Below are positions 1 through 64,000 of a stretch of 64,000 bases of DNA, piece by piece. Source of the stretch: Anthostomella pinea (Eukaryota; Ascomycota; Sordariomycetes; Xylariales; Xylariaceae); the NCBI GenBank assembly GCA_963556695.1, contig CAUWAG010000012.1:3534001-3598000 (forward strand), written 5' to 3'. A model generated the notes under the pieces. It made no database searches. It saw only the letters and a list, made by a program, of their open reading frames with translations, and had not been told where the DNA came from. How positions within the stretch are numbered: position 1 is the first letter of the stretch; each line of letters starts with the position of its first letter. The position numbers and the translations under genes are program-made.

Positions 1-2
1 GC

Positions 3-525
3 CACAATCCATTCTGGCTCGGCACACCGCATGTGGCCTCCGAAGGTTTCACGTATAGGGGATACGACATCCCCAAGGACACCGTCCTGGTGCTGAATAC
101 ATGGACGATGCATCACAATCAAGAGCGCTATTCGGACCCCATGAACTTCAACGTACGCATTCTCACTCCCCATGCTCATTAGCACACATACTGACATCAA
201 TATGCAGCCCGATCGCTACCTCAAGGACCAGCTCAGCTCAGCGCAAAGCTCCAACCTCGCCGACCCCAACCAGCGAGACCACTGGATGTTCGGGGCCGGA
301 CGACGCATCTGCCCCGGGATGATCGTCGCCGAGCGCGAGATCTGGCTGGCGATCTCGCGCATGCTGTGGGCTTTCGATTTGGAGGCTGCTGAGGGCCACC
401 CCATCGATCTCAGTGAGTATGATGGTCTTTTGGGGCGGTCGCCTGTTCCGTTCCGGATTGCGCTTAGGCCGCGACATGGTAAAGTGAGGGCGGTTCTGGA
501 CCTTGCGGTTGGTGGCAATGAGTGA
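3..525 (+). CDS. Cytochrome P450, C-terminal part (5' end outside window)
   Basis: This is the last 155 residues of a fungal microsomal-type P450 monooxygenase. Two exons are visible, 3-152 and 208-525, with a 55-bp GT-AG intron between them that falls in phase 0. Exon 1 carries the region before the PERF-like motif (N-PDRYL across the junction). Exon 2 carries the haem-binding loop FGAGRRICPG with its cysteine thiolate ligand, followed by the L helix (VAERE..LAISRMLWAF). The spacing and the words HWMFGAGRRICPG resemble the CYP64-like group of ascomycete secondary-metabolism P450s, but the subfamily cannot be set from this fragment. The helix I and ExxR regions lie off the left edge. The reading frame is open and ends at TGA 523-525. 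The substrate is unknown. Confidence 0.88.
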
Positions 526-1211
526 GTACGGATGAGGATGGGATGGGTGGGAATGTACGATTGATTTGCTGTCTGGTGCATCTAGCTTTTTCGACGTCTG
601 GGTGGGAGGGTAGTGCATGAAATCGCACATGTATACAATGTCTCAGCAACCTACAACTACTTCGACGCTTCTAGCACTGTCGTTCGCCCGAGAGGTTCGT
701 GAGTAATACAGTGTGCAAGATCAAAGCAACAAAGGCTGCTCGAATTCGACCAAAGCAATGACCACCAGGATTCAGAAGATGCCGATTGGCTCAGTGGGAT
801 CTATCTTCTTATTTTTGGTTCAAGACATTTGAAAAGGGACGAGAAACGTATGCAATTATATTGTTTATATCTGTCAGCGCGGTTATATTTTGGCTCGTGT
901 TTTCCCTTAAGACAGGCCGGGAAGGTATTCCATCCTTCATGCCGAACGGGTATGTACACAAGCAAGGTTTCTGGGCTTGCGGACACATAAGCTCGCCTTG
1001 GATTAGCAACAAAGCCTTTTGTTGTCGAGCTCACGGATTTCTTCCTTTTGCTTCCGGTTTAGGCGAAAGCAGACGACTCTAACAAATGGGAACCCGGTTG
1101 CCGAGCGCTTCAATGCCCAGCAAATTGACAATGAGACAGTTATACTGTATCACAGGAGCCTCGCTTCACTCTTGTGTAATGGTTTTCGAGTCTCGATAAC
1201 TATTTGCCGCA
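526..1211. other. Intergenic, no gene seen
   Basis: No open frame here has coding character or a recognisable motif. It is the downstream flank of the P450 and the upstream flank of the kinase-like gene. Confidence 0.5.
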
Positions 1212-2793
1212 ATGCCTCCAAAAAAGAAGGGCAGAAATGCCAACCTCAGCGCCGAGGCTCGATATCTCCAGGAGTATTTTGATCGGGATAACACGAAAAG
1301 GTACTCCGCCGAGGCGACTTTGGGCGAAGGTCTCGCTGGGGTAGGCGTTCGCTGTAGGGCCTCAGACGGTAGTGGTAACTTGCAATATCGATTTGTTGTG
1401 AAGTATCCCATCACCGAGTCCGTACTCCCAATTTCCTCGCTTCCTAACCTGACCAGTCGAGATCTTCTATACAACACGGCTCCAAGATCTGATGATAGAG
1501 GTTTATTTCAATTGCTGAAAGAAGTCATTACTGATTACCATTTGTATCACAGGGGAATGGAGGCCGGTCTCGTGACGGAAGCGCAATGGCTTAACGTAAG
1601 GACTTTATTCCTCCCCTGCCTTGACGAGACTGGCCAAGATAGCTGACTGAACAGACGACAGACACTCTACTTTTGCGAGCATATGGTGATGCCGATATTC
1701 CTTGATAACAACCCACTCTTGCCCCAGTTCAATGGCTATGCGACAGGCATTACAGATCCAATGGTCATTATGGAGTACATGGAGAACGGCACCTTAGCAC
1801 AGCTCGTGGAGAGAAGGCCGGACTTGCCTAACCGAGTGCTCTGATCTCTCTTCCTCTGCCGTAAGTAGATTACCAGTGTGGCGGTCTGTTCCATGTAAAA
1901 AGTCTCACAATTCAGCAGTCGCACGAATGTGTTGTGCCATGGCTTGGCCACCTGCTGCGGTCGATGAGAACACAGGGGATTGGATACAGGAGGTAGCCAG
2001 GGCGGACGAACCCATGAATCTCGCACACAGAGATATGCATTTGAGAAACTGTAAGGACAATCCACCTGGGATCGATCGAATTAGGACCAGAACAAAGTGT
2101 CAATACTGATGAGTATATCCCCAATAGTGATGTTCGGAACCATCCACACCAACCATGCGGAGCACACCATGGTCCCAGTTCTCAAGTTGATCGACATCGA
2201 CCAGGCGAGGCCTGTGGAGGCAGGCGCACACAACGTAGAAGATGCCAAGAAGTACGACGACGAGCTGAAGTTGGACCAATAGTGAGTTCCTCATCCAACA
2301 ACCAGCCCTTCCTACGTCGCTTCCGGTGGATGGCTGACCCTTGTCAAAAGCAACTTCTTCCCAGGGGGAGACACCACGCCAAGGAACGGAGGAATGGACC
2401 TCAATATTCTCAGCATAGGTGTAGTAAGTTGTTCCACCTCCCACCGCGAAGTCTCTCAAGTTACCTCACTAACACGTCTCGAACCAGGTCATGGCTCGGT
2501 TGATTGTTCGCAAGCATTTCATGAGCATCCCAAAAGTCAGAGAAAATATTCAAAAGGCTGATCAAATCCCCGCCGACACTGACGCCGACCTCTTGACCCT
2601 GATGAAGAGGTGTCTGGCCGTCGACCCCGTCAACCGACCGCGACTGCAGAATCTCCTGTTTCTGCTGCTGAATAATGTTGCGGCGAAGAACGCTGGTACC
2701 TACAAGGGCAAGCCGAACGAGACGCGGGAATCGGGCATAGGCATCCAGATGTTTGTCCAGCAGAACATACTCGACGCGAACATCATCGTTTAA
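1212..2793 (+). pseudogene. Protein-kinase-like gene, six exons, one internal stop
   Basis: Exons joined by good GT-AG sites are 1212-1595, 1662-1860, 1919-2050, 2128-2281, 2351-2423 and 2488-2793; phases agree throughout. The translation shows a diverged kinase fold. There is a glycine-rich start (LGEGLAGVG), a lysine strand (FVVKYP), a hinge (MEYMENGTL), the catalytic loop HRDMHLRN and an IDIDQAR segment where DFG is expected. A C-lobe ending follows (LMKRCLAVDPVNRP). The N-terminus is basic (MPPKKKGR). Within exon 2 the codon at 1842-1844 is TGA where the frame continues as coding on both sides. A TGG Trp codon there needs one G-to-A change, which fits RIP. Either this is a recently dead gene or the stop is a sequencing error. 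The DFG replacement suggests weak or no catalysis even if it is read. It resembles the expanded fungal kinase-like families of unknown role. Confidence 0.62.
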
Positions 2794-2799
2794 ATTAGC

Positions 2800-2823
2800 A
2801 TATATATATATATATATATATAT
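2800..2823. repeat. (AT)n microsatellite
   Basis: An uninterrupted AT dinucleotide run of 24 bases just after the kinase-like reading frame. Confidence 0.9.
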
Positions 2824-5188
2824 GTAGAAACCCATGAGTGCTACTCCGGCGGACCGCATACTTTGTCGGATCCTCAAACTACGACGCTGCGGGTTTTCTT
2901 TGGGGTCGTGCTGCTCGCGGGTCGCGGGTAGGCTTGTGTCTAGGAAAACCATCAATGGTTTCTAGCTGGCGGAGGTATGGCGGGTGAAAGACGCGCGTGG
3001 GCAACTATTGCATTTGCGTGCGGGTTGATCGCACATAGTTGATTCCAAAGCGGTTGCTTTCACGTTACCATTAGCAGTGCCGTCGCTCATTACCTATCCG
3101 ACACCGCCATGTGACGAGCCGTCTAACCTATGAGGCCAAAAGGTTCTATAGGGTTTATGTTCTGAGGTAAGTCAACACAAAGGACGATAGAGGCTTCTGT
3201 CACTAGAAGACACTCAGATGCTGGGGCTTGGTCTGATCCAGGGGATCACTGAATAATCGAGTCGTCAGGAGATTTCTCCCACCTTAAGGTTGGTTAAGAT
3301 GCTTAGATTGATCACTGAGATAGAGACTGTCTATCTGTCTAGCTAAGAAATTTCTATCCTTATATATCCAATCTCTCCCTCACTGATGAGGTGGATATGC
3401 TGGATATGCTCCTGATCCATCATATCCATCACGTGATGCTTCTGATTCCGTGATCCGTCCCCTTCGTATGGTCCGTGCGTTCCTACGGCTTCTTCCTATT
3501 CCCGTTCTGTCCTGTTGGGCCTGTCAATGGGCCTCGTCCTTTGTCCTTCTTGTTGGTTCGTAGCACGCCACTGCCTTCGCCCAATCCCCTGTATATGAGG
3601 TCTGGTCAATCGCTCGCTGCATGCCGGCAGTACGGACCTTGCACAGGTGCTCTTGCCCAGCCTTCCAACCCTGCGCCTGACAAATTCTTGGAGCAGTAGA
3701 AGACCCATCATGCTCTGACACTGTGTAGTGAAGGAGCCACGACAGAGTTTGAAGACTGCGATAGATTTTCAGGGGTCTCGATGTGTTTCCTCTGGTTAAG
3801 CTTTCGACCGCAAGGGAAGAGCCAGAGCCAAAGGCGTAAAATAACAAGAAAAAGCAGGGTACCCGTGTCGTAGGCAAAGTCTAATACCTAGAACAAAACG
3901 GCGGCAAATCATCTTCGCCCGCAAAAACCTTAACTGGAGCCTTGGAGCGTGCAAAGCTCATAATCAGGGAATTTGGAGGGAATGGCACATCTCCTCTCGA
4001 CTCGTGTTGAATGGCGCGCAAGCCACCGTGGCGTTAAGAGAGGTGGCAGTGCACCAACAAGGCCAATAGGGCATTTTTAGGCCACTTAGCCCACAGCAGG
4101 ATTTTCACACAGACACAGCAACAAGGCTGATTACACCAGAATATATGTTTTCACCCATCTAAAAGCCCGCATGCTCTGTTTGACAACTCGACTTTTCGCG
4201 ATAGTCAATGTCTACTAGAATGCGTTGCGACAAAACAAAGGGACATTCGGCTGTGCACCAAGTTAGCACTGCATCCCCTTAAGTTTATAGGTACCGGCTA
4301 GTTCAACCAGTGAAGTAATGCCGAAGCTTGCAGGAAAGCATGCCAGCTAGTCATCAACATCGTCATAGACAACCTTGTGTCTTTTGGTAGCTTTCCCAGA
4401 TGCTGACAAATCACAAGTCTTGTTGTAATCTATCAGTGGTCTGGGTGGTGCTTCATTAAAAGGTCGGATGGAAAGGATTCCATCCGAGATGTATCTAAAT
4501 ACCTAAATTACAGTGGTGAGGTAGGTACCTGGGGCAACAAAGGGTTGCCAGGCAGCCTTCATCAGGTAACCTCCAAAATATCTGGTGGGGTTCCAGAATA
4601 CTCCATATGGGTCCATGCACTGGATCCACAACCTTACTGGCATCTCTGCTTTTGCTCATTACCGCATACTGGCATATCTAGCCCGCCCTGCCCGCCTGCT
4701 GGGGAATGCCTACAAGATTGGGGGGCGCTCTGGGCATGTCAGGTACGACGCCGCCATGTCTCGGAGGAAAGTAGTGGCTTTCTACCCCAAATTTCTTTAA
4801 TCTCCGCAGCTTGGCTTGTGTCACCATCCGCCACTTAAGCAATTAGCCTGTGGATCACCAAGATCACCGATCACATTCTAGACCACGCGTTCCAGATGGA
4901 AGTAGCGTTGGCGTTGGGATGTTGGGGCTAGGGGTCGATCCCAACTTGAAGGCTAAGGTACGTCACGCCGCCCTAGCCAGTGCCAGTCTGCCAGTCTGCC
5001 AGTCTCAGCTTCCAAGATTCCAACTTTTCGGGAATGCAAAGTCTAGAAGAGCATGTGCAAAACGCTCGCTCCTACCTTATGCACCTAGCTATGTAAACAT
5101 TGCCTGTCCTCGCCCCGTCTCCCCCTCCCCCTCCCAACGAAACCCGAGGGGAAACGTTACAATTACCTCAACCGAGAGTATAGGCAGC
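2824..5188. other. Gene-poor stretch, possible old LTR
   Basis: No convincing gene. Short open frames (for example 4545-4838) lack motifs or usable splice sites. The part from about 3223 to 3687 begins TG and ends ACA, and is followed by a short TTGGAGCAG stretch weakly like a Copia primer-binding site, so an old solo LTR is possible but unproven. Near 4980 there is a short tandem (gccagtct)n. Confidence 0.4.
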
Positions 5189-8023
5189 ATGGCATCACCT
5201 GCTGCATTGCTGCAGCGAGCCGTAAGTCAATGCGCTCGACCTCGACCGTCAACTATCCGGGGACCGGGAACCGGGGACAGTGACTGACATTGCTGTAGGC
5301 ACAAGGCTCTGGTAGCAATAGGGGCACCGGGTCAAACTCCGTCTCGGGTATCATCTCAACCCTGGTGCCTGTCGTCATCATCGCCGCCATATCGATCGCG
5401 CTCTTCATCCTTCTGCGCAAGAAGTTCGGGAAAATATACTACCCGAGAAGCGAACAGACGATCTTGAAGGAGAGGTGAGACCACCTGCAAATCCCACAAT
5501 CGCAACGCCACCTGACATGATCCCAGTGACAAGCGAACGCCTCACAAGGATGTAGGCATATTCAGCTGGGTGAGCGATCTCCGCTCGCTGCCAGACGACT
5601 TCGTTCTCCAACGAAACTCCCTCGACGGCTACCTCTTCCTGCGCTTCTTCAAGGTCCTCATCATCATCGCTGGAGCGGGCTGCCTCATCACATGGCCCAT
5701 CTTGTTCCCCGTGAATGCCACTGGCGGTGGTGGCCAGAGCCAGCTTGATGTCATCTCCTTCAGCAACGTCAACAATCCCAACAGGTACTACGCACATACC
5801 TTTGTCGCCTGGATCTACCTCGGCTTCATCACCCTGGTTGTTGCTCGCGAGCGCATGTACTTGATTGGCCTTCGCCAGGCCTACTTCCTGTCAGCCGCCC
5901 GATCCAAGCGACTGCCTTCTCGCACCGTCCTATTCATGGGAATTCCCAAGGACCAGAGATCTGAGAGTTCCATCAGACAGGCCTTGGGTCCAGATGTGCA
6001 GAATGTTTGGATCCCGACCGACTGCAAGGATTTGGAAGAAATCGTCAAGGACCGGACCAAGGCTCACGGAAAGCTAGAGGGCGCCCAGGTCAAGCTGTCC
6101 AAGTTATCGAACAAGAACCGACTGAAGGCCGAGAATGAAGCCGAGAAGAAAGGAAACGCAGAGGAGAATCAGAGACAGGATCCTCTTCACTGGGTCGACA
6201 AAAAAAAGCGACCGACGCACAAACTCAAGTTCCTGATCGGTAAGAAGGTCGACACCATCGAATGGGGCCAGCAAGAACTCCCAAAGCTCAACGAGGAAAT
6301 TCGACGAGAGCAGTCAAAGCACACGCAAGGAAATGCCGAGGTTGTGGGGGCGGCCTTTGTCGAGTTCTCAAGCCAGGGCGCAGCACAGCGTGCGTACCAG
6401 CAGGCGTTGCATGGGAGCAAGAAGAAGGCGTGGAAACCCCGCTACATCGACGTGCAGCCCGACGAGATTATCTGGAAGAACCTCAAGGAGAGTTACCTGA
6501 CCCGCAAGATCAAGCTGACCGTCGCTGCCATCCTTGTGACGTTGACGATCTTGTTCTGGACACCCATCACGGCGTTCGTCGGTGCTCTGACGAACATCAA
6601 CTACCTGACCCAGCAGGTGCCATTCCTCAGCTTCATAACCAAGATTCCAAGTGTGATACTGGGTGTCGTCACTGGTCTCCTACCCACGATCATCCTATCC
6701 GTCTGTGTCATTCTCTTCCCGATCCTCTGTCGACTCCTGGCCAAGATTGCCGGCGAGCCAACCCTGTCGGCCGTTGAACTCAAGACCCAGAACTGGTACA
6801 TGGCCTTCCAGGTTGTCCAGGTCTTTCTCATCACCACATTCGCGTCGGGCGCTTCGGCTGTTGCTGCACAGATCGTGAGCACTCCATCGTCTGCGCCGGG
6901 GTTACTAGCCAAGAACCTTCCTAAGGCATCCAACTTCTACCTCAGCTACTTCATTCTCTACGGTCTCGCGCAAGCTGCCGCTCAGCTTCTGAATATCGTG
7001 CCACTGCTATTGTTTTTGGTACTTGGGAAGTTCCTCGACTCAACCCCGAGGAAAATGTATAACCGCTGGGTCAGCTTGGCGGGTATTGGTTGGGGCTCAG
7101 AGTATCCCAAATGGACCAACTTGGGAGTCATCGCCATCTCGTACTCATGCATTGCACCGCTCATTATGGGGTTCGCCCTCATCGGATTCTCACTGCTCTA
7201 CTTCGCCTTCAGGTACAAGTGGCTGTTCATTCTGGGCAACAAGATTGACATGAAGGGTGAAGCCTACCTGCGCGCCCTGCGGCATTTGATGATAGGCGTG
7301 TACCTATCCAGCATCTGTATGATCGGACTCTTCGCCATTGGTACCAGCGGGAACACTGCCGGGACAGGCCCCCTGGTATTGATGATCATCTTCCTCGTCG
7401 CTGTGATTGTCTTCCACGTCCTGAGCAACAAGGCGCTCGACCCCTTGGAGCAGGGTCTTCCCCTGAGCCATTTCAGTGGGAAGGCCCAGCAGCATGACCA
7501 GGTTGGCGGACCTCACCATGGATCGCAGGACGGCATGGTCCAGAACGGTCACGGCTCTTCGCAGGTGCCCAACGAGAAGTACGTCGGCCACGATCTCGAA
7601 GCCAACCCCAGCGGCAGTCGCAGTCATCCGTCCGGGGACGTGGGCTCCGAGGAGAAGACCGGCAACAAGCTGACGCAGAAGGTGCGCCCTTACATCGACC
7701 GCAAGTTCTACGAACCGAACCGCCAAATGAACTTTGAGCTCCCCGAGGTCAACTACGAGCACAGTGAGGCGTATCACAACCCAGCCCTGGTCGCCAAGGC
7801 GCCGTTCGTCTGGCTCGCGCGCGACGGCTGCGGCGTGAGCAAGAAGATGGTTAGCGACAATCGGGCGGCCGGCATCGCCAGCACGGACGAGTTCGCCTGG
7901 TTCGACGAGAAGAACAAGTTGCACTGGGACCACGATAAGGTCGAGGAGGTCACCACCATGCTGGAAGAGAAGGAGGTTCTTACTGATGGGCGTAAGGAGT
8001 CCTTGGCGGTTTCGCAGAGGTGA
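5189..8023 (+). CDS. CSC1/TMEM63 (RSN1-like) osmosensitive calcium-permeable channel
   Basis: This encodes an integral membrane protein of 901 residues, the usual size for the DUF221/RSN1_7TM family of calcium-permeable, osmotically gated cation channels at the plasma membrane. Exons are 5189-5221, 5299-5474 and 5527-8023. I chose ATG 5189 because exons 1-2 add the conserved first membrane span (STLVPVVIIAAISIALFILL) and the KKFGKIYYPR link. Then come TM1 (FLRFFKVLIIIAGAGC), TM2 (FVAWIYLGFITLVV) and the long cytosolic loop. That loop starts RTVLFMGIPK and has an RRM-like part with a basic-acidic coiled stretch. The seven-span core follows from about residue 325, then the C-terminal cytosolic extension with NPALVAKAPFVWLARD and DEFAWFDEK, typical of the fungal PHM7 extension. 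The frame is intact with clean introns. Activity is inferred from the family. Confidence 0.93.
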
Positions 8024-9093
8024 AGGCATGTATGAGCTTGAAAGCACGTGTAGGATGACTGAACTGGGTAGTGCGCATGTAATGCGACACGATTGCAGGG
8101 TGTTTTGGGCGCTCCTTCGAGTACGATTACCCCCTATTTTGTAATGGTGTCTAGTAATTTCTTTCTTTTCGACATCTTGGAACTGCGAGATTGCCCGGAG
8201 TGCTTTGACTTTGTGATCGAACACGGGTGGTTTAGCCCCAATCAATGCAACAATGGTCGCCCTCTCCATCTACTTGTTAACTATACTAACACCAACCGCA
8301 GGCAATGTTTGGCCTCACGACGGAATGCTACGCGTCTCTGCCAACCGAGGTCGGTCTGTAGTCTCGAACTCTGGGATCACGCGGATCTGGAGCTTCGGAC
8401 CGTGGGGCAGCCTGGTGCATGTGCCACGATCGGCTGGCCGGACATGCCCTCCTTGATAGACCTGTTGCAAAGCGCGGAAGCTGGCCTCGCGAAGGTTGAT
8501 TGGGCCGGGTGTGGGCGAGGCCTCGGTGAGGACTTGGGTACGTCGCAGATGGTTAGTATGCGCGCGCGTGCGCTAACAACAGTCTACAGCTTCGCCGGCG
8601 GCGGCAGGGACGGTTCCATGGTCAACGGGGACATACCGATCTAAAGGTGCTAGTATCTAGTTGTCTATAGACGACCAGTAACTTGACATGGCACAAACCG
8701 TATGAATTCTATGTACGAGTGTCTGGGGAAAGGCGCTGTCGGCTAACATATTCCTAATCAGAGTGAGACTGACACGGGTGACTTAGGCTGAGTGTTCGCT
8801 AGCTCTCCCCACCAGAGCACCTACATGGGTTTGGCAGCTGAAGGCCTTTCTTCCAATGATACTATGAAGAGTGCCACTCAGTGGTACTTAATTACTATGT
8901 GATGTTGGATACGAAGAGTTGTCATAGGCAAGGGGTGAGCTGGCGAGGCAAAGGGGACGTGCCACATTTGTCAAATCTCAGAATGGTCTATATTGGAAGG
9001 AAGGAAGATAGCTGATAGGGGTTCCATCCTATTTGAATCACCAGAGAAGTAAGTTCTATTAGGTATTAGGTGATGCTATAGGATGACGAATAT
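8024..9093. other. Intergenic, no gene seen
   Basis: 3' flank of the channel gene. Open frames such as 8093-8644 have no motif and no coding pattern I trust. Confidence 0.45.
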
Positions 9094-9107
9094 ACAGCCT
9101 CATACAT
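9094..9107. repeat. Target-site duplication of truncated LINE (left copy)
   Basis: The left copy reads acagcctcatacat and the right copy at 9934-9946 reads acagctcatacat, differing by one base. Together they bracket the LINE 3' fragment. Confidence 0.6.
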
Positions 9108-9933
9108 TGATTGATTGATTGATTGATTGTATTTAACGTGAGGGATTGCTCCTCAGTAATGCAAACCACGCCTCCCAGAGCCTCTGCATCGCAGGGTTAT
9201 GGAGGTATCAAGATAATAAGTACAGTCAGCCCCGCTCACGAGCCCATCCCTATTGTTGCAGCTGTATGACTTTAGGGTCATCCATCTGATCCTTTAAGAA
9301 CAGCTATCTATCAGGGACAGATTGATAAAACAAACTTGCTTTTCTTAACAAATCTTGCCCATTCCGCGCTCCTCTCCCCCAAGTATTGTAAACAGGCTGT
9401 CCTAGGCGAGTACCTGGGCAGCAGTCAGTTTTTCCTAAGCCTCTTACAAAAGAAAAGATGTTGTGGTGTTTTCTTCTTACTGTAGTTACAGTGGTCATTC
9501 GAGTCTGTATACCCAAAACGTTCATGATATCTAGCAAAGTCGCCATGTCCAGATCTGGCTGTTAGAAATCTGTGTAGAGTGCTCTTTTAAAGATATAAAG
9601 TCCCTTTTAATTATTGTATGCGAGTATACTTCTTGATACCTAGGTTCTGATTGGTCTTTCTATCATTGATCGAATTCTTTCTTGTTCTTCTTTTTGATAT
9701 CTCTTTTTATCCAAGAGATTGTGGGAAGGTTCGTCGCGTCCGTTTCTAGCATGGCACCCTCTTTTGCTAGTGTGTCAGCAGCTTCGTTGCTATCGATATC
9801 TCTGTGTCCAGGAATCCACTTGACGGTCACTCCAGGAGTGTGTGCTGTGGCGAGTCCTTGGAATTGTAGAAAAATGTTCTGTGATGTCTCGGGTGGAGTC
9901 CTATTGAGCCCATCTACCACTGACGTGTTGTCT
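9108..9933 (-). mobile_element. 5'-truncated Tad1-like LINE, 3' end only
   Basis: Read on the minus strand, this is the last 0.8 kb of the same LINE seen at 10000-15597 and 38931-45073. It starts within the RNase H region (frame 9663-9920, with the motif WIPGHRDIDSNEAADTLAKEGA), runs through the C-terminal zinc-binding part and ends in the conserved 3' UTR. The tail is a TTGA/TCAA tetranucleotide repeat at 9107-9131. Flanking direct repeats mark it as an independent, 5'-truncated insertion, the usual product of incomplete target-primed reverse transcription. Stops follow the RNase H frame (CAA TGA TAG), as in the other copies, so it is non-coding. Confidence 0.85.
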
Positions 9934-9989
9934 ACAGCTCATACATAATATGCTTATAAGTTAACAAGCGCTAAGCACGTATTTTGATC

Positions 9990-9999
9990 ACAGTACTAC
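9990..9999. repeat. Target-site duplication of LINE copy 1 (left copy)
   Basis: acagtactac occurs here and again at 15598-15607, exactly bracketing the element. Confidence 0.75.
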
Positions 10000-10142
10000 A
10001 GCCCACAAGCCTCACAAAAACAACTATTTTTCTTGGTGCCCCGCTGTTAGGGCGTAACCTTGATATTTGCACTAAAGCAGGCACTTCTCTCAGTAACTGA
10101 CTATTTCTGCCAAGGCACAAGAGAATTTTTCTCACAAGCCGG

Positions 10143-11720
10143 ATGGCACCCTTCCACGACGGGCCCCCAAACACGCCCGTGGCCGTCCCAAAGACGACCA
10201 CCAGTGGCGTGCTCAAATCCCCGGCCCCTAGAAAGACATACAGCCCGGCAACTCCAAGCAGGCTCCGCCAGGCGCTGCTTGACGACATCAGCAGCAGCCT
10301 GTCACAGGTCTCTGAGGCTGACTTCACCGTTATTTCCCCTCTGAAAGGAAAATTCCGAAACATTAATGACAACAGCACCACTGGAATGAAACAACCTCAA
10401 TTGAACGAAATCTCGACAGACCAAGCCATTATACGCGATATAGAGAATAAAACCTCCTCTTCAGAGTGCCAGGACCAAATTGCCAAAATATTGGCTAAAG
10501 ACAAGCACTTTTATGAAGCCAGGATAACAATGTTTCAAGAGTGTGCTGCAGTGGTTGATAAGACACTTGAGAAAGCTGGAACCGAACTATACTCTCATGC
10601 CAAGGAGTTCAGCGCTTTCTTCTCTAAATGTCTGAACGAGTGGCTGGAAACCCGAGATCCGCCCAAAAGGAAGATCATCCCTGGGGGGATAGGGATGGTA
10701 AAGCCCACCATGACCTTTGTCCAAGCTGTCTCCTTTAGCCAATGACAGCATCCATGGACAGTCAACACTACCATAAAGAAAATACAGCCTGGCACCCGTA
10801 TCACTGCCAACCAACTGAAGAAGAAACAGGATGATCTCCGGGTCTTTGTCCGCATGGATAATAGCCACCTAGAGCCTTACGGAATAAAGTCTACACTGAA
10901 CAGAAGACTTAAGCTCTACCCTTAAGAGCTTAGAGAAGTGACCCGGTGCCCCTCTGGATTTACTTTACACCAAAGGGACAAGCCAACTCAGGCTAAGCTC
11001 CTGGCCTTCTAAGAAGAAATTACCAATATTCTCAAGGCAGAAAAGATCGAGACCCATACAGTCTGGCATCATTATAAGGTTAATGGATGCCCAAGAAAGG
11101 TCATCAGTGCGGAAGGATTGATAATCGACATTACCGACATTGCTGTTACTGATGAAGTTAAAGCCCAAATAAGTGACAGACCTTTAAGGTGCATACTCTC
11201 AAGGAACACAGCTGATTCTGATCTGGAGACCACATGGGTGATCTCTCTGTCCCGTGCAGCAAAGAAACTATTCATGCTCTTTGCTCACTTAATGACCTCA
11301 AGGCACATTCAATACTCCACCAAGGTTCACCAGTGTGCGAGCTGCTTCAGATACCATGGTAGGAACTACCGATGTGAAAAGCAAGTATATGTACGTTGTG
11401 CCAGTACAGTACACCAAGGGGAGTGCGAAAAACCAATCCCAAAGTGTGTCAATTACAAAGGACCTCATGCTGCCAACTTCGACAAATGCCCTGCACGCCC
11501 CAAGGTTGTGAAAGGCATCATCCACAAGCACACATGGGAGCAAATCCAGGAAATAAGGCTGGCTGGAGAAAGAGCCAGATCCAAGGCCTTCAATAAAACA
11601 GGCAGAAACCAAGCTGGGTCAACACCCAACAACAATAACGAAGACATCACAATGCAAATTGACACAACAGATACAACTCATCCCAGAGATGCCGATACCA
11701 TTGTTGTCAGTCAATATTAG
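10143..11720 (+). pseudogene. LINE copy 1 ORF1 (gag-like, zinc knuckle), nonsense-mutated
   Basis: One continuous frame from ATG 10143 to TAG 11718-11720, about 525 codons. It is broken by TGA at 10743, TAA at 10923 and TAA at 11010. At the same points copy 2 has CGA, CAA and CAA, so all three are C-to-T changes. The N-terminal part is Pro/Thr/Ser-rich. The C-terminal part has cysteine-histidine clusters (CASCFRYHGRNYRC, then CEKPIPKCVNYKGPHAANFDKC in shortened form) that fit nucleic-acid-binding knuckles of LINE ORF1 proteins, which coat the RNA. The stop overlaps the start of ORF2 by 7 nt. Confidence 0.85.
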
Positions 11721-14700
11721 GTACATCAAACGGAACACATCGACACGGGCATCTAGTCATCCATTCTGTGAATACAACAGGAGGACAAAAGAGTGCAGGC
11801 CCTACAGAGTTAGCCATCAACCTGGCTGACTACAAAGGAGAACAAGCAGACATCATTCTGATGCAAGAGCCCTGGGTTGGCATACCACCAGGCAGGAGAA
11901 TGGGAGTAAAGACATATCCCAATTATGATATATACTCCCCAGTGGATTCCTGGGACAGCGACAGTACACGGCCCAGATCTCTCATCTATGTAAGAAAATA
12001 CCTTTAAGCGGATCAATTTTGGCCCTATGCTACACGAGACATCACCTGGGTCAAGGTATAAGGCATTATATTTGCCAGTGTCTACCGGCCATGTGACAAC
12101 CCACAGGAAGTGGATGATATTCTGGAAGTATGGATTCCACCTTTTGGCTGCGTTATAGCTGGAGATTTCAATGCTGGCGACACATCCTGGGACTCGAGCA
12201 ATCCAGGATATCATAGTGGTGTCATACTTGCACAGACTATGACAGACCACGGACTGGATCTGATTTCTGAACCAGATGTCCCAACACATGATGACAGAAA
12301 TGTACTAGATCTGGTGTTCTCAGATGTCCCCATGGCCGAAGCCTCAGTGAATGATGCACTCCAGTGCACCTCAAATCATGAGACATTACAAATAGTCATT
12401 CTAATTCAGGGAGATCTGGACCGAATCCCTAAGGCCAATCATTGGATAGTACCGGACGATAAACTACAAGAGCTGGCAGATAATGTCTAAACCAGGATTC
12501 ATGAACTCCCCTGGCTGGGTGTATCCCCTGGCCAGGTAGATGCCTTTATACAAAGCTTGATCAACATGATCCAAGGCTGTATCAGAACAGTGGGCAAGAA
12601 GCCCCGTCAATCTAGGCCCACTGCTTGGTGGAATGATGACTACAAAGCAGCTGTTTAGACATACAGGGCCCTTTCTAAACAGACTACAAGCCAAGAAGGG
12701 CGGAATTCAGCCCGACGGGAATTTCGCCGCGTGGTTCAGAAAGCTAGGAGAGAGTACTAGCAGACTTTAATTGATTCAGCAACTGAGCCAAAGGACCTAT
12801 ACAGAATCGTCTCTTGGCACAAGCTATCAGCAGGATTGCGTTCCCCTCCAATCATCATAAGAGACCAAATATTCGAGTCATAAGAGAGCAAGGCAAATGC
12901 ATTACGCTCAGCCACGCTTGAACGAAATACCTCAGATAACGATATCATCGACCCCTGGTCCGTTCAGATCACACAACCCAAGCCATACATCCCCCTTGAA
13001 TACCATGTCGGACTGGAAGAGGCTGAAGGGTGCACTTTAGGGACCAAGAGCAACTCCCCGGGAATAGATACCCTCACAGTACGGATTCTGAAAGCTTGCT
13101 GGCCATTCATTGGGGAACATATCAGAGCCCTTTTCCAGACCTGTCTACAGATTGGACACCACCCTAACCATTCAAAGTAGCTGAGGTAGTGATGATCCCA
13201 AAACCAGGAAAGAAAGACTACTCTAATCCCAGGGCCTACAGACAAATATCACTATTGTCGTGTCTTGGCAAAGGCCCAGAACGACTCATCGCAAAAAGAA
13301 TTACTTGGTTTGTTATCAAACTTGGAATTCTAGCTCCACAACATTTTGGAGCTCTACCAAGCGCTCTGCCACTGACCTGGTAGCTGCACTCATACACGAT
13401 ATTGAGCAGGCCCTCGACCAAGGCCTCGTTGTAACAGTAGTCACGTCAGATGTGAAAGGGGCCTTTGATACTGCCCTAATGGGACGGCTGGTGGTTCGCA
13501 TGAGAGAATAGGGCTGGCCGGGCTTTCTCATAAGATGGGTCCAGTCATTCATGTCCGAGCGGTCCGCAAGGGTTTGGTTTGAAGGTATTGTGACCGATAT
13601 TAAAGCTCTCACTTGTGGGCTACCACAAGGCTCACCAGCCTCTCTAATCCTTTACATGCTGTATACAGAGCCAATCTGTGACTGACTTGGTATGAAAAAG
13701 AGACGCTTTGGATATGCAGACGACCTAGCAACTCTCTGTATTGGAAAGAACCTTGAAGAAACAGCTACAGAGGCTTCTGAAAATCTTCATTTGCTTAACC
13801 AATAGGGACACAATAATGCTATTAAGTTTGACCCTGACAAAACCGAGATTATGCACTTCTCGCGGAAAAAGAACTCAGACAACCCTCCAGTCCGTCACGG
13901 GACAATGAACAAAATAGCTAAGCATTCTATGCGATGGTTAGGTGTCCTTCTGGATAGAAAACTAAACTTCAAAGTTCATGTTTCTCACTGGGCCAAGAAA
14001 GCTAGTAGGGTAGCAAATCACCTTTGAGGATTATGCAACACAGTCAAGTGACTCCCAGTAAAATCAACCAGGAGGGCTGTGAAAGCTTGTGTTATTCCTA
14101 TTCTTACACACGGCCTGGAGACCTGGTACCCAGGAATCAAAAAAATCAGGAGCTCAGGTGAGACATCAGCATGTCGCATTAAGGGGCTTCTTGGGACAAT
14201 AGATGCTGTACTACGAACGGCGATCAGGGCTATCTTGCCAGTCTGGAAAACACACCCTGGGCATATCCTACATTTTGAATCGCAGATTCCCCCAGCTGGA
14301 GTTCTTGCAGAGTCAATACGACGACGTCACGGCCTTCGACTAGGACAAATAGACCAGAGACACCCTCTTGTTAGCAGGCTCCAAATACAAGCCCGCAAGG
14401 ATCGAACAAGGCTACAAAGGAGCTTCCAGCTAGTCCCTGACTTCCAGAGACCAACACTTACCAGGCCATCATGGAAGAAATCCCCAATCCGTAAAGGCAA
14501 AGACAAAAAAACAGAGCTCTTTAAGCAATGGCTACAGGAGAGAAACGTGAACACTGACCTTGTCATCTATTCAGATGGATCACAGTTGGACGACCAAGGC
14601 ACAACCCGCACTGGATGGGGTTATACTATCAGGAAAGGCGGCACTACACAAGAAATATACCGGGGAAAAGGCAGACTTCTCTAAGCAGAAGTAATAGATG

Positions 14701-15404
14701 CTGAAGTCCATGGTGCTCTCTAAGGTCTTGCAGCAGCCAGGGCAATTGGACGCAGAAAACGGCTATATGTCTGCCTGGACAACACGTCAGTGGTAGATGG
14801 GCTCAATAGCACTCCACCCGAGACATCACAGAACATTTTTTTACGGTTTCAAGAACTTACCACAGCACACACCCCTGGAGTGACCGTCAAGTGGATTCCT
14901 GGACACAGAGATATTGATGGCAACGAAGCTGTCGACATACTAGCAAAAGAGGGTGCCATGCTAGAAACAGACACGATAAATCTTCCTATAATCTCTTGGG
15001 TCAAGAAAGATCTCAAAAAAAAGGGCAAAAAAGAGTTCAACTAATAGTAAAAAGACCAATCAGAACCTAGGTATCAAGAAGTATACTCACATACAGTAAC
15101 TAAAAGAGACCTTATATCTTTTAAGAGAAGTACTTTACACAGACTTCTAGCGGCCAGATCTAGACATGGCGACTTTGCCAGATATTATGAACGCTTTGGG
15201 CATACAGACTCGAATGATCACTACAGCTGTGGTGAGAAGAAAACACCACAATATATTTTCTTTTGTAAGAGGCTGGGGAAAAATCAGCTGCTGCCCAGGT
15301 ACTCGCCTAGGACAGACTGTTTACAATACTTAGGGGAGAGGAGCACAGAATGGGCAAAATTCGTGGAGAAGAGCAAGTTCTTTTCAATAATTTGTCCCCG
15401 ATAG
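11714..15404 (+). pseudogene. LINE copy 1 ORF2 (endonuclease / reverse transcriptase / RNase H), inactivated
   Basis: The start at 11714 is ATA here but ATG in copy 2 (43388). Endonuclease: ADIILMQEPW, VIAGDFNAGD and a SNH at 12371-12379 where copy 2 has the expected SDH, a loss of the catalytic Asp by G-to-A. Reverse transcriptase: LTCGLPQGSP and the YADD active site (FGYADDLATL). RNase H: IYSDGSQ, an Glu helix, LDNTSVVDGL and GHRDIDGNEA, the DEDD set. C-terminus: a Cys/His group around YSCGEKKTPQYIFFC. The frame moves from 2 to 1 near 13170 and from 1 to 0 near 13356, each explained by one missing base. Further stops (for example TAG in MRE*GWPG at 13509) match Gln or Trp codons in copy 2. 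Confidence 0.88.
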
Positions 15405-15607
15405 ATAGCTTTTCTTGAAGGCCCAGATGGATGACCCCAAGGTCATACCGCCGCAACAACGGGGATGGGCCCGTGAGCGGGGCTGACTGTACTTATTATC
15501 TTGAGACCTCCACAACCCTGCGATGCAGAGGCTCTGGGAGGCGTGGTTTGCACTACTGAGGAGCTACCCCCCACGTTAAATACAATCAATCAATCAAACA
15601 GTACTAC

Positions 15608-16068
15608 GGCTCCTTGATAGTTCGATGAAGCCTAACGATGCGATATAGAAAGCTAAATGCCAATATGAGCAGGAGCGATCGAGGGTCGTGCTACTGAAGA
15701 GCACTGCAGGGTTGTAAGGACACGGGGACATACAGACCTGGTAGTCAATGGACAGGCCGGCGTAACGGACTGACCAACACAACAACCTGACTGCCGCACG
15801 AACGGACGGCCGCGACATTGATAAAGACATCAGCGCAGCAGAAAAACAGTTACGACAAGTGGCCCAGCAGAACTAATGATCGCCGCAACAGAGTGGCCGA
15901 AGCAGCTACATGAAACTCATCATAAACGGACTGGCCGTTTAAAGATTTTAATTCTTATACACTTTAACCGTAAAGGAATAACTAAACCCCAACAGCTGAT
16001 AATACAACAAGTAGCAAATGCTATATATACGGGAAGCTTCACAGAATGAGACGCCCAAAAATAAAAAT
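15608..16068. other. Intergenic between LINE copy 1 and the tRNA
   Basis: AT-rich flank with no gene seen. Confidence 0.4.
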
Positions 16069-16074
16069 AAAAAA
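16069..16074 (-). terminator. RNA polymerase III terminator for the tRNA
   Basis: On the minus strand this is a run of six T just downstream of the tRNA 3' end, followed by more T-rich sequence. Confidence 0.6.
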
Positions 16075-16080
16075 CATTCC

Positions 16081-16168
16081 TCCCACGGCGAGATTTGAAC
16101 TCGCAGCTTTTGGATTTCTCACAGGTTGCCCTAAAAGTCCAACACGCTAACCATTGCGTCACGCGGGA
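16081..16168 (-). tRNA. tRNA-Lys(TTT), with a 16-nt intron
   Basis: On the minus strand an 88-nt sequence folds as a cloverleaf. The acceptor stem TCCCGCG pairs with CGTGGGA, the D stem ACGC with GCGT around AATGGTTA, and the anticodon stem TTGGA with TCCAA. The T stem GCGAG pairs with CTCGC around TTCAAAT. The anticodon loop reads CTTTTA, then 16 extra bases, then A. That places an intron at the canonical 37/38 site and gives anticodon TTT. Mature length is 72 nt before CCA. A and B boxes are present. The isotype rests on where the intron is cut, so Lys is likely but not certain. Confidence 0.82.
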
Positions 16169-16555
16169 TTGAGTGTTGTGCGATGTACGCAGGCTTATAT
16201 GTGGCAGGAGCGCTGCGCAGGATTTATGAGTCACAGCAGGTGCCAGGAATTGAGTGCAGGCACTTAATCCTGTTTGCGAAGCAGAGGAGTTCATGACTGG
16301 GATACGTGGCATTTACAGCGGCAGTGGAATTGTCACAGACAAGTCACCGTCGCCGATAAAGGGGTCTGAATCAAGGCAGTGCATATTCGGCCACACAAGG
16401 ATGCCTGTCAATCACCATGAGAAGAATTTTGCGGATAGGGGAATCAAATTGCTCGGCTGTTTCCCGAGGGAATGCTTGGTTTCTTCATAAATCAAGTGCT
16501 ACATCATCCTTGTGTCATCATGGCTTTGATCTCGACCACCATTCTTGACTGCCCA
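16169..16555. other. Intergenic, no gene seen
   Basis: Space between the tRNA promoter side and the 3' end of the RRM-like gene, with no supported feature. Confidence 0.4.
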
Positions 16556-17365
16556 TCACTCACAGGGATCCGGTCCGTAAAGGACGACCACCTCAGACCA
16601 CAATCGGCGCTCCTCCTCGCTGCCAACCCAACTCGCTCCTCGCAGTGCGTCCTGCATCAGCTTATACGCCCAGGACGCGTGATCGAGCCAGCCCATGAAC
16701 CGCAGCTCGAGTGCGGTTCGAACTCCGTCGCTGGAGTTCTCTATAACCTCTTCCAGGGTGGCGAGCGGAAGCCAGCTCCTGAACAGACCCACCAGGAACT
16801 TTTCATTGATGAGCTGGCTCGGTCCACTGACCAGAAGGACCCGAGAGACAGGCGAGGGATCCTGTTTTGGCGAAACGACCTTGTCGAGCGATGCCTCTGG
16901 GATTTGTCCGCCGATGAGGTAGTGGCCCTCGTGGACCAGCCGCATGAATCTTTCGGCCGACACACAGTCCCAGAACGTGACAAATCCCTGGCACTTTTTC
17001 CCCCCCGAAGGGCCCACGACCTTGAGCTTCGAATTCCAAATTTTCCCGATGCCCCTGATGGGACCAAGGAGCTCCTTGGGAGTACTTCCATGTGGCAGTT
17101 TGGTCAGGCGGACTCTGGTATTGCTGTGGGAGGGGCCAATTTTGTTTGGTGGAAATTTGACTCTGATGAAAGTTTTAGTATTGGTTATCATGGAAAAAAT
17201 CAGAAAATCGGTATTACCTTTCTTGCCCATTGATACGGTCCTTGCAAAGTTCACCTCGGGGTCAATGAGACCTGGTCGGGCCGCGCATTGCCCGCCTCTG
17301 GTCATTGCTAGGCGAGAGATAACGCCCGGAGGCTTCTTCGGCAACAGTAACTCTTCGAAGTCCAT
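16556..17365 (-). CDS. RRM-like RNA-binding protein, uncharacterised
   Basis: A single open frame of about 269 codons from ATG 17365 (MDFEELLLPKKPPG) to TGA 16556-16558. The frame stays open upstream to 17566 and could add 67 residues. I prefer the inner start because the added stretch (Ser/Thr/Pro/Leu-rich) looks like translated 5' UTR. The middle holds a beta-alpha-beta pattern: TRVRLTKLPHGSTPKELLGP, then IGKIWNSKLKVVGPSGG, then KCQGFVTFWDCVSAERFM. These match RNP2-like and RNP1-like strands of an RRM with aromatic positions. A second alpha/beta segment (RVLLVSGPSQLINEKFLVGL) may be another diverged RRM. There is no intron and no lesion. Role unknown; probably RNA binding. Confidence 0.6.
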   Translation of the reverse strand: MDFEELLLPKKPPGVISRLAMTRGGQCAARPGLIDPEVNFARTVSMGKKGNTDFLIFSMITNTKTFIRVKFPPNKIGPSHSNTRVRLTKLPHGSTPKELLGPIRGIGKIWNSKLKVVGPSGGKKCQGFVTFWDCVSAERFMRLVHEGHYLIGGQIPEASLDKVVSPKQDPSPVSRVLLVSGPSQLINEKFLVGLFRSWLPLATLEEVIENSSDGVRTALELRFMGWLDHASWAYKLMQDALRGASWVGSEEERRLWSEVVVLYGPDPCE

Positions 17366-19004
17366 TGTGTATGCGTCAAGCGATGTCACGATATTGTTTC
17401 GGCTGGTGTCGCATAGCAACGAGGTTGTCAAGGATTTGTGAAACTGCAGGCGATAGCAGGCGGGCGGTGGCTCGACGAGACTCTGATGCAATGAAGTTTC
17501 TGGGATGTGAGAAAAAGTGCTGAGCAACGGCGGCGAAAATGTGTTGCTCAACGGGACAGAAGGCAAGCGGTGGTAAGCTATCAGGAAAGATATCTACTTG
17601 AAGTCTCGTCTATGATTGCCGTCCGACCAGAAACAATGGTACATACTAGCTGGCCATTGTTCCCATTGTATGGGCCATTTTGCCACTGGACATTGTCTAT
17701 AGCAACGCACGTACCACGAACTGGGAGCTCAGAGCACATTAGAGAGGCTAGTATAGGTCAATAGGAAGGCCTAAACCTGCAGCATCCTGGGAAGAAGGGT
17801 GCCAAGGAAGCCTGAAACAGTGAATAGGTTGCGCCCGTCATCAACCATTTAGGAAATACGACCAACTTCAATAGCCACTATATAACTTTTTATCCGGCTC
17901 ATTGGAAACCGTAGCGCTTGTCTAAACATATAAACAGTTTTCTGGACAGAAAAGTGTATGTGTTGTACCCTTCAAGACCACAATAACCTAAACGGGTGTC
18001 AAGTAGGAGCAGGCGGTAAACTCAGGAGTGGTAGTCGAATGCACAGTGCTTTTACTTTGTGACATGCCACAAAAAACTGTCCTTATCAGGGAACCTCAAT
18101 TCGTCGTTTGTAATATCATTGCCCAGGAAGATCGACCACTAACGCATCCGGCTTCACCACATCGTCTCTTGTGCCGCCCCTTGACAGGTGGTTCAGCCCA
18201 GTGGTTTCCACGCTCAGAAAGAATGAGTGTTAATTTCGCTGTCTTAGTTGTACGTGATCGCATGATTGGGCTCCCGCAGTGTCCTATGAACTCGAGCTTC
18301 AATTTCAGTCTGTAACTGTGAGGACTGTAGACAAGAGAGCGATTTAAGAGAGACTGAGCATTGCCCCGGATACATGTTATATGGCATATGAATGTATCAT
18401 GCTAGAAATCTAGATAGCACTTGAAAGTAGATACTTTATATAATGACGCACAAATACCTTACTTAAGAACGGCCGCTTAAACAAAGTACCTAAACATGAA
18501 GGGTTGTTTCAACATTAAAATCAACTTATTTAAGATGTTTTAAAGGTGACAGGCACATCCGGTCCCCGCAGCGCCAAAACAGATTCGACCAGTATCGTCA
18601 ACCACGAACGACTTCGTACAAACACGTTCATACACTATCAAGCACCAGGATACCTGTAGACTAGAAATTAGTAAAGTCAAAACCCATCTGCAAGTGCGGC
18701 TCCACAGGACTGGCTTCTCCTTCCGCACGAAGGCATTCGCGTTCATGCTGGTGGAAGGTGCAACGCACAGTAGGAATCCCCTGTATCTCACTTCTCTGCT
18801 AGCCCTGGAGATTCCCCCTCTCCAGCATCAACACCCCTACCAACCATTTCAATTCATTCAGCGTCAATCCGCCTCGTCTTCTGCAGATTTTAACCACTTA
18901 TCAAGATAACATCACCTCAACACCACCGATATCCGAATACCAAACTCGGCCTGGTCGTCATGGATGAAAAGTAATCATACCTCCCATTGCAGGAGTGGTC
19001 ATAG
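17366..19004. other. Gene-poor stretch
   Basis: Short scattered open frames only (for example 17507-17764, 18028-18315), without motifs. An ATGGATGAAAA at 18960 followed by gtaatc could be a first exon of the next gene, but the implied introns would be under 40 bp. Confidence 0.4.
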
Positions 19005-19842
19005 AACGGCAAGCCCCTGTCTCTAGCAGACGACGAGAAACAGGAAGACGATGAGAAGCAGAACGCCGCCAATGATGATTACCTCACAGCTAAGGTGGTT
19101 AACCAACTGCGCCAGAGCCATGCCCGCGTACGAGAGATGATCGAGTCGCGAAAGGCAAGAAAGCCCAAGCACCCTCGAGCACCACCGAACGCATGCTGAC
19201 AAGGCCAAGGACCTCGTTCGCCCGGTCCGATTCAAGACTGTCCACAAGAGCGGCAGCCTCGTCAGCCTCACGATGCCGACAACATTTCACCGGCAGGAAA
19301 GAGAAATTTCGCTCGCAGCTTATGTGACGAAGAACCCAGCCAACGACGTCTCTTGTACCCAATGCATTAGTCTATTATCGAAGGGTCCATGCGAGGAGTG
19401 TGTTTCTGTCGGACCGAACACCTTCAATGGCGCCTGCACCAACTGCCAGTACAAGTCAACAGCTTCTAGATGCTCATTCTACAAAGATCGGTCTCGCTCC
19501 TCCATTGGTGTTCCTGCACCCGGGCCGAAACCGGTTGGACTTGGTTCGAGGGGAAAGGAACGCGACAACGAAGAGGTGAAAGAACATGGCAAGGAGCATG
19601 GCAAGGAGCAAAGAACGGGCAATGCAGAACAAGCAGGCAAGAAAACGCATTCCGGCAAGAGAACGTGTCTCAAATTTCTGAACGAGCACGTGAGCGTTAC
19701 GGAGAGGGAGTATGACTACAAACACATTGATGAGCTTCCTGAGGATATGCTTGCCTATGCCTCGGCGAGGCAACTGGAGATTTGGACTGGCCGGATCGAC
19801 GCACAGCTGGCATTGCGGAACGCAAAGCGCAGCCGCCGCTAG
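19005..19842 (+). pseudogene. Fungal cysteine-cluster protein (DUF3716-like), frameshifted
   Basis: Two coding segments in different frames join into one plausible protein. The first (19005 to about 19190) is acidic then helical: DDEKQEDDEKQ, then YLTAKVVNQLRQSHARVREM and KARKPKHPRAPPN. The second runs from about 19198 to the stop at 19842: DKAKDLVRPVRFKTVHKSGS, then cysteine pairs CTQC, CEEC, CTNC and a final C in RCSFYKD. That Cys layout resembles the short DUF3716 module of ascomycetes. A Glu/Lys-rich linker and a C-terminal helix (LPEDMLAYASARQLEIWTGR) end the protein. A 4-bp excess at gcatgctgac (about 19191-19200) would restore the frame if removed. The 5' end is unresolved. Function unknown. 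Confidence 0.5.
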
Positions 19843-22814
19843 ATGCGTTAACTACCTTACGTAGCCTTCGATATATTCGCACTCTGATATTCTTTGAGAC
19901 CTCGAGCCTGTCGCCCAGCGGCGTCTGCTATACCGCCCACATGTGAATCCGTAGTCTGAGAACCAGCGTGGTACATGGTCAACATGTCCTCGACCAAGTC
20001 AGAAACCGCCGGAAGGGCCGTAAGTTAGAGTTTACTGTTCACGAATTCCAGCTCGCTTGCCTTGAGACGCTGGCAACCAGGCCAATCTCAATGGAAGGTG
20101 TCGGAGGCGAGGCTCCCACCAGAACGCTGGCTTGGGTGTCTGATACCGTAAAGCAAGATCGTCGTAGTCGTCGTCTTGACCAAGCGTTATGTGAAGATCC
20201 GCTTGACACAGCTGAAATTGGGAAGATAGCTGGGGAAGCACGCCGTAGGCAACACCTTGACCGTCATATCTACACGTGCCTCACAAGCGGCATTCCTCCA
20301 TCCTCCATCCACTCAAATTCGCCATTCCCGGGGACCTCGGGCTCTACGCAGTTGACATGGAACTGGGCGTAAGGGGTAATGGACATCCGATATTGGTGGT
20401 GAGAGGCTATGCTTGTACAGCTGCTTTCACTGCCCCTTCAGACAGCGGCTCCAACTTTCATTGCAATCTGGCCCCCTGTAAGTGCACAGTCAAACACGCA
20501 ATTCTTTGAACTAACTGACAGGCAAGGAGACAAGTCTAAAGTGCATACCAACGCCGCCAGTACGTGGAATGTGGTAGAAGGTGGTGGGATCATGGCTTCT
20601 CTTACTAACAGGCTTACTGACTGAGTCTCCGGAGTCACTAGCCATCTACTCGTAATAGTCAAGCTGTGTTGACGCGCTTGATTGTTGCCCTATTACAAAC
20701 GCCCACTTTGCTTATTGCTGTGACGGAACGCTCACCATAACCACCATGCCACGGCTGTTCCTCCCAAAAGGATGTCGAATATCAAGCGTGGCAGCTTGAC
20801 ATTCAATGGTGGTACATGTACTCATGTCCGGGCTCCAGGACTCACCACATGGGCTACCTGTACCAGACCATGACAATTGTAATGAAATTAGAAACCGGCT
20901 TCCCAAAGGACTAACCAAGGCGCGTAAAACAATGTCACTTCTCATCATCATAACTATAAGGACCCTCTTAAATCCCTTTCTGCTATGCCGAAAATGGTGA
21001 TCACACCACGATCCCCTTCTAAGCCACCCCTTTCTTTCTGAGCCCGTAAGTTCCTAAGTCTTGACACCCAGCTCTTCTCCCACATGCTGCAAGTCTTTGC
21101 CAAGCCATCCTACACAGACATAAACTGGCGATGTTAGCACACAGCCATCGCCCCACACCTTCAGAGCACGCCTGATTGCGATTAGGGCCTTAGAGCATAC
21201 TTTTTCTATAGATGAGGTCAAGCGTACGCAAGGTAGCCAGGGATGAAGACACGGGTGTGGAATATTGCAATCATTCTCTAGTCGTACATAGGAATGGGGG
21301 TAATCTGAACGAGCCTTTCATGTTTGTTTGTCTTCAGCTGTTTCCTCACAGGGGATGAAACTCATCTAGTATAGAGACACTGGAGCTTCAACCCTCGTCT
21401 TCTGCTTCATCCCAGTTCTCGGTCAAATATATATTTGAACTCAAGAATCTTTAGCATTGTCCAGAATGGAAATATCAGCATCGACTCCTTCACGCCCAAG
21501 GTCCGAGTTACAATGGTCTTGTACCTGCACTGCAGAATATGATCAAGTCTCTTGGCCCCCCAGCGATGGCGCCTCCATACCCTCTACCAGAGTTCTCTCC
21601 CAGAGTGTCATTTCGTTCAATGACACACATAATAACCTGGACCAAAATCAGGTCATACCGATCCCAGAATCGGAAAAGAGCAATCGTGCCATAAAGCAGG
21701 ACCATCAGTCGATGATGCAACGGCTCTATCGGATCTCAGCGGCCGTGGCAACCGGTGATCCTCAACCAAAATGGCTACAGCTGGGAAACATGTGGCCATG
21801 CCACACAATCCGATGTACTTCCTCGTGCAAATGCAGTGGCTGATTCGGTCCAGGCTTTTGAGTTTCTGATTTGGCTACAATCGATGTACCAGCAGATGGT
21901 TCAGCAGGAAACCGCCGAAGCTTATAGTGACGGGGGTCAGCGCGATGTAAAGATTCGTACTCGCTTCTCCGGAGTAGCCGCAAGGATATATCAAAAATTA
22001 ATTCCGAATACACACAAACTTTATCATTCAGTTGAATTGTTTTCATTATGCCGATTTCTTCTCCTATTTAACAACTAGATCGAAGGCTCCAGGAAAGAAC
22101 TTTGGACTAACGACACCACATCTTTGTCTTTGATTTCGAAATAGCCAGGCTATATATGCTTTTGCCACTGTCTCGAGCACAGCACCTGTGCTATCGTCTC
22201 TTCCGAACTCGGTATAAACCCCGGTATTCGTATAGTGCGTGCGACATTACCGCACACTCAGGGGATATTCCAGTCTTCACAAAAATAGCCTTAAAATCAT
22301 CTGCTTCTAAAAGTAGTCGTTTCGCTGTCGAGCCACGATAGTTCTGTTCGCGTATCAGTATTACCCTTTGCGCTCACATCCGGAGTCTTGCGCTTTTGTC
22401 ATGCTTCATTTTCTTGCCCGGGACTCATAAAACATTCCGAAGACGAGGAAGCCGCTTAGGACTGGTACTACTCCACCAAAGCCATGAAACACCTAATGGC
22501 GTATATCCCACGTGCACCAGTACCTGAGGCAACCAGCGGCTTTACACTCCAACGATCACGCGTCTCAGAACCGATAATGAACGCGTCCTTGACAAATGCG
22601 CCCCGACCAGAAACTCGGCTGATCACATCATCAACGATTACCCAAAGGAAGCTGTGTACAAGACGGAGAGGATTCGGCTCCAGCTTCTGAACCGTAGTGG
22701 CAAGCCCAGCGTCCGATCCCGAGAGAGCTGGACGAAACATAACCCTGCCCAGCTAACTACTAAGTGCAGAGGCTGCAACAACAAGTATTTAGGGATATCG
22801 CGAGCTAAAAGTAT
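19843..22814. other. Gene-poor stretch with weak coding traces
   Basis: Possible traces at 21780-22010 (a helix-rich frame with AFEFLIWLQSMYQQMVQQE) and at 22545-22835 (frame with TDNERVLDKCAPTRNSADHI and CRGCNNKY). The second trace leads into the AlkB-like fragment and may be its upstream exon. Neither has a complete gene structure I can support. Confidence 0.35.
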
Positions 22815-23336
22815 GTGGCAAGACATATGATCGAGACGTTCGGCGAAGAATACCATGCAGCTGGCTACGGCGCAGGCGCATTTAAAGATTCTCCCCCGCT
22901 GATATACCGTATGCGCAAGTACGTACAGACGGTTTTATACAACGAATTGGATGAGGATTATAAGTTTAACGAGGCCGTGTTATATACCTACCTCCACGGA
23001 ATGGCCACGAGTCCCCATGACGACGGGGAACCTGGGCTTGCCGCATACGTCACATCTCTGTCCCTCGATGGGGCAGGAGAAATGGAGTTCTTCGTGAAAG
23101 TAAGCCGCCGACCAACGCCCGGCACTCCGTTCTTACCAGGGTGCCAGCGAAGGGGGGAGCTACTGGAACCAAAGAAAAGACGATACCACAAGGATCTGAG
23201 AGAAGAAGAATACCAAGCAGCGGTAACCGCGATCATCGTCGCAACGAAGTTCAGCAAGGCCGCCAACCCGCACCCGACTTACGGATACTTCCATGGTACG
23301 TTAAACGAAACGCAGACGACATTGAGCGCATGTTGA
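22815..23336 (+). pseudogene. AlkB-like 2-oxoglutarate/Fe(II) dioxygenase fragment
   Basis: The open frame reads a region typical of AlkB-type dioxygenases: YRMRKYVQTVLYNELDEDY, then FNEAVLYTYLHGM, then the metal motif in SPHDDGEPGL (H-x-D), then YVTSLSLDGAGEMEF. This is the iron- and oxoglutarate-binding core. The second metal His and the terminal Arg expected about 60-80 residues later are not seen. After FFVK at about 23100 the family resemblance stops. A gtaagc at 23101 with a possible acceptor near 23140 may be an intron, but the frame then closes quickly. The fragment therefore looks truncated or decayed. No catalytic claim is made. Confidence 0.45.
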
Positions 23337-24656
23337 TGATACAGGCCCAATTCCCAACCAGAACCTGGCTGTAGGGTCATCGTTTGGAAGTGGTGTCACC
23401 TCTAGTGAACTTGAGCTTATACTGACCCTACGTTCGGCTCAGCACTCTCAACGCATCGCACTCGGACCCCAACTGTCAGGAAGCATCCAGGAGAACAAAG
23501 AACCTTCATGTAAATATACATGGCCTCCGTGCCTGACTAGTATTGCACCTCTCTGCAGAACAACATACCATTTACCCCCCCCCCCCCATGGTTCGGCCTT
23601 GTGACACCAACGACATGGGGTCTTTTTTTTAGAGCGGTGCTGGGGTTTAGAAATACTACCAGCATACTGCCGGGACTCACTTACCCTCCGGTGGATCGAG
23701 CCGTCACATGGGCCGTCCAGAAAACGCCGGCAATATTGAACACAACGGGGTCATGACACACGTCGCGGTGGCAAGGATCTAGTCTGAAGAGTGTGCATGC
23801 ATTGAGACCGGAGGTTGGCTGTACTCTCTCATTCCTAGCCTCTTTCATCACCCATGAGCAAGTTTCTACATTCCCTCCCAATAGGCGGACACCGTGCTAA
23901 TCCAGGAATTCCAGATGCGTCCCCAACTCGTATTTGCAATACAACCACAATATTGAGGCTGTCACTGTCGCCAGCGGCCTGGTGTATTTAGCGCCTGGCC
24001 ATGATATACTCTCGTTAACAGGCGTCTTGAATTATACAACTTTAGATATGTAGATAGTAAAGTCTGCGGACTCTGCCGGCGGGTTCGAAGGCACATCCTC
24101 GACGTGCCATGCCCCTACCACAGTACGCCTCCGCCGCTTTTGAAGCCCTTTTTGATGCTGCGCCGTAGATTGTAGTGCTGTGGGGACCTAGCAGCGCATA
24201 GCGGTACTGCGAGTCGAGCCCTAAAGCCATCCTGCGCGGTATGCGGATCGGACAGGTGCTGTTTGATGTGAGTAAGTAGATGTAATGGACCACCAAGGCG
24301 TAGTAATTCCCATAGAACATCAGTCACGCGACGTCATGAAAGTCGGTGTAACGTAGAATCAGTGGTTGATGTGCCTTGCCCCCTTTGTGCCAGGGCTTGT
24401 AGACTTGGGCGAGTTGCCAACCCTGGTCGCGTCGGTGGGAAGCATGAATCGAAGAACCCCTAGGACTCTGGTCATTGGGTGAACTTCAGCATAGTAATTG
24501 GACACAATTGTTGGTTGATCATGATGGTATCTTCATTCATTCATAGGACTCATCCGTGCATATGCACGAGCCCAAGTGTCGCTCAGCATCAGCCGCCCAT
24601 CCCTACGCCTTCTACCACACTGTCAGCAACACATCCCCAACACCCAACACCACAAA
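23337..24656. other. Intergenic, homopolymer tracts
   Basis: Contains a run of 13 C at 23575-23587 and 8 T near 23622. No gene seen. Confidence 0.45.
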
Positions 24657-25900
24657 TCACAATCTTGCAGAACCCACCTCGTACGGCTTGATTTCCACCA
24701 ACAGCTTGCCCGTGTTCTTGCCCTGGAACAGATCCAGAAACGCCTGGTCGGCTGCCTTCAAGCCACCCCGAGCGATCGTCTCCTTGCGCTTGAGCTTGCC
24801 CTCCTCGAGCCACCCCGACAGCTCCTTCCGGCCCCTCGCGTAGTCCTGGGCGAAGTCGAAGACGATGAAGCCCTCCATGTGGATGCGCTGCGCCGTGACC
24901 TGGAACAGGTTGCGGATGCCCTTGCTCTCCTTGCCGGGGGCGTTGTAGCCGGAGATGGAGCCGCACATGACGAAGCGGGCGCGGAACTTGGCGCGGTCGA
25001 GGGCCATCTCGAGGATCTCGCCGCCAACGTTGTCCCAGTAGAGGTCGATGAAGTCGGGTGTCGCCTTCTTGAAGTCCTCCCGGAAGGAGGTAGACTTGTA
25101 GTTCAGCGCCGCGTCGAAGCCCAGCTCCTCCTTCAGCCACGCGCACTTGTCGTCCGAGCCCGCGATGCCGATCACCTTACAGCCCTTGATCTTGCAGATC
25201 TGGCCGACCACGGACCCCGTGGCGCCGGCGGCGCCCGAGACGACGACGGTGTCGCCCGCCTTGGGCTTGCCGATGTGCTCGAGACCGGTCCAGGCGGTCA
25301 GGCCGGTCAATCCTGTAGGTGTAGACACATATCAGCTACCAACTCCTCCTCTATTTAACCGCTGCCCGGGAGCCATGTAGCGGAAGTCGACGTACCCAAT
25401 ACGCCCAGCGCATCTGTGACCTTGGAACCCTTCGGCAGCTCGACGACCTCGAATTGCTCCTCGTTGACAATGGCCACCTCGGTCCAGCCGCAGAAGGCGT
25501 TGACAAGATCGCCCTCCTTCACCTTGGAGCTCTTGCTCGCCAGGACCTTGCTGATGGCGGCTCCTCGCATCGTCTCGCCGATGGCGACCGGTGGCATGTA
25601 CGATCGGGTATCTGTGATACATTAAGTAGCAATGTCAGCTCCTGGACGAGTCTCCATGTGTCGTGGCTTGGCTGATTGGTAGAGAGAGGTGCGATGGGTA
25701 TCTACCTAGATTCACGTACCGTTGAGCCAACCCCTCATGGCGGGGTCGAGCGACAGGTAGAGGGCCTCGACGAGAACCTCGCCATCCTTCAGCTCTTCGG
25801 CCGTGGGCGCGGGTGAGGTCTCGAGCTTGAAAGTCTTTCCGGGGACGACGTCGGCCTCGGGGCGCACGGCCAGCTTGAAGGAGTGGTTTTCGCGACCCAT
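24657..25900 (-). CDS. Medium-chain NADP-dependent oxidoreductase (alkenal/prostaglandin reductase type)
   Basis: A cytosolic enzyme of 350 residues, the usual length for this MDR branch, which reduces the C=C bond of alpha,beta-unsaturated aldehydes or ketones with NADPH. Minus-strand exons are 25900-25720, 25611-25396 and 25312-24657; both introns have gtacgt donors and cag/tacag acceptors. Landmarks: SLDPAMRGWLND near residue 60, MPPVAIGETMRG, then GLTGLTAWTGL. The Rossmann loop GAAGATGSVVG lies at about 159-169, followed by YWDNVGGEIL, MCGSISGYN and a C-terminal GKLLVEIKPYE. Zinc ligands of true alcohol dehydrogenases are absent, as expected for the family. After KPYE a gtgggt could be a donor for one more tiny exon, but reading on to the stop at 24657 gives a normal length. 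The 5' flank shows nothing diagnostic. Confidence 0.9.
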
Positions 25901-28900
25901 TGTTGTCGTGTGTGTGGAAGAAGGAATGGAGTGGTTAGGTAGGTTAGCTGCAGAGGTCTAGTAGGGTCAATTGCTCGTTGATGTTGTCAAAATTCGAAAC
26001 AGTTGCAGGCGGACGCCAATATTTATAGGAAGCTCCTCTGCCGGAGCTCGACCCAAGAAGGGCCATTTCGGCTTGATAAGTGACGAGATGTTGACTGGAC
26101 TGGATTAATAATTGTGTCTCTGTCCGGCCAGTGACCAAGCAAGAGTCGTGGCAAGCGTCGGCCGACTACCTAGGTAGGGCACAAGCTTCCACGGCGCGCG
26201 TCGTTCTGACATAGGAACTTGAAGCGGTCGATCTGCCTCGGGGATAACGTCAACCACGGCTTAGAAAACTAGAAATGCGCGCAATTGGCCAACAGCTACC
26301 GGAGACGCCGATTACAGTATGCATTGACGGGCCGATGGCATGATGCAGGGACGGGATCACTAACCAGATCTTGAGGTGCGCCGTGCCGAGGCAGCGGTGG
26401 ATCGAGCCATGTTTCGGTGTCCGAAGAGGTGGAAGGACTACAGTGACTCCGGTCACGGATCAGGTGATACGTAAGCCAACATTGAATGCATTCACTGACT
26501 CCTTGGACTCATTGAGTTGAGGTGACACTCAATGCACTTCACAGACTGTAATGGATCACGAAACGAGGTAGACAGCAGTGGCACCCCGACAACCTTAGGC
26601 TTCTTTATAGGGGTACCTTACAGCGCCCTCCGGTACTCCATCGCCGGCGTGTGTATGCGGCCGCAGAACCCCACATCCCCGCCATGGATGCTAGCCACGT
26701 GTTGCCGATTAAAACTTCAGAATTGAAACATTGGACTTTCGACGTGTTATTAAACCGCGCAGATCCCATTGCTTTCTAAGCATCGATATTCATGCCTGCA
26801 CCAGCAAGGAAGATGGCGGGCGCAGTCGCCCAAGCCTGGTTGATGGGCACATCTCAAGACGTCGACTGGTCGCCAGATGCGTACATATGTCGCCATCGAC
26901 CCGGCCACCTTCGTGCAGATGACCACTCTGTCTCTCACGAGAACATACAAATATCGCATGTTCGATTACTGATCGAAGACAGCTGAGCTGACACTTTTGA
27001 GCTTTCAAGTCAGAACCGCTTCCTTATGGAGATGGTGTGAAGGCACACTGCAGCGAGTCGACAAACGACGAGGACTTCCCCTCGGTGAGCCAAAGGTCTC
27101 CCAACGCGACATGTTCTCGAGACCAGCCTCGGCCTCCTCGGGCCAGGCGACTATAATCGACTATTATCTGCAGCTCATTGTCGAGTGGGCAGGTTCTGAG
27201 GCGGATCCGTGCTCACGTATACTGGGACAGCTCCGGTCTCGCTGCCGGTCTCGCGCAGACCTCTCAACGGGTTCCGGACCAGGCGACACATTTCAGAGAA
27301 GCGAAGGGTCGTGCTCATTGCCTCTGTTCCTTCGTCAGTTTCTATTATGGCATTGCTTGCGGATGCTGCGAGCTCGAACCGCAGCACGCGCTCCTGAACT
27401 AGCATTTAAGTGTGCGACTAGGTGGAATACAAGGCCTTGTACGTCAACCAGGGAAGTTGTTCTCGCGAATCAGTGCCCTTTCGAAGAAATTCTTACGTGG
27501 TACGAAGACCAGGACGCAAAACCTATTGTGTATCAGTGGGCGCTGTTCTCATATTGACCCCTGAAGTCCGAGGGCTGCCACTCGCTCTCACGCCCGCAGA
27601 TTGACCATGAGTATGAAGGTCTAACGGAACCAGCACGACATCACCACCGACCTCATGCGTCTTGGTGTCTCCAACTCGTCGAAAGGTTAATTTAAAAGAA
27701 TCGAGCTGAGGAACGGCATACTATACTCTACTTGTAATGCGCACGCAACTATGAGTGTATGCTTTGCTAAGAGAGGATTCCAGTATGATTGGGGATTTGT
27801 AACGCCCAGCCGACGACTTAGACGACTAGAACGACGTGTTCAGAGCAGGTTGTTCGCGGCAGTCGGAGATACTTTAGACTTGGCCATCCCTGGAACACTC
27901 GCTCGACTGGAATCCGAAAATCAGACTCCGACATCGCGTTCAGCAACATGACTCCCAACAGCAGAGGAGGAGAAGCAACATGCCCGGACCCCGAGTCCGA
28001 CTACGACTACGAACTTCAGCTCGCTCTCGGCGCCCAAGGACCGCATCGGCATGTGGTTTGCCGAGGAGGGTTCCCGGGTGAGAAGGGCTGAGAGCCAGCC
28101 GAGGGGGCGATTGAGATGCCTCCCTGGCTTCGTGTTGTTGGGCAATTGTGGTGTTCTTGTACATCCGTACTTCCTAGCACGCCATAGTATGCATTCCCCA
28201 AAGTTAGGTGACTCTTTGGCATCGTAACCCGTCGAAGCTACCATGAACGGCCCGGCCTCGAGTACATGCTGGTTGAATGGCCATTTCAACGTACCCAACC
28301 AACTCGACATGAGTATTCAGCTGCGAGCTAAAACATCAGTAAATGAGCAGACAACTCTGGGCTATGGGCCCTGCTACCTGTCGAATATACGCAATATGTG
28401 GTGTACATCTGTTCAGGCCCCCTTGAGGTTGTATGCTTACCCAGCCGCAGTCGACCTCTCGTCAGCTTCTTTCAAGCCGAAGCCTTGTTAAACCCCTTGG
28501 AGCGTAAACTCAAGACAATACTGGCATCCAATGATAAATTTGAGCAGTCAGAGCCATGAACTGCACAATCTCTAGGTATGTCTCCTCTATCATTCTCGAA
28601 AGCAAGCCTCCGAGTGCAGAGCTGAGGCCATTGCCAGGGTGGAAGGGCTGCTGCTATCTAATGAATCTTACCTGAGATACAGGGCGCAGCGTCTATGTTC
28701 AAGGAATTGCGAATGTCCAGCGATCATCGTATAATCCATCCCATAATTCATTCGCACCGCCAACCTTTATACGGATACACAGCTTACACATAGACGAAGA
28801 ACCTTATACAGCCACGTCGCTAGGTACAGCACCATGTAAGCCTTGAAATACCCGTTTCTTTCCCAGTATTATTCAGGTGCAACGTTTAATTCATCCCCAA

Positions 28901-28934
28901 TCCTCCGCACCTTGCCACAACCAGCAGCCGAAAC
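25901..28934. other. Long gene-poor stretch
   Basis: About 3 kb with no supported gene. The longest frame (26997-27557, plus) has no motif and is rich in Arg/Ser. It includes the promoters of the reductase (minus) and of the Cys-pair gene (plus). Confidence 0.4.
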
Positions 28935-29504
28935 ATGGCCCACCAGGACGCCCCTTCAAACTCGTCCACCCAGGGCTCCTCCAGCCGAGCACAACAAGGC
29001 AAGCCAGCCTCCCCAGCCTCCCTAACCCCCGACCAGACCCAAAGAATCAGCTCGCCAGAGCAAATACACATACACAGGTCCTCAACCCAAACCCCAATGA
29101 ACCACCAAGAACTCCTCGCAGCAGAAAACACGCCCCAGGGAATGCAGAACGAGATATACGCCTGCAGGCAATGTCTGCCCCAAACCCAACGCCTGCGCTT
29201 CTGCATCGAGTGCGGGATATCCGACCGCATGGGGCCGGACGGATACACGCCCGGGTCGCAGATCGTGGTACAGGGCGTTTTGTATGTGGTGTGCCTTTAT
29301 TGCAGACAGTATGGTTTGGGCGCGAAGACAGCCGACGGGCGCGGTACGCGGTATTGTAAGGCGTGCTGGACGATGAGGCCGCCGCATGTCGCTGGGGAGG
29401 ATGATATGGGGGCGGACCGTTGGGAGAGGTTGAGGGTCGCGAGGGAGGGCGGGGAGGAGGGTCGGAAGCCGGTCGGTCGAGTGGGGTTTGATAGTATGTG
29501 GTAG
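28935..29504 (+). CDS. Hypothetical small protein with CxxC pairs
   Basis: A single-exon frame of 189 residues starting MAHQDAPSNSSTQG. The first 75 residues are low-complexity Ser/Gln/Pro. The rest has four cysteine pairs: CRQC, CIEC, CLYC and CKAC, spaced like a zinc-binding treble-clef or rubredoxin-type knuckle set. A short charged tail follows. Codon use and the GC-rich third part fit a real gene. I do not recognise the family. A role in protein or nucleic-acid binding through zinc is an inference only. Confidence 0.6.
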   Translation: MAHQDAPSNSSTQGSSSRAQQGKPASPASLTPDQTQRISSPEQIHIHRSSTQTPMNHQELLAAENTPQGMQNEIYACRQCLPQTQRLRFCIECGISDRMGPDGYTPGSQIVVQGVLYVVCLYCRQYGLGAKTADGRGTRYCKACWTMRPPHVAGEDDMGADRWERLRVAREGGEEGRKPVGRVGFDSMW

Positions 29505-29768
29505 CACTTCCGGGCAGCTCCAAAGGGTCTCGATTGATGTCGAAACCACGACTCAAACGACAGATAGAGTAGTTGAATCCCTTTCGCGTTGCCTTGAACC
29601 TGCGCCGTGACACCTGCTTCTGAGTACACCCCAGACGGTACTGTAGGATCACTCAGAGCTTGAGACACCTAAGGCTCAGAAGCTTTGAATCCCAGCAGCA
29701 GCCACCTGCTTATATCCCTTGAGCACAAGCATACCATCCATCCGCCATTCCGCCCCAAAACCATCTCA

Positions 29769-30640
29769 TCAAGCAGCCAACCTCTCATCCGCCTCCTTCA
29801 TCGCCCTCTCATGGAACTTGCGATGCTCAGCAATGCTATCATCAGCCTTTGCCAACCTCTCATCCGCCTCCCTCATCGCCCGCTCGTGAAACTTCCGATG
29901 CTCGACCATGGCATCATCCGCCTTGGCCAGCCTCTCATCCGCCTCCCTCATGGCCTCAACATGGTACCTCCGATGCGCCAGTATCCTTTCGCCCGCCTCC
30001 CCAACCTCCCGCTCATGAAACTTCCGATGCTCCACCATACTATCATCCGCCTTCGCCAGCCTCTCATCCGCCTCCCGCATCGCCTGCACGTGGAACTCCC
30101 TATGCTGCACGATGCTGTCCTCAGCGGCAGCCAGCCGTTCATCCGCCTCGCGCATTGCGCGCGCGTGGAATTGCCGGTGCTCGACCATACTGATGTCGCT
30201 CGCGGCCAGCCGCTCGTCCGCTTCAGCCATGGCCTGCGCGTGCCAGACGCGGTGCTCTTTGATTCGGTCCTCGGCGGCTGCTAACCGCTCGTCGGCCTCG
30301 CGCATCGCGCGCTCGTGGAAGCGCCGGTGCTCGACCATGCTGTCGTCGGCGGCGTCTAGGCGCTCGTCGGCCTCGCGCATGGCTTCTTCGTGCCAGGTGC
30401 GGTGTTGCTGGACTGTCCGTCCACACGTGAGTTAGCAGCTACTCAGAATAATAAAGAGTCACTGCCCTTAAAAACGAAACAGCCTCCCCAGATGGGCCAG
30501 ACTTAGCAGAGAAAGGGTCCAGAATATAAAGTACATACTGCGGTCCTCGGCTGCCGCCAGCCGCCCGTCGGCCTCCTTCATCGCATCCAGGTGGAACTCG
30601 CGGTGGTTCCGCATGCTCTCGTCCGCCTCGGAGATCTTCT
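29769..30640 (-). repeat. 75-bp tandem repeats encoding the 25-residue units
   Basis: In-frame repeats inside the coiled-coil gene, recognisable on the plus strand as recurring cctctcatccgcctc or ctcgtcggcctcgcg every 75 bp. One unit has lost 21 bp. The intron interrupts the array. Confidence 0.85.
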
Positions 30641-30752
30641 CCCTATGGTGCTTGTCAAGCCAACTGAGGCGGTCATCGTTCTCGTTCTGCGACCATGAAT
30701 AGGGCGCGGCGCCGGCGTTCTGAGGCGCCATGACCTGTGCTGATGCCGCCAT
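29769..30752 (-). CDS. Coiled-coil protein with tandem 25-residue repeats
   Basis: Two exons on the minus strand, 30752-30539 and 30412-29769 (donor gtatgt, acceptor gacag), give 285 residues from ATG 30752 (MAASAQVMAPQNAG). After a short Ala/Pro/Asn-rich head, the rest is a tandem repeat of 25 residues with the consensus AMREADERLAAAEDSM plus VEHRKFHER. About nine full units are present, one of them shortened to 18 residues (EVGEAGERILAHRRYHVE), and a final partial unit precedes the stop. The pattern is strongly helical and amphipathic, with a His-Arg pair and an aromatic-His pair in each unit. No signal peptide or membrane span is seen. The repeat runs smoothly across the intron, which supports the splice. 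I know no named family, and the function is unknown. A longer upstream frame to 30965 exists but looks non-coding. Confidence 0.78.
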
Positions 30753-31806
30753 TGTCCGGGGCGATGAGGTAGCTATACGACCTAGGACAGCGATGCCACG
30801 GCTTGTGTTGGCACTTGACTTGCGATTACTGCGCTTCTGCCACTCAGTTTCCGGCCGTACGTCTGGAATTATAGTCGTTGGCTTCGTGAAACAGCTTGCA
30901 TGGTAGAAATGGGAGCATGATTGGAGTGGCGCAGGTGGGTGACTGGCACAGGTTTCGGCTAGCATGACGTCACCGAGCTACAAGGTTCAAGTCGCACCCC
31001 CCCCCCCCCCCCCCCCTCTTTATCCGATCCTACACATAGACAGCATAGACTACATGAAAGAACCTCATGTTCAACTCATCATCTTCTTGTGTAGCTACGT
31101 ACATTTTAGCTGAGAGTAGTACGCCAAATGGGCAGGCTGCTGCAACATACTTGCAGTTCAGAAATGTCTGTAATTGCGCAGCTGCTGCGATAGTAAAGGA
31201 GTCATTAAGAAATACCAACATCTGTCACAAGTTGCAAGAAGAACGTTGCCCGATTATTTTGATGACCCATGGTCCGTTTTCTGTAACTAGGGCTCAACAG
31301 AGGAGCCCTCAGGTTTCTGCTATATACAGGACAGAGCGAAAGTCGTAGCTAGCCTTGCCTCTGACGAGGGCATGGACTCATACATGGTAGTGCAACATGT
31401 AGGGGTATCGTGAGGCACCTGTACCGATTTGTTCGTTCGTGGTTTTGAATTAGTTCCTCCCCTAAACGAAACCTGGAAAGCTGAACTTCCCCAACCTTGC
31501 CTGGCCCCAACTGGTGGACCAAAGAGTGTCCATGTACCAGATGTCGTCTCTGGTCTGACCAAGAATCTGCTGCAGTGCTGCAAAATGTATTCTGGAGCCA
31601 CTTCAGCTCATCCTACGCAGCTAGGTCAAAAGCATGCCAGGTATCCCCAAGATAACCTGTACTTCCAATCGAGTGCAACATCAAAGAGTAGTGTCTTCGC
31701 ACTTCCCTGTCTCATTTCGTCATTGTGTTCCTTTGCTGGAGCACAGCGACCAACTCCTGCCTGAACTGCGCTGAATGTGGCATATGGGTACTATTCATTA
31801 GCATCA
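30753..31806. other. Intergenic, with a 20-base poly-C run
   Basis: No gene seen. The C run at 30997-31016 lies about 245 bp upstream of the coiled-coil gene start and may sit in its promoter. Confidence 0.5.
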
Positions 31807-34800
31807 TCAACGAGCAGGGATGCTCAAGACCGAGCTTGCATTGGTATCGCTGCTCAGATCATCCACATCGTCATGCTGAAGCACAGGGCGCCGTCGGTTC
31901 TTCGCCTTGCCTTTGCGGGATATTATCTTCTTGGCTGAGACCCGCTGTCCTTCGCCAGGGGTATGAGAGTTCCTGTTGGCCTTCTTGGACGGGGTGGACT
32001 TGGCGGGTGTACTGTTGCCCTTGCCTTTTTGTCGAGTTTCGTTCGACTTCGCAGTAGAGGCGGGCGGAACATCGGCAGACGAGTTACGCTCAAAGGTGGC
32101 ACGGCTATGCTTGGCCTTCGCGCGCTGCTTTCCTTTAACGTCGGGGTCCGAGTCTTCTATCTCAGACTTGTCACCTTCATCGTCATCACCGTTGCCAGAG
32201 TCCGAGTCGACACCTAGATCAACACTGCTGCCGCGTGCTCGAGGCCGAGACTCTTGGACCTTGGCGGGTCCGTCCTCAGGCTCGTCCTCCATGTCCTGGT
32301 CTTGGTCTTCAGGCTGGTTCTCGGCGTCCTTGTCTTGGTCCTCGAGCTGATCGTCGTTGTCTTCGTCATCCTCTTGATCATCCTCCTCGTCACCCTCCTC
32401 GTCATCATCTTCGTCATCACCTGACTTAACAAGACGAGGTGTTTTCGGCGCATTGTTAGACCTGAGGATTTTCCTCAACTTGTACTCCACCTCGCGATGC
32501 TCAGCATCGAGGTCCAGGTCCTCATCCGCGAGATAGTCGAGAGTGCGAGTCTCTTTGTATCGCTTAACCAGTTGATCGCAGACCTCAGGGACAGACATGA
32601 TTCTCCAGTCAGGGATAGAACGTCTGAGCCGGTGCCAGACCAGTATGAGAGTAGGACGTGGCCACTGATCGACGACCTCTGCTCTAACACCGGCCCAGGA
32701 TATACGGCTGTCAGCGTTGGCCTCGGAAGCTTTGACGGCTTTGATGACGGTGTAACGGTGTCGGTGAGACATGAGCACTGCCTCTTCTCGCGCCTTCTCG
32801 ATCATCTTATCAACGGGCGCGGAGACGCCGTCAATATTCCCACCTTCCATCTTGGCCTTGACTTTCTTCCACTTGGCTTGGCACTGGAGTCGGCTGCGGG
32901 TTCGTCCCATCTTCTCACTGATGAGTTGCCAGTCAACTATCTCTTCGGGGAGAGTAGTATAGATGTACTTCTCGGGATTGCTGTGAATCTCGTCGATCGA
33001 GTGTAGGACGTGTTGTGTAAGTTTCTCCTCTTCTTCGTGGTCCCACGCGTCATAACGTTGTTTGTCCCCACAGACGACGTAGTTGCGAATGCGATCTCGT
33101 ACGTCTTCTGGGTGGCGGTTGATGAGCCTGCCAATTCTGGCATGTTGCATGCCGTGCTCGTTATACATGTCCTTCAATTCCTGGTGCTGCTCCGGAGTCC
33201 AAGTACCACGAGCAACGAAATTGTGGAATCTGCGGCGGCACAGGTTGATGACCTTCTGTCGCGGGCGGTTATCACAAGTCGCCGCTATATGGTCCCACAT
33301 ATCCTTTGAGTCGACCTCTCTAGGGTTGCCTTGGATCAACTCATTCACTTCGAATTGAGTCTTGTTGTTATCATCCCGCCAGCGCTCCACCGCCTCCCTG
33401 ATATTGCGAAGCTCAAAATCACTGAAGGGGCCCTTCAGAGTATCCCAGGACTTAGGAGTCCGTTTCTTGCGAGCAATACGCTTGGATGACGATGCGGGGC
33501 TATCTTCAGTTTTGCCTTTGAGGATGGTCGAGATCTTAGGTTGCTTGCTCTTTGTAGCTGCCCTTGATGGGCCAGCCACAGCAACGTTAGTATCCTCTGC
33601 AGAATGTTGGCCCCGAAGCTGCCTGCGGGAAGCAGCAGCGGCAGCCGGAGACGGATACTCTTTGGACTCGCTTAAGAAGGAAGGCTTGGCAACACGCTTC
33701 CGTCCCGTGGTCTTAGCACGTCCATGGCTGCTAGGGCCTGCCTCGGCTTGCGTGGGTATTCGATGAGGCACTGAGGTTGGACGAGGCACTGAAGATGGAA
33801 CCTCTACCTCATCATTTGAGACACCATTGGGCAGATTCTCGATGTCTGGTGCGACCACAGCGACTTCAGCACTTTGCAAGTCGTTATTGGAAGCGTGGGA
33901 CGCGTGACGGTAGGCAAGCTGATCATCTCCTGATTCCGAAGACGGAGCTTCGAATTTAGTGACTCCAGGGTTGGCGTCTGATACGTCGCCAGAGGTATTG
34001 GCGGGATCTTCCACCTCATTTGAGGGTTTACGCCAAGAGGTGGTCGAGGGGCCAGTGTCTGATCCGGATTCCTGGGACGAACCGTCACTCTGCGGACCGT
34101 TGTTGTCGTAGTCCCCATCGGCATCGGTATCTCGATAATTCTCTGGCTCATCCTCTTCACCCTGTTCACCCTTGTCCCTCTTGTCGACATCCATACGGTT
34201 GGCATGATCGCCATTCTCGCTCGAAGTGTCATGTTCTGACTCTGGTGCAGCAGCCTTAACTGACTTGGATGAGTTTCGATGTTTGCGTTGTGCTCGAGCC
34301 CGGCTCGGAGAAAGTTCCATTGAGTTGGCGGGCTCAAGTCCATTCTGCAAAGCATCATGGGTCGTACCCTCCTTGCGCCCGCTGTAAAGTTGCTCAGCAA
34401 ATTGACTGAAACCCTCTTCGTCATCAACAACACGCTGGTGATTGACATCGTCCTTTCCCTTGGAACGATGGGCTTGACTATCGGCGATAACTCCGTCAGC
34501 AGGGATGTCTCCATCAATGTCTTCCGGCTCGGCAGACTCGAGACCCAAATCAGCGGGCTTGTAATGGTGGTGCTTGTGCTTCTTCTTGTTCCGTCCGCCT
34601 GAACCGCTCGACTTACGCTTCTTGGAGGACTGGCGAACATCGTCTGAAGTTGGTGTGGCGTTGTTGCTGTTGGTTTGTTGTACAGCGGGGAGCTCGTCAG
34701 CAGGAGGCTGGGAGTTTGAGGTGGCATGTTGGTCCGAGTCGCTCTCTGGCTGTGGTTCAGCCTTTATTTGATCTCTCGACTTGCGCTTGCGCTTTTTAGA

Positions 34801-35634
34801 GGAATGGGCTGGAAGCTCGGTCTCATCCTGTGGCTCCTCGTCCACGTCCATGTCCATGTCGACCAGTGGATCAGAGTCGGTGGCGGGGGCTTCGTATCTG
34901 GCTGGACCACTGGCGTGAGCATCCCAATGGGCAGCATACTTGCTAGGTCCAGGGACTTGAGAGGAAGTCGAGGCATCTGCTTCTGCCTGGGACTGTTGCT
35001 TTGCCAGCTTTGCTGCTTTCTTCTGCTCCTTTCTCTCCCTCTTCTGTTGGCGGCGCAGCTCCTTTTCAGAGATCGCATCACCTTGTGAAGAGGCGCCGTT
35101 CACACCGAGCGCACTCTGGCTAGCACCTTGGTTCATATCGACATCATCCTGTACGTCGCTTTGTAGACCGGCAGAGCCAACAGTCAGCAGACCCGTGACG
35201 TCTCCAACGCCATTGCTGTCTGTGGGTGCATCGAGATCGAGCGAGGAATGGGGGATGAATGGGCGTTTGTCGTCGGCTGGGCGCGGGGTAGAGTTGGTTT
35301 GCTTCCTTACTCGACGACCCTTTTTGGACTTCAGAGCACCGGAAGATTCAGATGGCTGATGCGAGGGAGAAAGGTCGGACATGTTGAGTCCATTGGGCGG
35401 CGGGGCCATAGTCTCAGTCGGTCGGCGTGTGGGGGAGGAACTTGTGAATTCGACCTTGAGGTCGCGATTGGCCGCGCCAGGAATCTGACTTGAGAAAGTG
35501 AAATCAGAGGAATCTTGCTGGGTCGCGCCGGGATAGGGCGGAACCGAGTATAGACCAGGGCTGTCTGGGTCGACTTCGTCGCTGTCGGGGTGCTTGAAAC
35601 CCTCCGCATGGGGTTGGCTGCTGTTCTGCCCCAT
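31807..35634 (-). CDS. Reb1/TTF1-like Myb DNA-binding protein
   Basis: One uninterrupted frame of 1275 residues, ATG 35634 (MGQNSSQPHAEGF) to the stop at 31807. Residues 1 to about 730 are disordered, rich in Ser/Asp/Glu/Lys with basic clusters (KKRKRKSRDQ, RNKKKHKHHH) suited to nuclear import. From about 730 to 1010 lie Myb/SANT-type helices. These are LKGPFSDFELRNIREAVERW, then RGTWTPEQHQELKDMYNEHG, YDAWDHEEEEKLTQHVLHSI and DWQLISEKMGRTRSRLQCQAKW. A last helix set, ISWAGVRAEVV and WHRLRRSIPDW, follows. This layout matches fungal Reb1-type factors, which bind rDNA terminators and some promoters and stop RNA polymerase I. A strongly acidic tract (about 1090-1150) and a basic C-terminus end the protein. 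No lesion is seen. Whether it is the rDNA factor or a paralogue cannot be told here. Confidence 0.85.
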   Translation of the reverse strand: MGQNSSQPHAEGFKHPDSDEVDPDSPGLYSVPPYPGATQQDSSDFTFSSQIPGAANRDLKVEFTSSSPTRRPTETMAPPPNGLNMSDLSPSHQPSESSGALKSKKGRRVRKQTNSTPRPADDKRPFIPHSSLDLDAPTDSNGVGDVTGLLTVGSAGLQSDVQDDVDMNQGASQSALGVNGASSQGDAISEKELRRQQKRERKEQKKAAKLAKQQSQAEADASTSSQVPGPSKYAAHWDAHASGPARYEAPATDSDPLVDMDMDVDEEPQDETELPAHSSKKRKRKSRDQIKAEPQPESDSDQHATSNSQPPADELPAVQQTNSNNATPTSDDVRQSSKKRKSSGSGGRNKKKHKHHHYKPADLGLESAEPEDIDGDIPADGVIADSQAHRSKGKDDVNHQRVVDDEEGFSQFAEQLYSGRKEGTTHDALQNGLEPANSMELSPSRARAQRKHRNSSKSVKAAAPESEHDTSSENGDHANRMDVDKRDKGEQGEEDEPENYRDTDADGDYDNNGPQSDGSSQESGSDTGPSTTSWRKPSNEVEDPANTSGDVSDANPGVTKFEAPSSESGDDQLAYRHASHASNNDLQSAEVAVVAPDIENLPNGVSNDEVEVPSSVPRPTSVPHRIPTQAEAGPSSHGRAKTTGRKRVAKPSFLSESKEYPSPAAAAASRRQLRGQHSAEDTNVAVAGPSRAATKSKQPKISTILKGKTEDSPASSSKRIARKKRTPKSWDTLKGPFSDFELRNIREAVERWRDDNNKTQFEVNELIQGNPREVDSKDMWDHIAATCDNRPRQKVINLCRRRFHNFVARGTWTPEQHQELKDMYNEHGMQHARIGRLINRHPEDVRDRIRNYVVCGDKQRYDAWDHEEEEKLTQHVLHSIDEIHSNPEKYIYTTLPEEIVDWQLISEKMGRTRSRLQCQAKWKKVKAKMEGGNIDGVSAPVDKMIEKAREEAVLMSHRHRYTVIKAVKASEANADSRISWAGVRAEVVDQWPRPTLILVWHRLRRSIPDWRIMSVPEVCDQLVKRYKETRTLDYLADEDLDLDAEHREVEYKLRKILRSNNAPKTPRLVKSGDDEDDDEEGDEEDDQEDDEDNDDQLEDQDKDAENQPEDQDQDMEDEPEDGPAKVQESRPRARGSSVDLGVDSDSGNGDDDEGDKSEIEDSDPDVKGKQRAKAKHSRATFERNSSADVPPASTAKSNETRQKGKGNSTPAKSTPSKKANRNSHTPGEGQRVSAKKIISRKGKAKNRRRPVLQHDDVDDLSSDTNASSVLSIPAR

Positions 35635-36962
35635 CTAGAAGACTAGACTCATTTCCCTCACCGCCAGTGACGCGAAAGTGGAAGGGTGCACGCCAGCTGG
35701 GGCTGCTGAGAAGGCGACGTTGTATTGTGGGAGGTTCCGATGGATTGAAGACAGGATGACAACGACAGGTTGAAGTCGGTATCTGTCGCGTCGCAGCAGG
35801 TGTCGATTGGGAGAAGCGAACGGTGTACGTGTAGCTGCGGCAGCTGCAGCTGTGACATGTATAGCCGTAGACGCGGGCGTGATGTGCAAGTCGCGTTGCG
35901 GAGGCGTGAAATCTGCAGCAGCCCCAGGCACGAAAAAGCTGGAGGGTACCTTCGTACTGATTGAAGTCGAGGGCAGCTTCCCACTGGATAATAGCATTGA
36001 TGACTGCCAATTGGACAGAACCATCCTTGGGAGCTGGGAAGCCCGGCGCTAGGCCTACCTAGGTAATCCGGGGGCCGCCACCATAACACCGACAAGAGGT
36101 CCGCTGACGGGGAAATCCCGGAAATGCTCAGGTACTCCTACCCTGGAAACATTCAGCAACAGCCCCCCTAGCGGTCGCAGTCAGGGGTAACAGGGCCAAC
36201 TTCATGCAACCACTGACACCCTAGAGTGCTACATGGGTGTATCCCCGTACACCTCACCTTGCAAGCTGATCATGTCTTGTGGCAAGATCATAATAACGAA
36301 ATGTCACCTGAGGAGGCTAGGGGCTTAAATTTTATTTCGTGATTGCTTCAATTGGGCTATTCGTGACCCAAATCTATCTCCCCTTTCTGCCCTTTACCTT
36401 GCCCAACGAGCCAAAACCCTGAAGATACACCGCATCTTCGTACGGGCCTTGCCCAACTCATGGCACACAAGATCACTAGACATATTGTATGGTTGTGCCT
36501 GTGGACCACTTGTCGAATCTTGCAGCTCTTGTCAACCGGGAGAGCTTTGGAGTGCTGCCTCGAGGACGCGGAAATACCAACAGACTCATTATGCACTGCG
36601 GACCCCGGTAACGTCATATCACATAGTTCGCAGGCTTGGCTCTTGCCGATGCCTTGGCAGAGTCTATTGCGATTTTCAGTGCGGTGGATTTCCCTCATCG
36701 TATTCAGACTTATTTTCATCCCATGCGCATATAGAATCTGGCTTTGAATGAGCGCAGTGCCACTTCAATACGGCCTTGGCTGGCCCCTTTGAGGAATATG
36801 GCCGGCAAGATCCTTCATAGCAACCCCGCAAATACGAGATTCACTCGTTCACCCCTGGACACCCGATGGGATATAATAAAGCCGTCATGGCCGTCAAAGC
36901 GTCGATAGCAGTTGTGTTGGTCGTGCCCGGTATTCACTCGCGTCAAGATCATATTTTCCATC
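35635..36962. other. Shared upstream region of the Myb gene and the tyrosinase gene
   Basis: The two genes diverge from this 1.3-kb space. It contains (CTACCTAGG)-type words near 36055. Open frames on both strands lack motifs. A TATA-like tataataaa at about 36872 precedes the tyrosinase start by about 90 bp. Confidence 0.4.
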
Positions 36963-38085
36963 ATGAGGCTCACTTCAGCGACTTACCTAGCGGTGCTCTC
37001 GGGCCTGGCGTCGTCGCCGCGTCTTGCGCGCGGAAGCCCTGTCGCGTCGCGCCAGGAGGCTTCCAGCTGCACCGAGCCTGCGTCCCGGCCCGAGTGGAGG
37101 ACGCTGCCGGACGACACCAAGGCCGAGTACATCAGCGCCGTCAAGTGTTTGACCACGAAACCGTCCCGGATCGGGCTGGACACGACTCTATACGATGACT
37201 TTCCCTATGTCCACGCCCAGTTGAACCTGGACAGTAAGCTCCATCACTCCAATGGTAGTCTGATCCCATGCTAACCGTTTGACTCGCAGTCCATTTCGTG
37301 GCCCAGTTCCTGCCGTGGCACCGGCTCTTCGTGCACCTGTACGAGACGGCCCTGCGCGACGACTGCACCTACACGGGCCCGATGCCCTACTGGGACTGGA
37401 TGCAGGACTCGGGCACCTTCCCCTCCTCGCCTATCTTCTCAAACTCCAGCACCAGCGGCTTCGGCGGCACAAGCGCAGGCGGCTGGGTATCGCCGGCTCG
37501 CCCCAACCCGCTGACGTCCTGCGTCACAGACGGCGCCTTTGCCGACTTTAACGTGACCTACTATACCCTCTCCAAGCAGAGCCACTGCCTCAATCGAGCG
37601 TTCAACAACGGCACGGGCACCGAGGCTGAGGCGAACTGGGAGGCGGCCGACTACTCGACTGCCACGATAGCCAACATCACCGACAACTCGGCCGACTTCA
37701 AGACCTTCTGGCCCGCGCTGGAGAACACGCCCCATGGTGCGATCCACGCTGTCATTGGTGGCGACATGGTCCCGCAGACATCGCCAAATGGTAGGTCTCC
37801 CCCTCATGGCCAATGCGCAATTTGCGGCCTGCAGACTCTTGCTTACGTGGTTCAGATCCTCTCTTCTTCCTCCACCATGCCCAGGTCGACCGCCTGTGGT
37901 GGATATGGCAGCAGGTCGATCCCGAGACGCGAAATGCGGACTTTTCGGGAAACAAGAACCAGGCTCCTGACGAGACCCCCGCTGCTTTGACCGACGTCAT
38001 GCCCTACTTGGGACTGGGCCCGAACATGACGGTCAGCACTGTGATGACTATTGAGAACGACGTTCTATGTTACACATACGTATAG
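36963..38085 (+). CDS. Secreted tyrosinase (binuclear copper monooxygenase)
   Basis: Exons 36963-37233, 37290-37790 and 37856-38085 give 333 residues; both introns are GT-AG and phases agree. The start MRLTSATYLAVLSGLASS is a signal peptide, so the protein should enter the secretory path. Copper site A: VHAQLNLDIHFVAQFLPWHR, with His about 92 and 101. PYWDWMQDSGTF follows. Copper site B: HGAIHAVIGGDM (HxxxH) and DPLFFLHHAQVDRLWWIW. Asn-x-Ser/Thr sites are frequent. It lacks the large C-terminal lid of full-length tyrosinases and belongs to the short fungal class, which oxidises phenols to quinones for pigment or defence. No lesion is seen. Exon 1 could not start upstream at the in-frame 36912 without losing the signal peptide. 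Confidence 0.92.
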
Positions 38086-38154
38086 ATATCAAAATCAAGT
38101 GCTTCATATATTGGCATGGCCCGAAGAATCTTGTGCATGTATGACATCTCCCTT

Positions 38155-38570
38155 GCAAGGTTTGCGCTGCCGTACAAGTAGGATATAAACCAGGGCACGA
38201 ATCTTGTTTCGGTAGGTGGGAAAAATATGCCACACTATATGTGGATCGGTCCAGCAGCGGCCATGCGTGCCGGTGAAGGTCGAGCTACTTGATTCTCACG
38301 TGTCACTTGGAGAGAGATATCACAAAAGGTCCTTGCTCATATTCATGAATGAGGTGAGGAATGAGAGAATGCAGCCAACTCCACGTCCTTCAAGTGCGTT
38401 CTTGCTGGCGATCTTAGCCATTCGGCCTGGTCAGAATATCACGGCCATTACGTCTCCCAACTTCACAACTTCCCGCTCCTAGTGCTAGGCGCGATGGGTC
38501 TGGATTGCCGAACATCTGGGTCACAGCGAGGTCAGTACGTCCGATGGCCAATCTGGTTACACGCACTCGC
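38155..38570 (+). repeat. Diverged direct duplicate of 45455-46020
   Basis: Shared words in the same order and strand include ggtttgcgctgccgt, gccggtgaagg, gcaaaaggtcc-like, tggattgccgaa and gtcagtac-tccgatg. This copy has lost about 120 bp. The minus-strand frame is related to that of the SET-like remnants at 45.5-46 kb (TRLAIGRTDL against TKLLIGGTDV). The two copies lie on either side of LINE copy 2. Confidence 0.55.
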
Positions 38571-38915
38571 CCCCACCATGTCTCGATGCCCGAGATAAAT
38601 TGGTGCAAAGTTATTGTGGGTGTGGAAAGGGGGAAGACTCTCCCCTTTCCAGCACCAGTTACTGAAGATGAAAGCCGAAAGAGTGCTGCAACCGCATGAG
38701 GAAAGGAAAAAGTAGCCAATCGGCCTAGATGGTCCTAACTGATATCTAATCGTTCATCTGCGTGTCGCTTCGTCCTTGACTGCTTGAAGGTCGGTCTGTC
38801 CGTGAGAGCCACCATGTGTGATTGCCCTTGCCGAGTTGGTAAGGGTTGGTTGGTGATCATCCCGGGCGACTTCGTCTAGGTGTTAGTTACCTTATTGACC
38901 GTTGACTTTCTTGCT

Positions 38916-38930
38916 TGCATGCTGTCACAT
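38916..38930. repeat. Target-site duplication of LINE copy 2 (left copy)
   Basis: tgcatgctgtcacat occurs here and at 45074-45088, exactly bracketing the element. Confidence 0.85.
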
Positions 38931-41069
38931 GTTTGTTTGTTTTGTATTTAACGTGGGGGGTAGCTCCTCAGTAGTGCAAACCACGCCTCCCAGAGCCTCT
39001 GTATCGCAGGGTTGTGGAGGTCTCAAGATAATAAGTACAGTCAGACCCGCTCACGGGCCCATCCCCGTTGTTGCGGCGGTATGACCTTGGGGTCATCCAT
39101 CTGGTCCTTTAAGAACAGCTATCTATGGGAGACAGATTGTTAAAAAGAACTTGCTCTTCTCCACGAATTTTGCCCATTTTGTGCTCCTCTCCCCTAAGTA
39201 TTGTAAACAGGCTGTCTTAGGCGAGTACCTAGGCAATAACCGATTTTTTCCTAGCCTCTTATAAAAGAAAATATGTTATGGTGTTTTTTTTTCCACCACA
39301 GCTGCAGTGGTTGTTCGAGTCTGTATGCCCAAAGCGTTCATGGTATCTGGCAAAGTCGCCATGTCCAGATCTGGCCGCTAAAAGTCTGTGTAGAGTGCTC
39401 CTCTTAAAGGATATAAGGCCTCTTTCAGTTATTGTATGTGAGTATACTTCTTGATACCTAGGTTCTGATTGGTCTTTTTACCATTAGTTGAACTCTTTCT
39501 TGCCCTTTCTCTTGAGATCTCTCTTAATCCAAGAGATTATAGGAAGGTTTGTTGTGTCTGTTTCTAGCATAGCACCCTCTTTTGCTAATATATCGGCAGC
39601 TTCGTTATCATCAATATCTCTGTGTCCAGGAATCCACTTGACGGTCACTCCAGGAGTGTGTGCTGTGGCGAGTTCTTGGAATCGCAGAAAAATTTTCTGT
39701 GATGTCTCGGGTGGAGTCCCATTGAGCCCATCCACCACTGATGTGTTGTCCAGGCAGACATATAGCTGTTTTCCGTGTCCAATTGCCCTGGCTGTTACAA
39801 GACCTTAGAGAGCACCATAGACTTCAGCATCCACTACTTCTGCTTATAGAAGTCTGCCCCTTCCCCGGTATACTTCTTGTGTAGTGCCGCCTTTCCTGAT
39901 GGTATAGCCCCATCCAGTGCGGGTTGTGCCTTGGTCGTCCAATTGTGATCCATCTGAATAGATAACAAGATCAGTGTTTACATTTCTTTCCTATAGCCAT
40001 TGCTTAAAGAGGTCTGTTTCTTTGTCTTTGTCTTTACAGACTGGGGGCTTCTTCAATAATGACTTGGTGAGTATTGGTCTCTGGAAGTCAGGGACTAGTT
40101 GGAAGCTCCTTTGTAGCCTTGTTGGTTCTTTGCGAGCTTGTATTTGGAGCCTGCCAACAAGAGGGTGTCTCTGATCTACTCATCCGAGTCGGAGGCCGTG
40201 ACGTCTTCTTATTGACTCTGCAAGAATTCCTGCTGGAGGAATCTGTGATTCAAAGTATAGGATATGTCCAGGGTGTGTTTTCCAGACTGGCAAGATAGCT
40301 CTGATTGTCGTTTGTAGTACAGCATCTATCGTTCTAAGAAGCCCTTTAATGCGACATGCTGATGTCTCACCTAAGCTCTCAGCTTTCTCGATTCCTGGGT
40401 ACCAGGCCTCTAGGCCATGTGTGAGAATAGGAATAACACAAGCTTTCACAGCCCTCTTGGTTGACTTTACTGGAAGTCCTTTGACTGTGTTGCATAGTCC
40501 TCGAAGGTGATTTGCTACCCTACTAGCTTTCTTGGCCCAGTGAGAAACATGGTCTTTGAAGTTTAGTTTCCTATCCAGAAGGACACCTAGCCATCGCATG
40601 GAATGCTTAGCTGTTTTGTTCATTATTCTGTGGCAAACTGGGGGATTGTCTGAGTTCTTTTTCCGTGAGAAGTGCATGGTCTCGGTTTTGTCGGGATCAA
40701 ATTCAATAGCATTGTTATGTCCCCATTGGTTGAGTAAATGAAGGTTTTCAGAAGCCTCTGTAGTTGTTTCTTTAAGGTTCTTTCCAATGCAGAGTGTTGC
40801 TAGGTCATCTGCATATCCAAAGCGTCTTCTTTTCATGCCAAGTCGGGCACAGATTGGCTCTGTATACAGCATGTAGAGGATTGGAGAGATTGGTGAGCCT
40901 TGTGGGAGCCCACAAGTGAGAGCTTTTATATCGGTCACAGTACCTTCAAACCGAACTCTTGCGGACCGCTCGGACATGAACGACTGGACCCATCTTATGA
41001 GAAAGCCTGGCCAGCCCTGTTCTCTCATGCGAACCACCAGCCGTCCCATTAGGGCAGCATCAAAGGCCC

Positions 41070-41084
41070 CTTTCACATCTGATG
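41070..41084. repeat. Target-site duplication of the SINE (left copy)
   Basis: ctttcacatctgatg occurs here and at 41644-41658. Copy 1 of the LINE has this stretch once (near 13447-13461 on the other strand), which shows the uninterrupted state. Confidence 0.9.
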
Positions 41085-41091
41085 GGCCGTA

Positions 41092-41102
41092 TGGCGCAAT
41101 GG
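41092..41102 (+). promoter_or_regulatory. Pol III A box of the SINE
   Basis: TGGCGCAATGG fits the internal A-box consensus TGGCNNAGTGG with one change, at the expected place in the tRNA-like head. Confidence 0.7.
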
Positions 41103-41155
41103 TCAAATGCGCCTGGTTGTGTTCTCGTTTGTGCGGTGGGCGACGAGAACAAGTG

Positions 41156-41166
41156 GGTTCGAATCC
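41156..41166 (+). promoter_or_regulatory. Pol III B box of the SINE
   Basis: GGTTCGAATCC is a perfect B box (GGTTCGANNCC), 53 bp after the A box, lying in the T-arm-like hairpin. Confidence 0.8.
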
Positions 41167-43381
41167 TGCTATGGCCCCCTTTCTGACCCGGCTTGTGCGA
41201 GTCGATAACCAGCACACGACAGTGGAGAGGCCCCATTTATCGCAGAGCCCGATAGCCAAGCAGCTTGTCTCCACAATACCCACTCCTGCGAGGTTTTCCC
41301 CCTTGTGGTTTCCCTCGCCAGCAGATAACAAACACCTACTCCACTCACCAATGCGACATATATCGAACGGCTACTGGAACGATATGTACACCAGAGAACT
41401 GAGGTTCACTGGGTCGCTTTGTCACTAGATAGGAGGTTTTTCTGACGGAATCGTGTTTGGGTATTGACTAAAACCATCTGAACACTACAGATTGGTACCG
41501 CTACAGCGAGGATAGGCTCGTGCGCGGATCTGAATGTATCTAATTTGACACCTCTACAACCTTGCGATGCAATGGCTCTGGGAGGCGTGGTTTGCACTAC
41601 TGAGGAGCTACCCCCCACGTTAAATACAAAACAAACAAAACAACTTTCACATCTGATGTGACTACCGTTGCAACGAGGCCTTGGTCAAGGGCCTGCTCAA
41701 TATCGTGTATGAGTGCAGCTACCAGGTCAGTGGCAGAGCGCTTGGTAGAGCTCCAAAATGTTGTGGAGCTAGAATTCCAAGTTTGATAACAAACCAAGTA
41801 ATTCTTTTTGCGATGAGTCGTTCTGGGCCTTTGCCAAGACACGACAATAGTGATATTTGTCTGTAGGCCCTGGGATTAGAGTAGTCTTTCTTTCCTGGTT
41901 TTGGGATCATCACTACCTCAGCTACTTTGAATGGTTAGGGTGGTGTCCAATCTGTAGACAGGTCTGGAAAAGGGCTCTGATATGTTCACCAATGACTGGC
42001 CAGCAAGTTTTCAGAATCCATACTATGAGGGTATCTACTCCCGGGGAGTTGCTCTTGGTTCCTAAAGTGCACCCTTCAGCCTCTTCCAGTCCGACGTGGT
42101 ATTCAAGGGGGATGTGTGGCTTGGGTTGTATGATCTGAACGGACCAGGGGTCGATGATATCGTTGTCTGAGGTACTTCGTTCAAGCGTGGCTGAGCGTAA
42201 TGCATTTGCCTTGCTCTCTTATGACTCGAATATTTGGTCTCCTATGATGATTGGAGGGGAACGCAATCCTGCTGATAACTTGTGCCAAGAGACGATTCTG
42301 TATAGGTCCTTTGGCTCAGTTGCTGAATTGATTAGAGTCTGCCAGTACTCTCTCCTAGCTTTCCGAACCACGCCGCGAAATTCCCGTCGGGCTGAATTCC
42401 GTCCTTCTTGGCTTGTAGTCTGTTTGGAAAGGGCCCTGTATGTCTGAATAGCTGCTTTGCAGTCATCATTCCATCAAGCAGTGGGCCTAGATTGACGGGG
42501 CCTCTTGCCCACTGTCCTAATACAGCCTTGGATCATGTTGATCAGGCTTTGTGTAAAGGTGTCCACCTGGCTAGGGGATACACCCAGCCGGGGGAGTTCA
42601 TGAATCCTGGTTTGGACATTATCTGCCAGCTCCTGTAGTTTATCGTCCGGTACTATCCAATGATTGGCCTTGGGTACTCGGTCCAGATCTCCCTGGATTG
42701 GAATGACTATTCGTAATGTCTCATGATCTGAGGTGCACTGAAGTACATCATTGACTGAGGCTTCAGCCATGGGGACATCAGAGAACACCAGATCTAGTAC
42801 ATTTCTGTCATCATGTGTCGGGACATCTGGTTCAGAAATCAGATCCAGTCCGTGGTCTGCCATAATTTGTGCAAGTATAGCACCACCATGATATCCTGGA
42901 TTGCTTGAGTCCCAGGATGTGTCGCCAGCATTGAAATCTCCAGCTATAACGCAGCCAAAAGGTGGAGTCCATACTTCCAGAATGTTATCCACTTCCTGTG
43001 GGTTGTCACATGGCCGGTAGACACTGACAAATGTAATGCCTTGTACCTTGACCCAGGTGATGTCTCGTGTAGCATAGGGCCGAAGTTGATCCGCTTGAAG
43101 GTATTTTCTCACATAGATGAGAGATCTGGGCCGTGTACTGTCGCTGTCCCAGGAATCCACTGGGGAGTATATATTATAATTGGGATATGTCTTTACTCCC
43201 ATTCTCCTGCCTGGTGGTATGCCAACCCAGGGCTCTTGCATCAGAATGATGTCTGCTTGTTCTCCTTTGTAGTCAGCCAGGTTGATGGCTAACTCTGTAG
43301 GGCCTGCACTCTTTTGTCCTCCTGTTGTATTCACAGAATGGATGACTAGATGCCCGTGTCGATGTGTTCCGTTTGATGTAC

Positions 43382-44958
43382 CTAACATTGACTGACAACA
43401 ATGGTATCGGCATCTCTGGGATGAGTTGTATCTGTTGTGTCAATTTGCATTGTGATGTCTTCGTTATTGTTGTTGGGTGTTGACCCAGCTTGGTTTCTGC
43501 CTGCTTCATTGAAGGCCTTGGATCTGGCTCTTTCCCCGGCTAGCCTTATTTCCTGGATTTGCTCCCATGTGTGCTTATGGATGGTACCTTTCACAACCTT
43601 GGGGCGGGCAGGGCATTTATTGAAATTGGCAGCATGAGGTCCTTTGCAGTTGACACACTTTGGGATTGGTTTTTCGCACTCTCCCTGGTGTACTGTGTTG
43701 GCGCAGTGTGCACATACTTGCTTTTCGCATCAGTAATTCCTACCATGGTATCTAAAGCAGCTTGCACACTAGTGAACCTTGGGGGTGTGTTAAATATGCC
43801 TTGAGGTCATTAAGTGGACAAAAGCGTGAATGGTTTCCTTGCTGCACTGGGCAGAGAGATTATCCACGTGGTTTCTGGATCAGAATCAGTCGTGTTCTTT
43901 GAGAGTATGTACCTCAGAGGTCTGTCGCCTGTTTGGGCTTCAACTTTATCGGCAACAACAGTGTCAGTAATATCGATTATGAACCCTTCTGTACTGATGA
44001 CCTTTCTTGGGCATCTATCGACCTTGTAATGATGCCAGACTGTGTGGGTCTCAATCTTTTGTGCCTTGAGAATGTCGGCAATTTCTTCTTGGAAAGCCAG
44101 AAGCTTAGCCTGAGTTGGCTTGTTCTTTGGGTGTAAGGTAAATCCAGAAGGACACCGTGTCACTTCTCTAAGCTCTTGAGGGTGGAGCTTAAGTCTTCTG
44201 TTTAGTGTAGACTTGATTCCATAAGGCTCAAGGTAGCTATTATCCATATGGACAAAAACCCGGAGATCATCCTGTTTCCTTTTTAATTGGTTGATAGTGA
44301 TAAGGGCACTAGGCTGTGTTTTCTTTATGGTAGTGTTGACTATCCATGGATGCTGTCGTTGGCCAGAGGAGACAGCTTGGGCGAAGGTCATGGTGGGCTT
44401 CTCTATTTCTATCCCCCCAGAAGTGGCCTTTTTTATGGTCAGATCTCGGGTTTCCAGCCACTCATTCAGACATTTGGAGAAGAAAGTGCTGAACTCCTTG
44501 GCATGAGAGTATAGTTCGGTTCCAGCTTTCTCAAGTGTCTTATCGACTGCTGCAGCACACTCCTGAAACATTGTCATCCTAGCTTCATAGAGATGCTTGT
44601 CTTTAGCCAATATTTTGGCAACTTGGTCCTGGCACTCTGAAGAGGAGACTTTGTTCCTTGTATCACCTCTAATGGCTTGGTCTGTAGGGATTTCGCTTGA
44701 CTGAGGTAATTCCATATCAATGGTGCTGCTATTAATGATATTTCGGGATTTTCCTTTCAGAGGGGAAACAGTGGTGAAGTCAGCCTCAGAGACCTGTGAC
44801 GGGCTGCTGTTGATGTCGTCGAGCAGTGCCTGGCGGAGCCTGCTTGGGGTTGCCGGGTCATGTGTTCTTTTAGGGACTGGGGATTTGAACATGCCGCCAG
44901 TAGTCGTCTTTGGGACGGCCACTGGCGTGTTTGGGGGCCTGTCGTGAAAGGGTGCCAT
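43382..44958 (-). pseudogene. LINE copy 2 ORF1 (gag-like), frameshifted
   Basis: Starts at ATG 44958 (MAPFHDRPPNTPVAV) and is open to 43810, where one base change of length shifts the frame. The correct frame resumes for the cysteine-knuckle part and ends at TAG 43382-43384. The codons that are stops in copy 1 are CGA, CAA and CAA here. At the ORF1 end the sequence ATGTTAG holds both the ORF2 start (ATG 43388) and the ORF1 stop (TAG). Confidence 0.82.
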
Positions 44959-45097
44959 CCAGCTTGTGAGAAAATTTTTCTGCGCCTTGGCAAGGATAGT
45001 CAGGTACTGAGACAAATGCCTGCTTTAGTGCAGATATAGAGGTTGCGCCCTAACAGCGGGGCGCCAAGAAAAGTGCATGCTGTCACATACCTGGACA

Positions 45098-47465
45098 TTA
45101 GGCCTCATTGGTAACCTCGACGCAGCTTGGGTGGTCTACCCCAAGGCAGACCACCTGGATCTCGAGCGCCTTTGCGGTTGCTTCTCTGCACCTATTTTTC
45201 TCGCCAAGCAGGTCTAATAGACGTGCGAGTTCGTTGTGGACTAAGAACAGCTCGAATCTAAAGATTCCGTTGCTCTCTATTAGCTGGATGAACTGGCGCG
45301 TTCTGCGCACGGCTTCGTACATCTCGACGTGGCCAGTTATCGCGTCGGTAATATTCCGTGAGCTGGTGGCGGACCTAGATTATCTCTACCCGACGAATGT
45401 CGGACGTGGTGCATATCAGGGACCGTGTGTCTGACAGATAGCTTATTTTCTTCAAAGGTTTGCGCTGCCGTCGCAGTGTGTTATAAACAGGAAATGGATT
45501 GTGCTTTGGTGGGTTGGAAAAGATGTAGCTTAACGCCATGGCCTTGAAACGCGTTCGGGCCTGCGATCTTTGACAGACGGTACGGCAGAAACATAGTGGT
45601 TTCCTGGCCGATACCAGGGCCGATCAGGGGTGCCAGGTCAAAGATGCCAGCGAAGACGGGGGAGAAAAGAAGCTGGTCTAGCAACTGCCATGCCGGTGAA
45701 GGCCGAGCTATGCGATGTTCATGCGTTACTTGGAGAAAAATATTGCAAAAGGTCCCCAATAATGTGCCACTGAAAATGCAGTTTTCTGTTCCCATAATTA
45801 ACACACTGGTTTACAACACGTCTGTGACTCGGGCTTCCCCCTCTCGGTGATATGCGCGATTGGCATGGATTGCCGAAGGCCTGAAAGCATGGCCACACGC
45901 CTGATGACTGAGCTAGGCATTCACGACCCTCGGATACAATGATCTCTTTAGCGTGTGTGCCGTCGGCTGATACACGAACTGGTTGGGAGACGTCAGTACC
46001 TCCGATGAGCAATTTGGTTGCTTGCGGGATGTGACATACCTTCACGTTAAGCTTCATTCGCTGTTGTCTTCTCCGAGGCAAAGGGTCCGAATCTCTGCTG
46101 CCTTCGCTGTCGCATGTCTATACGCAGTGGCGTCGCCTAAGAGATCGCATAGACGCGCTTCTTCGGTATAGACCAAAGACAGCTCCAGCGCCATGATACC
46201 CTCCTCCTCAATCAACTGGCACAATCGGCGGCGCCAAGGTCCCGAACAACTCAACGGATATCCACGGTGGATTGATATGGACGTGGATATCCACACCAAC
46301 TCAATCCACGAGGACACCTGTAGCCTTGGCAACCAACTCATCGACGAGGCTTTCGTAGGTTGATATGCATTGATATAAGTTAAGATCGAGATTTTAATTT
46401 TTGACCATATAAAAGAAAAATCTATAGTAGGTCTTGCCGGGGTATCTCGGAATATCGGAAATTTCTTACAAGATCTCCCGCTATATATCAACCCACGAGA
46501 ATGTCAATCTCCGGAGACAGGACCTCTCGTTAATACACGTCAACGTCAATCAACCCAACTTGAAGATTTTTGAAAAGATTGGCAATCCACTCAACGAGAC
46601 CCCTTCGTTGACGTGGATTGAGTTGGTCGGGACCCTGATCGGCGCGCTCTGGCAACAGCATCGAGTATGTCGACATGGCTGGTGCCCTCCCGTCGGTAGT
46701 AGTCTGTCAGCTGGTTTCGCAGCTGCAAGCGAACTCCTAGTTCGCGAGCAGCTGCACCCGCTGGTATGCCGACAGATAGAGGGATACCTGCATATACGAG
46801 ATTGTGAATCTGTGATCTCGTCGCCTGCGTGGATATCCTGTACGGCGTGAAGGTTGAGCGAGTCCGTGGCATGATTATAGTAGGCGAAAGCATTCGGCGC
46901 GCAGCTGGAAGTCTTAGTCAGACCGCAGTCCTAAATAGTTTTTGGGCATGCCAGATTTGATCCTTACCTGTGACTGAGGAATGACAACGGGAAAGCCAGG
47001 ATGCACCCGACTCCCTGGCCTTAATTGCGTTGAATCTCGCAATCATGGCCAATCGGTGCGAAGCTGTCATGGCTGCATCTCGGTCTGGTCCTTCGGGGAG
47101 GCAGGGTGCGAAGTCCGCCACGCCGGAGAACATACGCACTTGGAAGCGTTGATTCTGAAGCGCGAGGTTCGCAAAGTCGGGGGAGGGGGAGATTGCCGAT
47201 AGCCTCAACGCGGTCCTCGTAAATCGCAATGGGAACCTCCTCGAGGATTCGATCTCCTCTGGTGATGCCATTGATGGCAAATAGTCCCAGACTCATCTGG
47301 GCGTGCTCGGACATGCGGATGCACCTGCCAGGCAAGAGACACATCTTCTGATGCCATCCCAAAGCGTGCCGCAGAGGTGGCCAAGATGTGACTTGTTAGT
47401 AGAGCAAGGTATCTACTAATGTCATTCGGTGCCGTGCCGCAGACGTGGTGTTTCTCAATATGCAA
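45098..47465 (-). pseudogene. SET-domain (SMYD-like) protein gene, decayed, tail duplicated
   Basis: Pieces of a fungal SET-domain methyltransferase-like protein lie in order on the minus strand in changing frames. The N-terminal SET strand is MSLGLFAINGITRGDRILEE (47300-47240). Next come RFNAIKARESG (about 47040) and the core NHATDSLNLHAVQDIHAGDE (about 46870-46810). After these are ISYMQ and ACSCET before the post-SET region. A helical tail with LIEEEGIMALELSLVYTEEA ends ...ATAKAAEIRTLCLGEDNSE at 46054. A second, similar tail (FIQLIESNGIFRFELFLVHN ... ATAKALEIQVVCLGVDHPS) ends at 45098. Frameshifts and stops throughout mean no intact product. The expected NHSC motif reads YNHA. The LINE inserted 10-25 bp past the last codon. 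It might be two tandem paralogues, both broken. Confidence 0.55.
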
Positions 47466-48696
47466 ACGATAGCCAACTGCCTCCAGCAGGAGGCCCTAAC
47501 TCACCTGGAGCGGCACGGACACTCACAAGATCGACAGGAATGTCTCGGTATCTAGCTGCAGAACACAGTAAACGATGCGATCACCGACGTCTCTATCAGG
47601 TCGGACTTATCCGTTAGTCCTACGAGGCAGAAAATGCCACGATAGTACGTCAGTGCCAACAAGGGTGGGCGTTGGAATCCTATCTTTAGGTGAGGCTAGC
47701 AGATAGCGTTCCAAGATAACCTGCGATTGCACTCAAGGCTGCTAATGTCAGGAAGCATGGAAGCGAACAAAGGAACACGTCCCTGTATATATACATCCAG
47801 GAAGACCACAAAACCCCGATGGCCCAATTAGCCACTCTGCCACCAATCTTCACTGGTCCATTCCTCAACAGTACTATCAACGACATCTGTTTTTCTTTAC
47901 ATCTATTGATTCATTATAGGCACCTTTTCTACGTATTTTCTATTTACTCATTCCGTCGCGATTACAAGTGCGGAGCCAGACGAAACTAGGTACCTAGCAT
48001 ACCCGACGGCAGGCTATAGATGGTTGATTCCGTAGTCTGCCTGACATTGCCCCCACCCCTGATTCGCGCTGCAGCTCCCAGCAGATCAACATGTCATCAT
48101 CTCCCCCCTACAGGACACCAGCACGGCAAGTGGTAGCGAGACGAAATGTGGAGGTAGGCATACTCTCTGCCACATATCTATGTGAAATTACCGTTGATCA
48201 TCATGGTCCCCGCCTAACCAAACTGATAGTACGTGATGACTCCAGAGGTATATCTCCATATGAAAGAATAGGCAGTATACGCGCCTATCGCCCTGGTTAG
48301 CCTCTACGCTACTACTTACCATGCAGGTGACTTGTATGGAAACAAGGAGAAAATCCCTTGGTGGAACTTCTAGACCATCCTTCCTTCTCGGTTACTCCTT
48401 TGTTATGATTGGTTGGCTCGCCATTCACTATCAATTCAGTAGCCCTATGCCGTGACTGTGCCGCGACTGTGCCGTAACTGTGCCGCGATTGTAAGGCTGA
48501 GTTGCTTCAGCTGCGCTCCTACAAATCCCTACAACCCGAGACGGCAGATACCGCCTGCATCCCAATACGGCAAACCCCTGCATCTCGAACACGCCGTATT
48601 CCCAAAATTGGATCACTAATTACCTAGCCCCAGTCAGCCACGCTCTCCCTTTGGTGGCCAGGACGAAATGCAAGTATTCGCTGTACTTTACACGCA
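47466..48696. other. Intergenic, no gene seen
   Basis: AT-rich with a short tandem of ctgtgccg(c/t)ga units near 48450-48490. No gene supported. Confidence 0.45.
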
Positions 48697-50457
48697 TTAC
48701 TTCTTGCTCTCGCTTCTTGCAGGCGTCTCCTCAGTTTCGTCAGCCACGTCACCCTGGGTCCAAGACTGATCGGTGGTAAGTTTCTGATTCATGTCACACT
48801 CCTTCGTAAAAAAGTGAATGAGGAGTGCGAGTCCGGAGAGCCCCTTCATAGTCGCCCAAATCGCCACGAATGACTGCGCGAACGCACTCCGCAATGCGAG
48901 AGCCACGTCAGATTCTGCTGGCATGTCCTTGAGAACGATTATGAGCTTGACGGCTGACAAATCCGTGAGGTTGGCTGGTACAACTGACGCCACATCAGGC
49001 TTGTGCAGCTGCGTTCTCACAACGTTGTCGAGGATGGAGCTCCCAATACTAACGCCCACTGTATGTCCGAAGTCGCGAAGAAACTGGAACATTCTCGTGG
49101 CCATGACCATGTCGGTCTGCGGCACAGAAGCCTGCAGCGCGATGTTCAGGGCCGGGAGTAGGATCCCCTTGCCGATCCCGGCTGGTATCCGGATGGATAT
49201 CCACGCAGGTATGCTTGTATGGACATCTAGGAGGCACATGACGCCGAAACCGAGGGTAGCAAGGGCCCATCCCGTCCAGGTTGCCCAGCGATAATGTCCC
49301 GTTTTGCCCACGACGATTCCGGTCAAGACAGCGCTGGGAATCACGGTCAACGAACCCGGGAGGGCGGCGACGCCTGCGATGAGCGGCGAATAGAGTTTGA
49401 CGGATTGGAAATACTCAGGCATGTAATACACCTGAGCATACAGCAGCACGCCGTTGATGAAGCTGCCCACGTAGATGATAGAGGTGGTGTAGTTCCGGAA
49501 GATATAGAGTGGGAGGAACGGTCTACTCGTCATATAGCCTTCATACAAACCAAAGGCCACGATGCCCGCAAGACCAACAACGATTGAGAAAATGGTGTGC
49601 CAGCTGCCCCAAGGGAACTGGATACCACCCCAAGTCACGGGAACCAGGAAGGCTATAACGGAAGCGGAGAACAAGACGAGCCCTGGCCAGCCGATCTTGC
49701 GCAGCTCGTTGGCGAGGGTCCCGTCACGCGGATTAATCTTCATGCAGGGGAAAACACGGTACACCGACCCAAGATAGCCCGGCGATGGGAAGATTGAGCC
49801 TGGCAGGGTGAGTATGAGAACAGACTCCCGACTGAGCTGGGAACTCATCAGTATATCCATCGCCATGCCCCTGTCACTGCGCAGGCGCCGCCGATGACCG
49901 GTCCTCCGATACTTCCCACAGCAAATATGCTGCTGATGAGGGCAGGATATTTGGCTCGTTGCAAGAGCGGTACCATATTAGTGATGACGACCATAGTAAG
50001 TCCCACTACACCACCGCCGGCAAGACCCTGGATGGTTCGGCCCGCGCTCATGACGCTGTACGTTGACGCCGTCGCGCACACGATTGACCCGGCCACCAGG
50101 ACCAACAGGACGACGATGAAGGTCATCTGGCGCCCGAGGGCGTCGCTCAGTGAAATCCACAAAAACACGCATGACGTACTCGCGAGTAGGTACGATACCC
50201 CGGCCCAGAAGGTTTCCACCTGGGTCCCTGGGATCGACTCGAAAACCACCTGCGATCAAGGATGAGCGAAGGTATTCATCGTGCTAGCTAGACTTTCTCC
50301 CTCAATGCGTCCGGGATAGACTGAAAGGACGAACAGGTAGGGCAGAGGCAAGGCTCGTGCCGTCGAGGGCGACAGCGATCGTGGCTATGCTTACCGCGAG
50401 AATGGCGAATCGATAGCGAATGCCTTGGGCATCCTAAGTCTGGGTCTGGGACATCAT
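48697..50457 (-). pseudogene. MFS multidrug/toxin exporter (DHA2, 14-span type), inactivated
   Basis: Minus-strand exon 1 is 50457-50335 (MMSQTQT, then RYRFAILAVSIATIAVALDG) and exon 2 starts 50249 (ETFWAGVSYLLAST, SDALGRQMTF as motif A, GRTIQGLAGGGVVGLT, GSIGGPVIGGACAVTGAWRW). A third part, 49866 or so to 48697, covers spans 7-14 and a charged tail. The plan fits DHA2-family exporters of toxins or drugs at the plasma membrane. Three lesions are seen. TAG stands at 50434-50436 in exon 1 (a Gln codon if C-to-T). The expected donor after WRWIYW reads atgagt instead of gtgagt near 49850. A one-base shift lies between LPIAGLSWVGV and RVFPCMKINPRDG near 49740. With these it cannot make a full protein. 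Divergent to a decayed P450. Confidence 0.75.
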
Positions 50458-50804
50458 CTTGCCGGCGCCTCTTCAGCGCTGTGAGCTTTTATTTGCAAAT
50501 ATCGGCTGAGCATTGTTGGAAATCCCGAGCGCTTGGTCGAAGTCAAGGAAGCCAATTTGAGTTCCCCCTTGCTTTTGTATACCTATTGAGCGACAGGGGT
50601 CAGGCAACCAACAGATGAATGACATGCCGTGTAACCATCTATTACGCGTACCTGTCCGACTGGCCACTTTGGGGTGTTGGTATCGACTGCATAAGCTGCC
50701 TGGATCGTCTTGTCCCAGGGTCGCACGTCATGAACGCCCTCGAGTCAGATCAATAACTACGAGCATAGACTCAGGAGGAGGCAAACCCTCTTCGCCAGCA
50801 ATGT
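50458..50804. other. Divergent intergenic region of the MFS and P450 pseudogenes
   Basis: A shared promoter-like space of about 350 bp. No binding motif can be named with confidence. Confidence 0.4.
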
Positions 50805-52527
50805 TCTTCTTCTTTCGCCGCGCTCTCGGCGGCCGCCCTGTTTCTGTACTGGGCAAGGCAGTATGTTGACCTTAAGAGGCGACGGCAAGCCTTCGCCCAC
50901 GACCACCGGTGTCTCCCGCCCGTCGATGCGTCGCGCTTCGACTTGGTGCTGGGCTTGCGCCACACGCTCGCCATCGTCACGTCCAAGGCGAACGGGCAGC
51001 ACCTGCGGAACTTCCACCGCAACCTCTTCGGCGCGTACAAGAACACCGTCTCCATGCTCATCATGGGCCAGCGCCTCATCATGACCAACGAGCCGGAGAA
51101 CCTGAAGGCCATCCTAGCCACACAGTTCTCGGACTTCGGGATGGGCGAGCGCCGTCGAGATATCTTCGCTGACATGCTGAGCATTGGCATCTTCAACGCC
51201 GACGGCGACGCCTGGGCCCACGCGCGCGCTATCATCCGTCCAACCTGGCGCGCAGCCAGTTCACTGACGTTGGCTTGTTCGAGAGGCACTTCCAAGTCTG
51301 GATGGACCACATGCCAATCGGGAAGGATGATGCGCTGGATATACAGGATTTGGCATATCGTTTTGTGAGTAACACCGGTAGTGCTGGCGCCGGCCATTTT
51401 GCTCTCACTGACTATCTAGCTAGACCCTGGATGTCGGCACCGAGCTTCTGTGCGACAGGTCGTCCCACACCCTTCACCCCCAGGGCGCTAAGTCGGGTCG
51501 TCGGTTCGGGAATCGACACGGCCAGCGATGTTATCATGATGCGCATGCAGCTTGGCAAGTTATGGCGGCTATATAATCCCCGCAAGAACCGCGAAGCTTG
51601 CCAGGCCGTTAAAAATTACGTCGACCCGATGGTGCACGAGGCTGTCGCGAAGGCTAAGAATGCCAAGCAACGTGGCGACGGCGTCACCGAAGACGATCCG
51701 AGGTACACCTTTCTTGGGGCATTAGCTAGCCAGGATCTCAGTCCCGACGAGGTTCGTAGCCATGTGCTTAACATGTGTTGATTTCACCTGTTGGCTGCTA
51801 GTTATTCCTTTTTCTCTTCTTGCTAATTATGTCACAGTGTTCGCAGCCCACGCCTCCACGGCTTCCTTGATGGCTTCGGTATTCCGCTTCCTCGCAGAGG
51901 ATAGTCGCGTGCAGAGGCGTCTCCGGCAGGAGATCTGGAATGGCCTCGAAGGGCGCCGATCCACGTATGAGGACGTACGCAGCCTGACGTACCTGAACTG
52001 GGTGACCAAAGAGACCCTGCGCCTTTATCCTCTTGTACCGCAAAATATTCGTGGGGCGGTCAAAGATACGTTGCTCCCGGTAGGAGGGGGCCCAGATGGT
52101 ACCGCACCCCTCTTCGTACCCAAAGGCTGTGAGATTGGCTACTTTGTATATTCGATCCACCGCCGGACCGACCTGTGGGCGAGATGATGCCGGGGATTTC
52201 CGGCCAGAGCGCTGGGAGACGATCTCGCCCATGTTCCAGTACTTGCCCTTCAACGCTGGTCCGAGAATTTGCCCAGGTAAGTTAGGGACTCCCCGCCGTG
52301 TCTCAAGTCTCTCCTTGTGATCCCATTCTACCTCCTGGGATTCAGAAAGCTAACACACAGAACTTTTAGGGCAGTCTTTTGGACAGGCGGATGCAGGGTA
52401 CTTCATTACGCGTTTCCTGCAGGAATATACGGTCCTCAAGAAGCCTGAGCACGTTTCTGCTTATCGCGAAAACTTGCATCTCGTTCTGTCCGCCAAAGGA
52501 GGAGTGCGGGTGATTGTGGACAGGTAA
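50805..52527 (+). pseudogene. Cytochrome P450 (CYP52/CYP539-like), several frameshifts
   Basis: The coding trace runs from a membrane anchor (ALSAAALFLYWARQYVDLKR) to TAA 52525-52527. Landmarks in order: LFGAYKNTVSMLIMGQRLIM, ILATQFSDFGMGERR, GDAWAHARAIIRP, FERHFQVWMDHMP, TASDVIMMRMQLGKLW, GALASQDLSPDEVRSHVLNM, and KETLRLYP (ExxR). After these come DFRPERW and the haem loop [10 protein letters not shown], then a last exon ending LVLSAKGGVRVIV. The set resembles the CYP52/CYP539 alkane or fatty-acid hydroxylases. Introns are visible at about 51366-51420, 51778-51838 and 52276-52370. Frame breaks lie near 51247 (after IIRP), near 51500 and near 52186 (RRTDLW to DDAGDF). The ATG at 50803 is also out of frame with the anchor. 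It cannot make a working enzyme as read. Confidence 0.78.
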
Positions 52528-53338
52528 CTTAAGATAGAAGAATTCTGTAACGACGAGATATGTTCCGTGTGTAGAAGGATTCCTCTGATTGTGACGTAAG
52601 ATTGGGTAAAAAGGATAGGCACAAATTAGTTACGAAGGGTTATTTTGATATATTCTTACCGACGGGTGCCTTCAAATCCTTCTTAATTTAGACTTTAAAT
52701 AAACTACCTAGACATTACCCACCGTCTTAGAAATATGTGATAGAACTGTGTCGTGGTCTGAGGCGCCCCTGGTCGGGCTAGGGTGTGTGCATATACGGTT
52801 TCAGGGGTGCTTGATCTGCACGAGTACATCGTGCCAAGAACCTGGGCTCTATGGGTGCCATGCGAGATATGTTGACATGGTGAAGCCCTTCTGCCCTTTC
52901 CTGCGATAAGGCTATGGCCTGCAGGGACCTGTGCCGACGATGTCCACCCGTCAACTCCTGTGAGCGTTCGGCAATCGGAAAACCGACCAAGCGCCAACAA
53001 CCGCATGAGATAAGCAGTGGGTCCTGTTCACTCCTGGGTCACATCACGTCACGGCGGGAGATGGCCGAGTCCTATTGAAGGGGTTCATAAAGGGAGTCCG
53101 ACTCGGGGTCGTACAGGTCGCCGAGGAAACTTCACGCACCGCAGGACGGTAAATCATCAAGTCAGACGATGTTCGCAAGTATGCGTCATACCCAGACCAA
53201 CAACGACACAAGTGAGATACGAGGGGCATCTTTTCCATGAGGCAGTAATACCACACCGCCTACATCAAGTACCAGCACTTGCAGGCCCGCCACCCTCATC
53301 CAACGGCCAAACCGATTCACAAAAATAATACCACCAAA
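52528..53338. other. Intergenic, no gene seen
   Basis: 3' flank of the P450 pseudogene facing the 3' end of the amidohydrolase gene. No supported feature. Confidence 0.45.
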
Positions 53339-56302
53339 CTACACCAAAACACTCACATTACCAGTCCCATCACCCACAGCCCTAACCCTCGCCCCAACCT
53401 CCAACGGGCTCCCCTCAAACACAACAAACTCATCCCGCACCCCCACCCCCCCACCACCGCCCTTCAGCCCCAGCATATCGTAAACATTCCCCCCAACCAT
53501 CTCCAACGCCTCCCGCTCCCCAATCGCCCCGCCGCCATTCCTGTATGCGATGCCAGCGAGCAGCCCCACGTCCCTCACGAGCCAGTCCTCCTCGATGCCG
53601 ATCGCAGTAATCACACCAGCAGCAACAAGCGCGTCGACCGCAGTGCCGTTCGTCAGCGGCGCGCCGGTGAGCGCGCGGCGCTGGTCCCAGGTCGAGCGGT
53701 ACGAGAGCAGGGGGCTCAGGACGACGCCCACGCCGGCGGCGGCAAGCTCGTCAGCTAGGAGGAAGGACTCGGCACCGCCGATGATGACGAGGTTGATGCC
53801 GGGGGGACTGCTGTCGGTTCCGCGTGATGAAGTGGTGATGGCGCTGTCGACTGCGGTCTTGACCTTCAGGACCGAAGCTATGACGTCGGCGCTGTGGACC
53901 GTGATGGCCAAGGGCATGGTCCCGTTCACGACCTTCGCGAGGAAGGCTGCCTCGGAGTAGGCATCCGTGACATTCGCGCTCCCGTCCACGGCCTCGAGAA
54001 GCTTGCGGCGCAGCGTCCCCACCGCGTTGGAGATCGACGTGCTTCCGCTCTTGGAGGCGAGGTCGAGGGTGTAGTGCACAGCGACGTCATCGGCGAACAC
54101 GGCACCCTCCTCGAGTGCGTGCTTGGCACCGGTGTGGCAGCCCACGCTCGTGCCCTGGTGCGTTCCCTGGCCGGTATACTTGGGCGCTGAGATGGCACGC
54201 GTGACACCGTATTTGTGCGCGTAATGCAGCTTCTTGGTGTCGAAGGCCAGCCCGTCGACGCCGCGGCTGAATATAGACGTGCCGGCGCCGTTATCGGTGT
54301 CCTTCTCCGCGTCGATAGCGTTGAGGCCGATGGTTGAGCCGAAGACGGTGAATGGCTTGGTCAGGTACCCGTTTTTCAAGGCGATGACCTTTACGCCTGA
54401 AGTGGCGGCGGATTGGAGTTCCGCGGCGCAGGTACCGATGCAGGTAATCTTGCCGTTGGAGATCGCGACGGTGGAATTCTGCCCTTCGGTGGCTTCTTGC
54501 GATGACCTATCCGAAATGAAGGATTTGGCCACACCAGTGAAGATGACATCGCCGTCGATGGTGGGCTCTTCGACTGGCACGGACGCTTCCTTGACCGCAA
54601 TGACGGGTGCCTCGTATGGCTTCTTCAACTCGACGGGATCTTTGAACTGTGCAGTTCCATCAATCCAGATTTGGACCGGCGTGGCGCCGACACTCATAGG
54701 GTCACTGTCCCAAACCACAATGTCGGCATCGTAGCCAGGCTTGATTTTGCCCAATCGCTGGCCAAGACCCAGCCGCTCAGCTGGAGCGGTGGTGACCGAA
54801 GCCATTGCAGCATGGTACGGCAGACCGTACCCGAACGACTTAGCAGCCTCAAACACAACATGTTGGGCATTCAGGACAGGATTGTCACTGACATAGATAG
54901 GTGTCAGGCCGTTTTCATACAGCACTTTTCCGGCATACTCGGATCCGATGTATGATTCCGCCTTGTACCACATGTTGTCAGCGAACAGTGCCGAAGCTGG
55001 TGGTGAATCGCCGTATGCTCGCTTCAGAATCTCAGGGACAAGGAACGTCTGATGCGCATGGTGAAAGGCGCGAATCGGAAATTTGAACTCGTTAGTGTGG
55101 TCGACGAAAGCCTCGAGATCCGGAATGGTGTAGCAGTGGGTGTTGACGTGGACCTGGCCGCGCAGAACTGCACCTAGTGTCTCCCATCGCAGCTCTTGCG
55201 GTAGGTAAATGTCCATGTTTCGAACGCCGACAGACTCAGCGACATTGCACCAGTCGTCTTGAGAACGGACCAGGTTCGCTGCTTGTTCGAATGCGTGTCT
55301 GAACTCCCACGATTCGCCCAGCCGGCTTACCGGTCCATGTTCACCAACCTTGCCGTAAACCCGCTTGGCATTCTCTCCACATGCCATCTTGATGTATCGC
55401 CATGCGCGGTCAGGATCGGCCAGCATATCCGTGTCAGAAGTCTCATTGCGGCCGTCGGCCTCGCCAACGGCATGTTTGATGACAAATGCTTCGCCACCAA
55501 TGTTGTTGCCAGACCCGGGCAGCACCAGGCTCGTAGTCACACCACCCGATTTGATGACTTGCAGCTGATGGTCGTTGGGCTGCAAGCCGTCGATGGAGCG
55601 AACGTATGGCGTAATGTCAGAGCTCATCTCATTCGTATCCTCGTTTCCCCAGAGCTCAGGTAGACTGTCCACACCGGCATGGCTGTGCATGTCGATGATG
55701 CCGGTGGTGAGTGGGCGGCCTTGGGCGTCAAACACCAGATAATCGGATGACAGATAGCTCCCATCGACGTCCTTTCCAACCTTCTTGATGAGACCGTACT
55801 CGACGAACACATCGCCACTAACCCACGAGTAGCCCTTGCCAGTGCGTGCATCTTCGTCACTCGCCCCCTCGACCGGCTCGCCGACCCAAATGGTGGCGTT
55901 CTTGATGAGGGTAGGCTTGTGGCCGTCGATGTAACGCGCATTGCGGCCGCGTCCGGCCCCGATCGGATCTTGCGGCTTTGACCGCAGCTTCGAACACACC
56001 TCCAAGTCGCCTTCCAATTTCTCGATTGATAGAAGTGAGGATCCGGTCTTGACATCGGAGCCTATCTGTCGCCACTGGGCGTAAACGATGAAGGCGAGGC
56101 AGGCGAGCGCGAATACCCGCAGACTCCGCGATCGCCGCATAGGCCGACACCGGGGCCGGTCTGGACTTGCCACGGCACTGTATGGCGGAAGCTCGATCTT
56201 CTCATGCTCCATGTCTGCAGTTGATATATTATGAAGAAAGACGAGGGAGTGAGAGGAAGCTGGAGAGCTCCGTGAGGTGGATGAGGTGCTGGGTGGTGGC
56301 AT
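53339..56302 (-). CDS. Membrane-anchored amidohydrolase-family protein
   Basis: One frame of 987 residues from ATG 56302, with a second likely start at ATG 56212 (MEHEKIELPPYS) giving 957. Near residue 60 is a basic stretch and a single span (RVFALACLAFIVYAQW), so it is probably a type II membrane protein with the enzyme part outside or luminal. Residues about 140-560 show the amidohydrolase TIM-barrel signs. These are PTLIKNATIWVGE, TTGIIDMHSHAGVDSLP (HxH metal site), then a late part VNTHCYTIPDLEAF and RAFHHAHQTFLVPEILKRA. The family C-terminal composite-domain word IKPGYDADIVVWDSDP follows. A second, weaker imidazolonepropionase-like half runs to about 960. The substrate is unknown. The frame is intact, no intron is needed, and it contrasts with the decayed genes on its left. 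Confidence 0.85.
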   Translation of the reverse strand: MPPPSTSSTSRSSPASSHSLVFLHNISTADMEHEKIELPPYSAVASPDRPRCRPMRRSRSLRVFALACLAFIVYAQWRQIGSDVKTGSSLLSIEKLEGDLEVCSKLRSKPQDPIGAGRGRNARYIDGHKPTLIKNATIWVGEPVEGASDEDARTGKGYSWVSGDVFVEYGLIKKVGKDVDGSYLSSDYLVFDAQGRPLTTGIIDMHSHAGVDSLPELWGNEDTNEMSSDITPYVRSIDGLQPNDHQLQVIKSGGVTTSLVLPGSGNNIGGEAFVIKHAVGEADGRNETSDTDMLADPDRAWRYIKMACGENAKRVYGKVGEHGPVSRLGESWEFRHAFEQAANLVRSQDDWCNVAESVGVRNMDIYLPQELRWETLGAVLRGQVHVNTHCYTIPDLEAFVDHTNEFKFPIRAFHHAHQTFLVPEILKRAYGDSPPASALFADNMWYKAESYIGSEYAGKVLYENGLTPIYVSDNPVLNAQHVVFEAAKSFGYGLPYHAAMASVTTAPAERLGLGQRLGKIKPGYDADIVVWDSDPMSVGATPVQIWIDGTAQFKDPVELKKPYEAPVIAVKEASVPVEEPTIDGDVIFTGVAKSFISDRSSQEATEGQNSTVAISNGKITCIGTCAAELQSAATSGVKVIALKNGYLTKPFTVFGSTIGLNAIDAEKDTDNGAGTSIFSRGVDGLAFDTKKLHYAHKYGVTRAISAPKYTGQGTHQGTSVGCHTGAKHALEEGAVFADDVAVHYTLDLASKSGSTSISNAVGTLRRKLLEAVDGSANVTDAYSEAAFLAKVVNGTMPLAITVHSADVIASVLKVKTAVDSAITTSSRGTDSSPPGINLVIIGGAESFLLADELAAAGVGVVLSPLLSYRSTWDQRRALTGAPLTNGTAVDALVAAGVITAIGIEEDWLVRDVGLLAGIAYRNGGGAIGEREALEMVGGNVYDMLGLKGGGGGVGVRDEFVVFEGSPLEVGARVRAVGDGTGNVSVLV

Positions 56303-57009
56303 CGCTCCACCAAGGAACTACCTGGCCAATCAGATAAGGCTTATAGCCCCCTGTAGATCAGCGCGGCGCCCCGCAGTCATGAGCTGATAGCTGATAAGGA
56401 GACGCCGATGCTTCCTTCCCCAACCTCCTGAATTGCCGCCTCGTCTCACAAGCTGTCACCCCGTCCCGTCACCTCGACTAGACGACGACCTCCAAGTCGT
56501 TCCCGCTGAGCGGAAGCTGCCCAAAGTAAGCACGTTGATGGCCCATTACTCTCTTTTCTATTCTGCCCTTTGTCTTGCAGTTGATATTTAGTACTGAATT
56601 GCTACCTCTCGGAATGCCCGACAGACATGGAAGACGCTCATATCAGCCCATCTGCGAGTTTTATAGAAGATAAGCTTCTTAAAGTGTTCACGGGATGTCC
56701 TTAATGCTTCAGTTGCATCGCGTGCGCGTACAGTTCCGGTGCTTCCACGGCATGCTTGAAGATCATGTGGTGAAAACACCTTGGGAGCCCTCTCCACTAC
56801 CTCTATGTCAGATGCTTTGGGTTCGCCCTGATCGTCATGCCCATCGTCTTCTCAACGCTGTTCATTCTGCCGTTCCCAGCGAGGGTCTTGCTTCCCCGCT
56901 GATGCCCTTGTCGTTACCCTCGTCCATGCCATTGATCCAAGCAAAACCGAAAACTTACAAGATCGAGGGTCGGCCGTCCCTTCGCCCCATCCGCGATCGG
57001 CGGACTCTC
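56303..57009. other. Upstream flank of the amidohydrolase
   Basis: Promoter side of the amidohydrolase. No gene supported. Sequence similar to 57800-57905 begins at about 56935. Confidence 0.4.
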
Positions 57010-57130
57010 TCTCCTCCTCTAATCTAAGGTAGCATGTGCTCCCGCAGGTGCACCCTGGAATAATCGTCCGAGGATAAATTTTCGAGCAACATGTAGAGTC
57101 GAGATGGGATGGGGTTTCAGGCTTTCGCAT
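57010..57130 (-). pseudogene. C2H2 zinc-finger gene remnant (C-terminal end)
   Basis: In one minus frame the end reads DDYSRVHLREHMLP then stop, which matches the last residues of the better copy (HMRQHLLP then stop at 57911). The flanking ctctctcctcctct and the region toward 56935 also match sequence at 57800-57905. Only the last few residues of the finger remain. Confidence 0.4.
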
Positions 57131-57399
57131 TTCAGTGTATGTATCGAGAGATACCTATGCAAAGAAGCCTTTTCTTCCTAGTCTAACAGATGATATGGCA
57201 ACGGGCTTATGCCACTTTATATGCCTTTCTCCAGCATATCCGACGCACCCCGGGTTTCTATGCGTCATCGCGCGATCCGTGTGTGCAAGTTCTGCGCACT
57301 GAACCTTGTTTCCGAACGTAACTCCATGAACCTTCCCTATCGAGGAATTCCTTTGCCTGAAGCCGAGTTCACGGCGACAATGGTGGTCTTGCGGCAGCG

Positions 57400-57760
57400 A
57401 GCGGAAAACGGGCCAGGGCGCAGGCACGCGCATGAACACCCCAACCTGCATGCGGTTTCCAGCGTCGGTAGCTTCTTGCGTGCAAGCTTCGCTTGAGAGT
57501 CGGAAGTCGAAAGGGGAAGTTGAAAGTTGAAAGTCGGAAGCAGCAGACATGCACAGTCACCTCAGGTACGAAAATGAGGTGTCGAAGCTTCCTCCACTGC
57601 GAATTATTCAACGTCAGCTGGCGCCTCCCCTCACACCCCGGCTTGCACTTCGACCTGTCGGCGACTCTTGGGGACTGGTGCCAGGGAAGCTGGGTGCAGG
57701 AGGAGACGAACGCGAAGACCGGCCTGCGCCAGAGATGGGCTGCTACCAGCGCAGGTGCTA
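57400..57760. repeat. Duplicated block, partner of 59330-59510
   Basis: The words gcatgcggtttccagcgtcg, gactcttggggactggtgcc and gcctgcgccagagatgggct occur in both blocks in the same order. This copy has about 170 extra bases (about 57490-57655), including a (ggaagtcgaaag)-like low-complexity run. Confidence 0.75.
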
Positions 57761-57910
57761 GATCATGTGGAAAATCATTCGTTCCATTTTTGTTGTGCGA
57801 AAACGCACACCGATAGCAAGCCCAACGCCAAACCCACGAAACTTTTAGGATCAGGGTCGACCTGCCGGCCGCCCTATCCGCGACCGACAGAATCTCTCTC
57901 CTCCTCTACC

Positions 57911-58667
57911 CTAAGGGAGCAAGTGCTGCCGCATGTGGTCCGACAGGGTATCCTCGCGGCTGTAGCTGCGGTCGGAGCCGCCGTAGGTGCACGCGAAGGG
58001 CGGCCCACGGCGCGTGGTGTGGGTGAGCATGTGCTTGCCCAGTTCCGCCGAGTCGGCGAACGTTTGGTCGCAGCCGTGGTAGCCGCTGCACTGGCGGAGG
58101 TGCTCGATCCTGTAGCGGTCCAGCTTTTCCTCGGCGCCTGACACCGCATTGCGGGCACCGGACCCGAGGACCAACGGTCGGAAAGGGGGCGGCAGAACCT
58201 CGGGCTAGACGACGTTTCAGTATGGTCCAGTAATGGTACGGGAAGTGGACTTACAAGAACGTGACCGTGGACCATGACGGAACGGGTGCGGCAAGACGAA
58301 CAGGCGCGACAGCATCACCGCGGAGAGACTTGACAAGGTCAGTCATTGCTTATGCTATGTGTGGGGATACGGAGTACTTACGGCGGAGGCGGGTATACCT
58401 CGTCGACTTTGAGGGTAACAGCACCGCCGAGGACCGCGACAATGCGCAGGCATGGATTTCATGGCAATCACCAGCTTCCATGGACTCCGAGTCTAGGCGG
58501 ATTCCGTCGGGGGTGTTCCAGAGCTGGTCCGCTCTGTTGAGGCTGACTCGTTTCAAAGCGATGACTGGGGCAGCTGGTCCTCCTAGGACAGCCGGGAGAG
58601 CGGCACCAGGCTCGTCGGCGTCGGCTTGACCAGAGGTAACGCGATCGTCGGCTTCTGCTGAGTCCAC
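57911..58667 (-). pseudogene. C2H2 zinc-finger protein gene, best-preserved copy, model uncertain
   Basis: The last exon (58174-57911) encodes EEKLDRYRIEHLRQ, then a finger in GYHGCDQTFADSAELGKHML with the His of LTH, then FACTYGGSDRSYSRED and DHMRQHLLP. This gives one clear C2H2 finger and one with a changed second Cys (GGS for PGC). Upstream are a gtaagt donor at about 58243 and another at about 58378. An Ala/Val/Pro segment here is homologous to one at 59640-59700, and a possible first exon starts at ATG 58667 (MDSAEADDRVTSG). The phases of these joins do not close, so I do not offer a full model. Probably a DNA- or RNA-binding factor of a local family, perhaps no longer functional. Confidence 0.45.
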
Positions 58668-59329
58668 GCCATGATCCTCGTTGCCAAACTGTACATCGGC
58701 AACGTCCTCTCCAAGTATAATAGGGCTACCGCCCCGTCCGCCAACGTGTTCGTCATCGCCAAGAGGACGCTGCGCTTTGCTCTTCTAACGCAACGTCCTT
58801 GCCTGCCAGAGTTCCTCCCTTTGCTGCCTTACTCCCCTACTCCCCTACTCCCCGACGCTCGCCTGCGCCCAGAGGGTGGGTGGTGTTGGAGCTCATGATA
58901 GCCGGATGATTCGTATATCCGAGGAGGCACGTGCGTTGGGGCGACGTTGATTGGCGAGGGCAGCAGCGAATGGTGGGATAGTTTCCCTCAAGGTTGCGCT
59001 TGATTTCATCAGGTTGTAACTATCCAATATGTCCTCATAGATCGACTTAGGCAGATGCCTCTTGAGCCCAGACTGCTGCCCAAGTCCATGGATAGTGAGC
59101 ACAACTTGGCCGCTAGGCGCATCCATGCCCCAAGACAGGTCGGCAGCTTCAGGAGCCACAACCTCCAAGGTATCCCTGACGTCCGTGGCCACTTTGATGT
59201 AGCTCTTGACATTCCCAATCTCGTCACGGATGATTGTGCATGGACAGAAGCTGGGCCGCTGAGTGTGGCCCGCAGCCCCTTTCGACTGCTCGAACCAACT
59301 CCCCCGAACTTCCACCCCATCCCCTAAGC

Positions 59330-59700
59330 GCACGCGCATGTATACCCCCGTCGGGGACCCCTACACACGCATGCGGTTTCCAGCGTCGGTAGCTTGCGTG
59401 TATGCTTCGCTGTCGGTGACTCTTGGGGACTGGTGCCAGGGGAAGTGGGTGCAGGAGGAGTCGAACGCGAAGACTCGGCCTGCGCCAGAGATGGGCTACT
59501 AGGAGCGTCGAGGACGGGAACGGCGTGAGCGGCATGAGGAGGAGCGACGGTCGGAACGGGGGTGACAGAACCCTAGGTTAGGCGACAAGTGTTAGTTTGG
59601 TCTAGTAATGGTACGGAGAATTGGCTTACAATGTCAGGACCGGGGACCATGACGGCAATGGGTACGGCAAGAGGAATAAGCGCGACAGCAGCCGCGACAG
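59330..59700 (-). repeat. Duplicated block, partner of 57400-57760 and 58160-58320
   Basis: Besides the words listed for its partner, 59570-59700 matches 58195-58320 across an intron: gtaccattact(a/g)gacca, then gtaag(c/t) donor, then catggtcc(a/c)cggtc on the minus strand. On the minus strand the joined frame reads VMVPGPDI then GSVTPVPTVAPP and a Ser/Pro-rich run to GTSPQESPTAKHTRKL. Confidence 0.7.
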
Positions 59701-59907
59701 CAGGACCGGTGGAAGACAAGAGCGAGGGCGGAGGAGGCGACTGCGGCGAGATTGGTGGTGGCGGAGCCGGGGGAGGAAGAAGAGGCTGAGGCGGAACCGG
59801 AGGTCGAGCCGGTGCCGGAGCCGGGAGCCGCATCAGCAGCAGACGGAACGGAGGAGCCGGAGACGGGAGCCGCGGCAGCAGCGGGAACGGAAGAGGCAGG
59901 GCCGTGA

Positions 59908-59951
59908 ACGTTCATGGTGGCGATGGTGATGGCGATGGTGATGGCGATGGC
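59908..59951. repeat. (GATGGN)n hexanucleotide microsatellite
   Basis: Repeated gatggtgatggc units. On the minus strand they encode alternating Ala-Ile-Thr in the frame 60218-59634. Confidence 0.85.
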
Positions 59952-60264
59952 GGGAGTGTTCTTGTTTTCGTTGTTGATGCTGTCGGTGCAGTTGTCTTTG
60001 TAGTTGTCAAAAAACCAAAGAGCATTGGCCCAGAAGCATCTCCTGTCTCTACCCCCATCTGCCCCGTCCGCCGAGTTTTCCCAAGCGTTACCAGGCCAGT
60101 CGTCGATTCTTCGGCCTAATTTTTTCACGGAGCAGTTCTTTGCCAGCCATTTGAATGTCATGACAAGGGAACCCCTCTTCTCCTTCCTCTCGCTCTTCTT
60201 CTTTCCCCACTTGTCCAAGTCCTCAAGCCAGCGGAAGGCGCATCTACCAGAACTTGTAGGTTCA

Positions 60265-61221
60265 TTATATGGCCCTTAGGGCATTCGTCGATATCCCCTG
60301 GTTGCAGACTTTGCTGGCCAGCAAATCATGTATCCTCTCTACCAGCCTCCCATTCCTTCCACAACCTCCTACTGGTCGTCGATAGGGAATTGACGGACCA
60401 TCGGCATGGCCGGCATGTTCTCTGCGAATGTGCTGTGGCAGCCCGGACGGTGGGAGGCCGGCCTTCGCCAGCGCGCAATGCTGGTCGCGATCGAACGGCG
60501 GCTGGGTCCGCTTGTTGTACTCGACGATGGCCTCGATGAGGCGGCAGAAGAGTTCGCAGAAGACGACCTCGTCCATGCCGCGGCACCACGCGACTTTTTG
60601 CTGGATCTTCCGCAGCGAGGCGATCATCAATCGTTGCTGATTGATAAGGCCTAATCGAGGCTTGAATCGTTAGCCAATGTCCTGATAGTAAGGTGCGAAG
60701 CCAACGTACGAAGCGCGTCAGCGGCTTGAATGATCTGGATCATCGCTTCCTCAACTTCTGCATGGCGGAGACGCACGCACACAGCCGCAAAGAAAGAGGC
60801 ACTGACAGTCCCTGCGACAGTAGCACCGAGATGTGCTGCCGAAGGTACGCCGTGAAGGTGGTTTTTGCGGCAGCCGGCCTTGAAGCGGCGGCTACGGCGC
60901 TGACAGCCGGGGTATGTGCACACGAAAGATTGGGCACCCAAAGTGTGAATCCGGAAGACGCGCCTGTCCAGCTCAGCCGTGGTAGCCGCACTGGCGCAAG
61001 TGCTGGATGGCGTGGCGCTGCATATAGCCCTCGAGGGCCTCCGAGTGCTTGGCCTTAGGCACGTTCTCTTCAGCCCAGGCCTTCAAAAAGGCCTCGGCGT
61101 CGCGCTGGACTGCGTTGGCAATAGTATAGTAGTGGCCAGCGAGAGCTCGTTGCTGGAATAAGCAGTCATCAAACTGGAATAAACGTTTTCTGCGAACGGA
61201 CGCTAGTAAAGGGGCCAGCAT
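60265..61221 (-). pseudogene. C2H2 zinc-finger paralogue, deleted and frameshifted
   Basis: Minus-strand pieces in order. A helical region (FDDCLFQQRALAGHYYTIAN, DAEAFLKAWAEENVPKAKHS) leads to IQHLRQCGYHG, then TGA at about 60980. In the copy at 57.9 kb the finger continues with CDQTF, and about 27 bp are missing here. The next piece is AQSFVCTYPGCQRRSRRFKA, the second finger with a normal CxxxxC, then YLRQHIS in another frame. A clean intron follows (60711-60656, gtacgt to attag) joining IIQAADALR to LINQQRLMIASLRKIQQKVA, and the end has QHCALAKAGLPPSGLPQHIR, another possible finger half. The last part looks well kept, so part of the locus may still be coding. Confidence 0.42.
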
Positions 61222-64000
61222 CCCTTCTTGGTCTTGAACACATATTCAGCTTGATGGTCCTTGTACAAGGTGCTTCAATGTTTTGACTTATAGGCGACCA
61301 GGATGGTCCTTCTGTCATTGCGACACAAGTTGGGCCATTGCCTCTACCGTGGTGGCCCTGCTTTCCCTCTTCTGTCTTCCATAGACACTGGGCTCGTCCA
61401 GCGGTAGGGGCTGCTGACTAGGCTGCCGTCCAGCCTTCTGAGCAGCCTAGTCACTGCGATAGCAGCACCGACATCTGCAGTGGCGAAAGCACCACGGCGG
61501 AGCCTCGTGCTGGTGGATCGGGTGGTCAAGCAGACCCTCTTCTCCTCGTAGTCTTCACCGCAATCGGGGGAAAAGCATTCCTCTCTCGGATGCTTGTTCA
61601 TCCCATGCTCTTCCATCCCTTCTTATTGCTCTTGTAGCTGAAACTCCCAAATTTCGTGTTCAGCAGCAAGCCACAAGGGCAATGCTTCCACCCCTTTTCC
61701 GAGCTTAACAAAGCCAAACGACCCCAACGAAACGGAACCAGGCGAGACGGAACCAAGCCAAACGGTCGACTGAGCGGTGGTGCTGCCACCAGACCTCCGG
61801 GGTGCCCCGACGAAGGGGACCCAATCAGCAGCCGAGTGATCATCATTCGTATGATCCTATTATCACCAGTTAGCCTGGTGTTACAAAAAAAACCACAACT
61901 TATACACTTACTCCACCCAAAAGCCTTCGACCAGGGACTTCGCCAGCTGCTCGAAGTTGTGCCATCGGACTCAAAACTCGGCGAGCAGCTTCTCCTTGAA
62001 GCTGTTGGTGCAGTTGGGCCGGCAGCACGCGTACATGGTGATGAGCACGGCCTGCTGCTACTGTACCTGCACCTGCGTCGCCGGATGCTGGTGGAGGCCA
62101 ATAGAAATCTCGTCGGCTGTACTGACCTGAGAAACGGGGCTGCGACTGCGTCTGGGCCTGTTAAGAATCCCCCTCCGAAAATGCTGTTGGAGCACATGAC
62201 GTTGAAGCTGGTATTGTCCACTACGACGTCGATGATGATGATGCTACCCTTATTGATGCCCTCGCCGGAGCCCTTATTGTAGCATTTGTAAAAGTCCCTG
62301 TAGAAGCCAGTGATGATACCAATGCCGGTACCAATGCCCATCACCTAGTAGCTAACCCCCAAAGCAACCCTATGGTCATTCCCATCTCCCTACTCGGTAG
62401 GGCTGGTGAGCTTCTCGATCGTCTTATCGCCATCCTTGGGGAAGAGACCGTCCTGGCATTCGGCAGAGACCCGCGGGAGCAGAGAAGTGGAGCATTGTTC
62501 CCAAGTGGCCGACCATCAAGTGCTCCTTCATCTTTGGGACGTCAGCCTTGACGACCTTGCAGTCCCGTTCAGGGTCCGAGACGACCATAGTCTCTGGGAA
62601 TACCTTGGGAACCACTCTGGAACCCACTCTGGAAACCTTGGGCTGGCTGGCTATGGCCAAACCGAGACCAGGGCCAGCACCGGCACGAGGACCAGCACCG
62701 GGAAAAAGGCCAGTACCGGGACGAACACATGACACCCCCAGCTGCGCTCGTGAGATCTGTGCAACTGGACCCTCAATTCCAAGGACCCTGCTTCGGGGGA
62801 CCTATTATTAAGTCAGTCAAAGGAGATGTTCTGTCTATCCCCAAGCAAGATGCTTCCCCATGGAAGCGTGTACAAGATCACGAGTAGCAGGTTCCGCCGC
62901 AGCGCTCCTCGTGGCACTCGAACTTGTCATTTGCGCGAACGAAGCCCTTGACACCCTCTTTCGCGGGTTGGTCGGAAGGTTGGTCTTGCGGGGAGCCATC
63001 TGGCCTGGCCAAAGGGAAGAACTCGTCAGCATATATACGATCTAACGCCATTTAACGACGTGGCCGAGCGGGCTAGGGGACAAGAGGACAGGAAGGGGGC
63101 TAACGAAATCGACCAGAAAAGGCACCAGGAGAGGTGCCAGGGAGGGGAGTCTGACCTTGATGCAATACTCATTGTCCACTGTAGTAGTATGTCGTGCGTT
63201 TGGTGTAGAGCCTGCTGGCGAGATGATTCCAGAGTCACATACATCAGTGTTATGTGACCCCACCAAGTCAGAACCAAGTCTCCCCAGTCTTCCGGACCAA
63301 TATCCATGCTCAGTGGGCCGCCTGGCTGGGAAGACAACAATGGTGCCGCCAATATACTCAGAGCATGGTGACTTCTGATCGCGTTTCCGTTCCCCGGCAC
63401 TCCTAAGGGCACCTGCCATGGCTATGTCGTCAATTTGCCGAGCGCGAGACGCATTGATAGCGGAGTCGTCGCTGCAACGGGGGCTGCAGACTCGTTCCGT
63501 GTCGGTTCCAACTGACTATCGGGTGGGCGTCCTGCACCAGAAACTCTCCTCTTGGGACGTCGCGACCAGTACGGCCCCGGCAGAGACGCCTTAGTCACAG
63601 GGATCATTGCCGTAGGCGACAGTCACCCATTGGCAAAGGCATCTCTCTACGGGAGAGAGGTTGCGATGGTATCTTCGTCGTCGCTGGATACCACAATCAC
63701 TCGCGAACGCTGGTCGACTGGCCCTGACGCCTTCAATCTTTCCTTTCCAAGGTTACTTCGAAGATAAAACCTCGACGCCACTACATACGCGTACGAAGAG
63801 CTCGTCTCTTTGCCGGTCTGCTCGTCGTCGTTGGCCGCGGCAGCGTCATCCGCTGCTCGGGCTCTTCGTCTCGGTTGTCGTCGCCGTACTTGTTGACGAA
63901 GCCGCTCCGCGTGAAGCCGACGAGGTGCCAGAAGTTCCAGTGCCAGCGTCGCTGGGATCGTACCGGAACCGATGTTGTGCCAAACGACATAACTTGCAGG
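61222..64000. other. Degenerate coding traces, unidentified
   Basis: Minus-strand traces include EYIGGTIVVFPARRP with DNEYCIK and a gtcaga donor (63390-63140), FECHEERCGGTCYS (about 62905), and KADVPKMKEHLMVGH (about 62550). Also seen are MGIGTGIGIITGFYRDFYK (62340), MYACCRPNCTNSFKEKLLAE with a TGA soon after (about 62030), and ECFSPDCGEDYEEKRVC (about 61580). They are cysteine-rich and some flank plausible splice sites, but stops and frame changes between them prevent a model. Some may belong to the same zinc-finger family. No RNA gene or transposon ends are seen. Confidence 0.3.

Follow-up and report, generated by a model that had tools for sequence, protein, structure and literature searches.

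A tRNA-headed SINE inside a LINE copy of Anthostomella pinea: a shared 3' end and a possible later exchange of its terminus

The SINE and the LINE copies in the window

The window, a stretch of 64,000 nucleotides from the genome of Anthostomella pinea, holds a complete tRNA-headed SINE that lies antisense inside a LINE copy. One protein encoded in the window matches a protein of this member of the Xylariales with 100% identity. The enclosing LINE copy (38931..45073, reverse strand) is slightly short at its 5' end, has broken frames and an (AAAC)n tail, and is bounded by perfect target site duplications of 15 bp (38916..38930 and 45074..45088). Open pieces of its frames are left on the reverse strand, namely 404 codons of ORF1 (43813..45024), 321 codons of ORF2 with the endonuclease (42477..43439; Pfam PF14529 and PF03372) and 295 codons of ORF2 with the reverse transcriptase, running up to the SINE (40183..41067; Pfam PF00078). 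A search of solved structures with this reverse transcriptase piece gave no match, and a search of a phage collection gave none either. Two further LINE copies in the window carry (AATC)n tails: one on the forward strand (10015..15585), 91.9% identical to an intact copy, and one on the reverse strand (9127..9932), truncated at its 5' end. A tRNA-Lys gene (58.2 bits) is also found in the window at 16080-16168.

The SINE occupies 559 bases on the forward strand (41085..41643), and its insertion site is the reverse transcriptase region of the enclosing LINE. A preliminary description had noticed perfect 15-bp duplications around it, and these are indeed present as CTTTCACATCTGATG at 41070..41084 and 41644..41658. 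It had also described a head with A and B boxes. This head (41085..41179) is called as a tRNA by ARAGORN, and the Rfam tRNA model matches it with 28.2 bits (E 9e-4), below the cut-off of 29. The A box TGGCGCAATGG (41092..41102) and the B box GGTTCGAATCC (41156..41166) were named by matching what we take to be the consensus of these elements. The following body of about 320 bases (41180..41497) matches none of the LINE copies in the window; it includes a T4 run (41294-41297) and a T5 run (41437-41441), at which RNA polymerase III could stop early, a point against full transcription of the SINE by this enzyme. The LINE-related tail comprises 130 bases (41498..41627, SINE bases 414-543), as judged from alignment to the enclosing LINE, and is followed by a repeat of the AAAC type (41628..41643). 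The terminal 32 bases of this tail (41596..41627) are identical to the enclosing LINE and coincide with the densest difference between two SINE end types, A and B, of which the window copy has type A.

The SINE and LINE families across the genome

The SINE, about 0.55 kb long, is a family. A 35-base word of its body occurs at 241 places in the genome (up to 3 mismatches) and a reversed control word at 0, so that the repetition is beyond chance, and the copies have one head-body-tail layout; the idea of a single-copy element thus fails. At least 40 near full-length copies are 99-100% identical. Target site duplications of 10-17 bp were detected by an automatic rule in 44 of 57 copies examined, as against 3 of 3192 control pairings of flanks from different copies; eight duplicate loci and tail-only matches had been removed beforehand, and the flank table for the same copies has 59 rows, in which L147 and L148 repeat L028 and L032. 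Among the 13 copies without a duplication, L124 and L134 have little flank. The Pol III-type boxes in the head, together with many dispersed copies with such varied duplications, mark the element as a tRNA-derived SINE. Of the 57 copies, 15 have a match that begins internally, including L111 and L118, which are internal deletions, and L135, which is broken by a LINE. Six copies that start internally (L025, L033, L020, L113, L073 and L110) still have duplications, which fits target-primed reverse transcription. A pyrimidine precedes the nick at 39 of 44 SINE sites and 10 of 12 LINE sites, a preference that gives weak support because the procedure for extending duplications eliminates A, and C in part, from this position.

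The 42 full-length SINE copies aligned below were selected to contain the tail. In 30 loci chosen by the body word alone (22 examined as such and eight being the same places as L001-L008), the shared tail reaches query base 540 or beyond in all 30. The tail is thus part of the SINE unit, which disposes of the alternative that a LINE end was later inserted into an unrelated sequence.

Some features of individual SINE copies are worth recording. Among the copies with tabulated flanks, four lie inside LINE copies: the window copy, L003 and L083 in the LINE 3' UTR, and L020 in ORF1. L003 (contig 16) and L083 (contig 2) occupy the same 3' UTR site, LINE 5493-5506, in different LINE copies, and this site is a possible insertion hotspot. 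The reverse of the window arrangement, a LINE copy antisense inside a SINE, is found at L096/L135 (contig 4). The copies L025, L033 and L040 begin at nearly one base, 245-246, where the reverse transcriptase may tend to stop or jump. Both L111 and L118 are without unit bases 52 to 108, with the junction at a word of some 7 bases that is repeated, and they may represent a deleted SINE subfamily.

The LINE family includes intact copies with long open frames. One copy of 5.6 kb (L146) has an ORF1 of 547 codons and an ORF2 of 1255 codons, both measured stop-to-stop, and its ORF2 has endonuclease, reverse transcriptase and RNase H domains. Among 509 candidate reverse transcriptase matches, 133 were scored, and 24 of these 133 lie in open frames of at least 1254 codons with no stop inside the match. 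The preliminary description saw the SINE as sitting inside its likely helper. The position inside a LINE copy stands, but the enclosing copy with its broken frames is not itself the helper; the long frames are in other copies. Duplications of 11-17 bp (mean 14) were found in 12 of 17 long-frame LINE copies, counted without control pairing, and the other five gave none. The closest protein found for the LINE belongs to Neoarthrinium moseri, with 67% across 68% of the length, and the next is at about 40%. The closest named proteins are fungal and none is named Tad1. ORF1 (547 codons) had no match in Pfam; CCHC-like motifs were seen in it by eye. An ORF1 followed by an ORF2 with endonuclease, reverse transcriptase and RNase H is the set described for Tad1 elements in the accessible part of a published account (PMC5063351), and the LINE, which has this layout, may belong to the Tad1 clade.

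A second LINE subfamily, with ORF1 76-80% identical, gave 11 matches on contigs 2, 3, 4, 5, 7, 9, 10 and 14; six of the 11 lie 4-6 kb from exact LINE-type ends, judging from coordinates alone. In addition, tandem LINE ends occur at L043, L049 and L078, where one end directly adjoins part of another.

The shared 3' end and its two forms

The SINE and a LINE of the same genome have a common 3' end, as the preliminary description had claimed, and SINE tails align with the LINE 3' UTR. In the alignment of the window SINE (bases 414-543) with the 3' end of the enclosing LINE, 114 of 133 columns are identical. All 19 differences fall in the first 79 columns and the last 54 are identical. Counted over the last 52 columns and the other 81, the differences are 0 and 19 (P 3e-5). 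The same comparison for L109, a copy with the type B end, gave 10 and 20 (P 0.3), so that type B diverges evenly from the LINE end.

A 47-base word of the shared end occurs at 530 places in the genome (up to 3 mismatches). When 20 exact places were fetched, all from contig 2 and outside the set of SINE copies known by then, 17 were LINE ends and 3 were SINE copies; the tails of the 17 LINE ends are AATC in 7 and AAAC in 10. LINE-type ends with AATC occur at 123 places in the genome. Moreover, 20 LINE ends from long-frame copies all have AAAC tails and a run of five Cs (CTACCCCCACG). This run has six Cs in type A SINEs and in most other LINE copies seen, which indicates that the exact donor of the type A end was not the youngest LINE.

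Two structural candidates in the shared end were considered, and neither gained support. Folding revealed no stable stem-loop common to the ends, which folded no better than shuffles (z-scores of -0.5 to +1.0 for five ends). The words CGTGG/CCACG are pairable in all 10 distinct ends; however, the pattern used for collecting the ends already required most of the stem and the pairs never vary. A preQ1 match in the tail (18.3 bits, cut-off 39) was taken as chance.

It is evident from the 42 aligned SINE copies that there are two end types: 18 have type A, with the LINE-like end, and 24 have type B. The tail repeat is AAAC in all 18 type A copies; among type B copies it is AATC in 21 and AAAC in 2, and one is not readable. 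In the genome, the type B end occurs at 173 places (up to 3 mismatches) and the type B end with AAAC at 15 places. The majority sequences of A and B differ at 29 of 543 bases. Nine of these differences are within the last 32 bases (P 1e-5), where 7 of the 9 sites are fixed in these 42 copies, and the other 20 are outside. Among the latter, three neighboring sites, 459-461, are unexplained by the LINE. Just upstream of the changed part, B and the LINE have 22 bases in common, GGCTCTGGGAGGCGTGGTTTGC.

On average, A and B with (AATC)n tails diverge by 22.6% in bases 506-543, as against 5.2% in bases 414-505, 7.1% in the body and 1.2% in the head. The mean body divergence is 1.5% within A and 6.5% within B with (AATC)n tails, the value for A being understated since resemblance to the window copy was part of how its copies were chosen. 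In the tree of bases 1-505 alone, that is, without the tail end, type A forms one clade (support 100/98). The two B copies with AAAC share a half of this midpoint-rooted tree with A, and that half is weakly supported. As for the base changes in the B copies, repeat-induced point mutation of the classic CpA pattern was rejected: 82 of 116 singletons are C:G to T:A, but 17 of these 82 are in CpA context, compared with 83 of 292 available sites.

A LINE with the type B end was sought with a pattern of the LINE bases upstream plus B, and none was found at the stringency used. The 61 places matched (up to 2 mismatches) are 57 SINE copies and 4 LINE copies with an A-like end, according to the matched letters. 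Similarly, 20 of 49 exact type B places, drawn from the ones that had not yet been recognized as SINE copies, comprised 19 SINE copies and one tail-only piece (L122), with no LINE.

Origin of the type A terminus and its meaning

Judging from these sequences, it is likely that the SINE has been moved by the enzymes of the LINE via the shared end, and that the terminus of type A was later swapped for that of the LINE and then spread recently. RNA polymerase III, directed by the A and B boxes, would make the SINE RNA. Roughly the last 50 bases, together with the tail repeat, may be what the LINE protein binds before it primes copying at the nick. The SINE would first have acquired some 130 bases from the end of an ancestral LINE and then drifted, giving type B, and the tail repeat of both SINE and LINE may have shifted from AATC to AAAC. 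A single lineage would then have received the sequence of the LINE in place of its last 32 or so bases, through a template jump or gene conversion. In such a jump, the reverse transcriptase would presumably have passed from LINE RNA to SINE RNA within a stretch still common to B and the LINE, and the 22 common bases upstream of the change would suit it. The refreshed lineage, type A including the window copy, would be the most recent spreader. Regarding the more specific proposal that a drifted SINE lineage was re-armed in one event, in which a jump replaced only the terminal 32 or so bases once the tail repeat had, in the wake of the LINE, gone from (AATC)n to (AAAC)n, and that this lineage made the latest burst, we are modestly inclined to accept it.

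There may have been no swap at all, if type A has retained the original LINE-derived end under selection for recognition by the LINE and B either decayed or went over to a different LINE that has since been lost. In favor of this, none of the LINEs found here matches a B end, conservation of the last 54 columns would be expected if they are the recognized part, midpoint rooting does not fix the position of the root, and the 20 differences elsewhere in the unit tell that the two lineages diverged in an ordinary way too. Such a history, however, does not readily account for the fact that B, A and the LINE agree just upstream, yet A and B differ most densely, and mostly by fixed sites, in the last 32 bases. 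B is also the more diverse type with two tail repeats, and its AAAC copies stand near A, albeit in the weakly supported part of the tree. We thus regard it as rather unlikely, though a real competitor to a terminal swap.

It is more doubtful still that a different LINE moves the SINE and that the tail match is a mere relic of the SINE's origin. Sequence likeness by itself does not show use, and one C separates the intact LINE from the SINE in the shared end; on the other hand, SINE and LINE have the same duplication sizes and tail repeats, and the least diverged SINE copies are those closest to the LINE end. The full-unit identity between some SINE copies could even suggest segmental or DNA-level duplication without retrotransposition, but most copies examined differ in their flanks and duplications, tail lengths vary and 5' truncations occur, which makes this origin very hard to credit. 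The preferred reading remains movement by the LINE's enzymes with a later swap of the type A terminus, and the preliminary interpretation of a SINE carrying the 3' end of its LINE is supported as far as sequence can tell.

Shared-tail SINE/LINE pairs are well known. In the eel pair UnaSINE1/UnaL2, which has a shared 3' end as in A. pinea, the LINE reverse transcriptase reportedly uses this end, as shown by experiment, while its use in A. pinea is inferred. The preliminary description expected a clear fungal case. The pair itself is borne out, but it is not the first of its kind, since fungal pairs, one of them with a Tad1 LINE, are in print. In the accessible part of a review, which also cites the eel pair, a table lists two, Mg-SINE/MgL and SINE2-1_BG/Tad1-24_BG (PMC3747384). 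The latter, from Blumeria graminis, resembles our pair by description as an ascomycete SINE with a tRNA promoter and a 3' end in common with a Tad1 LINE, though it is from another species and that part of the review makes no mention of a terminal swap (PMC3747384). Mg-SINE of Magnaporthe is likewise a fungal tRNA SINE with a listed LINE partner (PMC3747384). Template switching among the RNAs of MGL, Mg-SINE and a third kind is reported to have produced chimeras in Magnaporthe; in the portion of that report available, these are chimeric retrogenes, whereas a spreading SINE subfamily would have arisen from a terminal swap in A. pinea (PMC2104539). In Aspergillus fumigatus, according to the available part of the report, the 3' end of AfuSINE2-1a resembles the 3' UTR of the Tad LINE I-1_AF, AfuSINE2_4c adjoins a LINE reverse transcriptase, and LINE-like copies are mostly not intact, in contrast to the many long frames and near-identical SINEs of A. 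pinea (PMC5063351).

Related cases are known outside fungi. As described in the accessible part of the source, marsupial CORE-SINEs have one SINE body with differing LINE tails, read as recombination; these tails come from different LINE types, whereas in A. pinea about 32 terminal bases would have been updated to match the same LINE family (PMC3403934). In cyprinid fish, four HAmo SINE subfamilies and their LINE are reported, in the part consulted, to have an almost identical 42-bp tail (PMC2873951). Our literature searches on tail exchange, with subscription papers mostly outside their reach, found no terminal-only refresh, and searches on this subject and on A. pinea found no report of this SINE family. 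The main text of the A. pinea genome paper gave 0 hits for SINE, retrotranspos- and transposable. Thus, the SINE/LINE pair itself is of a known kind, and the terminal refresh is the interesting part.

Finally, the choice of RNA by a LINE protein has, to our knowledge, been settled by experiment in few systems, and we know of no fungal one. Long-frame LINEs, near-identical SINEs and two end types in one genome make a natural substrate pair for finding the bases that matter. If the proposed history is true, the re-armed SINE lineage would be a natural gain-of-function test of the bases read by a fungal LINE protein. Moreover, the terminal exchange suggests how a parasite may keep pace with a changing helper.
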